Virus record (IMG/VR): IMGVR_UViG_3300006329_000045
Span: 1-41,818 of that record
From: a virus
Length of the DNA: 41,818 nucleotides
Direction: 5' to 3' (one strand)
Part shown: positions 1 through 41,818 of the stretch, piece after piece
How positions within the stretch are numbered: position 1 is the first letter of the stretch
Layout: the number at the start of each line of letters is the position of its first letter
Made by a program: the position numbers and the translations under genes
The notes under the pieces: generated by a model
What the model was told of the DNA's origin: nothing
Databases searched by the model: none
What the model saw: the letters and a program-made list of their open reading frames with translations, nothing else

Positions 1-2771
1 TTTATAGTAATAGTGTCATTTCCAACTGCCAATATTGGTATTATCTTATCATAAACATAATCAGCACCATTAGCAGTACCAGCGTTTACAGGACGTGGAT
101 AATACTTATCAGTAGTATTACCATCACTATTAAAATCACAAGTGAAAATTAATGATTCTTCCTTAAGTTTGATACTATCACTAGTAGTTAATCCATGTCC
201 AGCACCTATTGTTAATACAAGTTGACCTGTTGTAGGATTGTAAGTAGCATTAGTAACATCCTTGACATTTGCACTAAGTGATTCATAATTAGCAGTACCA
301 AATGTTATTGGTGCAACATCAGTAAACAATGCACCACCATCTAATCCATTGGTAGGATTTCTTGTTATCTTAACTCTCTTACCAAGTACTTCATGTACAA
401 AGTATATTCCACCATCTACAATGGCATCATTACCTGTACTTGCAACTGTATTACCTTGTTTGTAAATGTATATTGATGATCCTTTTCTTAAACCTTGATG
501 TACTACTCTACCAGTTCCTGTTTGATGTGCATGAACAACAGTAGATCTCTCTAGTTCAAAGGTAAATGAGTTATTAGTTACATTTGAAATAGGGAAGACA
601 TCTGGATTATCCTTAGCTGGATATGTCTTAGCACCATAAGAACAACTTGTTAATACATCTTTTATTTTAATTCTATTTTGGTCAGCATACTGAGCACCAT
701 CAGCAACAGTGATCTGTACAATACCAGTAGCTACATTATAATTAAATCCACTGATAGCTGTGGTGTCAGTATATGAAGGAGTTGTTGGAGTTGCACTTCC
801 ACCACTAACATAATGGTTTACAACTCTGACTGCACCTGCATTTGCGGTTGCATCAGCAACAAAGGCATGAGTTGTAGTATCTGTAATAGCACCTTGCCCG
901 TAGTCAGATCCAGAAACATTAACAGTAATTGTACCAGCACCTGTATCTACTGATTGTATTTGAATTTCTCTATTATAAACATAATCAGCACCACCATAAT
1001 CTACACCTGTAGCAGGATCTAAATCACCAGCAGTAGCTGCACCTGTTGCTCTTGGATATTTCTTAACAGAAGTATTACCATCACCATTAAAGTCACAAGT
1101 TAACCATATTGATTCTGGTTTTAATTTAATCCAATCACTAGTACTTAATGTTCCAGCAGCTGTAGTACCAATAGTAAGTACCATTGCACCACTAGTAGGG
1201 TTGTAAGATGCATTGGTTATATCAATTGTTGTATCACTTAACTCTGAAACAGCTGGTTTGCCTGGGAATATTTCAAATACTTTAGCACCTACAACACGCC
1301 TTACTATAAATGTGTCAGGACGATCTGTTTGTGGGAATGTTACACCACCACTTAAAGTAACAGATGATATTGTTACCTTATCACCTTCCTTTAATCCATG
1401 TGCAGCTACAGTAGTAACTCTAGCAACTCCTAAGTTATCTGGAGCTTGAGATCCATATTCAAAATTGTCTAAGTTTACTGAAGAACCTGTGGTTTCAGAA
1501 CTCCATCTACTGACTGTTCCACCACTAACATATGACTGAGAGAATGCTGCTTGTCCATTCAGAGCTGGATTCTGGTCATATACAGATTTACCTACAAATA
1601 CATTAAGAACATTAGTTGATGGTTTAGATTCAATTATGAATGTATCCTGAGCATACATGCTTGGATAGTTCTTAGTACCTGTATTACAGGTCATTAATAG
1701 GTCTCTTAAAGAAACACTATCACCATCTTTTAGACCATGATCACCGACTGTAGTAACAGATGCCCTACCAGTTGTATTATTATATGAGAATGTATTTACG
1801 TCTACTTCTATTGGATCTACTTCTAACCATTCACCTACTGATCCACTAATTTTAATTTCTCTCTTTTCTTTTAATAAGGATGCATCAAATAATCCAGCAT
1901 GGATATTAACTAATCCATCACGAATTATAACAGCATCACCAGCAGTATTTACGTTTACAGCACCTGTATTTTCACTACGTAATGGGAATAACTGTGGTAA
2001 TTGCATAATACCATAGTCATCATACTGATCAGAACCATAGTTAAATGGTGCTGAAGTAAAGAAACTTGGTCCTTTTTGTTGTGTTAATGACTGAGTTCTT
2101 CTTACACAACAGAAATTATCACCACGCCCTTCATTTATACTTTCATAATAGTATCCATCAAACTTATCAAATATACCATACTTCTTAACTGATGGATGTG
2201 ATACCTGCTTCTGTGGTTCAGAAACCTGATAATCTTCTTGGTTATTACCTGTAGGTTCATCAGTAGCACTGTTTAATACTGTATATGGTGCACGACCAAA
2301 CTTAACACCAAACGTACCAGCCGAAACACGACCTGGTTGGTATCTAAAGAATCTCTTAGAGGTTAATATAGCATACTCAGTTGCTGGTGCTTCTATATGG
2401 GCACCTGCTTCCGAAGGTACATGACTTAAACCCCAATCTTGTTGTCCTGGAATTCCAGTATATTCTACCTTATCTGAAGGTAATACTGTCTTTAACTGTA
2501 CTGGAGTAGCAGTCCACTCAGTTGGGTTAACATCATATGTGTTAACGTCAGCAAAGATACCTAAAGCAACTTCAGAACGTGGTATACCAAGTAAAGATAG
2601 AGCAACTTCAGATTGTTGTTTATTCTGTTCCTCAACGGGAATAGCAGATTGGTCACTTGCTATAACAACGGGAATTGATTTATCCGCTGATTGTTGCCCA
2701 GTAGGTACTGGAGCCGTTCTACCGACTACAACAACCGACGAATTATTATTAACATTAGTATTCTCAGGCAT
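1..2771 (-). CDS. Large virion structural (baseplate/tail-fibre) protein, 3' end outside window
   Basis: The reading frame is open from the ATG at 2769-2771 to the window edge, so at least 923 residues are present and the C-terminus is missing. The N-terminus carries the motif IPVVIASDQSAIPV, which recurs in phage structural proteins, followed by a section with KYGIFDKFDGYYYES. The rest is beta-rich and contains several copies of a module of about 60 residues with the pattern NAxYxPxTGxxxLTIG, then SIKLKxESLxFTCDF and a terminal YPR. The same module recurs in the fibre encoded at 6152-12610. It starts 4 bases after the stop of the fibre gene at 2776, so the two are co-transcribed. I infer a virion fibre or baseplate-periphery component. 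The exact T4 counterpart is not recognisable. Confidence 0.75.
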   Translation of the reverse strand, partial: MPENTNVNNNSSVVVVGRTAPVPTGQQSADKSIPVVIASDQSAIPVEEQNKQQSEVALSLLGIPRSEVALGIFADVNTYDVNPTEWTATPVQLKTVLPSDKVEYTGIPGQQDWGLSHVPSEAGAHIEAPATEYAILTSKRFFRYQPGRVSAGTFGVKFGRAPYTVLNSATDEPTGNNQEDYQVSEPQKQVSHPSVKKYGIFDKFDGYYYESINEGRGDNFCCVRRTQSLTQQKGPSFFTSAPFNYGSDQYDDYGIMQLPQLFPLRSENTGAVNVNTAGDAVIIRDGLVNIHAGLFDASLLKEKREIKISGSVGEWLEVDPIEVDVNTFSYNNTTGRASVTTVGDHGLKDGDSVSLRDLLMTCNTGTKNYPSMYAQDTFIIESKPSTNVLNVFVGKSVYDQNPALNGQAAFSQSYVSGGTVSRWSSETTGSSVNLDNFEYGSQAPDNLGVARVTTVAAHGLKEGDKVTISSVTLSGGVTFPQTDRPDTFIVRRVVGAKVFEIFPGKPAVSELSDTTIDITNASYNPTSGAMVLTIGTTAAGTLSTSDWIKLKPESIWLTCDFNGDGNTSVKKYPRATGAATAGDLDPATGVDYGGADYVYNREIQIQSVDTGAGTITVNVSGSDYGQGAITDTTTHAFVADATANAGAVRVVNHYVSGGSATPTTPSYTDTTAISGFNYNVATGIVQITVADGAQYADQNRIKIKDVLTSCSYGAKTYPAKDNPDVFPISNVTNNSFTFELERSTVVHAHQTGTGRVVHQGLRKGSSIYIYKQGNTVASTGNDAIVDGGIYFVHEVLGKRVKITRNPTNGLDGGALFTDVAPITFGTANYESLSANVKDVTNATYNPTTGQLVLTIGAGHGLTTSDSIKLKEESLIFTCDFNSDGNTTDKYYPRPVNAGTANGADYVYDKIIPILAVGNDTITI

Positions 2772-2775
2772 TGTT

Positions 2776-5700
2776 TTAAACTACTCCGATGACACCCTTG
2801 GCTATTGTGAAGTTTTTATCCTTCCTTATATATCCTCTAGCAGCAGCGTCAATATTTCCTTGGAAATTAACTATACTACTATTCAATGTATTTATGATAT
2901 AATTATTGAAGTCAGGTGAATAGAGATCCAACACGTATGACTGTGACTCAAATCTAATAGCAGATACTACTAAATTCTGAGGTAAACTATATCCAGTTTG
3001 AGGATTATGTTCTTGTAATGTAACTACATCATTAATAGCAAACTCACCAACATATGCTTGGTTAATTTGAATGACATAGAATTGATTTACTTCATCATAT
3101 CTTAGTACACCATCTATGATGTAATCATTTGCACCACCTATTGCAACCTTCTCTAATCCATTTAAGAAATAAACTAAGAAGTTATAATTAGGATTCCCTA
3201 CTGCAGAGTTAAATCTATAAGGAATATTATAAACTGCATCATTTTGATTAGGAGCACCTGGTGTTACAGCAGAAGGAATCTGAATCTGTACTATACCATC
3301 AGATCCATCCGATTCATATCCAGCAGATAGAACAGAAATATTACTACTTCCACCCTGTGACTGATATGTAATTGGACTACCAGTTAATATTTCATTACCT
3401 AAGTTATTAACTACTACTTTATAAACATAAGGATATAAAGTAACGTTAGTCATATCCTTAGCAACGTTCTGTTCAATGTATGTAAATTTAATTGGACCAC
3501 CAGTACCAGTACCAGTTGTTTTATCACATGTAATGTTAACTGAGTTAAAGTCACTATCGTAAATATCAGATGATGGAATCCACTCATCATCAGGACCAAG
3601 TATTAGATTATTCTCTACGTTAGCACTTCTAGAACCATAAGTTCTTAAACCACTACCAGAGTTTCTAATAATACATGAGTTAAATGCTACAACTTGAGTT
3701 GTAGTTATATCTGCTGGACCTGGATTACTTAAGAATGATGAGTCAGATACTTTAAGTACTATAGCATCAGTTGCTTGTAATGGATTATCAAAGGTTACAT
3801 ATGTAAGTGAGTTATCAAATACTGCTGTATTTTGTAATGAGAATCTAACAGCACTCTTAGCATATATTCCATCACCAACAGAGTTCTTAACATCAACACT
3901 CTCTATAGAACAGTTAACAGCATCTTCAAGATATACAAGTGTATTACCATCTGGTCTAGTACTATCACCTAACCTTAAATTACAATTATAATTACCATCA
4001 ACAACTAATGACTTAACACTACTATCTTTAATAGAAACAGATGTATTATCACTATAAAGATTAGTACCTGTAGTACGAACTCCATAACTACCAGCACTTC
4101 CCCATGGATTTCTCATCCAAATGGCAGAATAATATCTTGAATATTCTGGACTTGCAGTACCTTGATAGGTAGTATCGAAATATTGTTTCTTAATAACAGT
4201 TGCTTTACCAGATCCATTAAGGGAGAAGTTATCAGGTATAATAAAATTCTTAACGTGATAAGTTCCACCTAATAATAGTAATGAATTTAATCCTTTAGCG
4301 ATAACACTTTGTACAACTTTCTCAAGTGATGCAGTATCATCGTGTACAACTTGGATATTAGCGTTATTAAGATAAGAAGAGTTTAAGTTAGTATTATCAA
4401 ATAATGAATCACCTGCATCTGGATCTGTTACTGTAATAATATTATTATTTCTATCTACAGCAGCAACTTTACGTTCAGACCATCCAGGATAAGGACCAAA
4501 TGCATCAACAGTTGAAACTGCTAATTTACATGGTATAGTTTTAATTACTTGATATGTAGAACTATATGATGAATCAGAGTTCTTATCACCCCATGTAGTT
4601 CTATCATAAGGACCATAATCTCTATATGTGAATAAGATAGTAGTTGATGAACCAATATCTCTTTGTCCTAAGATTGCTATTAGGTTTAAATTCTGGAATA
4701 GATGATTAGGTATAGGTGTTCCATCTCTATCAATTACACCTTGTACATCACTTGTATAACGATATAACAATACACCATGGTTTGCATCAGGTCTGTATAT
4801 TGCAACACTGTTATATTTTTGTTCGTTAAATGAACTTAGAGAATCATTAGTAACATAATCTTGTGTATTAGTTGCACTATGTCTTAATTTCTTAAGTGAT
4901 GAAACAACTCCAGTTTTAAAGTTAAGTAATGCAGCATAATATGTGTAATTTATTGCTGCTGTAGCACTTGCACCTTGTGCTGAACAATAACTAGCAGATG
5001 CATCATCTATTTGCTGCTTCCAGTTGAAAAATACAGTAGTACCTGCAGTATTCTTATCATATTGTTCTATATTAGTTGTATTAATACCAAATATCTTTAC
5101 GTATTGTGGTACATCAGTACTATGTACAGAGAATGTGGCGACGTTATCTGTAGTTAATCTAAGTGTATTACCAGTACCACCTAAAGCATCTCTAGCACTT
5201 ATATCATATACCTTGGGGTCACCAGTTACACCAAAACCAGCAAGGTTACTAACGTCTCCTGGGTTATCTGTAAAGTATTCAAGTTCAGTACCTGCTTGAT
5301 TTACTCGTAATAACTGTTCTGGTTGACCTATTTGTGTTAGACCAATACCACCTTTAGCTGGTGTTACTACTGGGAAATCATTAAGAGTTAAATTCTGATA
5401 ACTTGTTGCTCTTATTGTACCATTAACATCGAGGGTTGCTAAAGGATTTGTAGTGTTGATACCTACTCGATTTTCATTACTTGGGTATGCACTTCCTGTT
5501 CCATCAATACTACGAACATTAAGAACTACATCACTACCAGTGTATATTTCTAATAAATTAGTTGCTCCACCAAATCTCATTGTGGAGGTTGATATATCAT
5601 ACCTTATTGCAGTATCATAATTTGCTGCTTCACTAAGAATCTTGATCTGTCTATTATTAAAAGTAACTTCAGTTGTAGATAATGTAAGTTGAGATGTACC

Positions 5701-6120
5701 ACCTACAGTAAGACCTAATGTATCAGGACTATCCACATGATATAGACCAGTCCCAGTATTACCAGTACCAAAGTAAACTGATGGTGCAGCAGAAGTACCA
5801 TCAGTCGATAAGTTTAAGAATGGTGTATTAACTATGTTCGTACCAGTTAGTGTAATACTACCATTATCAAGTGTTAAATTTCCTTGTCCTAGCGTCAAAG
5901 CTGGATCAGATGACTGAGGTGCAGTTATCGTTACTAGATTTCCAGAAGCATTAAAATATGTGGCACCAGTACTACCAACTTTTACCTCCAAATCAGATTG
6001 GAAAGTAATCTTCTGGGTCGCTATATCTGCATTAGTAGCGTCCAAGTAAGTTTTATCAAACTTACCCTCTTGAATTGTCTGATCCTTAATGACGTTGGAT
6101 GTTATCCTGGTTAATGCCAT
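2776..6120 (-). CDS. Tail fibre-like protein with beta-helix section
   Basis: 1114 residues. The N-terminus MALTRITSNVIKD is a common opening of cyanophage tail-fibre proteins and matches the MALTR start of its upstream neighbour. Residues up to about 230 are short beta repeats ending in a VGINTTNPLATLDVNGTI segment, which is typical of phage fibre shafts. The second half (GTYHVKNFIIPDNFSLNG, then many VxxSxxxNS stretches) looks like a right-handed pectate-lyase-type beta helix. I infer a host-recognition or fibre function at the virion surface. No C-terminal intramolecular chaperone domain was recognised. It lies 31 bases after the neighbouring fibre gene, in the same late transcription unit. 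Confidence 0.8.
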   Translation of the reverse strand: MALTRITSNVIKDQTIQEGKFDKTYLDATNADIATQKITFQSDLEVKVGSTGATYFNASGNLVTITAPQSSDPALTLGQGNLTLDNGSITLTGTNIVNTPFLNLSTDGTSAAPSVYFGTGNTGTGLYHVDSPDTLGLTVGGTSQLTLSTTEVTFNNRQIKILSEAANYDTAIRYDISTSTMRFGGATNLLEIYTGSDVVLNVRSIDGTGSAYPSNENRVGINTTNPLATLDVNGTIRATSYQNLTLNDFPVVTPAKGGIGLTQIGQPEQLLRVNQAGTELEYFTDNPGDVSNLAGFGVTGDPKVYDISARDALGGTGNTLRLTTDNVATFSVHSTDVPQYVKIFGINTTNIEQYDKNTAGTTVFFNWKQQIDDASASYCSAQGASATAAINYTYYAALLNFKTGVVSSLKKLRHSATNTQDYVTNDSLSSFNEQKYNSVAIYRPDANHGVLLYRYTSDVQGVIDRDGTPIPNHLFQNLNLIAILGQRDIGSSTTILFTYRDYGPYDRTTWGDKNSDSSYSSTYQVIKTIPCKLAVSTVDAFGPYPGWSERKVAAVDRNNNIITVTDPDAGDSLFDNTNLNSSYLNNANIQVVHDDTASLEKVVQSVIAKGLNSLLLLGGTYHVKNFIIPDNFSLNGSGKATVIKKQYFDTTYQGTASPEYSRYYSAIWMRNPWGSAGSYGVRTTGTNLYSDNTSVSIKDSSVKSLVVDGNYNCNLRLGDSTRPDGNTLVYLEDAVNCSIESVDVKNSVGDGIYAKSAVRFSLQNTAVFDNSLTYVTFDNPLQATDAIVLKVSDSSFLSNPGPADITTTQVVAFNSCIIRNSGSGLRTYGSRSANVENNLILGPDDEWIPSSDIYDSDFNSVNITCDKTTGTGTGGPIKFTYIEQNVAKDMTNVTLYPYVYKVVVNNLGNEILTGSPITYQSQGGSSNISVLSAGYESDGSDGIVQIQIPSAVTPGAPNQNDAVYNIPYRFNSAVGNPNYNFLVYFLNGLEKVAIGGANDYIIDGVLRYDEVNQFYVIQINQAYVGEFAINDVVTLQEHNPQTGYSLPQNLVVSAIRFESQSYVLDLYSPDFNNYIINTLNSSIVNFQGNIDAAARGYIRKDKNFTIAKGVIGVV

Positions 6121-6151
6121 TTATCTTACAGTTTCCTATACTATATGTAGT

Positions 6152-9100
6152 TTAGTTTGCGAGAGCACGTATGAAGATCTTGGTATTCTGAGCTGGCTGG
6201 GTCTTTAAGTAGATCCTTGCACCATCAAAATTATAATCTTCATATGGTTCTTGAAGAACTCCATTAATGAATAATAAAATAGATCTTGCATTAAAATCAT
6301 TAAAGTCCATTCCACCACCAGTGTCAGAACCTAATGTTTTAAATGATCCTATATCAGTATCAGTTCTAAATCCATACTGAACACTTGTTGCAGTGGATTG
6401 TGAAGCACCGATATAATTGTAAACATCATTAAATGTGTTTACCTGTGTTTCCATAGCGATTTCATTGTTAGCTGTTGAAGTATTTGTCTTAACAGTTAAA
6501 GTAATAAAGAATGCTCTATTTGATATTCCATATGTAGATCCTTCTTTAATAGCAACGTTACCATCTTTATCTACATTAAATACACTATCAGATCCATTAA
6601 TAAGATCAATAAGTTTAGATCCTGTAGCTCCAGAAAATGTATTTGTATTAGTGTCAACTGTAATTTCAAGAGGTTTGAATACTACAGAGTTATTACCCCA
6701 TGTTTGGAATATACTTAATGGTGTCTCTTTAGTTCCAGCAACGTTTGATGTAATTGCTGTTCCTTTATTGGAAGGACTTCCAATATCAAGATATCCACCA
6801 ATTCTTTGATTGGTTGTGATATCTAATGCATAATTAGTATTTATCGTTGTATCACTGCTGAGATCTACTATGTCAGATCCAATATTTAAACAATAATTAC
6901 TACCATCTTTATATGAATGTATTTTATCTAACTCTAATAAACCAGTAGTTTTCCATTCTCCCTCATCATTTTTAGACCATCCGAAGAATCCACCTTCTTT
7001 AGGATCACTATTAAATTGGAAGTCACCCTTATCACCACCACTAGGTGCAGTATCATTATTAATAAGTTTACTAATAATACCATCAGGGTTTCTTAAACTA
7101 ATACTAGAGAATATATTATCTCCTTCACCTGTAATTGATTTAAGGAATGTAACTGGTCCTTGGAAGTTAGTATTTAATATGTTACCAGATCCACCAATAA
7201 CATTTAAGTTATCAGTAATAGTAAGTTCTTTAAGTTCTGTAATCTCGTTCTCTGTTGTCTTACCAGTAACAGCATTAATAACTGTGTTACCAATATAGAG
7301 ATCACCATTAGAGTTTAGACCAGAGTAGAATGCAATACCACCTTGCTCCTTAAGTGACTGAGCATACTTTTGCTCATCAGGAGATAGGATCTTAGTTTGC
7401 TTAATTGGGAATGCAGTTGAATAGTTACCTGGACCAAAACCAACATATTCAAATGTATGGTTACCAGAACGTATCGTTGATGGTCTTCTAAGTTCTATCT
7501 GATAAGTATCACCTGATCTTGTTGGGTTAAGATCAATCTTTCTTATCTCACCACTACCATCTCCAGATTGAAGATTAACTGTAGTAGCCCCATGTGTACC
7601 ATCATAATTATTAAGGTTAATAACATGTGATAACTGACTGTTAGAAGTATTAATACCAGCCCATGACCATTCTAATTCATTATTAAAGTATTCATCGAAG
7701 AATGAAGATAATGATTCTTTAGTAATACTATATGATGGGTCTGCAGGATCAGTTGTAGCAGCATTATCTCCTCTAGAAGTTTTAACTTTACCTATTAATA
7801 CTGGATCAGCACTACTTCTTGCTATGAGAGGATCACTAACTGGATTATCAATATCAATAACAGGATATAAAGTATCAGTATTTTGACTAAACTTAAATGT
7901 ATTACCTGGTAATACTGAAGTATCTACACTTACAGAACCCTTAAGGATAGTTAGATAGTAAACACCTGGAGTTTCATTAGTTCCATCCCATGAATATGGA
8001 GTAACTTCTTCAACGTCATATACGTAGTAAACTTCGTCATATTCAAAACCAGATCTTCTAGTGTAAGTAGAAGTAGGTGCAGTTCTTGTAATACCAGCTA
8101 AACTACCTGGTGATGCATCAGTTCCTAATGCAGTAGTAACAATATTCAATAATGTGTAAGAAGAGTTTCTTACGTTAGCACAAGTTCCTTGAGCATAAGC
8201 AAGGTTTGCTGGATTAGTAATTGTTACTTGGTTATAGAATATATTTGAAGTAGCAGCTGGATCTCTGTTTAAAATAGCACCACTAACAGGAGTATTATAC
8301 ATAACACTCTGCATCAATGGCTTCAAATAAGTATTGATCATATCAACAATAACATCTCTTGATCCTAAGTACTGTGTTACTCCACCTGGAGATGGTAAAT
8401 TATTATAAAGATTAGCAGCATCATATGTCTCACTGTTACCACCATAACGTAGGTTAAATGCTACAGCATCAACTAAACTAATAATATCATCTTGACAGTT
8501 CCAGTCACCACCTGCAGTTCCTTGATCAGGTACAACATATGATGGATTTGCTGCCTTATATCTTGCAACTGTTTCCCATGCAAGGAATCTCTTATTAAGT
8601 AAGAGTAAGTTTGCACCATCAGTAAATCTATCACCCATTCCAGATATTCCACCACCCTTCTTAATTTGAAGAATATAACCTGTTTGTGGGTATGATGGTA
8701 AAATACCAGTTGCTTGATCTCTCTTAGTTACATAACGTAATCTGTATATCTTATCATTATCAACTCTCTCATCTACAATTCTCTTAAGATATGAACTAGG
8801 TGTTGATAGGATACCACTAGAATGATACTTTTCACCAACAGCGTTATTACCATCTATAGTTTGATAAATCTGGTTATTTACACCACTTTCAACGTTAACA
8901 TACCACTGTGTTTGACTTAAATCATAATCAAATATATTACCTTGACTAGATCCAACAGTATCAATTTTTGCACTCTGTTCTGAAGTTGTATTTGATCCAC
9001 TTACATACAATGGAACATATATCATATCTTTTACTGTAGAACCATCTTTGTTCTTAGTTCTACCACCAACAGTATACTTACCTGCATTAATAGTTAATGA

Positions 9101-12100
9101 TCCACCAACAGTAAGAACACAAGGAAGACCACCTTCACTAACATTTGGTGAATCAATAGTAATTACATCTCCTGGTTGTAGATTTGTTCCATCTAAACCA
9201 ACCCAGTTAGTAACTGCAGTTACAGTTCCACCAGCTATTGTTAATGTCCAAGTAACACCACTTGCTGTAGTTGTTAATGAAGATCCAGTAAATTTACTAC
9301 CACCTGAGGTTACTACGGCTGCTTCAGTTCTTCCAGTTAGATATATCCTAGAGTTTGTTGTTTTCTGTGTATCAATTGCTTCCCAATAAACGTTAGTATC
9401 AGTTGACTCAATGTTTCTAGGAGGAATGATATGTGTTATTTCTCCTAAAGCATCTTTATTAAATGCTCTATCACTAAATCCGATAGAACGCATAGCGTTA
9501 GAACCGAAGTTAGAGTTAGAGTTGGTAACTGACATATCACCACCATCTTCAGCAATGAAGTGATCAGCATAACCAACAGCAAACACTGACACTGCCTGTA
9601 TAACAGCACGATTAGATGCCTTTACATGGTAACTTCTTTGTAATGGATTATATACTGCATCAATATCTGTATGGTATGCAGTTGTACCATCGTTAGAATA
9701 AATTTGACTACCTGAACTATATTTCAGGAATGCACCATCATCTTTCTGTAGTGATATACCTGTGTACTGTGCAACCACCATAGATTTAAATCCAGATGCA
9801 CGTGAACCATCAGCGTGCATACCACAAGTACCATAGGTAGAACGTAATGAACAGTTAAAGATATATGGTGAAGCAGATTCAACAGTATCAATCTCTACCT
9901 GTGCAGTACATCCACTAGGTGTATAAGTAACTTGCCAGTTAGCAGTAGTATTGTCTTGGTCTGTTTCTAATGCATTTAGACCACTTTCATCAGATGCACT
10001 TAACTGGAATGTAAATTGTGTCTTAGTTATTACTGAACTTACTCTCTTCTCACCAACGTAGTATGGGTTAATACCTGCATTTCCAGTAACATTACCAGCA
10101 ATAACAACATAGTTATTAGCAGTAAGGTTTAATTCTTCTTCTAGTGTTACAGTAACAATATTTGAGTTTCTTGAAACAGATGTAATATTAACTTGATCCC
10201 CAAGAGCACCAACGATTCTATTCTCTTGTATCTTAGGTTCAATCTTCTCAGCATTAACTAAAGTAATTGAGTCAGCAACCTTTCTATAGAATTGGTATAA
10301 GTCATGCTGTGATGCAAATTCAAATATAGTAAGTTTTGTATGAGATCTTATCGGACTTACTAAAGATGACCAACTTGATTGTGGTTCTACAGTACTTGTA
10401 TTGTAGATACCGTTAGGGTCGCCATCCAACATAGTAAATTGCCAGAAATAGCAACCACCAGTAATTCTGAACAATGCAGTTCGTGAATTATCATCTTCAT
10501 AAGGAACCTTAACGATCTTACCTGTTTCTGAGGTATTTGATGGGTATCCATTTGCAGGTGTATAAGCGTGAGGTTTAGATAGATTAACTTTAATAGTTGA
10601 AGAACCTAGATTAGTATCAACACTACTAATTCTAGTTCCTGGTTCAATAACAAGATTACCTGTTTCTACTACTACTGAATCAGCAGCTGCAGCAATAAAG
10701 CTATGAGCATAGTCACCACCACTCGTAAATGCATTAGTTGCTGTTCCTCCAGCCCATGTGTGAGTGTAGTTACCACCTGTGATAACAGCGTTAGATGCAG
10801 TACCACCAGCCCATGTATGAGGATCGGTGTTACTAATAGCACCTTGTCCACCGTTTACATTAATAGTAATAGTAGTTGCAGTTGAAGCAGTAATTTCTAG
10901 AGATGTTTCATAAGCATAATCTCTTCCACTAGCAGTGTTAGCACCCGAAGCACGAGGATATGTACCACTACCAGCACCACAGTTAAATGTTAATGAGTTA
11001 GGTGCTAATTTAATATTAGTACCTACTGCTAAGTTATGAGCACCAATAGTAAGTTCTAAATCACCAGAAGTAACGTTATAAGCAGCATCAGTTACATCAA
11101 ATGATACTGATGGAGATTTACCAACTTGAAGATCAACTGTTCCATTAGTACTATCTGCACCAACAACTTCAACTGGAGAATCATATGCTCTGTCTAATTT
11201 CTTTGTAATACTATTCGCTACAGCAGATACAAATGAATGAACATCTACGTTTGTAGATGGAACAGCATGTAAACATTGAATGTCAAATGTATTAGTAGTA
11301 CAGTTAGATACTGGTATCCAATGACCACTAATAGGATCGGTAGATCTTGGATATGATTTCTCTGCAGCAGCACCTGTAGCACCACCAAAGTTACAACTGA
11401 ATGTTAATGCATTATCAGCAATCTTAATTAAATCACCATCATCCATTCCATGCTTATCAATGGTAATTGTTACTATACCAGTTGAAGGTACGTATGCAGC
11501 AGTAGTTGGAGTTAGTGTAAAGGTTGTAGTTCTTGGATATGTCTTAGTTGGTGTTGCATAATCATCCATATTACAAGTAAAGGACAATGCATTATCAGCA
11601 ATCTTTACAGTGTCACCAATAGCAATACCATGACCAACGTTAGTGGTCAACTGCATTACACCTGTAATAGCATTATATGTGGCGTTAGTTACATTATGCT
11701 GAACATTTGGAGTTGCACCAACGTTAATTGTAACATCATTAGCACCACTAACACTATCAATAGGTATTTGGGTATTATTATATGGATCAGTTGTACGTGG
11801 ATATGTCTTTCTTTGACTACCACCATCCATTGAACATTCAAATGTCAATGCATTGGTGTTTATTTTAACATAATCATTAATAGTTAATCCATGCCCTGTA
11901 GGTAAACTAAGAACTAAATCACCAGTTGATGGAGTATAAGCTGCATTTGTTGGAGTGAAATACTTTGGACCATATACACCCTTTTCAAATGCTGATTCTA
12001 TAATCAGATCATTAATATCTGTAGGAGCACCACCAACAGCAACCTGATCTATAGTAAGTTGACTAAGGTTGTTTGGATCTGCAGTATAATTAAGTGTTAT

Positions 12101-12610
12101 TTCAGTAGGTGCAGTATTAGTACCACCACTTGGAACGTATTTTGGTCTAATCTTTGTCTTTCTAAGATCTAAACCAATAATAGAAGTACCCCTAGGTATG
12201 ATTAATCCACCTCTAGGAGCATTAGTTACTTTATATAAATCGTCGTATTGTTTTGTTGCTGCATTCCATGCATAATTTCCTGGTTGAGGTGTATCAGTAA
12301 ATGTAGTGACACCTGATACGTAATTACCAGCAGTAACTGCATATGCTTCTGTTCCAGGTCTATTGTCTACAATATGATCTCCTGGATATAATAATATTGT
12401 AAATTGATCGAATTTGTCGTCTGCACTACCTGCACTTACATATGAATATCTTGCCACTTCAAGAACTGCTCTTGCTATCGTCTTGAATGGTCTTATGGGT
12501 GAATTACCCTTATTGTCAATTGCATCTGTAGCGTCAAAGTCATCGGGATTAACATAGAGAATCCTTCCTTCTACGGACGATATAATATTTTGTAAGCGTG
12601 TTAATGCCAT
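6152..12610 (-). CDS. Giant tail fibre-like protein, pectate-lyase-type N-terminus
   Basis: 2152 residues, the largest gene here. It begins MALTRLQNIISSVEGRILYV; residues of about 15-190 (NPDDFDATDAIDNKG, PIRPFKTIARAVLEVARY, FTILLYPGDHIVDNRPG) have the opening strands of a pectate-lyase-like beta helix common in cyanophage fibres. Residues of about 215-560 hold four diverged copies of a 60-residue module ending in SLTFxC and YPR, followed by a short TWAGGTA repeat. Later comes a beta-helix stretch and, near the C-terminus, a globular domain with FINGVLQEPYEDYNFDGARIY. A late promoter box lies 42 bases before the ATG. Adsorption or fibre function is inferred. The repeats suggest the length can change by recombination. 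Confidence 0.82.
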   Translation of the reverse strand: MALTRLQNIISSVEGRILYVNPDDFDATDAIDNKGNSPIRPFKTIARAVLEVARYSYVSAGSADDKFDQFTILLYPGDHIVDNRPGTEAYAVTAGNYVSGVTTFTDTPQPGNYAWNAATKQYDDLYKVTNAPRGGLIIPRGTSIIGLDLRKTKIRPKYVPSGGTNTAPTEITLNYTADPNNLSQLTIDQVAVGGAPTDINDLIIESAFEKGVYGPKYFTPTNAAYTPSTGDLVLSLPTGHGLTINDYVKINTNALTFECSMDGGSQRKTYPRTTDPYNNTQIPIDSVSGANDVTINVGATPNVQHNVTNATYNAITGVMQLTTNVGHGIAIGDTVKIADNALSFTCNMDDYATPTKTYPRTTTFTLTPTTAAYVPSTGIVTITIDKHGMDDGDLIKIADNALTFSCNFGGATGAAAEKSYPRSTDPISGHWIPVSNCTTNTFDIQCLHAVPSTNVDVHSFVSAVANSITKKLDRAYDSPVEVVGADSTNGTVDLQVGKSPSVSFDVTDAAYNVTSGDLELTIGAHNLAVGTNIKLAPNSLTFNCGAGSGTYPRASGANTASGRDYAYETSLEITASTATTITINVNGGQGAISNTDPHTWAGGTASNAVITGGNYTHTWAGGTATNAFTSGGDYAHSFIAAAADSVVVETGNLVIEPGTRISSVDTNLGSSTIKVNLSKPHAYTPANGYPSNTSETGKIVKVPYEDDNSRTALFRITGGCYFWQFTMLDGDPNGIYNTSTVEPQSSWSSLVSPIRSHTKLTIFEFASQHDLYQFYRKVADSITLVNAEKIEPKIQENRIVGALGDQVNITSVSRNSNIVTVTLEEELNLTANNYVVIAGNVTGNAGINPYYVGEKRVSSVITKTQFTFQLSASDESGLNALETDQDNTTANWQVTYTPSGCTAQVEIDTVESASPYIFNCSLRSTYGTCGMHADGSRASGFKSMVVAQYTGISLQKDDGAFLKYSSGSQIYSNDGTTAYHTDIDAVYNPLQRSYHVKASNRAVIQAVSVFAVGYADHFIAEDGGDMSVTNSNSNFGSNAMRSIGFSDRAFNKDALGEITHIIPPRNIESTDTNVYWEAIDTQKTTNSRIYLTGRTEAAVVTSGGSKFTGSSLTTTASGVTWTLTIAGGTVTAVTNWVGLDGTNLQPGDVITIDSPNVSEGGLPCVLTVGGSLTINAGKYTVGGRTKNKDGSTVKDMIYVPLYVSGSNTTSEQSAKIDTVGSSQGNIFDYDLSQTQWYVNVESGVNNQIYQTIDGNNAVGEKYHSSGILSTPSSYLKRIVDERVDNDKIYRLRYVTKRDQATGILPSYPQTGYILQIKKGGGISGMGDRFTDGANLLLLNKRFLAWETVARYKAANPSYVVPDQGTAGGDWNCQDDIISLVDAVAFNLRYGGNSETYDAANLYNNLPSPGGVTQYLGSRDVIVDMINTYLKPLMQSVMYNTPVSGAILNRDPAATSNIFYNQVTITNPANLAYAQGTCANVRNSSYTLLNIVTTALGTDASPGSLAGITRTAPTSTYTRRSGFEYDEVYYVYDVEEVTPYSWDGTNETPGVYYLTILKGSVSVDTSVLPGNTFKFSQNTDTLYPVIDIDNPVSDPLIARSSADPVLIGKVKTSRGDNAATTDPADPSYSITKESLSSFFDEYFNNELEWSWAGINTSNSQLSHVINLNNYDGTHGATTVNLQSGDGSGEIRKIDLNPTRSGDTYQIELRRPSTIRSGNHTFEYVGFGPGNYSTAFPIKQTKILSPDEQKYAQSLKEQGGIAFYSGLNSNGDLYIGNTVINAVTGKTTENEITELKELTITDNLNVIGGSGNILNTNFQGPVTFLKSITGEGDNIFSSISLRNPDGIISKLINNDTAPSGGDKGDFQFNSDPKEGGFFGWSKNDEGEWKTTGLLELDKIHSYKDGSNYCLNIGSDIVDLSSDTTINTNYALDITTNQRIGGYLDIGSPSNKGTAITSNVAGTKETPLSIFQTWGNNSVVFKPLEITVDTNTNTFSGATGSKLIDLINGSDSVFNVDKDGNVAIKEGSTYGISNRAFFITLTVKTNTSTANNEIAMETQVNTFNDVYNYIGASQSTATSVQYGFRTDTDIGSFKTLGSDTGGGMDFNDFNARSILLFINGVLQEPYEDYNFDGARIYLKTQPAQNTKIFIRALAN
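10700..10830 (-). repeat. Short tandem repeat coding TWAGGTA(S/T)NA units
   Basis: Two adjacent copies of a ~19-residue unit reading TWAGGTASNAVITGGNYTH and TWAGGTATNAFTSGGDYAH, followed by a degenerate third start. The DNA of the two copies shares the string CCAGCCCATGT (plus strand). It follows the four-copy module directly. Confidence 0.7.
10920..11965 (-). repeat. Four diverged copies of a ~60-residue fibre module
   Basis: Within the giant fibre gene, copies lie near 11965-11780, 11700-11520, 11510-11330 and 11110-10925. Each codes for NAxYxxxTGxxxLTI, then a GHGL-like turn, IKIxxNALTFxC and YPR. Related copies occur in the partial gene at 1-2771, near 300-100 and 1230-1030. Boundaries were estimated by eye. 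Confidence 0.75.
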
Positions 12611-12651
12611 CGAGTAGTCCTATTATGACACGTGAATATATTCCTTGAAAG

Positions 12652-12659
12652 TATTTATA
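12652..12659 (-). promoter_or_regulatory. T4-type late promoter box TATAAATA
   Basis: Minus-strand TATAAATA directly follows the terminator at 12662-12690 and precedes the giant fibre ATG by about 42 bases. T4-type late promoters need only this -10-like box, the gp55 sigma factor and gp33, and gp33 is encoded in this window. Confidence 0.75.
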
Positions 12660-12661
12660 AG

Positions 12662-12690
12662 ACAAAAAAATACCCCCAGTATTGGGGGTA
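12662..12690 (-). terminator. Rho-independent terminator
   Basis: On the minus strand an 8-bp stem TACCCCCA/TGGGGGTA with loop ATAC is followed by seven T. It ends the unit containing the methyltransferase and the basic protein, and the next late promoter starts two bases after the T run. Confidence 0.9.
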
Positions 12691-12695
12691 GAGAT

Positions 12696-13013
12696 TTACT
12701 TAATTGTGTTCGTTGCTTTGAGTACTTCTTTAACAAATGATTCCAAAAGGAGTAGTGGTAAAAGAATTAATGATAGACCATCACGAGGATAATCTTTAAT
12801 AAATGCCTTTACAGGTTCAATTGGTGTTTGGGGAGGTACATTAACCACAGGTTGATCTGAAGTTTCAATAACAATGTCTGCTATTTCTTCTTCGGGTCTT
12901 GGTGGTACATTTGATACTTCACTCACAGGTAATTTTGCGGTTGAAGTATTTAGTGAAGTTTTCTTGGCAGTTGTTTTACGAGCACGTCTTTTGCGTGTTG
13001 TTGTAGTAGCCAT
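12696..13013 (-). CDS. Small basic protein with hydrophobic C-terminal segment
   Basis: 105 residues from the ATG at 13013, chosen because the longer frame would run far into the methyltransferase gene. The N-terminus is strongly basic (RKRRARKTTAKK, histone-tail-like), the middle is acidic and proline-rich, and near the end there is a hydrophobic run LSLILLPLLLLESFV. The composition could suit binding to nucleic acid plus a membrane or protein contact, but no family was recognised. It is the last gene before the terminator at 12662-12690 and follows the methyltransferase by 28 bases. Confidence 0.6.
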   Translation of the reverse strand: MATTTTRKRRARKTTAKKTSLNTSTAKLPVSEVSNVPPRPEEEIADIVIETSDQPVVNVPPQTPIEPVKAFIKDYPRDGLSLILLPLLLLESFVKEVLKATNTIK

Positions 13014-13041
13014 TAAATGATTTGAACTAATAATATTATAC

Positions 13042-13980
13042 TCAAATAAAGAGATCAGACAACCCTTGTTGTGGCGGTTCTTCTTCTGGTACACGATTCT
13101 TTATTAACTCACCATAATCTTCATGAAGTTCACATCCCATATAATATCTGTCATGTTGCTTTGCTACCATAGCAGTTGTACCTGATCCCATAAATGGGTC
13201 AAGAATAATATCACCAGGTTCAGAACCTGCTAGTATACATGGTTCAATCAACTCAGGAGGAAATACAGCAAAGTGTGCTCCCTTATATGGTTTCTTTGTT
13301 ACTGACCAAACAGATCGCTTATTCTTCCGTTCATATGACTTGGTAAGACCACTATGAGGAACCAAGCCACTGCCAGGATTATGATACTTACCATTGCTAC
13401 GGTCTCTTGTTCCCCAATCTTTTGCTGGTTCTTTGATTGCTTCATTGTTGTAATAATAATTCTTGTTCTTACTGAGTAGAAAAATATACTCATGTGCTTT
13501 AGTACATCTATCCTTTACTGACTCAGGCATAGGATTTGGTTTATGCCATATTATATCTTGTCTTAGATACCAACCATCAGCACGTAATGCAAATGCTAAC
13601 ATCCAAGGGATACCAATTAGATCCTTACTCTTTAATCCTTCTAACTTATTACCTCTAACTGGGGAGAATGAAGGTAAATCTTGATTAGTTTTACTTACTG
13701 TCTGTTTAGGATAGTTACCATCACTTCTATAATTGTAATAAGAATCTCCTATATTTACCCATAAAGTTCCATCATCAGTTAAATTATCTCTAACTAATCG
13801 GAATACTTCAACTAACTGTTGAATATATTCCTCTGGTGTCTGCTCCATACCTATTTGCTTCTCTTCCCCACCATAATCTCGGAGTCCATAATAAGGTGGA
13901 GATGTAACACACATTCGTGCTTCATCAATAAAAGCAGGTAATGTCTTTCTACAATCCCCAAAAAGGATAAGATCTTTCAC
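13042..13980 (-). CDS. DNA N4-cytosine/N6-adenine methyltransferase
   Basis: 312 residues, GTG start. Catalytic motif IV TSPPYY is at residues 26-31 and the AdoMet-binding motif DPFMGSGTT at 261-269. Motif IV before motif I is the beta-class order of the N6_N4_Mtase family. The SPPY form is often found in N4-cytosine enzymes, so cytosine N4 is slightly favoured, but base and target are not readable. No restriction endonuclease gene is adjacent, so it is probably an orphan enzyme that protects or marks phage DNA. The GTG overlaps the TGA of the 27-residue peptide upstream (GTGA), indicating translational coupling. The middle (about residues 95-215) is the probable target-recognition region. 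Confidence 0.93.
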   Translation of the reverse strand: MKDLILFGDCRKTLPAFIDEARMCVTSPPYYGLRDYGGEEKQIGMEQTPEEYIQQLVEVFRLVRDNLTDDGTLWVNIGDSYYNYRSDGNYPKQTVSKTNQDLPSFSPVRGNKLEGLKSKDLIGIPWMLAFALRADGWYLRQDIIWHKPNPMPESVKDRCTKAHEYIFLLSKNKNYYYNNEAIKEPAKDWGTRDRSNGKYHNPGSGLVPHSGLTKSYERKNKRSVWSVTKKPYKGAHFAVFPPELIEPCILAGSEPGDIILDPFMGSGTTAMVAKQHDRYYMGCELHEDYGELIKNRVPEEEPPQQGLSDLFI

Positions 13981-14060
13981 TTTTTAAATACCCCTAATTT
14001 TGCTAAGAGATAAATTGATAATACTGTCCAGAAGACAACTTCTAATCCAATGTTGTTCAT
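13977..14060 (-). CDS. 27-residue membrane peptide
   Basis: The ATG directly follows the TAA of the lipoprotein gene and the TGA overlaps the GTG of the methyltransferase. The peptide is MNNIGLEVVFWTVLSIYLLA plus LGVFKK after one lysine, a single transmembrane segment with a basic C-terminal end. The perfect packing between two genes is the main evidence that it is translated. Function unknown. Confidence 0.6.
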   Translation of the reverse strand: MNNIGLEVVFWTVLSIYLLAKLGVFKK

Positions 14061-14486
14061 TTAACCACCGTTAAGATCACATCCAATAGTTCCACCTACA
14101 ACTGCACCTAAAGGTATTGCCCACCATCTTCCGTCTCCTCTTGACATTGCTGCACCTGCACCACCACCGATTAATGCACCTGCTATCTTACCATCGGTAC
14201 AATCGTTCTCATCTACTTGTCTAAATTCTTCTACTACTTGTCTTCTTGGTGTTCCAATAGCACGACTTTGTGGTTCACAAGGAAACTCAATAGTTTCTTT
14301 CCATGAATGAACAAAACCAGGATCGTCTTCAGTACCTGGTACATATTCTTCTCGGTATTCTGTTCTATAACAAGTTTTAGTTCTAGAATAACCTGGTTGT
14401 TGTTCTGATGCTTCTGCTGGAGGAGTTATTGGTGCTGTACACCCAACAAGTCCTACTAAAGTAGCAATAGATAATGCTTTCTTCAT
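14061..14486 (-). CDS. Glycine-zipper lipoprotein
   Basis: 141 residues. The N-terminus MKKALSIATLVGLVGC is a short signal peptide with lipobox LVGC and a lipidation cysteine at residue 16. The middle has four cysteines (CYRTEYREEYV, FPCEPQ, NDC). The C-terminus carries a glycine-zipper pair, GKIAGALIGGGAGAAM and IPLGAVVGGTIGCDL, resembling the SlyB/OsmB-type 2TM glycine-zipper family. It is expected in the host outer membrane or periplasm. It is first in the unit leading to the methyltransferase and is preceded by the sigma70-type promoter at 14508-14536. A role in envelope modification, superinfection exclusion or lysis is possible but not shown. Confidence 0.75.
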   Translation of the reverse strand: MKKALSIATLVGLVGCTAPITPPAEASEQQPGYSRTKTCYRTEYREEYVPGTEDDPGFVHSWKETIEFPCEPQSRAIGTPRRQVVEEFRQVDENDCTDGKIAGALIGGGAGAAMSRGDGRWWAIPLGAVVGGTIGCDLNGG

Positions 14487-14507
14487 ATTAAAGTTATCAA
14501 TAAATTA

Positions 14508-14536
14508 ATTATACACTAAAAAAGGGGGTTTGACAA
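14508..14536 (-). promoter_or_regulatory. Sigma70-type promoter, -35 inside a terminator hairpin
   Basis: Minus strand TTGTCA (14531-14536), 17-base spacer, TATAAT (14508-14513). The -35 hexamer consists of the loop and the last two stem bases of the terminator at 14518-14544. The lipoprotein ATG is about 20 bases after the -10. Confidence 0.75.
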
Positions 14537-14544
14537 CCCCCTTT
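14518..14544 (-). terminator. Rho-independent terminator
   Basis: Minus strand stem AAAGGGGGTT/AACCCCCTTT, loop GTCA, followed by more T. It follows the stop of the gene at 14547-14714 by 2 bases. Confidence 0.88.
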
Positions 14545-14546
14545 AT

Positions 14547-14714
14547 TTACATTAGTATCTCCTTACATATTCGTTTACAACTTGCGTGTTCTGATTCACA
14601 TTCAATCAGACATTCGTAGTAATCATTAAGTGCTTCCTGACTAGAATTAATCTCGTGTTTTGGTTCAAAATGATTCCAATCGGCAATCTGATTATAAGAC
14701 ATAATGTTGTGCAT
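14547..14714 (-). CDS. Small twin-CX3C protein
   Basis: 55 residues. The ATG at 14714 is chosen because GGAGA lies 6-7 bases before it; the frame is open further upstream. The C-terminal half has two CX3C pairs spaced by six residues (ECLIECESEHASCKRICKE), a helical-hairpin arrangement that could form two disulfides or bind metal. The rest is polar. No family was recognised. A late promoter box lies at 14788-14795, and a terminator follows the stop, so this is a single-gene unit. Confidence 0.65.
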   Translation of the reverse strand: MHNIMSYNQIADWNHFEPKHEINSSQEALNDYYECLIECESEHASCKRICKEILM

Positions 14715-14787
14715 TCTACTCTCCGTTAACATTTGAAACAATAATATAAGAGTTTTAGTGCATCGGTTTTCTCCGTTTGACTACTAA

Positions 14788-14795
14788 TATTTATA
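14788..14795 (-). promoter_or_regulatory. T4-type late promoter box TATAAATA
   Basis: Minus-strand TATAAATA in the gap between two small genes, about 75 bases before the ATG of the twin-CX3C gene. Confidence 0.65.
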
Positions 14796-14839
14796 TCTTG
14801 GAACAACCATATTACAAATATTTTAACAAAAATTTATGC

Positions 14840-15031
14840 CTAGTACTCATACTCTAAATTAAAAAGGTCGTCATCTTTTCTGCAAAGCGACAGAACATCT
14901 TGAAATTGTTCTGGAGTTTCACATATAATAGTTTGACTACTTTCCTTATTGGAAAATATTGTGAACCGTCTAGCAGGAATGCTAACAATTACACGTTGTA
15001 CAAACTCATCTGTGTACATTGAATCTGTCAT
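14840..15031 (-). CDS. Small hypothetical protein
   Basis: 63 residues (MTDSMYTDEFVQRVIVSIP..., ending LFNLEYEY). Mixed alpha/beta composition, soluble, no recognised motif. It follows the needle gene by 42 bases. A promoter-like sequence at 15042-15070 would place its transcript start only a few bases before the ATG, so the internal ATG at 15019 is a possible alternative start. Function unknown. Confidence 0.5.
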   Translation of the reverse strand: MTDSMYTDEFVQRVIVSIPARRFTIFSNKESSQTIICETPEQFQDVLSLCRKDDDLFNLEYEY

Positions 15032-15041
15032 AATGATTTTA

Positions 15042-15070
15042 ACTGTAGCATAGGTTATTCTTTATGTCAA
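15042..15070 (-). promoter_or_regulatory. Possible sigma70-type promoter
   Basis: Minus strand TTGACA (15065-15070), 17-base spacer, weak -10 TACAGT (15042-15047). It sits just after the needle gene stop. The weak -10 and very short leader lower confidence. Confidence 0.4.
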
Positions 15071-15072
15071 GT

Positions 15073-15993
15073 TTAGTTGAGGTCGATACGAGGTGCTTTA
15101 TGCTTCATCTTTCCTCCAGATTCAAACAAGGAGGTACTTCCACACTTCATCCCGAATTGCCCTGCTGCTGATATATTTACTTTACCTGACCCTGTTTTTA
15201 TATTAAATGAATTACTTCCAGCACCAATAGAACCACTAGTTTGAGCAGTTGGAGATCCAATAACTCTTTTACCTTTTACATCCCATTCAACTCTACCAGT
15301 TATTTTATTGATAGAATTACTCTTAACAGTCGTTCTCATATGACCTTTAACATCTATTTGCATATCACCTTCACTCTTAAGTTGGAGAACTCCTCCTTTA
15401 CTTGTTTGTTCAATAATATATGTTCCATCAAAGGCATCTCTCATAACTCCACCTTTCTTTAAATTACGATACAAATAAGCACCATCTAATTGATATTTGT
15501 TTACATCTACCTGATATGTTCCTCTAGCATTTACACCACCTTCTGCCATGTTAATAATATACTTATCACCAACATCAAGTGTATATAATCCATCTACCTT
15601 ATCATGTCTATTACCACGTACATGAGTATGCATATCACCTTCAACATCAACATGAGCATTACCAACTACATGTAATACAAATCTATCACTAGCATCTTTT
15701 TGTTCTGTGTCTACTTTCTCACCAGTTTTAACATGGATATGTCTAGCAGCAACAATATTAATATCTCTTGCAGGTGAATGAATCTGTATATCACCAGTAG
15801 GATACATCTTAATATAAGACCCAGTAGTCCCATGTCTTATTTGAATGTGTTCTTCACCCTTTTCTTCATAGAACTCTATCTTATGACCACTAGAATATTG
15901 AGTAGTCCTATTATAAGGATATCTTTTTTCCCCACCGTCATTATTATCAGCGAGAAAATTTAATACTTCTTGTGTCTTAGGATCTATTGCCAT
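15073..15993 (-). CDS. Baseplate needle protein (gp5 C-terminal beta-helix as a separate gene)
   Basis: 306 residues from the ATG at 15993, whose A overlaps the TAA of gp5 (TAATG). After a short helical start the protein is a long run of short strands of the type VxVxGxxxxxVxG (HVDVEGDMHTHVRGN, TLDVGDKYIINM, QIDVKGHMRTTVK). This resembles the triple beta-helix that forms the membrane-puncturing needle in T4 gp5 and in VgrG. In T4 this region is part of gp5; here it is a separate cistron. The C-terminus (CGSTSLFESGGKMKHKAPRID) resembles other phage spike ends. I infer a trimeric spike on the central baseplate hub. Start choice is firm because the longer frame would sit inside gp5. Confidence 0.82.
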   Translation of the reverse strand: MAIDPKTQEVLNFLADNNDGGEKRYPYNRTTQYSSGHKIEFYEEKGEEHIQIRHGTTGSYIKMYPTGDIQIHSPARDINIVAARHIHVKTGEKVDTEQKDASDRFVLHVVGNAHVDVEGDMHTHVRGNRHDKVDGLYTLDVGDKYIINMAEGGVNARGTYQVDVNKYQLDGAYLYRNLKKGGVMRDAFDGTYIIEQTSKGGVLQLKSEGDMQIDVKGHMRTTVKSNSINKITGRVEWDVKGKRVIGSPTAQTSGSIGAGSNSFNIKTGSGKVNISAAGQFGMKCGSTSLFESGGKMKHKAPRIDLN

Positions 15994-18122
15994 TATTGGT
16001 CTCCAGGATGACCAACACAATCAATGATGGTCTTGTATATAGCGTAATCAGTGATATATCTCTCAATATCTTTTCTGGGAATATAATTAATTATTGGTAC
16101 TATTACAGCAGATCTTAATCCACCAACGTCACCTTCACCACAAAGATATATCTCAGGTTGAGCAGTGAATCCAAATCCCTCTTTAATTATCTTAAGGGCA
16201 GTCAATCTACCATTGTCTATAATTGGTTTAAATTCTGGTAAAATTGGATTAGCAGTTTCTTTCTTACCTTTCTTAACACAAACTTTAGTGCCAGCAGTTA
16301 AACCATATCCTGCATTGAATATTGCAGGTGGTTGAGCAAAAGTTATAATACCAATCCAGTATGGATTCTCTACATCTATACCATACATTTGATCATACAA
16401 TGGATCTCCATTATCGTCAAGTTTTAAAGGATTGTTAGATACAGATCCATCAAAATATGGATAACCACCACCACTTTTAGTAACAACTACATTTGTTACC
16501 TTTCCATCTTTTAATATTGGTTGTGCTGTAGCACCATCACCATAACCTGCATAGGATACTACAGAAACACTTGGTACTGTTTTTAGATTATTACCACCAT
16601 TAGTAACGTTAATACCAACTACTTGTCCAAAATGATTAATTGCAGGTATCCCTTTTGGTGGATCAATATTAGATCCAGGAATACCTTGCCAACCAGTAAA
16701 GAAAGTACTAGGAAATGCAGGTATTAATGTATCATTTGCTTTAGAACAGTTAATTGTTCTATCAGAAGCTTTAGCACCATTCATAATTCTAGTACTATCC
16801 ATATCTTTAAAGAAGGCAGCATCACCAAACAATGATGGTACAACATCTTCACCAAATGCTTCTACTCTATTAAATAATGAATCAACAAAATTATCTGGTC
16901 TATCTCCTTCTTTAGTTGTATACTCTCCAGTTCCTGTGTAACATGACATATCTACATTACAGAACTGATTTAATACATCTCCTAATTTATCTAAGAATCC
17001 ATTTTCATAACTTCCTTTAGATTCTATAATTGATGCTGCATTTGAAATTGCATCTAATGCTGCTTGAATACCATCACCAATCATTGATACTAATAACTCA
17101 GTTAAATCTCTAGCAACACAGAAACCAGCATTAAGTAAATTATCAAATAAATCATTTACCATATTAGTAAGAGTTCCTAATAATTGCTTGGCAAGATTAT
17201 CAAAAAGACATTTAACAATTTCCATAAATGTCTCAAATATTTCACTAGCATTAAATACAACTTCTGGATCTTTATCAGGAGTTAAATTTAATGCTTTAGT
17301 TAATGGTGTAAGAACATTCTCTTGGAAGAACTTCTTTAATTCATATAGTATTACTTGTTTAGTATCACCTAGTATACCATTAGAAACTTGTTGTAATCTT
17401 GCTACATATGATCTTGTTAGTTCATCTTTATTGGATATCTTTCCAGTTACTTTATCAATAAGTAAATCACCAACAATATCATTTCTACGTTTCTTTGTAA
17501 ATAATTCACTAAGTATTCTTTGAAACTCAGATTCTGGTCTATGACCACATTTTCCATTTGATACTGAAAATGTGATCTTCTCTATATCTAATTGTTGAGA
17601 ATCATTAGTACTATTTTTACCTGTTCTCTGTCCTCTACCAGAAGGTCCTACTGTTCCTTCACCTTCTGCAGGTTTATTGTTAGCAGCAGTATCTGCACGT
17701 GTTGGTTCATAGTTATTACTTAAACCAAGATTACCTGCTACATCTGTATATTGATTACCTTTTTCAACTACACCAAGAGACCCAAAAACCAAAGGTTGTT
17801 GAGCACTCTCTCCGTCTAAAAATGTTCCTATAACCCATGCACCGATACCTAATCCATGAATAGAACCTTGACTCTTATGCCATTGTGGGGCACTAGAAGG
17901 CATCATAACAGTTGCCCAAGGTAAATCTTTAGGTGGTAAGGTCTGTCTATCACGAGCATGATAACCCATGATTCTTACTTTTATTCTGTTACTCTCTTGC
18001 TTATCAATTAAATCTTCATGATCTATATCAATAGCACCATCACCCTCGACTTGACCTACCCAAAGACGATTTCCTTGGGCACCAAACCAATAATTAGATT
18101 CTAAGGTATCTGCAACTGCCAT
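15993..18122 (-). CDS. 5: Baseplate hub protein gp5-like (OB-fold, no lysozyme domain seen)
   Basis: 709 residues. Residues ~45-130 (SNRIKVRIMGYHARDR, LPWATVMMPSSAPQWH, GIGAWVIGTFLDGE, QPLVFGSLG) are the gp5/VgrG-type OB fold that sits on gp27. It continues with a polar linker, a helical region at ~230-400 and a beta-rich C-terminal part (~480-700). I did not find the glycoside-hydrolase lysozyme domain that T4 gp5 carries between the OB fold and the needle. The gene order gp27, CP12, gp5, needle supports the assignment. Its ATG overlaps the CP12 stop (TAATG) and no clear Shine-Dalgarno sequence precedes it, so its translation is probably coupled to CP12. Confidence 0.85.
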   Translation of the reverse strand: MAVADTLESNYWFGAQGNRLWVGQVEGDGAIDIDHEDLIDKQESNRIKVRIMGYHARDRQTLPPKDLPWATVMMPSSAPQWHKSQGSIHGLGIGAWVIGTFLDGESAQQPLVFGSLGVVEKGNQYTDVAGNLGLSNNYEPTRADTAANNKPAEGEGTVGPSGRGQRTGKNSTNDSQQLDIEKITFSVSNGKCGHRPESEFQRILSELFTKKRRNDIVGDLLIDKVTGKISNKDELTRSYVARLQQVSNGILGDTKQVILYELKKFFQENVLTPLTKALNLTPDKDPEVVFNASEIFETFMEIVKCLFDNLAKQLLGTLTNMVNDLFDNLLNAGFCVARDLTELLVSMIGDGIQAALDAISNAASIIESKGSYENGFLDKLGDVLNQFCNVDMSCYTGTGEYTTKEGDRPDNFVDSLFNRVEAFGEDVVPSLFGDAAFFKDMDSTRIMNGAKASDRTINCSKANDTLIPAFPSTFFTGWQGIPGSNIDPPKGIPAINHFGQVVGINVTNGGNNLKTVPSVSVVSYAGYGDGATAQPILKDGKVTNVVVTKSGGGYPYFDGSVSNNPLKLDDNGDPLYDQMYGIDVENPYWIGIITFAQPPAIFNAGYGLTAGTKVCVKKGKKETANPILPEFKPIIDNGRLTALKIIKEGFGFTAQPEIYLCGEGDVGGLRSAVIVPIINYIPRKDIERYITDYAIYKTIIDCVGHPGDQ

Positions 18123-18349
18123 TAATCATCGTAGACCAAACATTCTGGTTCGTCAGGGTGCATATCACAGAATAATTCTAAAGCATTGGGATCATGATGA
18201 TCGCCTGCTTTGATTTCATCTTTGTGATGATCTGCATAAACTTCTAGTTCATGTAGTTCTTCTTTATAGTGTCTTCTTGCAGCAGGATTAGTTTGTGGAT
18301 CTTCTAAGATCTCTTTATCATGCTGAATGTGATCTTCTATTGTTTTCAT
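18122..18349 (-). CDS. cp12: CP12-like Calvin-cycle regulator
   Basis: 75 residues from the ATG at 18349, 4 bases after the gp27 stop. The C-terminus LELFCDMHPDEPECLVYDD fits the CP12 signature (LExYCxxNPxxxECxxYDD), with a C-x8-C pair at residues 61 and 70. The N-terminal cysteine pair of classical CP12 is absent, and the helical core RHYKEELHELE stands where AWDxVEEL is expected. CP12 forms a redox-controlled complex with glyceraldehyde-3-phosphate dehydrogenase and phosphoribulokinase and shuts down carbon fixation; phage versions are thought to steer carbon to the pentose phosphate pathway. Its position inside the baseplate hub operon, coupled to gp5, suggests expression with structural genes. 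Confidence 0.88.
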   Translation of the reverse strand: MKTIEDHIQHDKEILEDPQTNPAARRHYKEELHELEVYADHHKDEIKAGDHHDPNALELFCDMHPDEPECLVYDD

Positions 18350-18353
18350 AAGT

Positions 18354-19643
18354 TTAAACTCCGAAAGAATCTCGTACAAGTGAAAGATGTGTTCTCATGG
18401 TTTCGTCATATCCAATATGGCGTAACTCAAAGATAATATAACGCCCTGATTGGTTTTTGTCAACCTCACCGTCTGCACCATATATCTCTATCGAAATAAT
18501 GTCACCAGCTCGTAACTCAAGGTTTGACATACATGTCCCAGTTAGTATTTGACCAGTAAAAACACCGAATCTACTAACTGCTTGTCCAACTGTTTCAAGG
18601 AACATTAACTTGTCGCTAGTGTTGTCTTGATCAGATCCTAAGAACAAATCTTTAGTATATGCAATTGTCATAGTACGTGTTGATACATCTGACAATGCTG
18701 ACTTATATAGTTCAGGTAAGTCCTCCTGGGCAGCAACTTTCTGCCATTTTGCATAATTATCCTTTATATTATATCTATATGTGTCTACTTCACAATCTAC
18801 AACATCAAAGAAATCTATCTCTCCAGAATAGAATCCTTGATCAAAATTCTCCATTATATTTAATGTTTTAGGGAAATTTATAGCTTGTAATCTAAATGCT
18901 TCATCTGCACCACCACCAGTACCTTGACCAACACTATATGCAGCAGCTTGTCCACTTTGTCCAGCAATAGAATCAAATGATCTAAATTGATATGAATCAT
19001 ATCCTTCCCAAAAGAAATAACCAGCACTAACATTAGCACCACCTGACTTTGAAGTTTTCTGATCCATAGATATAAACTTATTTCTAGTCCATACTAAAAC
19101 TTCATATGGTTTTGAATTAGGTGGTATAAATGTAACCTTATTATAACTATCATCTATACCATCTAAATCTATTGGTTTCTTAGATTTTAATTCCTTTTCT
19201 ATAACATCCTTAACTAATTCTTTAGCACTAATAGATGTATATTTCTTACCAATTCTTGTAACAGCATTATTCAAAGCATCTTCTCTACAAAGTTCAATAA
19301 CGAAGTCCTTTTTAGTATCATTTACTTCTTTACTATGAACTTGATATATGAATAAAGATCCATTTGCAGATTCTCTTGTAAACTCTAATCTCTTATCACT
19401 AAACTCATCAAATACAACAATTTCAATCTCTTCCATACCATAGATTGCTTCAAATAAACTAGAAGTAGTATCCTCAATCTTAAGTGTAACAGTTAAATAC
19501 TTCTGCATTAATCCTTCAGAATATTCAAACTGTTTAATTGCTGATACATCAATAGCTACCTTCTCTTTCTTACCTTCATGTGGATGAATAAAAGCAGATT
19601 CTATCTCAAAACTATTCGTCTGTAATGGATCACTAAGGTTCAT
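18354..19643 (-). CDS. 27: Baseplate hub subunit gp27-like
   Basis: 429 residues. Beta-rich, with the order expected of gp27/VgrG N-terminal hub proteins: an N-terminal barrel (IDVSAIKQFEYSEGLMQKY...LTVTLKIED), a middle region with a glycine/serine/alanine-rich loop (~230-255), and a final barrel (ELRAGDIISIEIYG, SGRYIIFELRHIGY) where ligand-type hub domains often end. It should form the trimeric hub linking the tail tube to the gp5 spike. It overlaps the upstream 887-residue gene by 4 bases (ATGA) and precedes CP12. The T4 numbering is from gene order and general similarity. Confidence 0.78.
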   Translation of the reverse strand: MNLSDPLQTNSFEIESAFIHPHEGKKEKVAIDVSAIKQFEYSEGLMQKYLTVTLKIEDTTSSLFEAIYGMEEIEIVVFDEFSDKRLEFTRESANGSLFIYQVHSKEVNDTKKDFVIELCREDALNNAVTRIGKKYTSISAKELVKDVIEKELKSKKPIDLDGIDDSYNKVTFIPPNSKPYEVLVWTRNKFISMDQKTSKSGGANVSAGYFFWEGYDSYQFRSFDSIAGQSGQAAAYSVGQGTGGGADEAFRLQAINFPKTLNIMENFDQGFYSGEIDFFDVVDCEVDTYRYNIKDNYAKWQKVAAQEDLPELYKSALSDVSTRTMTIAYTKDLFLGSDQDNTSDKLMFLETVGQAVSRFGVFTGQILTGTCMSNLELRAGDIISIEIYGADGEVDKNQSGRYIIFELRHIGYDETMRTHLSLVRDSFGV

Positions 19644-22303
19644 AATCGTGGTTGTAGAGATGAATTTCTAGCAGCTGGAGACATTGTAGAACTCTTTTGG
19701 CTATTTAGAGACATTTTGTTATTATCTGTTGATTGTTGATTCTTTTGTGCAGTAGATACACTCTTTGTGTTTATACTTTCCATTGCTTGCATCATTTTAT
19801 CTGTTACTGACTGACCTTTTTCTATAGAAGCATCTTTAACTTCATCTGGTTTTACATTCATACCATCAAAGTCAAATCTATTACCTGTATAGTGATCAGC
19901 AATACCAAGTAATCCACGTTTAAGACCACTACCTAAAGCACTTCTAATACCTTTTAACTTTTCTCTTCCCTTACTTATAGTATCTTTTACAGCACCAAAT
20001 GTAGTAGTACCAGTAGTCATAGTTGTACTAGTACTTCCTTCAGATATTTGACCAGATTGTGTTATAGCTGCATGTATATTAGGATAGTCCTCCTTAACTT
20101 GTTGGAGATTCATTGTTGTCCCACCAACATTAACTACTTTATCTCCCCCACCACTAGCAACTCTATCTTTTAATTCTTGCTTTTTGGTCTGGAAATCTTG
20201 TTTTAGTTGTTCACCTCTTGAAAGATCTTCACCATCCTTACCATCCTTACCCATCATTCCACGAATACCTTTAATCGCTCCAGCAAAAGGATTCAGAGGA
20301 CTCATGGCTAATTTCTTCATGGTATCACTCTTCATCAACTTACCTAATGGTTTAGATATTCTCTTACCAATCTTTAAAGCTTTCTTTGCTACTAAGTTAG
20401 GTAATTTAAAGATTGACTTTGCTGGACTAACAACTTTCTCAAGTACTTTCTTTCCAATACCACCAATATCTGTTTTACCAAGTTGAGATAATCCAGTTTT
20501 AGTATTTGTACTTTTTGAAGTTGGACCAGGTTTACTAACTGATTTCGATGGTATTTTTGGTTGTTTACCTAAGTTGCCACCACCACTCTTACTATTAACA
20601 GAAGGTGAAGGTTTGATTACACCACCTTCTTTAAATTGAGGAACTTCTTGCTGACCACCATCATTAGGTTCCATTCCACCAAAGTTAGATGTCTCTCGTG
20701 GAGTAGGAGTACTTAAGAATTTATTAGTGTCAATTTTACCACCTTCACCTACAGTTTTTTCATCTTCTGGTTTATCTGGTGCTAGTTTAGGTTCTCCAGC
20801 AGTATCTACTTCTGCTTGAATATCAGCAGCTTGTTTCTCTGCATCAGCTAATTCTTTCTCTTCACCCTTAGTTGGATCTTGTTTATCTAATTCTTTTTCT
20901 TGATCTTCAATTTCATCTGCTTGATCATTAAGCATATTATGCATTGAATCAATAAACAATGGAGTAAGGAACATAGCTAACCAAGTTCCCATAGTATCCA
21001 TCAGCATCTTTTCAAGCCAACTTTCATTATTATCTTTATCTTCTTTTAAGTTGTCATCTGTACCTTTAGAACCTGGAAGTGCTTTCTGATCACTATCAGG
21101 TGGTCCTTCAATATTCCTTTCTCTTGTCTTGGCACCGATTGAGGTGTCCATTTGTTTATCAACTTTCTTTCTTAACTTAAACCTATCTTTTGAAATCTTA
21201 TAAAGATCAAATATTGCTTTTCTAGTTTTAATTATATTTTCTAATACTGATTTCATTCCTCCTGTTAAAGGAGATCCACTACCTTTCTTAGGTTTTGCTT
21301 TACTACCAAATCCTACTCCAGTTTTACCTCTAGTTTTCCTTCTCTTTTTACCATCAGCAATAGGAAGAGCTTTATCACCTTCAGTACTACCTTCATCTAA
21401 TACCTCAGGTTCTATTACATCTGCTTTTGCTTTCTTTTCTTGTTCATCCTGTTCTATTGACTCATCACGTTTCTTCATAAGACCCGTAATATCATCATAC
21501 CATGGTGTCTTATCTTTAGGGAATGGTATATTTGGATCTTTATCTATTTGATCTCTTAAATCATCTATACCTCTTTTAGCCCATGGAATATCACGATGAT
21601 CCATTGGATCACCTTCCCAATCTTCATCTGGATCCTTATCCCAACTAGTATCTTGCATAGGAGATACACTTGCTGGTAATGCTTTCTGCCCTTTTTTTCT
21701 TTCAATAGCAACATCACCAGGTTCCATACCCTTTGGTTTTGATGCCATAGTCAATCTATCAGTGAATGTACCATCCCATTCACCTATAGCTTTACCTATA
21801 CGTTTAGCACCACGAAGTCCACGTTTAGCACCAATACGTAGTTGTTGTTTTAATATATCTTTCTTTGATTTACCAGGAGGAATTCCACCACCATCTTTTG
21901 TTAATGCTCCTCCTGGTGATGGAACAATTGCTCCACCTTTAACAACAGGAGTTGATGGTTTCTGAGTTACAAGAGCACCACCTTTCTGTTGTGCTTCTTT
22001 AAGTAAACCATCCATTGATTTTCTTGGTTTACCTGATGGTATTGCAGCAACATCAATAGCATCTGTTTTATCACTTTTAGATGCTTTAGGTAATTTATTT
22101 GGAACTGGCTCAGCTGCCATTAAGTTAGCTAACTGAGATTTATTTAATTTCTTATATGGCTTACCAAATCCGTCAACACCATAGTCCATTGCCTTGACAT
22201 GGGTTTCTAACTTTGCCTGTAAATCTGTCTTACCTATACTTCTAAAGTATTCGGCTTGATCTAATACAGATCTTCTTTGTGACATCCATACCTTATCTGC
22301 CAT
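19640..22303 (-). CDS. Large low-complexity tail protein, tape-measure or hub candidate
   Basis: 887 residues, rich in K, G, P and D/E. The N-terminus (VLDQAEYFRSIGKTDLQAKLE) is helical; a long charged, proline-rich middle follows, with one hydrophobic segment near 440-460 (TMGTWLAMFLTPLFIDSM); the C-terminal part has basic amphipathic helices and a serine/glutamine-rich tail. It lies between the 593-residue tape-measure-like gene and gp27, the region occupied by T4 genes 28 and 29. Tape measure, hub or ejected internal protein are all possible. The gap to the upstream gene is 2 bases. Confidence 0.55.
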   Translation of the reverse strand: MADKVWMSQRRSVLDQAEYFRSIGKTDLQAKLETHVKAMDYGVDGFGKPYKKLNKSQLANLMAAEPVPNKLPKASKSDKTDAIDVAAIPSGKPRKSMDGLLKEAQQKGGALVTQKPSTPVVKGGAIVPSPGGALTKDGGGIPPGKSKKDILKQQLRIGAKRGLRGAKRIGKAIGEWDGTFTDRLTMASKPKGMEPGDVAIERKKGQKALPASVSPMQDTSWDKDPDEDWEGDPMDHRDIPWAKRGIDDLRDQIDKDPNIPFPKDKTPWYDDITGLMKKRDESIEQDEQEKKAKADVIEPEVLDEGSTEGDKALPIADGKKRRKTRGKTGVGFGSKAKPKKGSGSPLTGGMKSVLENIIKTRKAIFDLYKISKDRFKLRKKVDKQMDTSIGAKTRERNIEGPPDSDQKALPGSKGTDDNLKEDKDNNESWLEKMLMDTMGTWLAMFLTPLFIDSMHNMLNDQADEIEDQEKELDKQDPTKGEEKELADAEKQAADIQAEVDTAGEPKLAPDKPEDEKTVGEGGKIDTNKFLSTPTPRETSNFGGMEPNDGGQQEVPQFKEGGVIKPSPSVNSKSGGGNLGKQPKIPSKSVSKPGPTSKSTNTKTGLSQLGKTDIGGIGKKVLEKVVSPAKSIFKLPNLVAKKALKIGKRISKPLGKLMKSDTMKKLAMSPLNPFAGAIKGIRGMMGKDGKDGEDLSRGEQLKQDFQTKKQELKDRVASGGGDKVVNVGGTTMNLQQVKEDYPNIHAAITQSGQISEGSTSTTMTTGTTTFGAVKDTISKGREKLKGIRSALGSGLKRGLLGIADHYTGNRFDFDGMNVKPDEVKDASIEKGQSVTDKMMQAMESINTKSVSTAQKNQQSTDNNKMSLNSQKSSTMSPAARNSSLQPRL

Positions 22304-22305
22304 AG

Positions 22306-24087
22306 TTAGTTACCTACTATCTTCTTGCCCCATACAGCATATGCTTCTTTTTCACTACCACCAACATTAACTGGAATTGGGAAAGGTAATAATTGTGGTT
22401 TTTGAGTAGATGCACTTGGTATAGAACCTATAACCTCTATTAATGGAGGTACAACTTCAGATAAATCTGGTTCTGGTTCTGGTTCTATGTTATTTAGTTT
22501 AGGTGATGTAGGTTGTGCAGTATCAGGTGTTATTTGATCTGGACTATCACCTTTAGGTGAATTATATTTAGAAATGAAATTGTCCAAATTCTGCATAGTA
22601 GTATGCACAGCACCTTTGTTAATAGTATTAGATTTACTAAACTTATTCTTAATATGACTAAACAACTTCATACCCATACCTATAGGTGTACGCTTGAGAT
22701 ATGATGTAACTCCTGATTTCAAATTATTCCATAATCCTTGTTTCTTTTCTTCTTTAGGAAGCATCTTTTCTATATCTGCAGGTTGATCACCTTTTAAATC
22801 TTTTGTTTCTCTTTCTAATTCAGCACTTTCTTGTTCTGTTTCTTTTGGTAATGCTTCACTAACCATATCACCAAGTAATGGTGCAACAAACCATGCCAAT
22901 CTACTCTTAGGAACGATATACTCATCCTCTTTACCCTCACCCACCATGATTAATTGAGGTTTCTTAACCTTAGCACCTTCTTTAGCACCCCCAGTGAACA
23001 TGTTATACAACCATCCACCAATAAATTCACCAATAAAACTACCAACTAAACCACCAACAAATAGACCTACTTTAGCACCACTAAGACCACCAAGCCATGT
23101 TCCAACACCAGGAATAGGTATAAAACTACCTAATGCTGCTCCGATAGCAGGACCTGCCAATAAACCAAGTTTCATACCTACGAAAGCACCAAGACCAGAT
23201 CCTACTGCTTTAACTCCTGCTTGTGGAAGAGGTTCCTTAAATATAAAGTAATTTATAGCAAAATCAATTAGAGCACCAACGATTGCTATTCGTTTCAAAC
23301 CTGGTGCTACAGCACCTTTATAAAAGTTCTTAAACATCTGCAGCATACCTTTAGTAGCTGTTTTCTCAGCAGTTTTCTTGGCAATTTGCTTAGTACCTAT
23401 CTTAGCAAGTCCTTTACCAGTAACTTTACCCCATACATTCTTTGCTAAATTCTTTGCACCACTTAATAAAGGTTTAGCTGCTCTATTCCAAACAAACTTT
23501 GCTGCTTTCTTAGGTAAACTTGTTATAAATCTTCTTAATTGTCTAAAAGGTCTTAATAAAGTTCTCCAAGCACGTTTAGCTATTAATTTCCATTTCCTTA
23601 GAAAACGAGCTACCTTTCTAACTAACTTTATTCCCTTCTTACCTATTAATCTCTTTATTCCGTTCTTTAATCTTTTCCAAACTGCTTTCCATGCATTTCT
23701 AAGCATGTTTCTGATCAATCTACGAAAACCCTTATCTAGATTTAATGCATAATCCGTTTCAAGTTCTTTCTTTTTCTTCATACGCCTTGAAAAGGCAGCA
23801 GAATGCACAACTTTATCTTTACCAAGCTTTAATGAACCAAACCTTTTACGTTCATAATCTAATTGTGCTTTAGTGATAGAAAGTAGTAATCTAGCAACTT
23901 TTGCTAATTCAGCAGTTTCTTTCTTTAAACTACCTTCAGCTTTTGTATCACTCTTCTCTTCTTCCTCTGGAGGTTTATCTGGATGTTTTCCGAAAACTGC
24001 AGTTTTGACATCATGAATTGACTTCACGAGATTAGTATAACCTCGCATAGCTAAAGAATCTTTATTTGACTTTAAGAGTGCAGTCAT
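22306..24087 (-). CDS. Putative tape-measure/hub protein with glycine-zipper membrane region
   Basis: 593 residues, close to T4 gp29 (590). Residues ~100-260 are a chain of very basic amphipathic helices rich in K, R and W. Residues ~290-370 are a glycine-zipper hydrophobic region (GLGAFVGMKLGLLAGPAIGA, IPIPGVGTWLGGLSGAKVG), typical of tape-measure proteins that enter the host membrane at ejection. The C-terminal part is polar and proline-rich. The start is immediately after the gp51-like frame (TAG ends at 24088). Function is inferred from composition, size and gene order; it could also be a gp28-like hub protein. Confidence 0.6.
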   Translation of the reverse strand: MTALLKSNKDSLAMRGYTNLVKSIHDVKTAVFGKHPDKPPEEEEKSDTKAEGSLKKETAELAKVARLLLSITKAQLDYERKRFGSLKLGKDKVVHSAAFSRRMKKKKELETDYALNLDKGFRRLIRNMLRNAWKAVWKRLKNGIKRLIGKKGIKLVRKVARFLRKWKLIAKRAWRTLLRPFRQLRRFITSLPKKAAKFVWNRAAKPLLSGAKNLAKNVWGKVTGKGLAKIGTKQIAKKTAEKTATKGMLQMFKNFYKGAVAPGLKRIAIVGALIDFAINYFIFKEPLPQAGVKAVGSGLGAFVGMKLGLLAGPAIGAALGSFIPIPGVGTWLGGLSGAKVGLFVGGLVGSFIGEFIGGWLYNMFTGGAKEGAKVKKPQLIMVGEGKEDEYIVPKSRLAWFVAPLLGDMVSEALPKETEQESAELERETKDLKGDQPADIEKMLPKEEKKQGLWNNLKSGVTSYLKRTPIGMGMKLFSHIKNKFSKSNTINKGAVHTTMQNLDNFISKYNSPKGDSPDQITPDTAQPTSPKLNNIEPEPEPDLSEVVPPLIEVIGSIPSASTQKPQLLPFPIPVNVGGSEKEAYAVWGKKIVGN

Positions 24088-24282
24088 CTACATTCTACGT
24101 TGTTTTGCTTCTTGTATCTTTTTCTTTTCCTCTTCCAAGTGTTGCCTTAATAAGTCAACGTATATGTCTCTTTCCCAAGGAAGCATATTATTAATATCTG
24201 CAAAGCTATACTTATGATGTTGCATCAAACCAAAATTGATCCTTATATGGATTTCAAGTGAGGTATGGAAGAGGGCTACATG
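24088..24282 (-). CDS. 51: gp51-like frameshift extension of gp26
   Basis: 64 codons in the -1 frame relative to gp26, entered at the slippery site 24282-24288 and ending at TAG 24088-24090. The sequence includes FHTSLEIHIRINFGLMQHH and MLPWERDIYVDLLRQ, then a charged helix; FHTSLE-type starts are a feature of small T4-type gp51 proteins. There is no ATG before the conserved part; the first in-frame ATG (24225) would give 45 residues without FHTSLE and has a poor ribosome site. The best model is therefore a gp26-gp51 fusion of 296 residues made by frameshifting, plus free gp26. gp51 is a catalyst of baseplate hub assembly. Confidence 0.72.
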   Translation of the reverse strand, partial: HVALFHTSLEIHIRINFGLMQHHKYSFADINNMLPWERDIYVDLLRQHLEEEKKKIQEAKQRRM

Positions 24283-24977
24283 AAAAAATTGGACAACCCC
24301 TCAATTGTATAAGAACTTTCGACCTTAGTATTGGGATTTCTTATCTTAACGGTATGCTTAAGTGATGGCATAGTTTCAAAGAATGTCTGAATTTTAGCAA
24401 ACTGCTTACTATTCATTGATTCAATAAATTCTTCAAACTCATTGTCTGAAGTTGTAGAAGAATCCCAAACATCTTCTTCATTATAAATCTTAGCAATTGA
24501 TTTTGATATAAGTTTAAATGTATCATCTATTGTTTCTTCTTGTATAGCAAGAGAATCAATATTTGGATACTTCATTTCAACCCAAAGATCATCATTAATT
24601 TGTATTTGATTAGTATGTTCTTTATCATACTTCACTTTGATTTTATCAATAGGTATTCTAGTTGTAACCTCAGTTGTATTATCATCAGGGCAAATCAATT
24701 TAACATCAATTGTTTCACCTATAGATTTAGCCCTAATATTTAAAAAGATATATTCAACATCGAAAGATGCAAGATCCTGTACTTTAATCCCCTTTGTTAA
24801 AATACATGCTTCCATAAGATCCTGCATTGCCAATGAAATTTGTTTGTCATCTTCTGACTCCAATGCCAACAAGAGAATCTTTTCTTCTTTGACCAAAAAT
24901 GGTCTATACTTTATTTTCTTTTTAGTTGATGGTACAGTCAACTCATAGGTCGGGGTATTTAACGACGGTAATGCCAT
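24276..24977 (-). CDS. 26: Baseplate hub assembly protein gp26-like
   Basis: 233 residues. The start MALPSLNTPTYELTVPSTKK and the section KYRPFLVKEEKILLLALES fit the T4-type gp26 baseplate family. Further hallmarks are DLMEACI, FDVEYIFLNIRAKSIGE and the ending SYTIEGLSNFF. Gene order (next to gp51 and the tape-measure genes) supports it. The last two codons before the stop contain a -1 slippery sequence, so a fraction of product is probably extended by 64 gp51-like residues. This resembles the two-product tail-assembly chaperones of other tailed phages. The ATG is 21 bases after the upstream gene. Confidence 0.85.
   Translation of the reverse strand: MALPSLNTPTYELTVPSTKKKIKYRPFLVKEEKILLLALESEDDKQISLAMQDLMEACILTKGIKVQDLASFDVEYIFLNIRAKSIGETIDVKLICPDDNTTEVTTRIPIDKIKVKYDKEHTNQIQINDDLWVEMKYPNIDSLAIQEETIDDTFKLISKSIAKIYNEEDVWDSSTTSDNEFEEFIESMNSKQFAKIQTFFETMPSLKHTVKIRNPNTKVESSYTIEGLSNFFM
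24282..24302 (-). promoter_or_regulatory. Probable -1 programmed ribosomal frameshift site
   Basis: Codons AAT TTT TTC ATG TAG end gp26, so the heptamer T TTT TTC (24282-24288) has the X XXY YYZ form two codons before the stop. A purine-rich GAGGGG lies 8 bases upstream (24297-24302), like the Shine-Dalgarno stimulator of bacterial dnaX frameshifting. Slipping back one base enters the open gp51-like frame directly. Confidence 0.7.
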
Positions 24978-24998
24978 AATTTATGATATAGTTATATT

Positions 24999-25664
24999 CT
25001 ATATATCGACTTCAGCGATATCTTTTTCTTCTCTCAAAACTTCAAAATAAAAGTTTGCCATAAATTTAACTGGTTGGTTAGGACCATTACTATAAGTCAT
25101 ACTAGATACAGTATAAGGAAAGGCATTAATTAATCTATATCTAGATACTACCTTATCTCCTGTTTCAATCTTATCAATAATAAGATCTGCAGTATAATCA
25201 TCATAATAATTAGTTCTTATAAAACTATCGGGTGATGCACGTCCTCTAGAAGCTGCTATATCACTTTCATCATGCTGAAATATAAATTCACCCCATTTTT
25301 GAATTATTTTATATGGAGTATGGTCATAATCCATCATAAATGTTATCTGACACTCTGGAAATGACTTAGTATGAGCATACTTCATATTAATACCAGGAAC
25401 TGCACCTCTTAAATCACCAGTAGCAATACTATATCCAGGAACTTGTACTTCATCGGCAAGGAAACTAATCTTTTGCGTTTGTTGTGTATCTAGATCACCT
25501 GCAAATTTCCTTTCCATAGTAATTGGTTGTTCAGTAGGTGAATATCCTAATGCTTCACCAAGAGAACGTGAACCTGTTTTAGGTAAAAAAGCTATCTGAT
25601 ACCTATTTGAATTGGCAATACCAAATTCACCTACTATATTCTTTCTAATATCTTCTATTTTCAT
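24999..25664 (-). CDS. Tail-tube-fold protein, gp54-like baseplate tube initiator candidate
   Basis: 221 residues. The beta-rich pattern (RYQIAFLP, ISFLADEVQVPG, CQITFMMDYDHTPYKIIQKW, YRLINAFPYTVSSMTYSNG, KFMANFYFEV) is that of the gp19/gp54 tail-tube fold, with a conserved NAFP-type segment before the last strands. Position at the head of the hub operon and opposite gp48 favours gp54, which starts tube polymerisation; T4 gp54 is larger (320 residues), so a second tube-like protein is an alternative. It is the first gene of the minus-strand hub operon and has late promoter boxes 20-35 bases upstream. Confidence 0.68.
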   Translation of the reverse strand: MKIEDIRKNIVGEFGIANSNRYQIAFLPKTGSRSLGEALGYSPTEQPITMERKFAGDLDTQQTQKISFLADEVQVPGYSIATGDLRGAVPGINMKYAHTKSFPECQITFMMDYDHTPYKIIQKWGEFIFQHDESDIAASRGRASPDSFIRTNYYDDYTADLIIDKIETGDKVVSRYRLINAFPYTVSSMTYSNGPNQPVKFMANFYFEVLREEKDIAEVDI

Positions 25665-25671
25665 CTAAATA
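25665..25671 (+). promoter_or_regulatory. Late promoter box candidate, plus strand
   Basis: CTAAATA on the plus strand, 28 bases before the ATG of gp4. It would make the 25664-25700 gap a divergent late promoter region serving both structural operons. Confidence 0.5.
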
Positions 25672-25685
25672 GCTTTGAGATGGTT

Positions 25686-25698
25686 TATTTATATTTAG
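25686..25698 (-). promoter_or_regulatory. Late promoter boxes, minus strand
   Basis: Minus strand CTAAATA (25692-25698) overlaps TATAAATA (25686-25693), about 20 bases before the tail-tube-fold ATG at 25664. Both match T4-type late -10 boxes. Confidence 0.7.
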
Positions 25699-25699
25699 T

Positions 25700-26134
25700 A
25701 TGGCATACTCTGGAAAATACAGACCCTCTAATCCTAGAAAGTATAAAGGTGATCCAACTAATGTAATTTATAGGTCATTATGGGAACGAAAGTTCATGCA
25801 GTGGTGTGATTTAAACACAAATATATTAGAATGGGGGTCTGAAGAGTTCTTTATACCATATCGTTCTCCAGTTGATAAAAGAGTTCATAGGTACTTTCCT
25901 GACTTCTATGTAAAATGTCGTACCACACATGGTACTACAGCAAAATACGTTATTGAGGTAAAACCACTAAAACAGACATCTCCACCAGAGAAGAAGAAAA
26001 GAGTAACTAAAAAGTATTTAACAGAAGTTACTAGATATGCCATTAATGAAGCAAAATGGCTGGCTGCTAAAAAGTATTGCAATCAGCGAAACATGGTATT
26101 TAAGATACTAACAGAAAAAGAACTAAGGGTATGA
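25700..26134 (+). CDS. 4: Head completion nuclease gp4
   Basis: 144 residues. YRPSNPRKYKGDPTNVIYRS and LWERKFMQWCD are the opening signature of T4-type gp4 head-completion proteins. A PD-(D/E)XK-type core is visible: E29 (LWERK), PDF with D68, and IEVK with E86 and K88 (approximate numbering). gp4 acts on filled heads, probably trimming packaged DNA, before tail joining. It is first in the only plus-strand operon and overlaps the next gene by 4 bases (ATGA). Confidence 0.85.
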   Translation: MAYSGKYRPSNPRKYKGDPTNVIYRSLWERKFMQWCDLNTNILEWGSEEFFIPYRSPVDKRVHRYFPDFYVKCRTTHGTTAKYVIEVKPLKQTSPPEKKKRVTKKYLTEVTRYAINEAKWLAAKKYCNQRNMVFKILTEKELRV

Positions 26135-26580
26135 GTATTCTTACTATAATAAAAGAGAAGAAAATAACAAATAGAGCAAAACAAAGAACGGAAGCGTTTA
26201 ACTACCTCTTTGATCATGCAGTAGATAGCGTAACACCTGCTCAATTTTACCTTTTTGAATATAAACCAAAATTCCTTAAAAGATTAGATCATTGGGATAG
26301 ATATCCAATGGTACTTGTAGGTGATCCTACCCCTAATGGGTTCTATGGTGCTAATCTACATTATATGCCACCAGCAAATAGAGTAAATTTAGCAGAATCC
26401 TTAATAAATAGTGGTGGTAATATACCTCGTTATATATGGCATAGATATATAATGGAGAAAGCAGATAATTTATTCTTTAAAATTCCAGAAGAAGATGTGT
26501 TAGAAATGGCAGCATTGCCATTAGAACAATTTTATGATAAGCGTAATAAATTTATTAGTGCCAAATCAGTTCAAAAATAA
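26131..26580 (+). CDS. Conserved T4-like phage protein of unknown function
   Basis: 149 residues. The N-terminus is helical and basic; the core has FYLFEYKPKFLKRLDHWDRY, then PMVLVGDPTPNGFYGANLHYMPP, a pattern I associate with a conserved protein of T4-like phages, without a known role. The overlap with gp4 (ATGA) and with gp48 (TAATG) shows tight co-translation with head-completion and tail genes, which suggests a virion or assembly role. Alternatives cannot be separated from sequence. Confidence 0.6.
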   Translation: MSILTIIKEKKITNRAKQRTEAFNYLFDHAVDSVTPAQFYLFEYKPKFLKRLDHWDRYPMVLVGDPTPNGFYGANLHYMPPANRVNLAESLINSGGNIPRYIWHRYIMEKADNLFFKIPEEDVLEMAALPLEQFYDKRNKFISAKSVQK

Positions 26581-27581
26581 TGTCTAAAGAAGTTCCAAAT
26601 CTAATGTATCCGAGATCAGTAGTTAACACAGGTTACTACATGAGTTTCTATGCATATGATTATAATAAAGCACAAGCTCTCAATACAAAATCTATGAGAG
26701 ATATGCTTTCTGGTGCTATAGCTGATACTAAGAATGGGGATAAATTATTAGAATTAGAAAGTTTAAACGTTGATACTGGTACAACTGCCACGGGAGATAC
26801 TACGGGAGAATGGAGTAGAGATACCGATACACCTTCTAATACTATGGAAGGTGTGGTAAAACTTTATATTCCCCCAAAACTAGAATACAAATATGGTGCT
26901 GAATGGAATGCAACTCAATTTGGTGCTGTTGGTGCTGGAGTAGGTGGTGCAGGTAATGCTCTTGGTTCAGCAAGTGCATCAGTCACTGCTAATATGTTTG
27001 ATAAGATAATAGCAAATAAATTAAATGAAGCACCTAAAGCAGATGGTATAAGTGGTGATACATTAATGGCAGGTGCATTTGGAATGACATTTAATGATAA
27101 TACCTTACAAACATTTACTAAAATGAAACCAAGGTCATTTTCATTCAGTTATATGCTGGCAGCAAGAAATGAAGACGAAGAACAAGATATTAAGAAAATA
27201 ATCAAATTCTTTAAAATGGCAATGCATCCTGGTAGTAAAAGATCTGGAACAAATACTAGTTTATTCCTAACATATCCATATATCTTTAGAATAATCCAAT
27301 CAGGTAAAACTAAAGGTCAAAAGTATTGGTCACCTTCTAGATTCATGGAGCAATTCTTACCAAGTACCAAATATTGTGCTTTAACTGATGTAACTGTTGA
27401 TTATACACCTCATGATGTATTTTCTTTAACACGTGGTAATTTTGTACAAGCAGTTTCTTTAAATCTATCCTTTAATGAACTAACAAACCTAACAAGGCAA
27501 GATATTCATGAAGTTGAGGATACTGCTACCTCAGAAGATTGGGGTTGGGTAGAAAAACAAAGAGAGGAAGCTACAACCTAA
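26580..27581 (+). CDS. 48: Baseplate tail-tube cap gp48
   Basis: 333 residues, near T4 gp48 (364). The start MSKEVPNLMYPRSVVNTGYY fits the gp48 family; a glycine/alanine-rich central segment (GAVGAGVGGAGNALGSASAS, ~120-140) precedes the tube-like domain (FSFSYMLAARNEDEEQDIKK, FLTYPYIFRIIQSG, CALTDVTVDYTPHDVF, VQAVSLNLSFNELTNLTR). gp48 sits on the hub and is the platform on which gp54 and the tube grow. The TAATG overlaps at both ends show it is in an operon with its neighbours. Confidence 0.88.
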   Translation: MSKEVPNLMYPRSVVNTGYYMSFYAYDYNKAQALNTKSMRDMLSGAIADTKNGDKLLELESLNVDTGTTATGDTTGEWSRDTDTPSNTMEGVVKLYIPPKLEYKYGAEWNATQFGAVGAGVGGAGNALGSASASVTANMFDKIIANKLNEAPKADGISGDTLMAGAFGMTFNDNTLQTFTKMKPRSFSFSYMLAARNEDEEQDIKKIIKFFKMAMHPGSKRSGTNTSLFLTYPYIFRIIQSGKTKGQKYWSPSRFMEQFLPSTKYCALTDVTVDYTPHDVFSLTRGNFVQAVSLNLSFNELTNLTRQDIHEVEDTATSEDWGWVEKQREEATT

Positions 27582-28198
27582 TGGCATATTTCAGTAACAT
27601 ACCAAACTTACTATATCTTAAATATACCCAAAACCCCTTTGATGGGCAATGGTTGGAAATTAAGAATATATTCTCTAGAATTAAAGTAGTAAATGACGAA
27701 ATAGGTAGTGTAACCGTATTTGATGATTATTTTATAGCAGATGGAGATAGACCAGATACCATCTCCTATGAAATGTATGACGATCCTAACTACGATTGGA
27801 CTATTTTGCTAATAAACAATATGATCAGTTTATATAATGATTGGCCAAAATCGAAACATTCCCTTGATGAGTATGTTAATTACAAATACCAAAATATAGA
27901 GGATATTCATCATTACGAAGCAATAGAACAGACATATAAAGGTAATATAGTAGTATCAGGTGGTATGAAAGTTGATGAATCATACCAATATGTTACTCCT
28001 GAGGGATTAACCTTAACTAAGGCACAATCAAGAACTGGTGTTACTAACTATACTTACGAAATTGACGTAAACGAAAAGAAAAGAGAAATAAACCTAATAA
28101 AACCAGAATTGATACCACAGTTCAATCAGATGTTTAAAGAGAAAATGAGGTTTAAACCAAGTACCAAATTTATTAACGAAAAAAGAAGAATAGCATAA
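27581..28198 (+). CDS. 53: Baseplate wedge protein gp53
   Basis: 205 residues from the ATG at 27581, which overlaps the gp48 stop (TAATG). The frame extends upstream to a TTG but that start lies inside gp48. The N-terminus MAYFSNIPNLLYLKY, the phrase YDDPNYDWTILLINNM and the later YQYVTPEGLTLTKAQS are typical of the T4 gp53 family. gp53 joins wedges into the six-fold baseplate around the hub. It is the last gene of the plus-strand operon and is followed by the terminator at 28236-28262. Confidence 0.88.
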   Translation: MAYFSNIPNLLYLKYTQNPFDGQWLEIKNIFSRIKVVNDEIGSVTVFDDYFIADGDRPDTISYEMYDDPNYDWTILLINNMISLYNDWPKSKHSLDEYVNYKYQNIEDIHHYEAIEQTYKGNIVVSGGMKVDESYQYVTPEGLTLTKAQSRTGVTNYTYEIDVNEKKREINLIKPELIPQFNQMFKEKMRFKPSTKFINEKRRIA

Positions 28199-28202
28199 TA
28201 GG

Positions 28203-28210
28203 TATAAATA
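28203..28210 (+). promoter_or_regulatory. TATAAATA box without a downstream plus-strand gene
   Basis: The box is part of GGTATAAATACC, 4 bases after the gp53 stop. The only plus-strand feature after it is the hairpin at 28236-28262. It may be a chance match or drive a very short RNA. Confidence 0.35.
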
Positions 28211-28235
28211 CCTATCGACCCTTTTGACGAAAAAT

Positions 28236-28262
28236 TGCCGAGATTTTTAATCGGCACTTTTT
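28236..28262. terminator. Bidirectional terminator between converging genes
   Basis: 6-bp stem TGCCGA/TCGGCA with a nine-base loop, with five T on the plus side and A-rich sequence (T run on the minus side) before it. It separates gp53 (plus) and the 60-residue gene (minus). Confidence 0.8.
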
Positions 28263-28274
28263 GAAACAAAAAGG

Positions 28275-28457
28275 TCAATTTCGTTTTCGGGGATTATTTA
28301 GATTCCATTCTACTAGACCAAATGGATTTAATAGTACCCACTTAGCATAATGAACACCTCGATAACACAGGAGAGCAAAGACCCTCTCTGGATTATGGAT
28401 TTCTTCGTCGAATTCTGGAACTTCTGGTTTATTAAAAGATACATTGATACGTAACAT
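28275..28457 (-). CDS. Small hypothetical protein with strong ribosome site
   Basis: 60 residues (MLRINVSFNKPEVPEFDEE..., ending NLNNPRKRN). A near-perfect Shine-Dalgarno AGGAGGT lies 7 bases before the ATG, so it is almost certainly translated. It starts with a beta strand and has a central LLCYRGVHYAKWVLL segment that may be buried. Single-gene unit between the gp32 terminator and the bidirectional terminator. Function unknown. Confidence 0.7.
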   Translation of the reverse strand: MLRINVSFNKPEVPEFDEEIHNPERVFALLCYRGVHYAKWVLLNPFGLVEWNLNNPRKRN

Positions 28458-28482
28458 TTGTCTTTACCTCCTAACATATCTA

Positions 28483-28505
28483 TAATGTTATAAAACTTAA
28501 CATTA
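28483..28505. repeat. 23-bp inverted repeat upstream of the small gene
   Basis: Perfect 8-bp arms TAATGTTA and TAACATTA separated by seven bases, between the gp32 terminator and the ribosome site of the gene at 28275-28457. It could be an operator or a hairpin in the leader. Confidence 0.6.
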
Positions 28506-28528
28506 AAAAAGACCCCCGAAGGGGTCTT
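28503..28528 (-). terminator. gp32 terminator with UUCG loop
   Basis: Minus strand stem AAGACCCC/GGGGTCTT with a stable TTCG tetraloop and a following T run, about 44 bases after the gp32 stop. Confidence 0.92.
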
Positions 28529-28571
28529 GTAAGTTCCGATTGTAGAGACGCACGAAAGGTCTCAGTATTAT

Positions 28572-29471
28572 TTAGAACTGTTCGTTTGCCAACTGATCAA
28601 AGTAACTAAATGCATCTTCATCAGTATTAACAGATGATGGTGTTGCTATAGAAGGTGATGCAACTGAAGGACTTGGTTGAGATTCAAACTTTGCAGCAAT
28701 CTCATTCTCTAGTTCTTCTTCATCTACACGACTAGTACTACCACCCTTAAGAACAGTATCTAATCTCTTCTTAAGTTCAGCATATGTCTTGAAGTTAGAA
28801 GCAGAAGTGAACTCATTGAGATCATGTAGACCATTATAGATCTCTTCTAACTTAGCGTCATCAAAACTACTAAGAGTAGATGGACGACCAAAGACAGAAC
28901 TATCATAGTTCCAAAAACCTGCAACCTTTTTAATTCTTAGGTTGAAGTCAGCACCTTGCCAGAAATCAAATGGATTGATTGCTTCTTCACCATCAAATTC
29001 TGGTTGCATTACAGCAATTATTTTATCGTGAATCTTCTTACCATACTTGTAAAGGAATTGCTTACCTTCATTTTCTGGTGAAGCAGGATCCTTAATAACA
29101 TATATGTTACTATAGTAAGAGAGTTTTCTCTTCTGCTTCCTTGCTATTTCTTTGTCCGAATCTAACCCACTGTTCCATAGAGTTCTATTAACTTCTCCAA
29201 CAGGATCATTCTGTCCTATTGTAGTTAAAGAGTTCTCAATGTACCATCCACCTGGTCCTTGGAATGCATGACTCCATACCTTTGCCCAAGGTAATTCGTT
29301 ACCTTTAGCAGGTGGTAGAAACCTGATGATAGCACTACCGATACCGTCCTTACCCATCTGGGGTTTCCAAAGACGATCATCTATAAAACCAGAAGTTACT
29401 TCGGTCTTATTAATTTCACTATTGAGTTTATCAAGTAGTGAACCTTGCTTTTTTAATGCAGCAAATGACAT
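28572..29471 (-). CDS. 32: Single-stranded DNA-binding protein gp32
   Basis: 299 residues (T4: 301). Features in order: N-terminal cooperativity domain (FAALKKQGSLLDKL), OB-fold core with WSHAFQGPGGWYIEN, KRKLSYYSNIYVIKD and PASPENEGKQF, FWQGADFNLRIKKVAGFWNY, and an acidic C-terminal tail ending DEDAFSYFDQLANEQF, the partner-binding part. The protein has no cysteine: the T4 zinc ligands at Cys77, Cys87 and Cys90 align with S81, V91 and V94, while the histidine (H68) remains. gp32 coats ssDNA in replication, recombination and repair. It is last in the operon and has its own consensus promoter at 29511-29539. Confidence 0.95.
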   Translation of the reverse strand: MSFAALKKQGSLLDKLNSEINKTEVTSGFIDDRLWKPQMGKDGIGSAIIRFLPPAKGNELPWAKVWSHAFQGPGGWYIENSLTTIGQNDPVGEVNRTLWNSGLDSDKEIARKQKRKLSYYSNIYVIKDPASPENEGKQFLYKYGKKIHDKIIAVMQPEFDGEEAINPFDFWQGADFNLRIKKVAGFWNYDSSVFGRPSTLSSFDDAKLEEIYNGLHDLNEFTSASNFKTYAELKKRLDTVLKGGSTSRVDEEELENEIAAKFESQPSPSVASPSIATPSSVNTDEDAFSYFDQLANEQF

Positions 29472-29510
29472 ATGTATTCTCCGTATTTTTGTATTGTTAG
29501 GATTGTATAT

Positions 29511-29539
29511 ATTATACAGTGTTTATAAGAGTTTGTCAA
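29511..29539 (-). promoter_or_regulatory. Consensus sigma70 promoter for gp32
   Basis: Minus strand TTGACA (29534-29539), 17-base spacer, TATAAT (29511-29516): a perfect match in both hexamers. It overlaps the end of the DUF1825 gene and precedes the gp32 ATG by 40 bases. Confidence 0.9.
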
Positions 29540-29861
29540 GGTTATCTCTCATAGATTGCAATGCCTTTCTCGCTTCTTTAAAAACAGGTAGACCCACCAG
29601 ATGCTCTGGTACACCTAACTCCTTGGCAGCATTTCTAAAGTTCTCTTTAACAAGTTCACTGTCTTCATCATTCATAAGGTATGCCCTACTATATAGGGTC
29701 TCTTGTTTGTTCACTAATGTCTCCAGATCATCTATTACGTCTTGTCTTTGCTCTTCATTCATCCTAGTAAAGTATGGAACTTTCATCATCACATCCATAT
29801 AGGTTGCCATCATTTCTTCTATTTCTTTTTGGACTATTTCCGAGTCGAATAACTTGCTCAT
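29523..29861 (-). CDS. DUF1825-like protein shared with cyanobacteria
   Basis: 112 residues, helical and acidic. The sections FDSEIVQKEIEEMMATYMDV, EQRQDVIDDLETLVNKQETL and YSRAYLMNDEDSELVKE match my memory of the DUF1825 family, which is found in cyanobacteria and their phages. No function is known. It overlaps gp59 (ATGA) and its 3' end carries the gp32 promoter, so it is co-expressed with replication proteins. Confidence 0.72.
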   Translation of the reverse strand: MSKLFDSEIVQKEIEEMMATYMDVMMKVPYFTRMNEEQRQDVIDDLETLVNKQETLYSRAYLMNDEDSELVKENFRNAAKELGVPEHLVGLPVFKEARKALQSMRDNLDKLL

Positions 29862-30430
29862 AAATTTCCTATTGTAATAGATTTAATCTTATCGTAATCC
29901 ACTATAACAAATGGATCATATTTTTGCAAGAGGTTTGATACATTTTTCCAGATAGAATCACTGAGTAGTGTATCATATCTTTCTATGAAACCTGTTACCC
30001 TATTTAACAATACCATAGTTTCTGGCATGATATGATCACCAAGGTATAGTTTAATTACTGTAGAGTGTGAGAAATTCTTACACTTCATTGCATTATTTAA
30101 ACTACCACACCTATCAACAATAGTTTTTAAATCATTCTCATACAAATAAGAAATACTCTGTATCTTTTTCTTCCAATCAAGGAAGTTCTTATCATTCATT
30201 TCTCCTACCCATAGGTTAGAATTAGATAAGAAGTTAGATACAAAGTATGATTCTAATTCTTGTTTATTATATTTGTTAGCAAGTTTCTCAAAGAAGTATC
30301 TGTCTTTTCTTTCATTAAAATTTGCTACAGATGCTTTTGTACGACCATTATATTTAAAGTAATCGTATCCTTTTCTAGAGAAGTGTGCTTTAATTGCTAG
30401 GTAGATTGAATAACAATCAAATGCATTCAT
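29858..30430 (-). CDS. 59: gp59-type helicase loader
   Basis: 190 residues (T4: 217). AFDCYSIYLAIKAHFSRKGYD is followed by FKYNGR, then RKDRYFFEKLANKY and FVSNFLSNSNLWVGE; this order matches T4 gp59 (IKQHMNGKYDV, RRDKYFFQKLSEKY, FISNLVANQDAWIGD). gp59 loads gp41 helicase on gp32-coated forks. It lies between gp33 and the DUF1825/gp32 pair, as in T4-like phages, and overlaps both neighbours by 4 bases. Confidence 0.9.
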   Translation of the reverse strand: MNAFDCYSIYLAIKAHFSRKGYDYFKYNGRTKASVANFNERKDRYFFEKLANKYNKQELESYFVSNFLSNSNLWVGEMNDKNFLDWKKKIQSISYLYENDLKTIVDRCGSLNNAMKCKNFSHSTVIKLYLGDHIMPETMVLLNRVTGFIERYDTLLSDSIWKNVSNLLQKYDPFVIVDYDKIKSITIGNL

Positions 30431-30696
30431 ATAGGTAACACTGCTTTAGTTGTTTTCTTTATAAAGTTTAACTTTATTGCTTCTGCTTTAATCTTTTCCT
30501 TTAGAGTTGGTGCTATCAACTTAGTAACTGAATCAACTTCTATGTCTTTCGACTCACAGAAGTCAACAATAGCATCAATGTAACTCAGGGTTCTGTTACT
30601 ATCTTTAACGATGTTCTCAATCGTTAAAGAGAATTTGTTCTTGTCCATAAAAGTGTCGTCAATTAATTCATTAATGTTTTTAGATTTACTGGGCAT
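30427..30696 (-). CDS. 33: Late transcription co-activator gp33
   Basis: 89 residues from ATG 30696 (a GTG at 30708 would add four). IENIVKDSNRTLSYIDAIVD, then TLKEKIKAEAIKLNFIKK, match the helical gp33 pattern IEKMVEEFGMSYLEA ... IIEKIQSEAIDENLL in T4. gp33 bridges RNA polymerase and the gp45 sliding clamp at late promoters recognised by gp55. The ATG lies inside the end of the nuclease gene (11-base overlap). Late TATAAATA boxes in this window are its expected targets. Confidence 0.82.
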   Translation of the reverse strand: MPSKSKNINELIDDTFMDKNKFSLTIENIVKDSNRTLSYIDAIVDFCESKDIEVDSVTKLIAPTLKEKIKAEAIKLNFIKKTTKAVLPI

Positions 30697-31345
30697 CGTT
30701 ATACTCACTAATATAATCTTTTAATAGAGGTACATAATCATCAGGGTTCTTTACAAACACCTGAGTATCCCCAGTTTGACATGTAATAAGAGTAACGATC
30801 TGTTCGACTTTAATACCAGATCTTTCCTCATACATTTTAGCATACCCTGTCTCTTGAACAAAGTATCCTTCAACCCATTCCTCTTTCTTTTCTTTAGAGG
30901 ATGTCTTGAAGTCGATGATTGATAATTTACCATCGAACTCTGCTATACAGTCAACTCTACCTGCAATTTGAAACTCATGACTATAGAGTGCTGCTTCTTG
31001 ATAATGGATGTTATCAATACGATTAAGCAATGGTTTTGCTTGAGCAAAAAGTATCTTAGCAAGATGCTTATCAACATACTTATCTAAATCTAGTTCATTG
31101 TTAAGGTAATCCTCAACTATACTATGAACTGTAGTACCTACTGAAGTAGCACGTCTAGAGATTTTGTTTGCTTCTTCAGCACCAACTCTTGCTCTCCACT
31201 CAGCAATTGATTTTCTACTTCTAAAGGAACAGATAGTAGAGATTGAAGGATATTTATTATCCCCTATCTCATATACTCTTTTACCTTTAACAGTTTTAGC
31301 ACTGATGTCCTCAAGAGACATCTCCATAATAAGATGATTAAACAT
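30686..31345 (-). CDS. PD-(D/E)XK nuclease (Cas4/RecB/MGME1-like exonuclease)
   Basis: 219 residues. Nuclease signatures in order: GTTVHSIVEDYL (helix with H and E), AGRVDCIAEFDGKLSIIDFKT (catalytic D, D and K around residues 130-150) and QETGYAKMYEER (the Q-x3-Y motif of RecB-like nucleases). This predicts a Mg-dependent ssDNA exonuclease acting in recombination or host DNA breakdown. It begins in the PhoH stop (TAATG), consistent with an operon for DNA metabolism. The T4 set has no direct namesake known to me. Confidence 0.85.
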   Translation of the reverse strand: MFNHLIMEMSLEDISAKTVKGKRVYEIGDNKYPSISTICSFRSRKSIAEWRARVGAEEANKISRRATSVGTTVHSIVEDYLNNELDLDKYVDKHLAKILFAQAKPLLNRIDNIHYQEAALYSHEFQIAGRVDCIAEFDGKLSIIDFKTSSKEKKEEWVEGYFVQETGYAKMYEERSGIKVEQIVTLITCQTGDTQVFVKNPDDYVPLLKDYISEYNDAQ

Positions 31346-32097
31346 TAAAGACCTATCTGTAACTTAGTTACTATGTAGTTTCTAATTAAACCACTTCTAA
31401 CAATATCGTTGACATCGAACTCAATGTTAGCGAACTCATCCATGATCTCAAGTATCTTCATGAAATCTAAGATACCATTCTTTTCATTGGTCTTAACTAG
31501 GTCTGTCTGTGCTACGTCACCAGCAAAGATGATTTTAGAATCATTACCTACACGAGTCATGATTGAATCTAACTCATGAAAGTTTAAATTTTGACACTCA
31601 TCAACAATTACTATAGCATTGTCAAGAGTAGTACCACGTAAGAAAGAAGTACTCCAGAAAGAGATTGTTTCTTGTGCTTTTAGATTATCGTAAAGCATTT
31701 CAAATGCAGGATCATCAGGCATCTTGAACATATACTTTACCATATTCTGGTAAGGTATTTGGTAAAGATGTGCTTTATCTTCATGATCTCCTGGTAGGAA
31801 ACCAATCTCCCTAGTAGGTACAAGTGAACGTACAACATAAAGTTTCTCGTACGGTGTCTTGTTAGATAGAATCTCTTTTAATGCTAGGTACATTGCAATG
31901 AATGTTTTACCTGTACCTGCACAACCATATAAGAATAGGTTCTTATTCTCTTCGTAAGCATCAAAAACTAACTTCTGATTGTCGGTCAGAGGTTTGATGT
32001 CAGTTAATTGTTCTGAGTTAATGGGTTTCTTACGTCTCATCTTCTTAGGGGAACTGTTTACGAAATCGAAATCAGAAGTTTTCTTTCTACGTGGCAT
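31345..32097 (-). CDS. phoH: PhoH-like ATPase
   Basis: 250 residues. Walker A GCAGTGKT at 58-65, Walker B IVIVDECQN with D166 and E167, and an arginine-rich N-terminus. The PhoH domain follows directly after a 40-residue basic tail. PhoH proteins are ATPases of unclear function, linked in the host to phosphate stress and in other work to RNA handling; cyanophages commonly carry them. The gene is 1 base from the neighbour upstream and shares TAATG with the nuclease downstream. Confidence 0.93.
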   Translation of the reverse strand: MPRRKKTSDFDFVNSSPKKMRRKKPINSEQLTDIKPLTDNQKLVFDAYEENKNLFLYGCAGTGKTFIAMYLALKEILSNKTPYEKLYVVRSLVPTREIGFLPGDHEDKAHLYQIPYQNMVKYMFKMPDDPAFEMLYDNLKAQETISFWSTSFLRGTTLDNAIVIVDECQNLNFHELDSIMTRVGNDSKIIFAGDVAQTDLVKTNEKNGILDFMKILEIMDEFANIEFDVNDIVRSGLIRNYIVTKLQIGL

Positions 32098-32346
32098 TTA
32101 GATGTTGCTTGTAAAGGAAGTGTCGATAGTTGAACCAGGATTTGCTTTCTTAATACTCTTAAGAACATCTTTGAAACCATCTGGTCTCTTGTCTCTTACA
32201 TGAGCATCAGCAACCAAACCAGGATAAGTGGAATGATATTGCTCTAAGTGAGGGTTATCCTCCTTATATTTATCTAAGACAGTAAAAGACATCCGTTCTT
32301 CGGTGATTTCTCCTGTCTCTTTATTTCTAAATTCATAAAGTGGCAT
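32098..32346 (-). CDS. Small conserved cyanophage protein (FmdB-like start)
   Basis: 82 residues. MPLYEFRNKETGEITEE resembles the start of FmdB-type zinc-ribbon regulators, but the cysteines of the ribbon are absent. The C-terminal part (RPDGFKDVLKSIKKANPG) is basic. I recognise it as a protein often found beside PhoH in cyanophages, with unknown function. It starts in the heme-oxygenase stop codon (TAATG). Confidence 0.65.
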   Translation of the reverse strand: MPLYEFRNKETGEITEERMSFTVLDKYKEDNPHLEQYHSTYPGLVADAHVRDKRPDGFKDVLKSIKKANPGSTIDTSFTSNI

Positions 32347-33056
32347 TACCTAAACCTCTTAGATACAATCATCTCTGATAAGAAATCTCCTAGGAATCCT
32401 AGGATAATTTGTAGTGTTGATTTAGCAGCATCACCTGCTAACTCATCAAACATATACATGTTTAATCTGAAAGCATAATTTGCTTCAGTTATTATGGCAT
32501 CAACTTGCGTTTGTGTCAAGGGCAAACAATTTAATGTACCCCTATAGTTATTTTTAAAGTCAACTGGATTAAGTATATCTTTGAACTCATAGAAATTAAA
32601 TGCTTCATCATCTAATTTCAATGATCTCTTTGCAATACCTTTAAGTATCTGCCCACCTGATAGATCACCCATGTACCTAGTGTAATGGTGTCCTATGAAT
32701 AGGTATGGTTCTTGACGACCAATCTCTCTTATCCTATCAATATATCTTTTGGTAGCAGGACTAGGATATATGTTTTCATGCCACCCTTCTCCATAAAAGT
32801 AATCTAAATCTTTTGCTAATGACTTATGACGTTTTAGTTCATCAAACAATAATGGACTCACTTCATCGTTCTCTTTTAAGTGCTCTGCAACGTCCTCTAA
32901 GGCAGTGTAAACGAAGTATAGGTTAGCAACTAAGGTTCTATAACTCTCCTTGTTTACAACCCCTCTCAGGAATGATGCAACGAACTTAGTGTTCTCTGCT
33001 GCAGAGTGTGACTTTTTAGTACCTACTTTAATTTGCTTTGCAAAGTCCTCTACCAT
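32346..33056 (-). CDS. ho1: Heme oxygenase
   Basis: 236 residues, full length for the cyanobacterial enzyme. Proximal heme ligand His17 in THKKSH-type context (TKKSHSAAEN) and the distal-helix motif GDLSGGQ at 130-136. It opens heme to biliverdin IX-alpha with ferredoxin electrons, the first step to phycobilins. Cyanophages use it with pebS or pcyA, neither of which is in this window. It overlaps ThyX by 7 bases. It is an auxiliary metabolic gene acquired from a cyanobacterial host lineage. Confidence 0.96.
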   Translation of the reverse strand: MVEDFAKQIKVGTKKSHSAAENTKFVASFLRGVVNKESYRTLVANLYFVYTALEDVAEHLKENDEVSPLLFDELKRHKSLAKDLDYFYGEGWHENIYPSPATKRYIDRIREIGRQEPYLFIGHHYTRYMGDLSGGQILKGIAKRSLKLDDEAFNFYEFKDILNPVDFKNNYRGTLNCLPLTQTQVDAIITEANYAFRLNMYMFDELAGDAAKSTLQIILGFLGDFLSEMIVSKRFR

Positions 33057-33676
33057 GATAATGCCTCCGATACTACAGGTAACTGTTCTTTAAATACAGT
33101 TCTACAATCTTCTACTATATCCATGTGCTCTTTCTGAGTACCATGAGCAGAACGTAATTCTATGTAGTGAATCCAAGAACGTATACTACCTGTCATATAA
33201 ATCTTGGTTGGTGTTGCTAACGGGAGAACAAATCTCGCACATTCCTTCGCAATCCCCTCACGAATGAGTTCATTGTAAAGATCAATTCCTTCAGCGAAGT
33301 AACGAGCAATGTTCTTTTGGAGATTCTCCTTCTGATTCTTGGGGATATCATTGATAGAATTTTGGCGATTGGTTTTGTCTTGTCTCCTTAAATCTGGTAT
33401 AGGTATGCTTCCTAACATGTTAGTGTCAGCATATCTCTGACTAAATTCTTGGAATGTAAAAGATCTATGTCTCAAGATCTGTGCACCGAGACCTCTAGTT
33501 GTCTCGATTTCTAAAGTCATATGTGCTTGCTCAAACACAGACCAATGCTGATGTTTGATACAATAACTCAACAGTCCTGATACATTTGGGTTCTCTTGGT
33601 TCTTAGGATTAGATACCCTAGCGATGAACCCCATTGTCTTTTCAGCATCAGGAGTAATACTAATAAGTTTTACCAT
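33050..33676 (-). CDS. thyX: FAD-dependent thymidylate synthase ThyX
   Basis: 208 residues. The ThyX signature RHRSFTFQEFSQRY lies at 69-82 (RHRx7S form). The enzyme makes dTMP from dUMP with methylene-tetrahydrofolate, FAD and NADPH, and supplies dTTP for phage DNA. Later sections ARFVLPLATPTKIYMTGS and WIHYIELRSAHGTQKE fit the family. It follows a small gene by 3 bases and overlaps heme oxygenase. Confidence 0.97.
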   Translation of the reverse strand: MVKLISITPDAEKTMGFIARVSNPKNQENPNVSGLLSYCIKHQHWSVFEQAHMTLEIETTRGLGAQILRHRSFTFQEFSQRYADTNMLGSIPIPDLRRQDKTNRQNSINDIPKNQKENLQKNIARYFAEGIDLYNELIREGIAKECARFVLPLATPTKIYMTGSIRSWIHYIELRSAHGTQKEHMDIVEDCRTVFKEQLPVVSEALSW

Positions 33677-33679
33677 AAA

Positions 33680-33868
33680 TTAAATGAAACCTTGGTCTTT
33701 GTAATAACCGTACATGGTTTTGATATCTTCCTCAGAAGTATTCCATTTGATGTCACCTACATCAATTGCTTTTTGACAAAAAGTATATGCTTTATTGTCA
33801 AACTGTACCTTAGAATGAGACAAGGAAGTCATACATACTTCTCTTGCTTTGATTTCGTAATCATCCAT
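33680..33868 (-). CDS. Small hypothetical protein
   Basis: 62 residues from the ATG at 33868 (MDDYEIKAREVCMTSLS...); the longer frame would overlap the upstream gene by 74 bases, whereas this start overlaps it by 8. It is acidic with two cysteines and ends KTMYGYYKDQGFI. No family recognised. It is the link between the three-gene module and ThyX. Confidence 0.65.
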   Translation of the reverse strand: MDDYEIKAREVCMTSLSHSKVQFDNKAYTFCQKAIDVGDIKWNTSEEDIKTMYGYYKDQGFI

Positions 33869-34217
33869 TGCGTTTGCCTCTACGAGATTTAGGTTTTGGA
33901 TTTGCATTCCAAAGTTTTGGACTGATTGTACCATACCAACTATTAATTTTCAATAGTTTGCCACCCAATGTTTTGAGTTTATCATAATATGCATCGAAGA
34001 TGTTTGAACTCTTCTGAGACATCACTAAGTCATGGATTGTCTCCGACCCAATAGTATATTCAACTAAAGCAGTGCCTTGTGGATATTTATTAGGATCAAC
34101 GCTCTCAGGTTTAATGTTTTGAAGAAACACTTTGATCTGATAATTGTAAGAATCATCCTCACTAAACTTTAGTAAAGGTTCTGGTGATTTGTTAGGGGGT
34201 TTAACTTCTGTTGTCAT
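33861..34217 (-). CDS. Module protein C, copy 1
   Basis: 118 residues. The C-terminal half (FDAYYDKLKTLGGKLLKINS, YGTISPKLWN, basic tail PKSRRGKRNG) matches the protein at 40652-40999 (FDMYYDKFKTGLKIIDYGKG, TIKPALWK, basic tail TKTKKRK). Both have N-termini starting MTT.VKP or MTTKTKP. The family is unknown to me; the shared basic tail suggests nucleic-acid or partner contact. It overlaps the DUF6433-like gene by 4 bases. Confidence 0.7.
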   Translation of the reverse strand: MTTEVKPPNKSPEPLLKFSEDDSYNYQIKVFLQNIKPESVDPNKYPQGTALVEYTIGSETIHDLVMSQKSSNIFDAYYDKLKTLGGKLLKINSWYGTISPKLWNANPKPKSRRGKRNG

Positions 34218-34639
34218 TCAGACCACTGGATGTTAGGGAACGCTGAGGTTACAACTGATTTAGTAATTCTATACTTCTTATGCAATTGCTTATCCTTAAC
34301 AAGGCATACTATATCTGCTTCACTTTCATGAAGTCCTTCTAGCATTTGAACAAACAACTGTTCACGTTTAAATCTACTAAGAGAGTTAGCACCTTTAATG
34401 AATCTCCAAAGATTCCTTGCTTCTCTCTCAAGCATTGTATGCTCGGTTCCCATAGGTGCATCATTCCTTGTAAATGGTACATCACCCTCTGGTAAGTCAG
34501 ATACAATAGCAGGTTCAAAGTTCCACTTGAGAACTGAACGTAGTGCTTGACTATTATTGTCTTGTAGTATCTTAATCTTCTCTGCTTTAGTTTTGGCATT
34601 AGATGCCTTCCTAATAATTTCAGAAATCAAAAGTTTCAT
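34214..34639 (-). CDS. DUF6433-like protein, module protein B, copy 1
   Basis: 141 residues. MKLLISEIIRKASNAKTKAE, the phrase LKWNFEPAIVSDLPEGDVPF, then FVQMLEGLHESEADIVCLVK and ITKSVVTSAFPNIQW, fit the DUF6433 family of T4-like cyanophages. The same order recurs in the gene at 40996-41571. Helical, soluble, function unknown. It is 28 bases after module protein A and overlaps module protein C, forming a conserved trio. Confidence 0.78.
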   Translation of the reverse strand: MKLLISEIIRKASNAKTKAEKIKILQDNNSQALRSVLKWNFEPAIVSDLPEGDVPFTRNDAPMGTEHTMLEREARNLWRFIKGANSLSRFKREQLFVQMLEGLHESEADIVCLVKDKQLHKKYRITKSVVTSAFPNIQWSE

Positions 34640-34667
34640 AATTCTATGTCAATAGTAATATTATATA

Positions 34668-34952
34668 TCAATCATCCGAATCTGTAAAGGGGTCATTAGT
34701 AAATGCATCCTTTGGTTCAAATTCGACGCTGATAAGTTTTGCTACTTGAAATGGAATGGGATTACCATCGCCATCCATCATTTCTGGATGTCCTTGTATT
34801 TTAACGAGTTCTTCATCATCTTCTTTCTCCTCAAGAGCTTCGATGTAATTGAGATAATAAGTATTAGCAAACCAACCAATTATAAAACCCATAATTGTCC
34901 CACCAATTACCATCAGTGTAGACATGGTAAGAACAACTGCCATATCCATGAC
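34668..34952 (-). CDS. Module protein A, copy 1: single-span membrane protein
   Basis: 94 residues from ATG 34952, chosen because AAGGAGGT lies 6 bases before it and the paralogue at 41540 starts at the same point. One transmembrane segment near the N-terminus (MSTLMVIGGTIMGFIIGWFA) is followed by YYLNYIEAL, an acidic section, and QGHPEMMDGDGNPIPF, which matches RQHPEMFDVNGNLVPDD of the paralogue. A second in-frame ATG at 35024, also with a good ribosome site (GGTGAGGAG), would add 24 basic residues. Function unknown. Confidence 0.72.
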   Translation of the reverse strand, partial: VMDMAVVLTMSTLMVIGGTIMGFIIGWFANTYYLNYIEALEEKEDDEELVKIQGHPEMMDGDGNPIPFQVAKLISVEFEPKDAFTNDPFTDSDD

Positions 34953-35037
34953 TTTACCTCCTTGCTGTAAAACTAGTACTGTCTCGTCATTTTTTGGTTC
35001 TTTGCTCGACCTCCTACGAAGCATGAACTCCTCACCT

Positions 35038-35403
35038 TTATTTAGAGAGAACTTTCCGACCTCTTTTTTTGGGTTTCCTTCCTGGTTTTCGTTCGAGTTC
35101 ATACTTCCATGCATCCTCTAAAATTTTATAAAGATAAGTTTTAATCTTACGTGCTTTTGGTTTGGGTATGTGACCATAAGCTTCACGTAGAGTAGGATCT
35201 CCTCCCTTAATATACTGCTCTAGTTCAAGAGTTGTTTGACTTAGTTCTGCTGCTGTTGAACTCTCACAGAACCTTCTAACCTGTGGTTTAGTTGCTTTGT
35301 TTCCTTTGAGGTACTGATAACAATTGAATAAGTACCTGTCATTAAAGGACTCTTCGATAGCACGTTCTACCAAGGGGTAGAATTCGTCTTCATACCAATC
35401 CAT
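35038..35403 (-). CDS. Hypothetical protein with basic AT-hook-like tail
   Basis: 121 residues. Helical (MDWYEDEFYPLVERAIEESF, FNCYQYLKGNKATKPQVRRF), ending with a basic RKPGRKPKKRGRKV stretch that resembles DNA-binding AT-hook tails. It overlaps the glutaredoxin gene by 14 bases. DNA binding is possible but not shown; no family recognised. Confidence 0.7.
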   Translation of the reverse strand: MDWYEDEFYPLVERAIEESFNDRYLFNCYQYLKGNKATKPQVRRFCESSTAAELSQTTLELEQYIKGGDPTLREAYGHIPKPKARKIKTYLYKILEDAWKYELERKPGRKPKKRGRKVLSK

Positions 35404-35632
35404 GTTCTTTTAAATAAGTAACTGTTTCTTTAGACCCACCTATTCTAAGGGTGCCTATTGTAACTTGAGGAAATGTAGCATCTCCACCAAATTCTTCTAC
35501 GAAAGCGTGTCTATCAAAGTGTGTGTCTAGTTTGTACACCACATAATTTACTTCTAAACTATCAAATAATTCACAAACCTTTTGACAATAAGGACATCTA
35601 TCCTTGGAATACACAGTAATGTTGCTTAACAT
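35390..35632 (-). CDS. grx: Glutaredoxin
   Basis: 80 residues. Thioredoxin fold with dithiol active site CPYC at 13-16, a cis-proline segment (TFPQVTIG) and the GG motif (IGGSKE). It reduces disulfides with glutathione, and in T4-like phages likely serves ribonucleotide reductase for dNTP supply. It heads the replication and metabolism operon, 40 bases after a promoter that starts inside the preceding terminator. Confidence 0.96.
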   Translation of the reverse strand: MLSNITVYSKDRCPYCQKVCELFDSLEVNYVVYKLDTHFDRHAFVEEFGGDATFPQVTIGTLRIGGSKETVTYLKEHGLV

Positions 35633-35678
35633 GCTTCTATTTTAGTGCTTTTAATTTAATTTATATAAAGGCGAATTT

Positions 35679-35707
35679 ATAATAGCAAATAAAAAGAGGG
35701 GTGTCAA
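35679..35707 (-). promoter_or_regulatory. Sigma70-type promoter, -35 inside a terminator hairpin
   Basis: Minus strand TTGACA (35702-35707), 17-base spacer, TATTAT (35679-35684). The -35 is made from the loop and stem bases of the terminator at 35691-35716. It would drive the glutaredoxin-to-gp32 operon. Confidence 0.8.
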
Positions 35708-35716
35708 GCACCCCTC
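35691..35716 (-). terminator. Rho-independent terminator
   Basis: Minus strand stem GAGGGGTG/CACCCCTC with loop CTTGA and a T run, 30 bases after the stop of the secreted protein gene. Confidence 0.9.
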
Positions 35717-35745
35717 ATAATTGATCCATCTCGAACCAGAGTTAT

Positions 35746-36105
35746 TTAGAATGTGAACTTCACACCTGCTTTAGCACCCCAGTCAATGTTATCTTCAGCA
35801 GTTACGCCAGAGATTTCTCCATAGAACTTATCATAAGAACCACCAAGGTATCCTATTAGTTCAACGTCACCGAACTCGTCAGCAGATTCTGTGTGAGTCA
35901 CTGTAGGACCACCAGATACGTACCATCCAAGTCCACTAGGTGTTTCTCCTTCGTATCCGACCTGTGCTTCTAATGCACCAGATGTATATGCTCCATCAGG
36001 ATATGAACCACTTGCTTCCAAATTGACATATGGACCAGCAAAAGCTGCACCAGATACTAGAAGAGGAGTTGCTGCTACTGCAGCGATTGTTGATTTAAAA
36101 GACAT
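35746..36105 (-). CDS. Secreted beta-rich, porin-like small protein
   Basis: 119 residues from the ATG at 36105. The N-terminus MSFKSTIAAVAATPLLVSGA with AFA is a Sec signal peptide (likely cut after AFA). The mature part alternates short strands (YVNLEASGSY, ALEAQVGYEG, WYVSGGPTVTH, VELIGYLGGSY, FYGEISGV, WGAKAGVKFTF) and ends in phenylalanine, as in outer-membrane beta barrels. About eight strands would make a small barrel; a periplasmic protein is the alternative. It is a single-gene unit with its own promoter, palindromic operator candidate, structured leader and terminator, unusual for this compact genome. Confidence 0.75.
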   Translation of the reverse strand: MSFKSTIAAVAATPLLVSGAAFAGPYVNLEASGSYPDGAYTSGALEAQVGYEGETPSGLGWYVSGGPTVTHTESADEFGDVELIGYLGGSYDKFYGEISGVTAEDNIDWGAKAGVKFTF

Positions 36106-36219
36106 GTTTGTTTGAGTTATCTCGCAAGGCAATAAAAAACCCTTGCGGATGATAGCTTCCCCGACATGGGAAACTTTTACATACGCAGGGGCACGATCTT
36201 TCGATCCCTTTGTTATGAT
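36106..36219 (-). ncRNA. Structured 5' leader of the secreted-protein gene
   Basis: About 114 bases between the predicted start of transcription and the ATG. Minus-strand hairpins seen by eye: GATC-GAAA-GATC, with GGG/CCC outside it; AGTTTCCC/GGGGAAGCT (one G-T pair); and CGCAAGG/CCTTGCG with an 11-base loop rich in T. Three stable stems in so short a leader suggest a regulatory RNA element. I do not recognise a named riboswitch class. Confidence 0.5.
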
Positions 36220-36223
36220 AGTA

Positions 36224-36245
36224 TTTAGTATAGCACTATACTAAA
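36224..36245. promoter_or_regulatory. 22-bp palindromic operator candidate
   Basis: Perfect 10-bp arms TTTAGTATAG and CTATACTAAA separated by two bases. It overlaps the -10 box and fills the spacer of the promoter at 36227-36255, the normal place for a dimeric repressor. Confidence 0.65.
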
Positions 36246-36255
36246 GAGTTGTCAA
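36227..36255 (-). promoter_or_regulatory. Sigma70-type promoter of the secreted-protein gene
   Basis: Minus strand TTGACA (36250-36255), 17-base spacer, TATACT (36227-36232). It overlaps the stop of the 35-residue peptide gene. Confidence 0.85.
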
Positions 36256-36256
36256 G

Positions 36257-36364
36257 TTATTCTTTGATGACATTTTGTAGGGTTAGCATCACTACTGTTG
36301 TCAATACTGTCACATTTACTAGTATTAACCCTACCATCTTTAATGTAGAGAGTGTTACAGGCAT
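36257..36364 (-). CDS. 35-residue membrane peptide
   Basis: MPVTLSTLKMVGLILVNVTV continues as LTTVVMLTLQ and ends NVIKE: one transmembrane segment. It lies 32 bases after the 208-residue gene and its stop abuts the next promoter. No clear ribosome site, so translation is less certain. Function unknown. Confidence 0.45.
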   Translation of the reverse strand: MPVTLSTLKMVGLILVNVTVLTTVVMLTLQNVIKE

Positions 36365-36396
36365 TTATATGTTAAGTTTTGTTACTTAATATATAT

Positions 36397-37023
36397 CTAA
36401 CAGTTTTTGTTGAGATCTTCTGCCATGTTACCACCTATCTGTGCACCTTGATCGCCACCGAACATTGCTATCCAACCTGCAGCAACCCAACCTACGAATG
36501 GTATTCCTGATACAGCAGGAGCAGCAGCAGCACCCATACTAGTACCTACAAGTTTACCTGTTCCTTTTGCAGCACCGATTGCTTCAATACATGCTTCTGA
36601 TTTTAAAGTACCTTTAGTTCCTTGTAATGACTCTGGACTATTATGAACATCTCCAGTCATTGTATACTCTTCTACACTCTTCTGAGTGTTGTTTGAAAGT
36701 CCTAGGAAACCACCTTTCTTTTTAATATCCTTAGTGGTATACATGACTTTCGGGTCATTTGATTTATAAGCAATCTTATATCCTTCTTTACTTGCTTCAA
36801 CCTTATAAGAAGTATAAGGACCTACAGGTAGATTAATTTCTGGTAGTTTTGTAGTTCTACGATTGGCAATCGTACCAATCATACCAATATGTGAAAGACC
36901 AACTAGTGTACTAACAATTATAACACCTATCTTAGTCCAATTTGTTTTTGTTTTTGGTTTCTTTGGTTTTACCTCAGCACCGAACATCGCTTCATCTTGA
37001 TCCATTTGTTTTGATTTACTCAC
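36397..37023 (-). CDS. Membrane protein with glycine-zipper C-terminus
   Basis: 208 residues. A basic cytoplasmic N-terminus (VKPKKPKTKTNW) leads into a transmembrane segment (IGVIIVSTLVGLSHIGMIGT). A beta-rich domain follows (YKVEASKEGYKIAYKSND), then a glycine/alanine-rich hydrophobic stretch (GTSMGAAAAPAVSGIPFVGW, VAAGWIAMFGG). Host-envelope location is inferred. No family recognised. It overlaps the cupin gene by 8 bases. Confidence 0.65.
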   Translation of the reverse strand: MSKSKQMDQDEAMFGAEVKPKKPKTKTNWTKIGVIIVSTLVGLSHIGMIGTIANRRTTKLPEINLPVGPYTSYKVEASKEGYKIAYKSNDPKVMYTTKDIKKKGGFLGLSNNTQKSVEEYTMTGDVHNSPESLQGTKGTLKSEACIEAIGAAKGTGKLVGTSMGAAAAPAVSGIPFVGWVAAGWIAMFGGDQGAQIGGNMAEDLNKNC

Positions 37024-37489
37024 CTAAGGTATGTATAACAGGATTAACATTTCTTAGTATATTATATAAATCTCTGTTCTCTGCTGTGGATACTGGATAG
37101 AACTCAGCATGAGGATCGAAACCAGGATACCTTGTTGCTTGATTGATTACTATTGATCCATCCTTACCTGACACTGACCTATGAAATGTATTACGTGGTA
37201 TTACTAAAGCACCACTGTGTCTATTAAGATGTACTATATGGTATTGATTCTTCCAATCTCTATTAATCAACTCAAAGGTTCTCTCACCCGATACTACACG
37301 ATTACAATCGTCTTGAAAACTATGAATGTAGAACTGTTTACCTCCTACACAATCAGGTGGAGGTGACACAGCAGGACCTGAGTGTACTACAAGGTCAGCA
37401 GCATTTGATTCTTCAACTGATATATCATAGAAGATAACATCTTCTGTCTCACGAAACACTTTGTGTTCGTTAAAATTAACGTCGCTCAT
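37016..37489 (-). CDS. Cupin-fold protein
   Basis: 157 residues. The second half carries a cupin motif-2-like sequence, GALVIPRNTFHRSVSG (P98, H103), after YHIVHLNRH; the first motif is degenerate around YIHSFQD (H56). The fold fits a small metal-binding or sugar-isomerase-like barrel, but the ligand set is incomplete, so enzyme activity is uncertain. The ATG directly follows the stop of the frameshifted gene (TAG ATG), in a tight operon. Confidence 0.65.
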   Translation of the reverse strand: MSDVNFNEHKVFRETEDVIFYDISVEESNAADLVVHSGPAVSPPPDCVGGKQFYIHSFQDDCNRVVSGERTFELINRDWKNQYHIVHLNRHSGALVIPRNTFHRSVSGKDGSIVINQATRYPGFDPHAEFYPVSTAENRDLYNILRNVNPVIHTLGE

Positions 37490-37790
37490 CTATCTCCACT
37501 TTGTATATGGTAGAGATTCTACATCTGTTTTGTCCTTTGCTGCAATTAATTTTGCAGTTTCTATTTCATCACTCTCATCTGGATTGGTGTGATGTGTGAC
37601 TTCTTTTAAAGTTTTAAGATATTCTAAAACGTGTTCACTGTATCTCCATCAGTTCATCATAGCACCCTTGGTTATGTGCACAACCACGAAGGTCGTGGTC
37701 TGGTTTCATTACTGACTCTGTGAATAGAGACACTGCTCTATCGTATTTGATAGCAGCAGATTCTGCTCCTACTGATGCTTGATCTTTCAT
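37490..37790 (-). CDS. Small conserved-type gene interrupted by a +1 frameshift
   Basis: The ATG at 37790 gives 51 residues (MKDQASVGAESAAIKYDRAV..., DLRGCAHNQGCYDELMEIQ) before TGA at 37635-37637. The next frame continues without any usable start codon, coding YSEHVLEYLKTLKEV and ending DVESLPYTKWR, and stops at TAG just before the cupin ATG. A single-base skip near 37640 joins both into about 99 residues (DELME then YSEHV). Both halves look protein-like and fit neatly between neighbours. A sequencing error, a recent mutation or programmed +1 frameshifting would each explain it. Confidence 0.6.
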
Positions 37791-37794
37791 AATG

Positions 37795-38055
37795 TTAATG
37801 TTGTAATTTTTGTACCACTGTTTCTTTTTGCATAGGTGCTACGTCATTTAATCCGTTAGCATCAAACCAAGGTGCTGCTTCCCAATCAAATCCTTCACCA
37901 AATGTATTGTCAGGTGATACAACATACCAATGACACTTAGCGTCAGGTATATCTACTGCACACACTGCCCAATCATCTGCCCACTGTGGTACTTGAACGT
38001 ACATTACAGGTAGATGATTAGCAAACAATGAAATAATAAAGGAGAAGATAATCAT
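37795..38055 (-). CDS. Small secreted or membrane-anchored protein
   Basis: 86 residues. The N-terminus MIIFSFIISLFANHLPVMYV is a signal peptide or membrane anchor. The rest is aromatic-rich with two cysteines (DDWAVCAVDIPDAKCHWYVV), then GFDWEAAPWFDANG. No family recognised. It starts at the stop of the NdhS-like gene (1-base overlap) and ends 4 bases before the frameshifted gene. Confidence 0.65.
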   Translation of the reverse strand: MIIFSFIISLFANHLPVMYVQVPQWADDWAVCAVDIPDAKCHWYVVSPDNTFGEGFDWEAAPWFDANGLNDVAPMQKETVVQKLQH

Positions 38056-38252
38056 TAATAGTTCTTTGATTTAGGGATGTTGCCACCTTCTCTTAATTCA
38101 GATATTCTGAAAGTGATAAGTTTCTCCCAAGGAGAATAGTTATCAAACAGAACTGATGCAGTTTTCTTTGTGCATCTCTGAACAAATCCAGTATACCCAT
38201 TATATATTGAGTTTGGGCTATCAATTGTAACAGTTGTGCCTGGTAAAATCAT
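38055..38252 (-). CDS. ndhS: NdhS-like protein (ferredoxin-docking subunit of photosynthetic NDH-1)
   Basis: 65 residues from the ATG at 38252. MILPGTTVTIDSPNSIYNGY is followed by TGFVQRCTKKTASVLFDN and WEKLITFRISEL; this closely follows the NdhS (CRR31, formerly DUF3252) pattern MILPG.[47 protein letters not shown] as I recall it, including the SH3-like KOW part. NdhS is the ferredoxin-binding subunit of NDH-1, which runs cyclic electron flow around photosystem I. A phage copy could tune ATP/NADPH balance. It overlaps the upstream membrane gene by 4 bases. Confidence 0.82.
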   Translation of the reverse strand: MILPGTTVTIDSPNSIYNGYTGFVQRCTKKTASVLFDNYSPWEKLITFRISELREGGNIPKSKNY

Positions 38253-38536
38253 ATACCATTCCAAAATGTATCTGTTGGTGTCTGCATATTTCTTGAGATG
38301 AAATACAAACCTACGTTACATAGAAACCAATACAAATTAGTTATCCATGCTTGTCTCCAACAGTATTTTCTGTTGCTTTGCACAATGTATTGATTCCTCT
38401 CATTCATTGATGCATCAGCGGATAAAGGTCTGAACTTTAACCATTGTTCTAGTCCTAGTGAGATTAGAAATCCAACAGCAAAAATATAAAACAATAGGTT
38501 TAGTAAACCTGCCATTGAAAATAAAAATGGGATCAT
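38249..38536 (-). CDS. Two-span membrane protein
   Basis: 95 residues. Two transmembrane segments: MAGLLNLLFYIFAVGFLISL near the start and ITNLYWFLCNVGLYFIS near the end, with a polar loop (LSADASMNERNQYIVQSNRK) between. Its ATG overlaps the stop of the preceding gene and its own stop overlaps NdhS. It could be a membrane partner of the NdhS-like product, but this is only suggested by position. No family recognised. Confidence 0.68.
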   Translation of the reverse strand: MIPFLFSMAGLLNLLFYIFAVGFLISLGLEQWLKFRPLSADASMNERNQYIVQSNRKYCWRQAWITNLYWFLCNVGLYFISRNMQTPTDTFWNGI

Positions 38537-38835
38537 TAATCTCTTTGCCTCCAGTCGTCAGACCTTTCTTGATGAAACCATTCTACCACATCTTCTGGTT
38601 TTTGGAAACCCCTAGTATGTTTCCTTGGATCGGAGTTTCCTATGTCCAAGTACTTAAGAAAAGTTGAGTCGCTATCTGTTGATAATCTTCTTGCTGATGA
38701 TAACATCCCTCTTGCAGATGTATTTGCTTTTGCTAATTTCGTTGCCCATATCATATCTTCCATACTTACTTCTGTTCCTGATGCAATTGATTTGCAGATT
38801 TCTACTAACCGTAGACGATATGCGGTAGATAACAT
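38536..38835 (-). CDS. Hypothetical soluble protein
   Basis: 99 residues. Helical N-terminus (YRLRLVEICKSIASGTEVSM, EDMIWATKLAKAN), then an RxLSSARRL section and a hydrophilic end (GFQKPEDVVEWFHQERSDDW). It fits small cyanophage proteins of unknown role. The ribosome site is weak. It lies 46 bases after the 44-residue peptide gene. Confidence 0.6.
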   Translation of the reverse strand: MLSTAYRLRLVEICKSIASGTEVSMEDMIWATKLAKANTSARGMLSSARRLSTDSDSTFLKYLDIGNSDPRKHTRGFQKPEDVVEWFHQERSDDWRQRD

Positions 38836-38881
38836 AGATTAATAATTATTATTAGTATTAATTATACAACTTATAATCGCT

Positions 38882-39016
38882 TTAGTATTCGTTTGTTAGT
38901 TCTGCCTGACAAGGTGGTGTTGTTCTATGATAATTAACATGCATTAACTCTATGAATATAAGAGAACAAATCAATATCATATTGATCTGAAACAAAGGAT
39001 GCTTTAATAAATTCAT
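38882..39016 (-). CDS. 44-residue membrane peptide
   Basis: MNLLKHPLFQINMILICSLI then FIELMHVNYHRTTPPC: one transmembrane segment with a short outer tail. The ATG overlaps the stop of the 55-residue gene (ATGA), which supports coupled translation. Function unknown. Confidence 0.55.
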   Translation of the reverse strand: MNLLKHPLFQINMILICSLIFIELMHVNYHRTTPPCQAELTNEY

Positions 39017-39180
39017 TCTGGATATCCATCATCATCCTCCGACACACCTACACGAGGTCCTTCAGTTTGTTCATACCATGGGTGAACATATGCACTTGGA
39101 TCTGAATATACTTCGCTCTCTAATTCTTCTAGTAAAACTTTAAGATCCTTTACTATCTTTTTTAGGTTTCGCTTTTTCAT
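39013..39180 (-). CDS. 55-residue acidic protein
   Basis: Starts at ATG 39180 (MKKRNLKKIVKDLKVLLEEL); the longer frame would lie inside the neighbouring gene. Helical basic N-terminus, then acidic C-terminus with YVHPWYEQTEGPRVGVSEDD. It overlaps the genes on both sides. Function unknown. Confidence 0.55.
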   Translation of the reverse strand: MKKRNLKKIVKDLKVLLEELESEVYSDPSAYVHPWYEQTEGPRVGVSEDDDGYPE

Positions 39181-39289
39181 GATACTTAATTTGTTTAGCA
39201 TACCAAACTTCCTGTTCAGTATACCATTCTGGATGCTCTTTGGCAACCTTTATTAATTTCTTTGCTGCTTTCTTTGTTGATAAACTCAT
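39140..39289 (-). CDS. 49-residue basic protein
   Basis: MSLSTKKAAKKLIKVAKEHP then EWYTEQEVWYAKQIKYHEKA and a lysine-rich tail. The EHPEWYTEQEVWYAK segment is reminiscent of small cyanophage proteins. It overlaps the preceding gene by 4 bases (ATGA) and the following by 41. Function unknown. Confidence 0.55.
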   Translation of the reverse strand: MSLSTKKAAKKLIKVAKEHPEWYTEQEVWYAKQIKYHEKAKPKKDSKGS

Positions 39290-39405
39290 ATAATGCCTAA
39301 TGAACCTGCTGTTATACCAATACCTAACACCAATACAAATTCAAGTATCCCATGGGATGCAACTGGAATATTATTGACCTTGTAGATTAAATCTCTGGGG
39401 AGCAT
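39286..39405 (-). CDS. 39-residue membrane peptide
   Basis: MLPRDLIYKVNNIPVASHGI then LEFVLVLGIGITAGSLGII: a polar start and one hydrophobic C-terminal segment. Late box at 39434-39441 lies 29 bases upstream. It overlaps the next gene (ATGA). Confidence 0.55.
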   Translation of the reverse strand: MLPRDLIYKVNNIPVASHGILEFVLVLGIGITAGSLGII

Positions 39406-39433
39406 TGCTATGATTGTAAAGTTGTGTTACAAG

Positions 39434-39441
39434 TATTTATA
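39434..39441 (-). promoter_or_regulatory. T4-type late promoter box TATAAATA
   Basis: Minus strand box just after the 26-residue peptide gene and before the 39-residue gene; it would add late transcription to the small-gene operon. Confidence 0.65.
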
Positions 39442-39446
39442 AAACT

Positions 39447-39527
39447 TTACGCAAACACTACTCTCTGTACAACATCACCATAGTATGTGTATACAAGTAA
39501 GATACTAACGAATAAAAAATGCTGCAT
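39447..39527 (-). CDS. 26-residue membrane peptide
   Basis: MQHFLFVSILLVYTYYGDVV then QRVVFA: one short hydrophobic segment, aromatic-rich. It is the first frame after the composite promoter at 39553-39581. The ribosome site is weak, so translation is moderately supported. Confidence 0.45.
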   Translation of the reverse strand: MQHFLFVSILLVYTYYGDVVQRVVFA

Positions 39528-39552
39528 TGACTTAGGTAAATATACTTACAGT

Positions 39553-39581
39553 ATTATATAGGTATTTATACTCTTTGTCAA
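39553..39581 (-). promoter_or_regulatory. Perfect consensus promoter with embedded late box
   Basis: Minus strand TTGACA (39576-39581), 17-base spacer, TATAAT (39553-39558). The spacer also contains a late TATAAATA box (39563-39570). The -35 overlaps the TGA of the gene upstream. It should drive the small-gene operon early and late. Confidence 0.85.
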
Positions 39582-39721
39582 CAGTTCTCTTCTTCGTAGT
39601 ACTTTAGTTTGTGTAAAAGTTTATTGGTTTCGAGAAAACTCTCTCCATCCGTTATGATATTTTTATAATACTCACATGCCTTGACCATTTTATCAATTTC
39701 TTTTTTATTAAAGTGGATCAT
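39578..39721 (-). CDS. Small acidic/basic helical protein
   Basis: 47 residues from ATG 39721 (MIHFNKKEIDKMVKACEYY...). AAGGA lies 7 bases before this ATG. An ATG seven codons earlier (39742) abuts the TATAAT of the promoter at 39743-39770, so it should not be on the transcript. The sequence is helical and ends KLLHKLKYYEEENC. Function unknown. Confidence 0.6.
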   Translation of the reverse strand: MIHFNKKEIDKMVKACEYYKNIITDGESFLETNKLLHKLKYYEEENC

Positions 39722-39742
39722 AATGTTATCCTTGTCTTCCAT

Positions 39743-39770
39743 ATTATATAACAAAAAAAGAGGGTGTCAA
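39743..39770 (-). promoter_or_regulatory. Sigma70-type promoter, -35 inside a terminator hairpin
   Basis: Minus strand TTGACA (39765-39770), 16-base spacer, TATAAT (39743-39748). The -35 is the loop and stem base pairs of the terminator at 39753-39779. Confidence 0.75.
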
Positions 39771-39779
39771 GCACCCTCT
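39753..39779 (-). terminator. Rho-independent terminator
   Basis: Minus strand stem AGAGGGTG/CACCCTCT, loop CTTGA, seven T. Nearly identical in sequence to the terminator at 35691-35716. Confidence 0.9.
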
Positions 39780-39783
39780 GACT

Positions 39784-39870
39784 TTATTTTCCATACAGGA
39801 ATTGAACTTCAGCAGTTATGATTGTGAGAAAGATAGCAGATGCTACCATAATCTCAATAACTTCAATCAC
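39784..39870 (-). CDS. 28-residue membrane peptide
   Basis: GTG start at 39870 overlaps the stop of the DUF4278-like gene (GTGA). The peptide reads MIEVIEIMVASAIFLTIITA then EVQFLYGK: one transmembrane segment. Its MIE start resembles the two MIE proteins at 40036 and 40263. Translation is inferred from coupling only. Confidence 0.45.
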   Translation of the reverse strand: MIEVIEIMVASAIFLTIITAEVQFLYGK

Positions 39871-39992
39871 TTAGTACTTGTAAGTTCTTTTTCTAATCTT
39901 ACACCACGGTAAGTTAAATCGACCTTGCTTGATTGCTGATCTTTGTTCCTGTCGGTGTCATACTTAACACCACGGTATGTGACTTGTGCCAT
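39867..39992 (-). CDS. DUF4278-like small protein
   Basis: 41 residues from ATG 39992 with AGGAG before it. Two YRGV motifs (VTYRGVKYDTD and LTYRGVRLE) separated by a polar linker fit the DUF4278 family of cyanobacteria and cyanophages, whose members read MxLxYRGxxYD. Function unknown. The longer frame upstream would run into the repeat and the neighbouring gene. Confidence 0.7.
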   Translation of the reverse strand: MAQVTYRGVKYDTDRNKDQQSSKVDLTYRGVRLEKELTSTK

Positions 39993-40026
39993 TTGGTTTG
40001 CTCCTAAAGTAGTAGGGTTTTTAAAT

Positions 40027-40054
40027 CCCGTTCCTTCAGTCGGCTTTTGCGTCC
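40027..40054 (-). repeat. Copy 2 of an intergenic/gene-end repeat
   Basis: Minus strand GGACGCAA, AAGCCGACT and GGAACGGG in a row (28 bases, one base offset from copy 1 at 40247-40274). It covers the last codons and stop of the gene at 40036-40233. Confidence 0.6.
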
Positions 40055-40233
40055 TTACAATATAACCCATATGATTCACCAAAATCATAATACAAATCAA
40101 TAATTTCCTGTCTCTCTTCTACACTAAGGTCAGGATAGACTTTAGCACGATCAACAAGAGTATTGATATCTGTACATGATACTGTAACTATTGTAGTAAC
40201 AGCAGTTGATGCAGCAATTAAAGTTTCAATCAT
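40036..40233 (-). CDS. Small secreted protein, MIE type, copy 2
   Basis: 65 residues. MIETLIAASTAVTTIVTVSC is a signal peptide or lipoprotein-like anchor, followed by acidic LSVEERQEIIDLYYDFGESY and a C-terminal DAKAD. Its leader contains CGTTCATCC, as does that of the gene at 40263-40466, and both gene ends carry the 28-base repeat. It may derive from a duplication. Function unknown. Confidence 0.62.
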   Translation of the reverse strand: MIETLIAASTAVTTIVTVSCTDINTLVDRAKVYPDLSVEERQEIIDLYYDFGESYGLYCKDAKAD

Positions 40234-40235
40234 AA

Positions 40236-40274
40236 GGATGAACGAACCCGTTCCGAGTCGGCTTACTTGCGTCC
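40236..40274 (-). repeat. Copy 1 of gene-end repeat plus CGTTCATCC leader element
   Basis: Minus strand GGACGCAAGTAAGCCGACT then GGAACGGG (40247-40274), followed by CGTTCATCC (40236-40244) just before the next ATG. A second CGTTCATCC lies at 40469-40477 before the ATG at 40466. Confidence 0.6.
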
Positions 40275-40466
40275 GATAATATAAGCATCACAATCACCTG
40301 ACACCTTAGTTCTCAAGTAATCTATAAGATACTCGTGAGCATCAGAGTTAAGATTCCTATCGCTAAGTATCTCAATTCTGTTTTGGTTCCATTCAGAACA
40401 AGACATCTCCCAATGGGAAGCATTATGTTCAGTAAGGAGTGTTGCCAGTAGTGTGAGTTCTATCAT
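40263..40466 (-). CDS. Small secreted protein, MIE type, copy 1
   Basis: 67 residues from ATG 40466, the first ATG after the predicted transcript start near 40479. MIELTLLATLLTEHNASHWE has a short hydrophobic start; the rest is polar with two cysteines (MSCSEWNQNR, SGDCDAYIIG). No family recognised. It is the first gene of a short unit continuing to the second MIE gene and the DUF4278-like gene. Confidence 0.6.
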   Translation of the reverse strand: MIELTLLATLLTEHNASHWEMSCSEWNQNRIEILSDRNLNSDAHEYLIDYLRTKVSGDCDAYIIGRK

Positions 40467-40485
40467 CTGGATGAACGATGTGTCT

Positions 40486-40514
40486 ATATTAACACATTCA
40501 CAGTATATATGCAA
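40486..40514 (-). promoter_or_regulatory. Sigma70-type promoter
   Basis: Minus strand TTGCAT (40509-40514), 17-base spacer, TAATAT (40486-40491), upstream of the MIE gene at 40263-40466. Confidence 0.6.
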
Positions 40515-40651
40515 GCACTTTTGTATTTTATGTTACAATTTTAGGAAGTTTTTAGATTTATGACGATTTTACGTCTAAATAATGGGTTTGTTTTCGTAAA
40601 AACCCTACACACGAAAAATTTTGGGGAATTTTTTTTGCGATATATTTGAAA
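40515..40651. other. AT-rich intergenic region with inverted repeats
   Basis: No gene seen. It contains GACG/CGTC arms (40562-40575), GGGTTT/AAACCC arms (40584-40605) and a plus-strand CTAAATA. It follows the stop of the module C copy and may end that transcript, but there is no clear T run on the minus strand. Confidence 0.45.
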
Positions 40652-40999
40652 TCACTTTCGCTTTTTGGTTTTGGTCGGTGCATTATTATACTTCCAGAGT
40701 GCAGGTTTAATCGTACCCTTTCCATAGTCTATGATCTTCAGACCTGTTTTAAACTTATCATAATACATATCAAACAAATGTACTCTTGAACCTCTAGTGA
40801 GATCACGACAGACCTTCTCGTTGTATTCATAAGTAACGATACACGCATCAGTAGGTGCGCTAGTAGTTGATACTTGTTCAAGAGTTCCATTCTCTACAAT
40901 AATCTCACAACCATACTCACTCTTATGATTTTCTTTTTCTTGACTTGTCCAAATTAATTCTTTCTTTTCTTTTGGTTCTGGTTTAGTTTTAGTTGTCAT
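40652..40999 (-). CDS. Module protein C, copy 2
   Basis: 115 residues. FDMYYDKFKTGLKIIDYGKG and TIKPALWK then a basic tail match the protein at 33861-34217. The middle region (ACIVTYEYNEKVCRDLTRG) corresponds to ALVEYTIGSETIHDLVMSQ in copy 1. Overlap of 4 bases with the DUF6433-like gene upstream is the same as in copy 1. Function unknown. Confidence 0.7.
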   Translation of the reverse strand: MTTKTKPEPKEKKELIWTSQEKENHKSEYGCEIIVENGTLEQVSTTSAPTDACIVTYEYNEKVCRDLTRGSRVHLFDMYYDKFKTGLKIIDYGKGTIKPALWKYNNAPTKTKKRK

Positions 41000-41571
41000 G
41001 ATCTACCACCCCATGTGATATCTGGATATGCTTCTGATACAATTTCTTTTGTAATTTTATATTTTTCTTCAAGATTTTTATCTTTTACAAGAACAATAAT
41101 CTCTGCCTCTAATGGATGTAATCCTTCAAGTATGTTGATGAACATAGTCTCTCTACGAATATTATTAAGACTATCATTACCACCTTTTAAAAAGTGATAG
41201 AAGTTTTTAAATTCTCTACGAATCGTAGTGTGTCCTTGCTTATCACTAGTTCCCATTGAAAAAGAACCTGTTTCATGCATTTTACGAACTTCTTCTGAAA
41301 TTCTTGTTGTTAATGTGCCACTATATGAAGTTTGTTCATCATATCCAGTATATGGTACTTCACCTTCTGGAAGAACTGATATAATAGTTTCATCAAAGTT
41401 CCATATGAATAATGCTTTCAAAGATGGATCTTCATATCTTTTTAAGACTTCAACTTTCTTTGCTTTCGACCTTTGCTTTGATGCAAGGTGAAATACCTCA
41501 AAGGCAAATGGTTTTAATGGAAGTTCAAGTGGATCTTTTTTAGTCGTCTTCTTCTTCGTTGTCGTTGTCAT
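40996..41571 (-). CDS. DUF6433-like protein, module protein B, copy 2
   Basis: 191 residues from ATG 41571. It is about 50 residues longer than copy 1: a lysine/threonine-rich start (MTTTTKKKTTKKD) and an insertion with ISEEVRKMHETGSFSMG. Shared anchors are FIWNFDETIISVLPEGEVPY, FINILEGLHPLEAEIIVLVK and ITKEIVSEAYPDITWGG. The TTG at 41583 is a less likely start. It overlaps module protein A by 32 bases. Confidence 0.76.
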   Translation of the reverse strand: MTTTTKKKTTKKDPLELPLKPFAFEVFHLASKQRSKAKKVEVLKRYEDPSLKALFIWNFDETIISVLPEGEVPYTGYDEQTSYSGTLTTRISEEVRKMHETGSFSMGTSDKQGHTTIRREFKNFYHFLKGGNDSLNNIRRETMFINILEGLHPLEAEIIVLVKDKNLEEKYKITKEIVSEAYPDITWGGRS

Positions 41572-41770
41572 AATTGTTTTCAAATCTAAATGCTACAATA
41601 TCATCTGGAACTAAGTTCCCATTTACATCAAACATCTCAGGATGTTGTCTTGGTATCTCTCGATAATTCATCATGTATTCTCTGGATACCCATCCTGCGA
41701 GTATTCCTATCACTAATGATAAGAATGATACAGGTAGTGCGAGCACTAATACGATGTCTAAATCAGACAT
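41540..41770 (-). CDS. Module protein A, copy 2: single-span membrane protein
   Basis: 76 residues. MSDLDIVLVLALPVSFLSLV, then a GILAGW end of the transmembrane segment and YMMNYREIPRQHPEMFDVNG, then an acidic tail. The HPEM.D.NG.P block matches the paralogue at 34668-34952. AAGAGGT precedes the ATG and a late box lies 21 bases upstream. Confidence 0.72.
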   Translation of the reverse strand: MSDLDIVLVLALPVSFLSLVIGILAGWVSREYMMNYREIPRQHPEMFDVNGNLVPDDIVAFRFENNYDNDNEEEDD

Positions 41771-41790
41771 GTTACCTCTTGTACTTGACT

Positions 41791-41798
41791 TATTTATA
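41791..41798 (-). promoter_or_regulatory. T4-type late promoter box TATAAATA
   Basis: Minus strand box, 21 bases before the ATG of module protein A copy 2; it would start the second three-gene module as a late unit. Confidence 0.7.
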
Positions 41799-41818
41799 GT
41801 AGTAATTTAATTATACTT

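Follow-up and report, generated by a model that had tools for sequence, protein, structure and literature searches.

A T4-like cyanophage with mosaic small-gene modules encodes candidate host-type one-span membrane peptides

Genes and transcription signals of the minus-strand cluster

The stretch of DNA analyzed here (the window) comprises 41,818 bases and is recorded as a linear virus. Among phage records it comes nearest to T4-like cyanophages, chiefly the Prochlorococcus phages P-HM2, P-HM1 and MED4-213, and it represents part of the genome of such a phage related to P-HM1 and P-HM2. It encodes PhoH and thymidylate synthase, and the sequence and location of one further protein (phrog_17328, a PHROG without a name) lead us to read it provisionally as a heme oxygenase. 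The IMG/VR contig L003 is nearly identical to the window across the region described below.

A cluster of small genes on the minus strand is transcribed in the order DUF4278 gene, m28, s47, m26, m39, b49, a55, m44 and p99. The DUF4278 gene (39867-39992; 41 residues beginning MAQVTYRG; Pfam DUF4278, E = 4.4e-6) is the upstream partner of m28 (39784-39870), which has a GTG start and encodes a 28-residue one-span membrane peptide. Next come s47 (39578-39721; 47 residues, phrog_5190, E = 2.6e-8) and m26 (39447-39527), a 26-residue hydrophobic peptide that is the weakest of the set. They are followed by m39 (39286-39405), a 39-residue one-span membrane peptide of phrog_17067 and the T4-GC 594/554 family, by the basic 49-residue b49 (39140-39289; phrog_14921, E = 1.7e-16) and the acidic 55-residue a55 (39013-39180; phrog_878, E = 6e-20), and by m44 (38882-39016), a 44-residue one-span membrane peptide in which HP, IE, H, H and C are conserved. 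The s47, b49 and a55 products are soluble. Directly 3' of the cluster lies p99 (38536-38835), a conserved 99-residue protein (phrog_507, E = 5e-41) with relatives in 584 IMG/VR stretches. We take s47 to begin at MIHF. An upstream ATG at 39742, which would give 54 residues, was rejected as unlikely because it directly follows a -10 box and because relatives in L106, L107 and other contigs align from MIHF.

The initial annotation of this DNA had placed at least five frames of 26-55 residues between 39870 and 38882 and had read those of 28, 26, 39 and 44 residues as one-span peptides. All of the frames it named were found on the minus strand, and the maximum 19-residue Kyte-Doolittle values agree with its reading: the hydrophobicity expected of one span is clear for m28 (2.1), m39 (2.1) and m44 (1.9), and borderline for m26 (1.2). 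The proposal that the frames form a chain linked by ATGA/GTGA overlaps held only in part. Overlaps of 4 bp occur at just three junctions (GTGA at DUF4278/m28, ATGA at m39/b49 and at a55/m44), b49 and a55 overlap by 41 bp, and a terminator and promoters lie inside the series.

The first of these signals is a fused terminator-promoter, AGAGGGTGCTTGACACCCTCTTTTTTTGTTATATAAT, at 39743-39779 on the minus strand between m28 and s47. It consists of the hairpin AGAGGGTGCTTGACACCCTCT and a T run. A TTGACA box (39770-39765) lies within the hairpin and is separated by 16 bp from TATAAT (39748-39743), so that the T run belongs to the promoter spacer. At least 119 IMG/VR stretches contain the pattern GGGTGCTTGACACCC-N(8-18)-TATAAT, and we read 80 of these contigs (L503-L582), which hold 81 copies. 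The pattern permits 11 spacer lengths (11-21 bp), yet all 81 copies have spacers of 16 bp (28 copies) or 17 bp (53 copies), and 78 of the 81 carry a T run of five or more. The confinement of the spacer to 16-17 bp is strong evidence that promoter function is selected jointly with the terminator. Elsewhere in the window, a second copy lies at 35716-35679 (minus strand) with TATTAT as its -10 box. We found no paper on fused terminator-promoters in cyanophages in a partial sample of the open literature.

Between s47 and m26 lies a perfect sigma-70 promoter, TTGACA-17-TATAAT (39553-39581, minus strand). L106 and L107 share this layout, and in both of these lineages, as in the window, the -35 box contains the s47 stop codon. 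Exact matches to TTGACA-N(15-19)-TATAAT number three in the whole window against 0.18 expected, and two of the three fall within the cluster. The octamer TATAAATA, which resembles a T4 late promoter, precedes m39 at 39434-39441 (minus strand) and does likewise in L106 and L107; it also occurs at 39570-39563 (minus strand), inside the spacer of the s47/m26 promoter. Across the whole window this octamer is not enriched.

Because a terminator and promoter separate m28 from s47, and a consensus promoter separates s47 from m26, the cluster comprises several transcription units. The terminator-promoter at 39779-39743 and the promoter at 39581-39553 thus rule out a single translationally coupled operon. 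The layout is DUF4278-m28, terminator and promoter, s47, promoter, m26, and then m39-b49-a55-m44. Transcription of the cluster would accordingly start at two or more internal promoters of host type, including the one joined to the terminator that ends the unit before it, and the late-type sites may add to the expression of m26 and m39. In other phages the gene families occur as separate modules, and the window combines pieces of those modules in an arrangement similar to that of L106 and L107. The cluster region is best explained as a mosaic of small-gene modules.

Upstream of the cluster, a motif of the form GGACGCAA..GCCGACT..GGAACGGG precedes two genes (40273-40247 and 40053-40027, minus strand), giving two occurrences in the window where none is expected. 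An Rfam search of the window returned one match, far below threshold, and none for this motif. Similar motifs stand before genes in 29 phage contigs, mostly before a DUF4278 gene among the examples listed, and the motif is a possible mRNA leader element.

Conservation of m28, m39 and m44 in phages

We searched IMG/VR with family alignments and read up to 80 stretches per search. Relatives were found in 245 stretches for m39, 200 for m28 and 107 for m44. In the loci read, pooled pN/pS was 0.24 for m39, 0.23 for m44 and 0.21 for m28, compared with 0.34 for the DUF4278 gene, 0.17 for a55 and 0.38 for b49; these values are descriptive only, because comparisons between members of one family are interdependent. 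m28, m39 and m44 are thus conserved genes that are kept intact in phages under purifying selection at the codon level.

Frames this short, joined to their neighbors by stop-start overlaps, could in principle be translated leaders or spacers that couple downstream genes, or chance frames, with the amino acid sequence being incidental. For m26 the conservation is indeed positional: the window, L106 and L107 all run from s47 through the promoter and a hydrophobic frame of 26 residues to m39, so that length and place are kept in two other lineages, both of them phage contigs, and neither m26 nor its L106 relative had a tblastn match in phage records. The other peptides behave differently. Their amino acids are conserved across contigs with an excess of synonymous change, and the m39 peptide is retained while its neighbors change, following T4-GC 273/437 and the high-light-inducible (hli) genes in the majority of phages, lying between s47 and b49 in the window, and found in hli arrays or elsewhere in hosts. 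Hundreds of conserved frames, together with the pooled pN/pS values, rule out chance open reading frames, and the leader or chance reading is refuted by conservation for m28, m39 and m44. For the cluster as a whole we consider it very improbable. Loss of the reading frame in relatives would have counted against the initial annotation, and homologous frames are instead present across hundreds of marine contigs.

In phages, m28 has a constant upstream neighbor. The DUF4278 gene lies immediately 5' of it in 79 of 84 loci, and the m28 start, GTG or ATG, overlaps the DUF4278 stop by 4 bp in 77 of 81. The next gene is a55 in 60 of the 84 loci, with thymidylate synthase and phoH close by. A different setting is typical of m39, which matched 27 phage records: T4-GC 273 or 437 precedes it in 77 of 106 loci, and several isolate genomes carry an hli cluster, then m39, then psbA, ferredoxin or a carboxylesterase. 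In 62 loci the sequence upstream of m39 extends for 1.5 kb or more, and 49 of these have hli no farther upstream than 1.5 kb; seven other families from the same loci (DUF4278, p99, nrdC, DUF680, a55, m28 and m44) have hli at that distance in zero or one locus each. The m39 gene of the window has no hli nearby. As for m44, it is 73% identical to the 46-residue P-HM2 gene PHM2_230, DUF680 precedes it in 68 of 104 phage loci, and hli03 follows in 28 of 104.

Pfam and NCBIfam gave no match for m28, m39, m44 or their host relatives, including no known family of small photosystem or NDH subunits, and a PHROG search gave none for m28 or m26. Such genes were expected to be missed by the usual length limits, and this is borne out by phage records: m28 lacks annotation in P-HM1, P-HM2 and MED4-213, and m39, annotated as T4-GC 554 or 594 in P-HM1, P-HM2 and P-SSM2, lacks it in P-TIM68, P-SSM7, P-RSM1, metaG-MbCM1 and S-SSM7. 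In P-HM2 the m28 frame occupies 161041-161124, and m39 is the gene PHM2_203.

Host relatives and their gene neighborhoods

By sequence likeness, Prochlorococcus encodes members of the m28 and m39 families as well. A host relative of m28, MLAISEIIIASAIFLGIIYWEVKFLYAKT, is 61% identical to the window peptide, and within one Prochlorococcus genus 48 of 61 genomes have a single-copy relative with a strong E-value. The 24 host loci read all place m28 less than 2 kb from a DUF3104 gene, an NDH-subunit-5-like gene and the gene for the plastoquinol terminal oxidase, PTOX (Pfam AOX, E = 2e-16). Within a family-wide sample of 201 genomes, nine have a strong m28 match, and PTOX is present and adjacent in all nine; three further genomes of this sample carry weaker m28-like genes and have no PTOX match. 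A phylum-wide genome sample added no match from other groups. Apart from the three weaker matches, which belong to the same family, the observed range of m28 is one Prochlorococcus genus. The subunit-5-like protein, a 144-residue membrane protein (920-1354, minus strand, in locus L449), resembles NAD(P)H-quinone oxidoreductase subunit 5 in the N-terminal region only, and its gene is convergent with PTOX. In 3 of the 24 loci, a relative of p99 (5133-5432 in L453) adjoins PTOX.

The m39 profile matched Prochlorococcus chromosomes at 81 loci when one genome per species was sampled. Within one Prochlorococcus genus, 51 of 61 genomes have relatives with strong E-values, and across the family 45 of 121 genomes have a relative; two copies are frequent. 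About 30 host loci share hli and GC437 with the phage arrangement, and strain MIT 9302 has the phage gene order itself (hli, GC437-like, m39, hli). A second, shorter class of m39 is located elsewhere, and hli is absent near most of its copies. In a tree of m39 built on only 28 columns, the host copies linked to hli group with the phages; support for this is weak, and the tree does not give the direction of transfer. We also considered whether m39 is a degenerate Hli protein and rejected this, since hhalign assigned a probability of 2.4% against the Hli profile, with m28 and m44 controls near zero.

Host relatives of m44 are weak, with E-values of about 1e-3 in 21 of 61 Prochlorococcus genomes, and this family may also be encoded by Prochlorococcus. 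In strain MIT 9314, three genes in a row encode an m39 copy (1112-1216 in L384), an m44-like peptide (1908-2114) and GAPDH (2569-3594).

Candidate roles and related systems

Host takeover was one of the roles initially suggested for these peptides, and in T4-type phages small membrane proteins are known to act in superinfection exclusion, membrane depolarization or the timing of lysis. The cluster lies among small phage genes without assigned function and carries consensus host-type (early) promoters, and m26 has relatives in phage contigs only, all of which would suit phage-specific peptides of this kind. Yet intact relatives of m28 and m39 are found in most sampled genomes of the host genus, which is not expected of phage poisons, and the host m28 is a single-copy gene at one conserved locus. 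Takeover by phage-only peptides is disfavored for m28 and m39 because the hosts keep the same genes, and we consider it improbable for the set.

The host neighborhoods point to a different role. We consider it slightly better than even that the cluster is a small-gene mosaic whose host-type one-span peptides act on photosynthetic electron transport or photoprotection during infection, and the data suggest that the phage may have taken m28 and m39 from Prochlorococcus to sustain photosynthesis in the infected cell. The peptides would reside in the thylakoid (or plasma) membrane and serve electron-transport or photoprotection complexes there, either as small accessory subunits or as factors for assembly or stability; the phage would supplement the cell's supply of them, just as it supplements PsbA and Hli. 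On gene context, m39 would act in photoprotection with Hli and m28 in a plastoquinol outlet with PTOX and NDH. This reading fits transcriptome data, since host hli and PTOX transcripts increase during P-HM2 infection (PMC5082946). P-HM2 carries m28 and has no PTOX gene of its own (PMC3037559), so phage-made m28 could, speculatively, act on the host PTOX. Several observations count against these assignments: the PTOX and hli contexts both come from one host genus and could be inherited synteny, the three genomes with weaker m28-like genes show no PTOX match, and in phages m28 adjoins DUF4278 and thymidylate synthase. Further points on this side are that hli is missing near most short-class m39 copies of hosts and near the m39 of the window, that no known thylakoid subunit is matched, that m26 has no independent conservation, and that the host relative of m44 is weak.

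The peptides could instead be general membrane-stress or quality-control factors that stabilize the cytoplasmic or thylakoid membrane with no specific photosynthetic partner. In keeping with this, hli genes respond to other stresses as well (PMC2518516), the m39 profile does not match Hli, and the peptides bear no likeness to known small photosystem or NDH subunits. Against it, two independent contexts, hli and PTOX/NDH-like, point to photosynthesis and electron flow; neither separates the readings directly. We regard the stress explanation as unlikely. The initial suggestion that the peptides act on thylakoid or plasma membrane complexes gains indirect support from the hli arrays around m39 and the PTOX/NDH-like neighbors of m28, but not from any subunit family. 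A more specific form of the electron-transport and photoprotection reading is less likely than not: m28, at the PTOX/NDH outlet, and m39, in Hli-assisted photosystem repair, might be unrecognized photosynthetic subunits or regulators, in which case phages would carry minimal one-helix modules besides whole enzymes as a means of retuning the thylakoid.

The small subunits of photosystems, cytochrome b6f and NDH-1 are likewise short and of one-span design. m28, m39 and m44 resemble them in length and in the single span; unlike those universal subunits, m28 is confined to the Prochlorococcus genus and the three weaker matches in its family. Cyanophage auxiliary genes such as hli, psbA and PTOX were described by Sullivan 2010 (PMC3037559). 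m39 is like these in being host-type and located in an hli cassette, whereas m28, m39 and m44 have no sequence match to those families.

Small open reading frames common to Prochlorococcus MED4 and cyanophages were reported by Steglich 2008 (PMC2518516), which names PMED4_15491/PSSM2_278, PMED4_10681 and PMED4_16122. Like these, m28 and m39 are short, mostly unannotated and present in both host and phage. The three named frames belong to families other than m28, m39 and m44, PSSM2_278 being T4-GC 273, the commonest family immediately upstream of m39. At 28-29 residues, m28 falls below the 33-130 residue range given in that study, and m39 might be tabulated unnamed in its supplement. A partial sample of the open literature that excluded this supplement yielded no paper dealing with m28, m39 or m44 themselves, and the same kind of sample yielded none on tiny membrane peptides in cyanophages. 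Small frames shared by host and phage are thus a known kind, and m28, m39 and m44 are apparently undescribed.

The effects of cyanophages on photosynthesis are usually assessed from annotated genes. If the peptides do act on PTOX or Hli complexes, a viral layer of control over ocean photosynthesis would be missing from gene tables, and the very small Prochlorococcus genome would retain widely conserved, photosynthesis-linked peptides for which we found no description. The host copies allow tests in laboratory cyanobacteria that need no genetic system for the phage.

Two further tiny frames had been pointed out in the window, at 13977 and 36257. The 35-residue hydrophobic frame at 36364-36257 (minus strand) had no match in phage records and may be a chance frame. 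The other, a 27-residue one-span peptide, MNNIGLEVVFWTVLSIYLLAKLGVFKK (14060-13977, minus strand), is a real gene next to one that resembles a DNA methyltransferase; 43 cyanophage records contain matches, of which 16 have 80-90% identity and the best has 89%.
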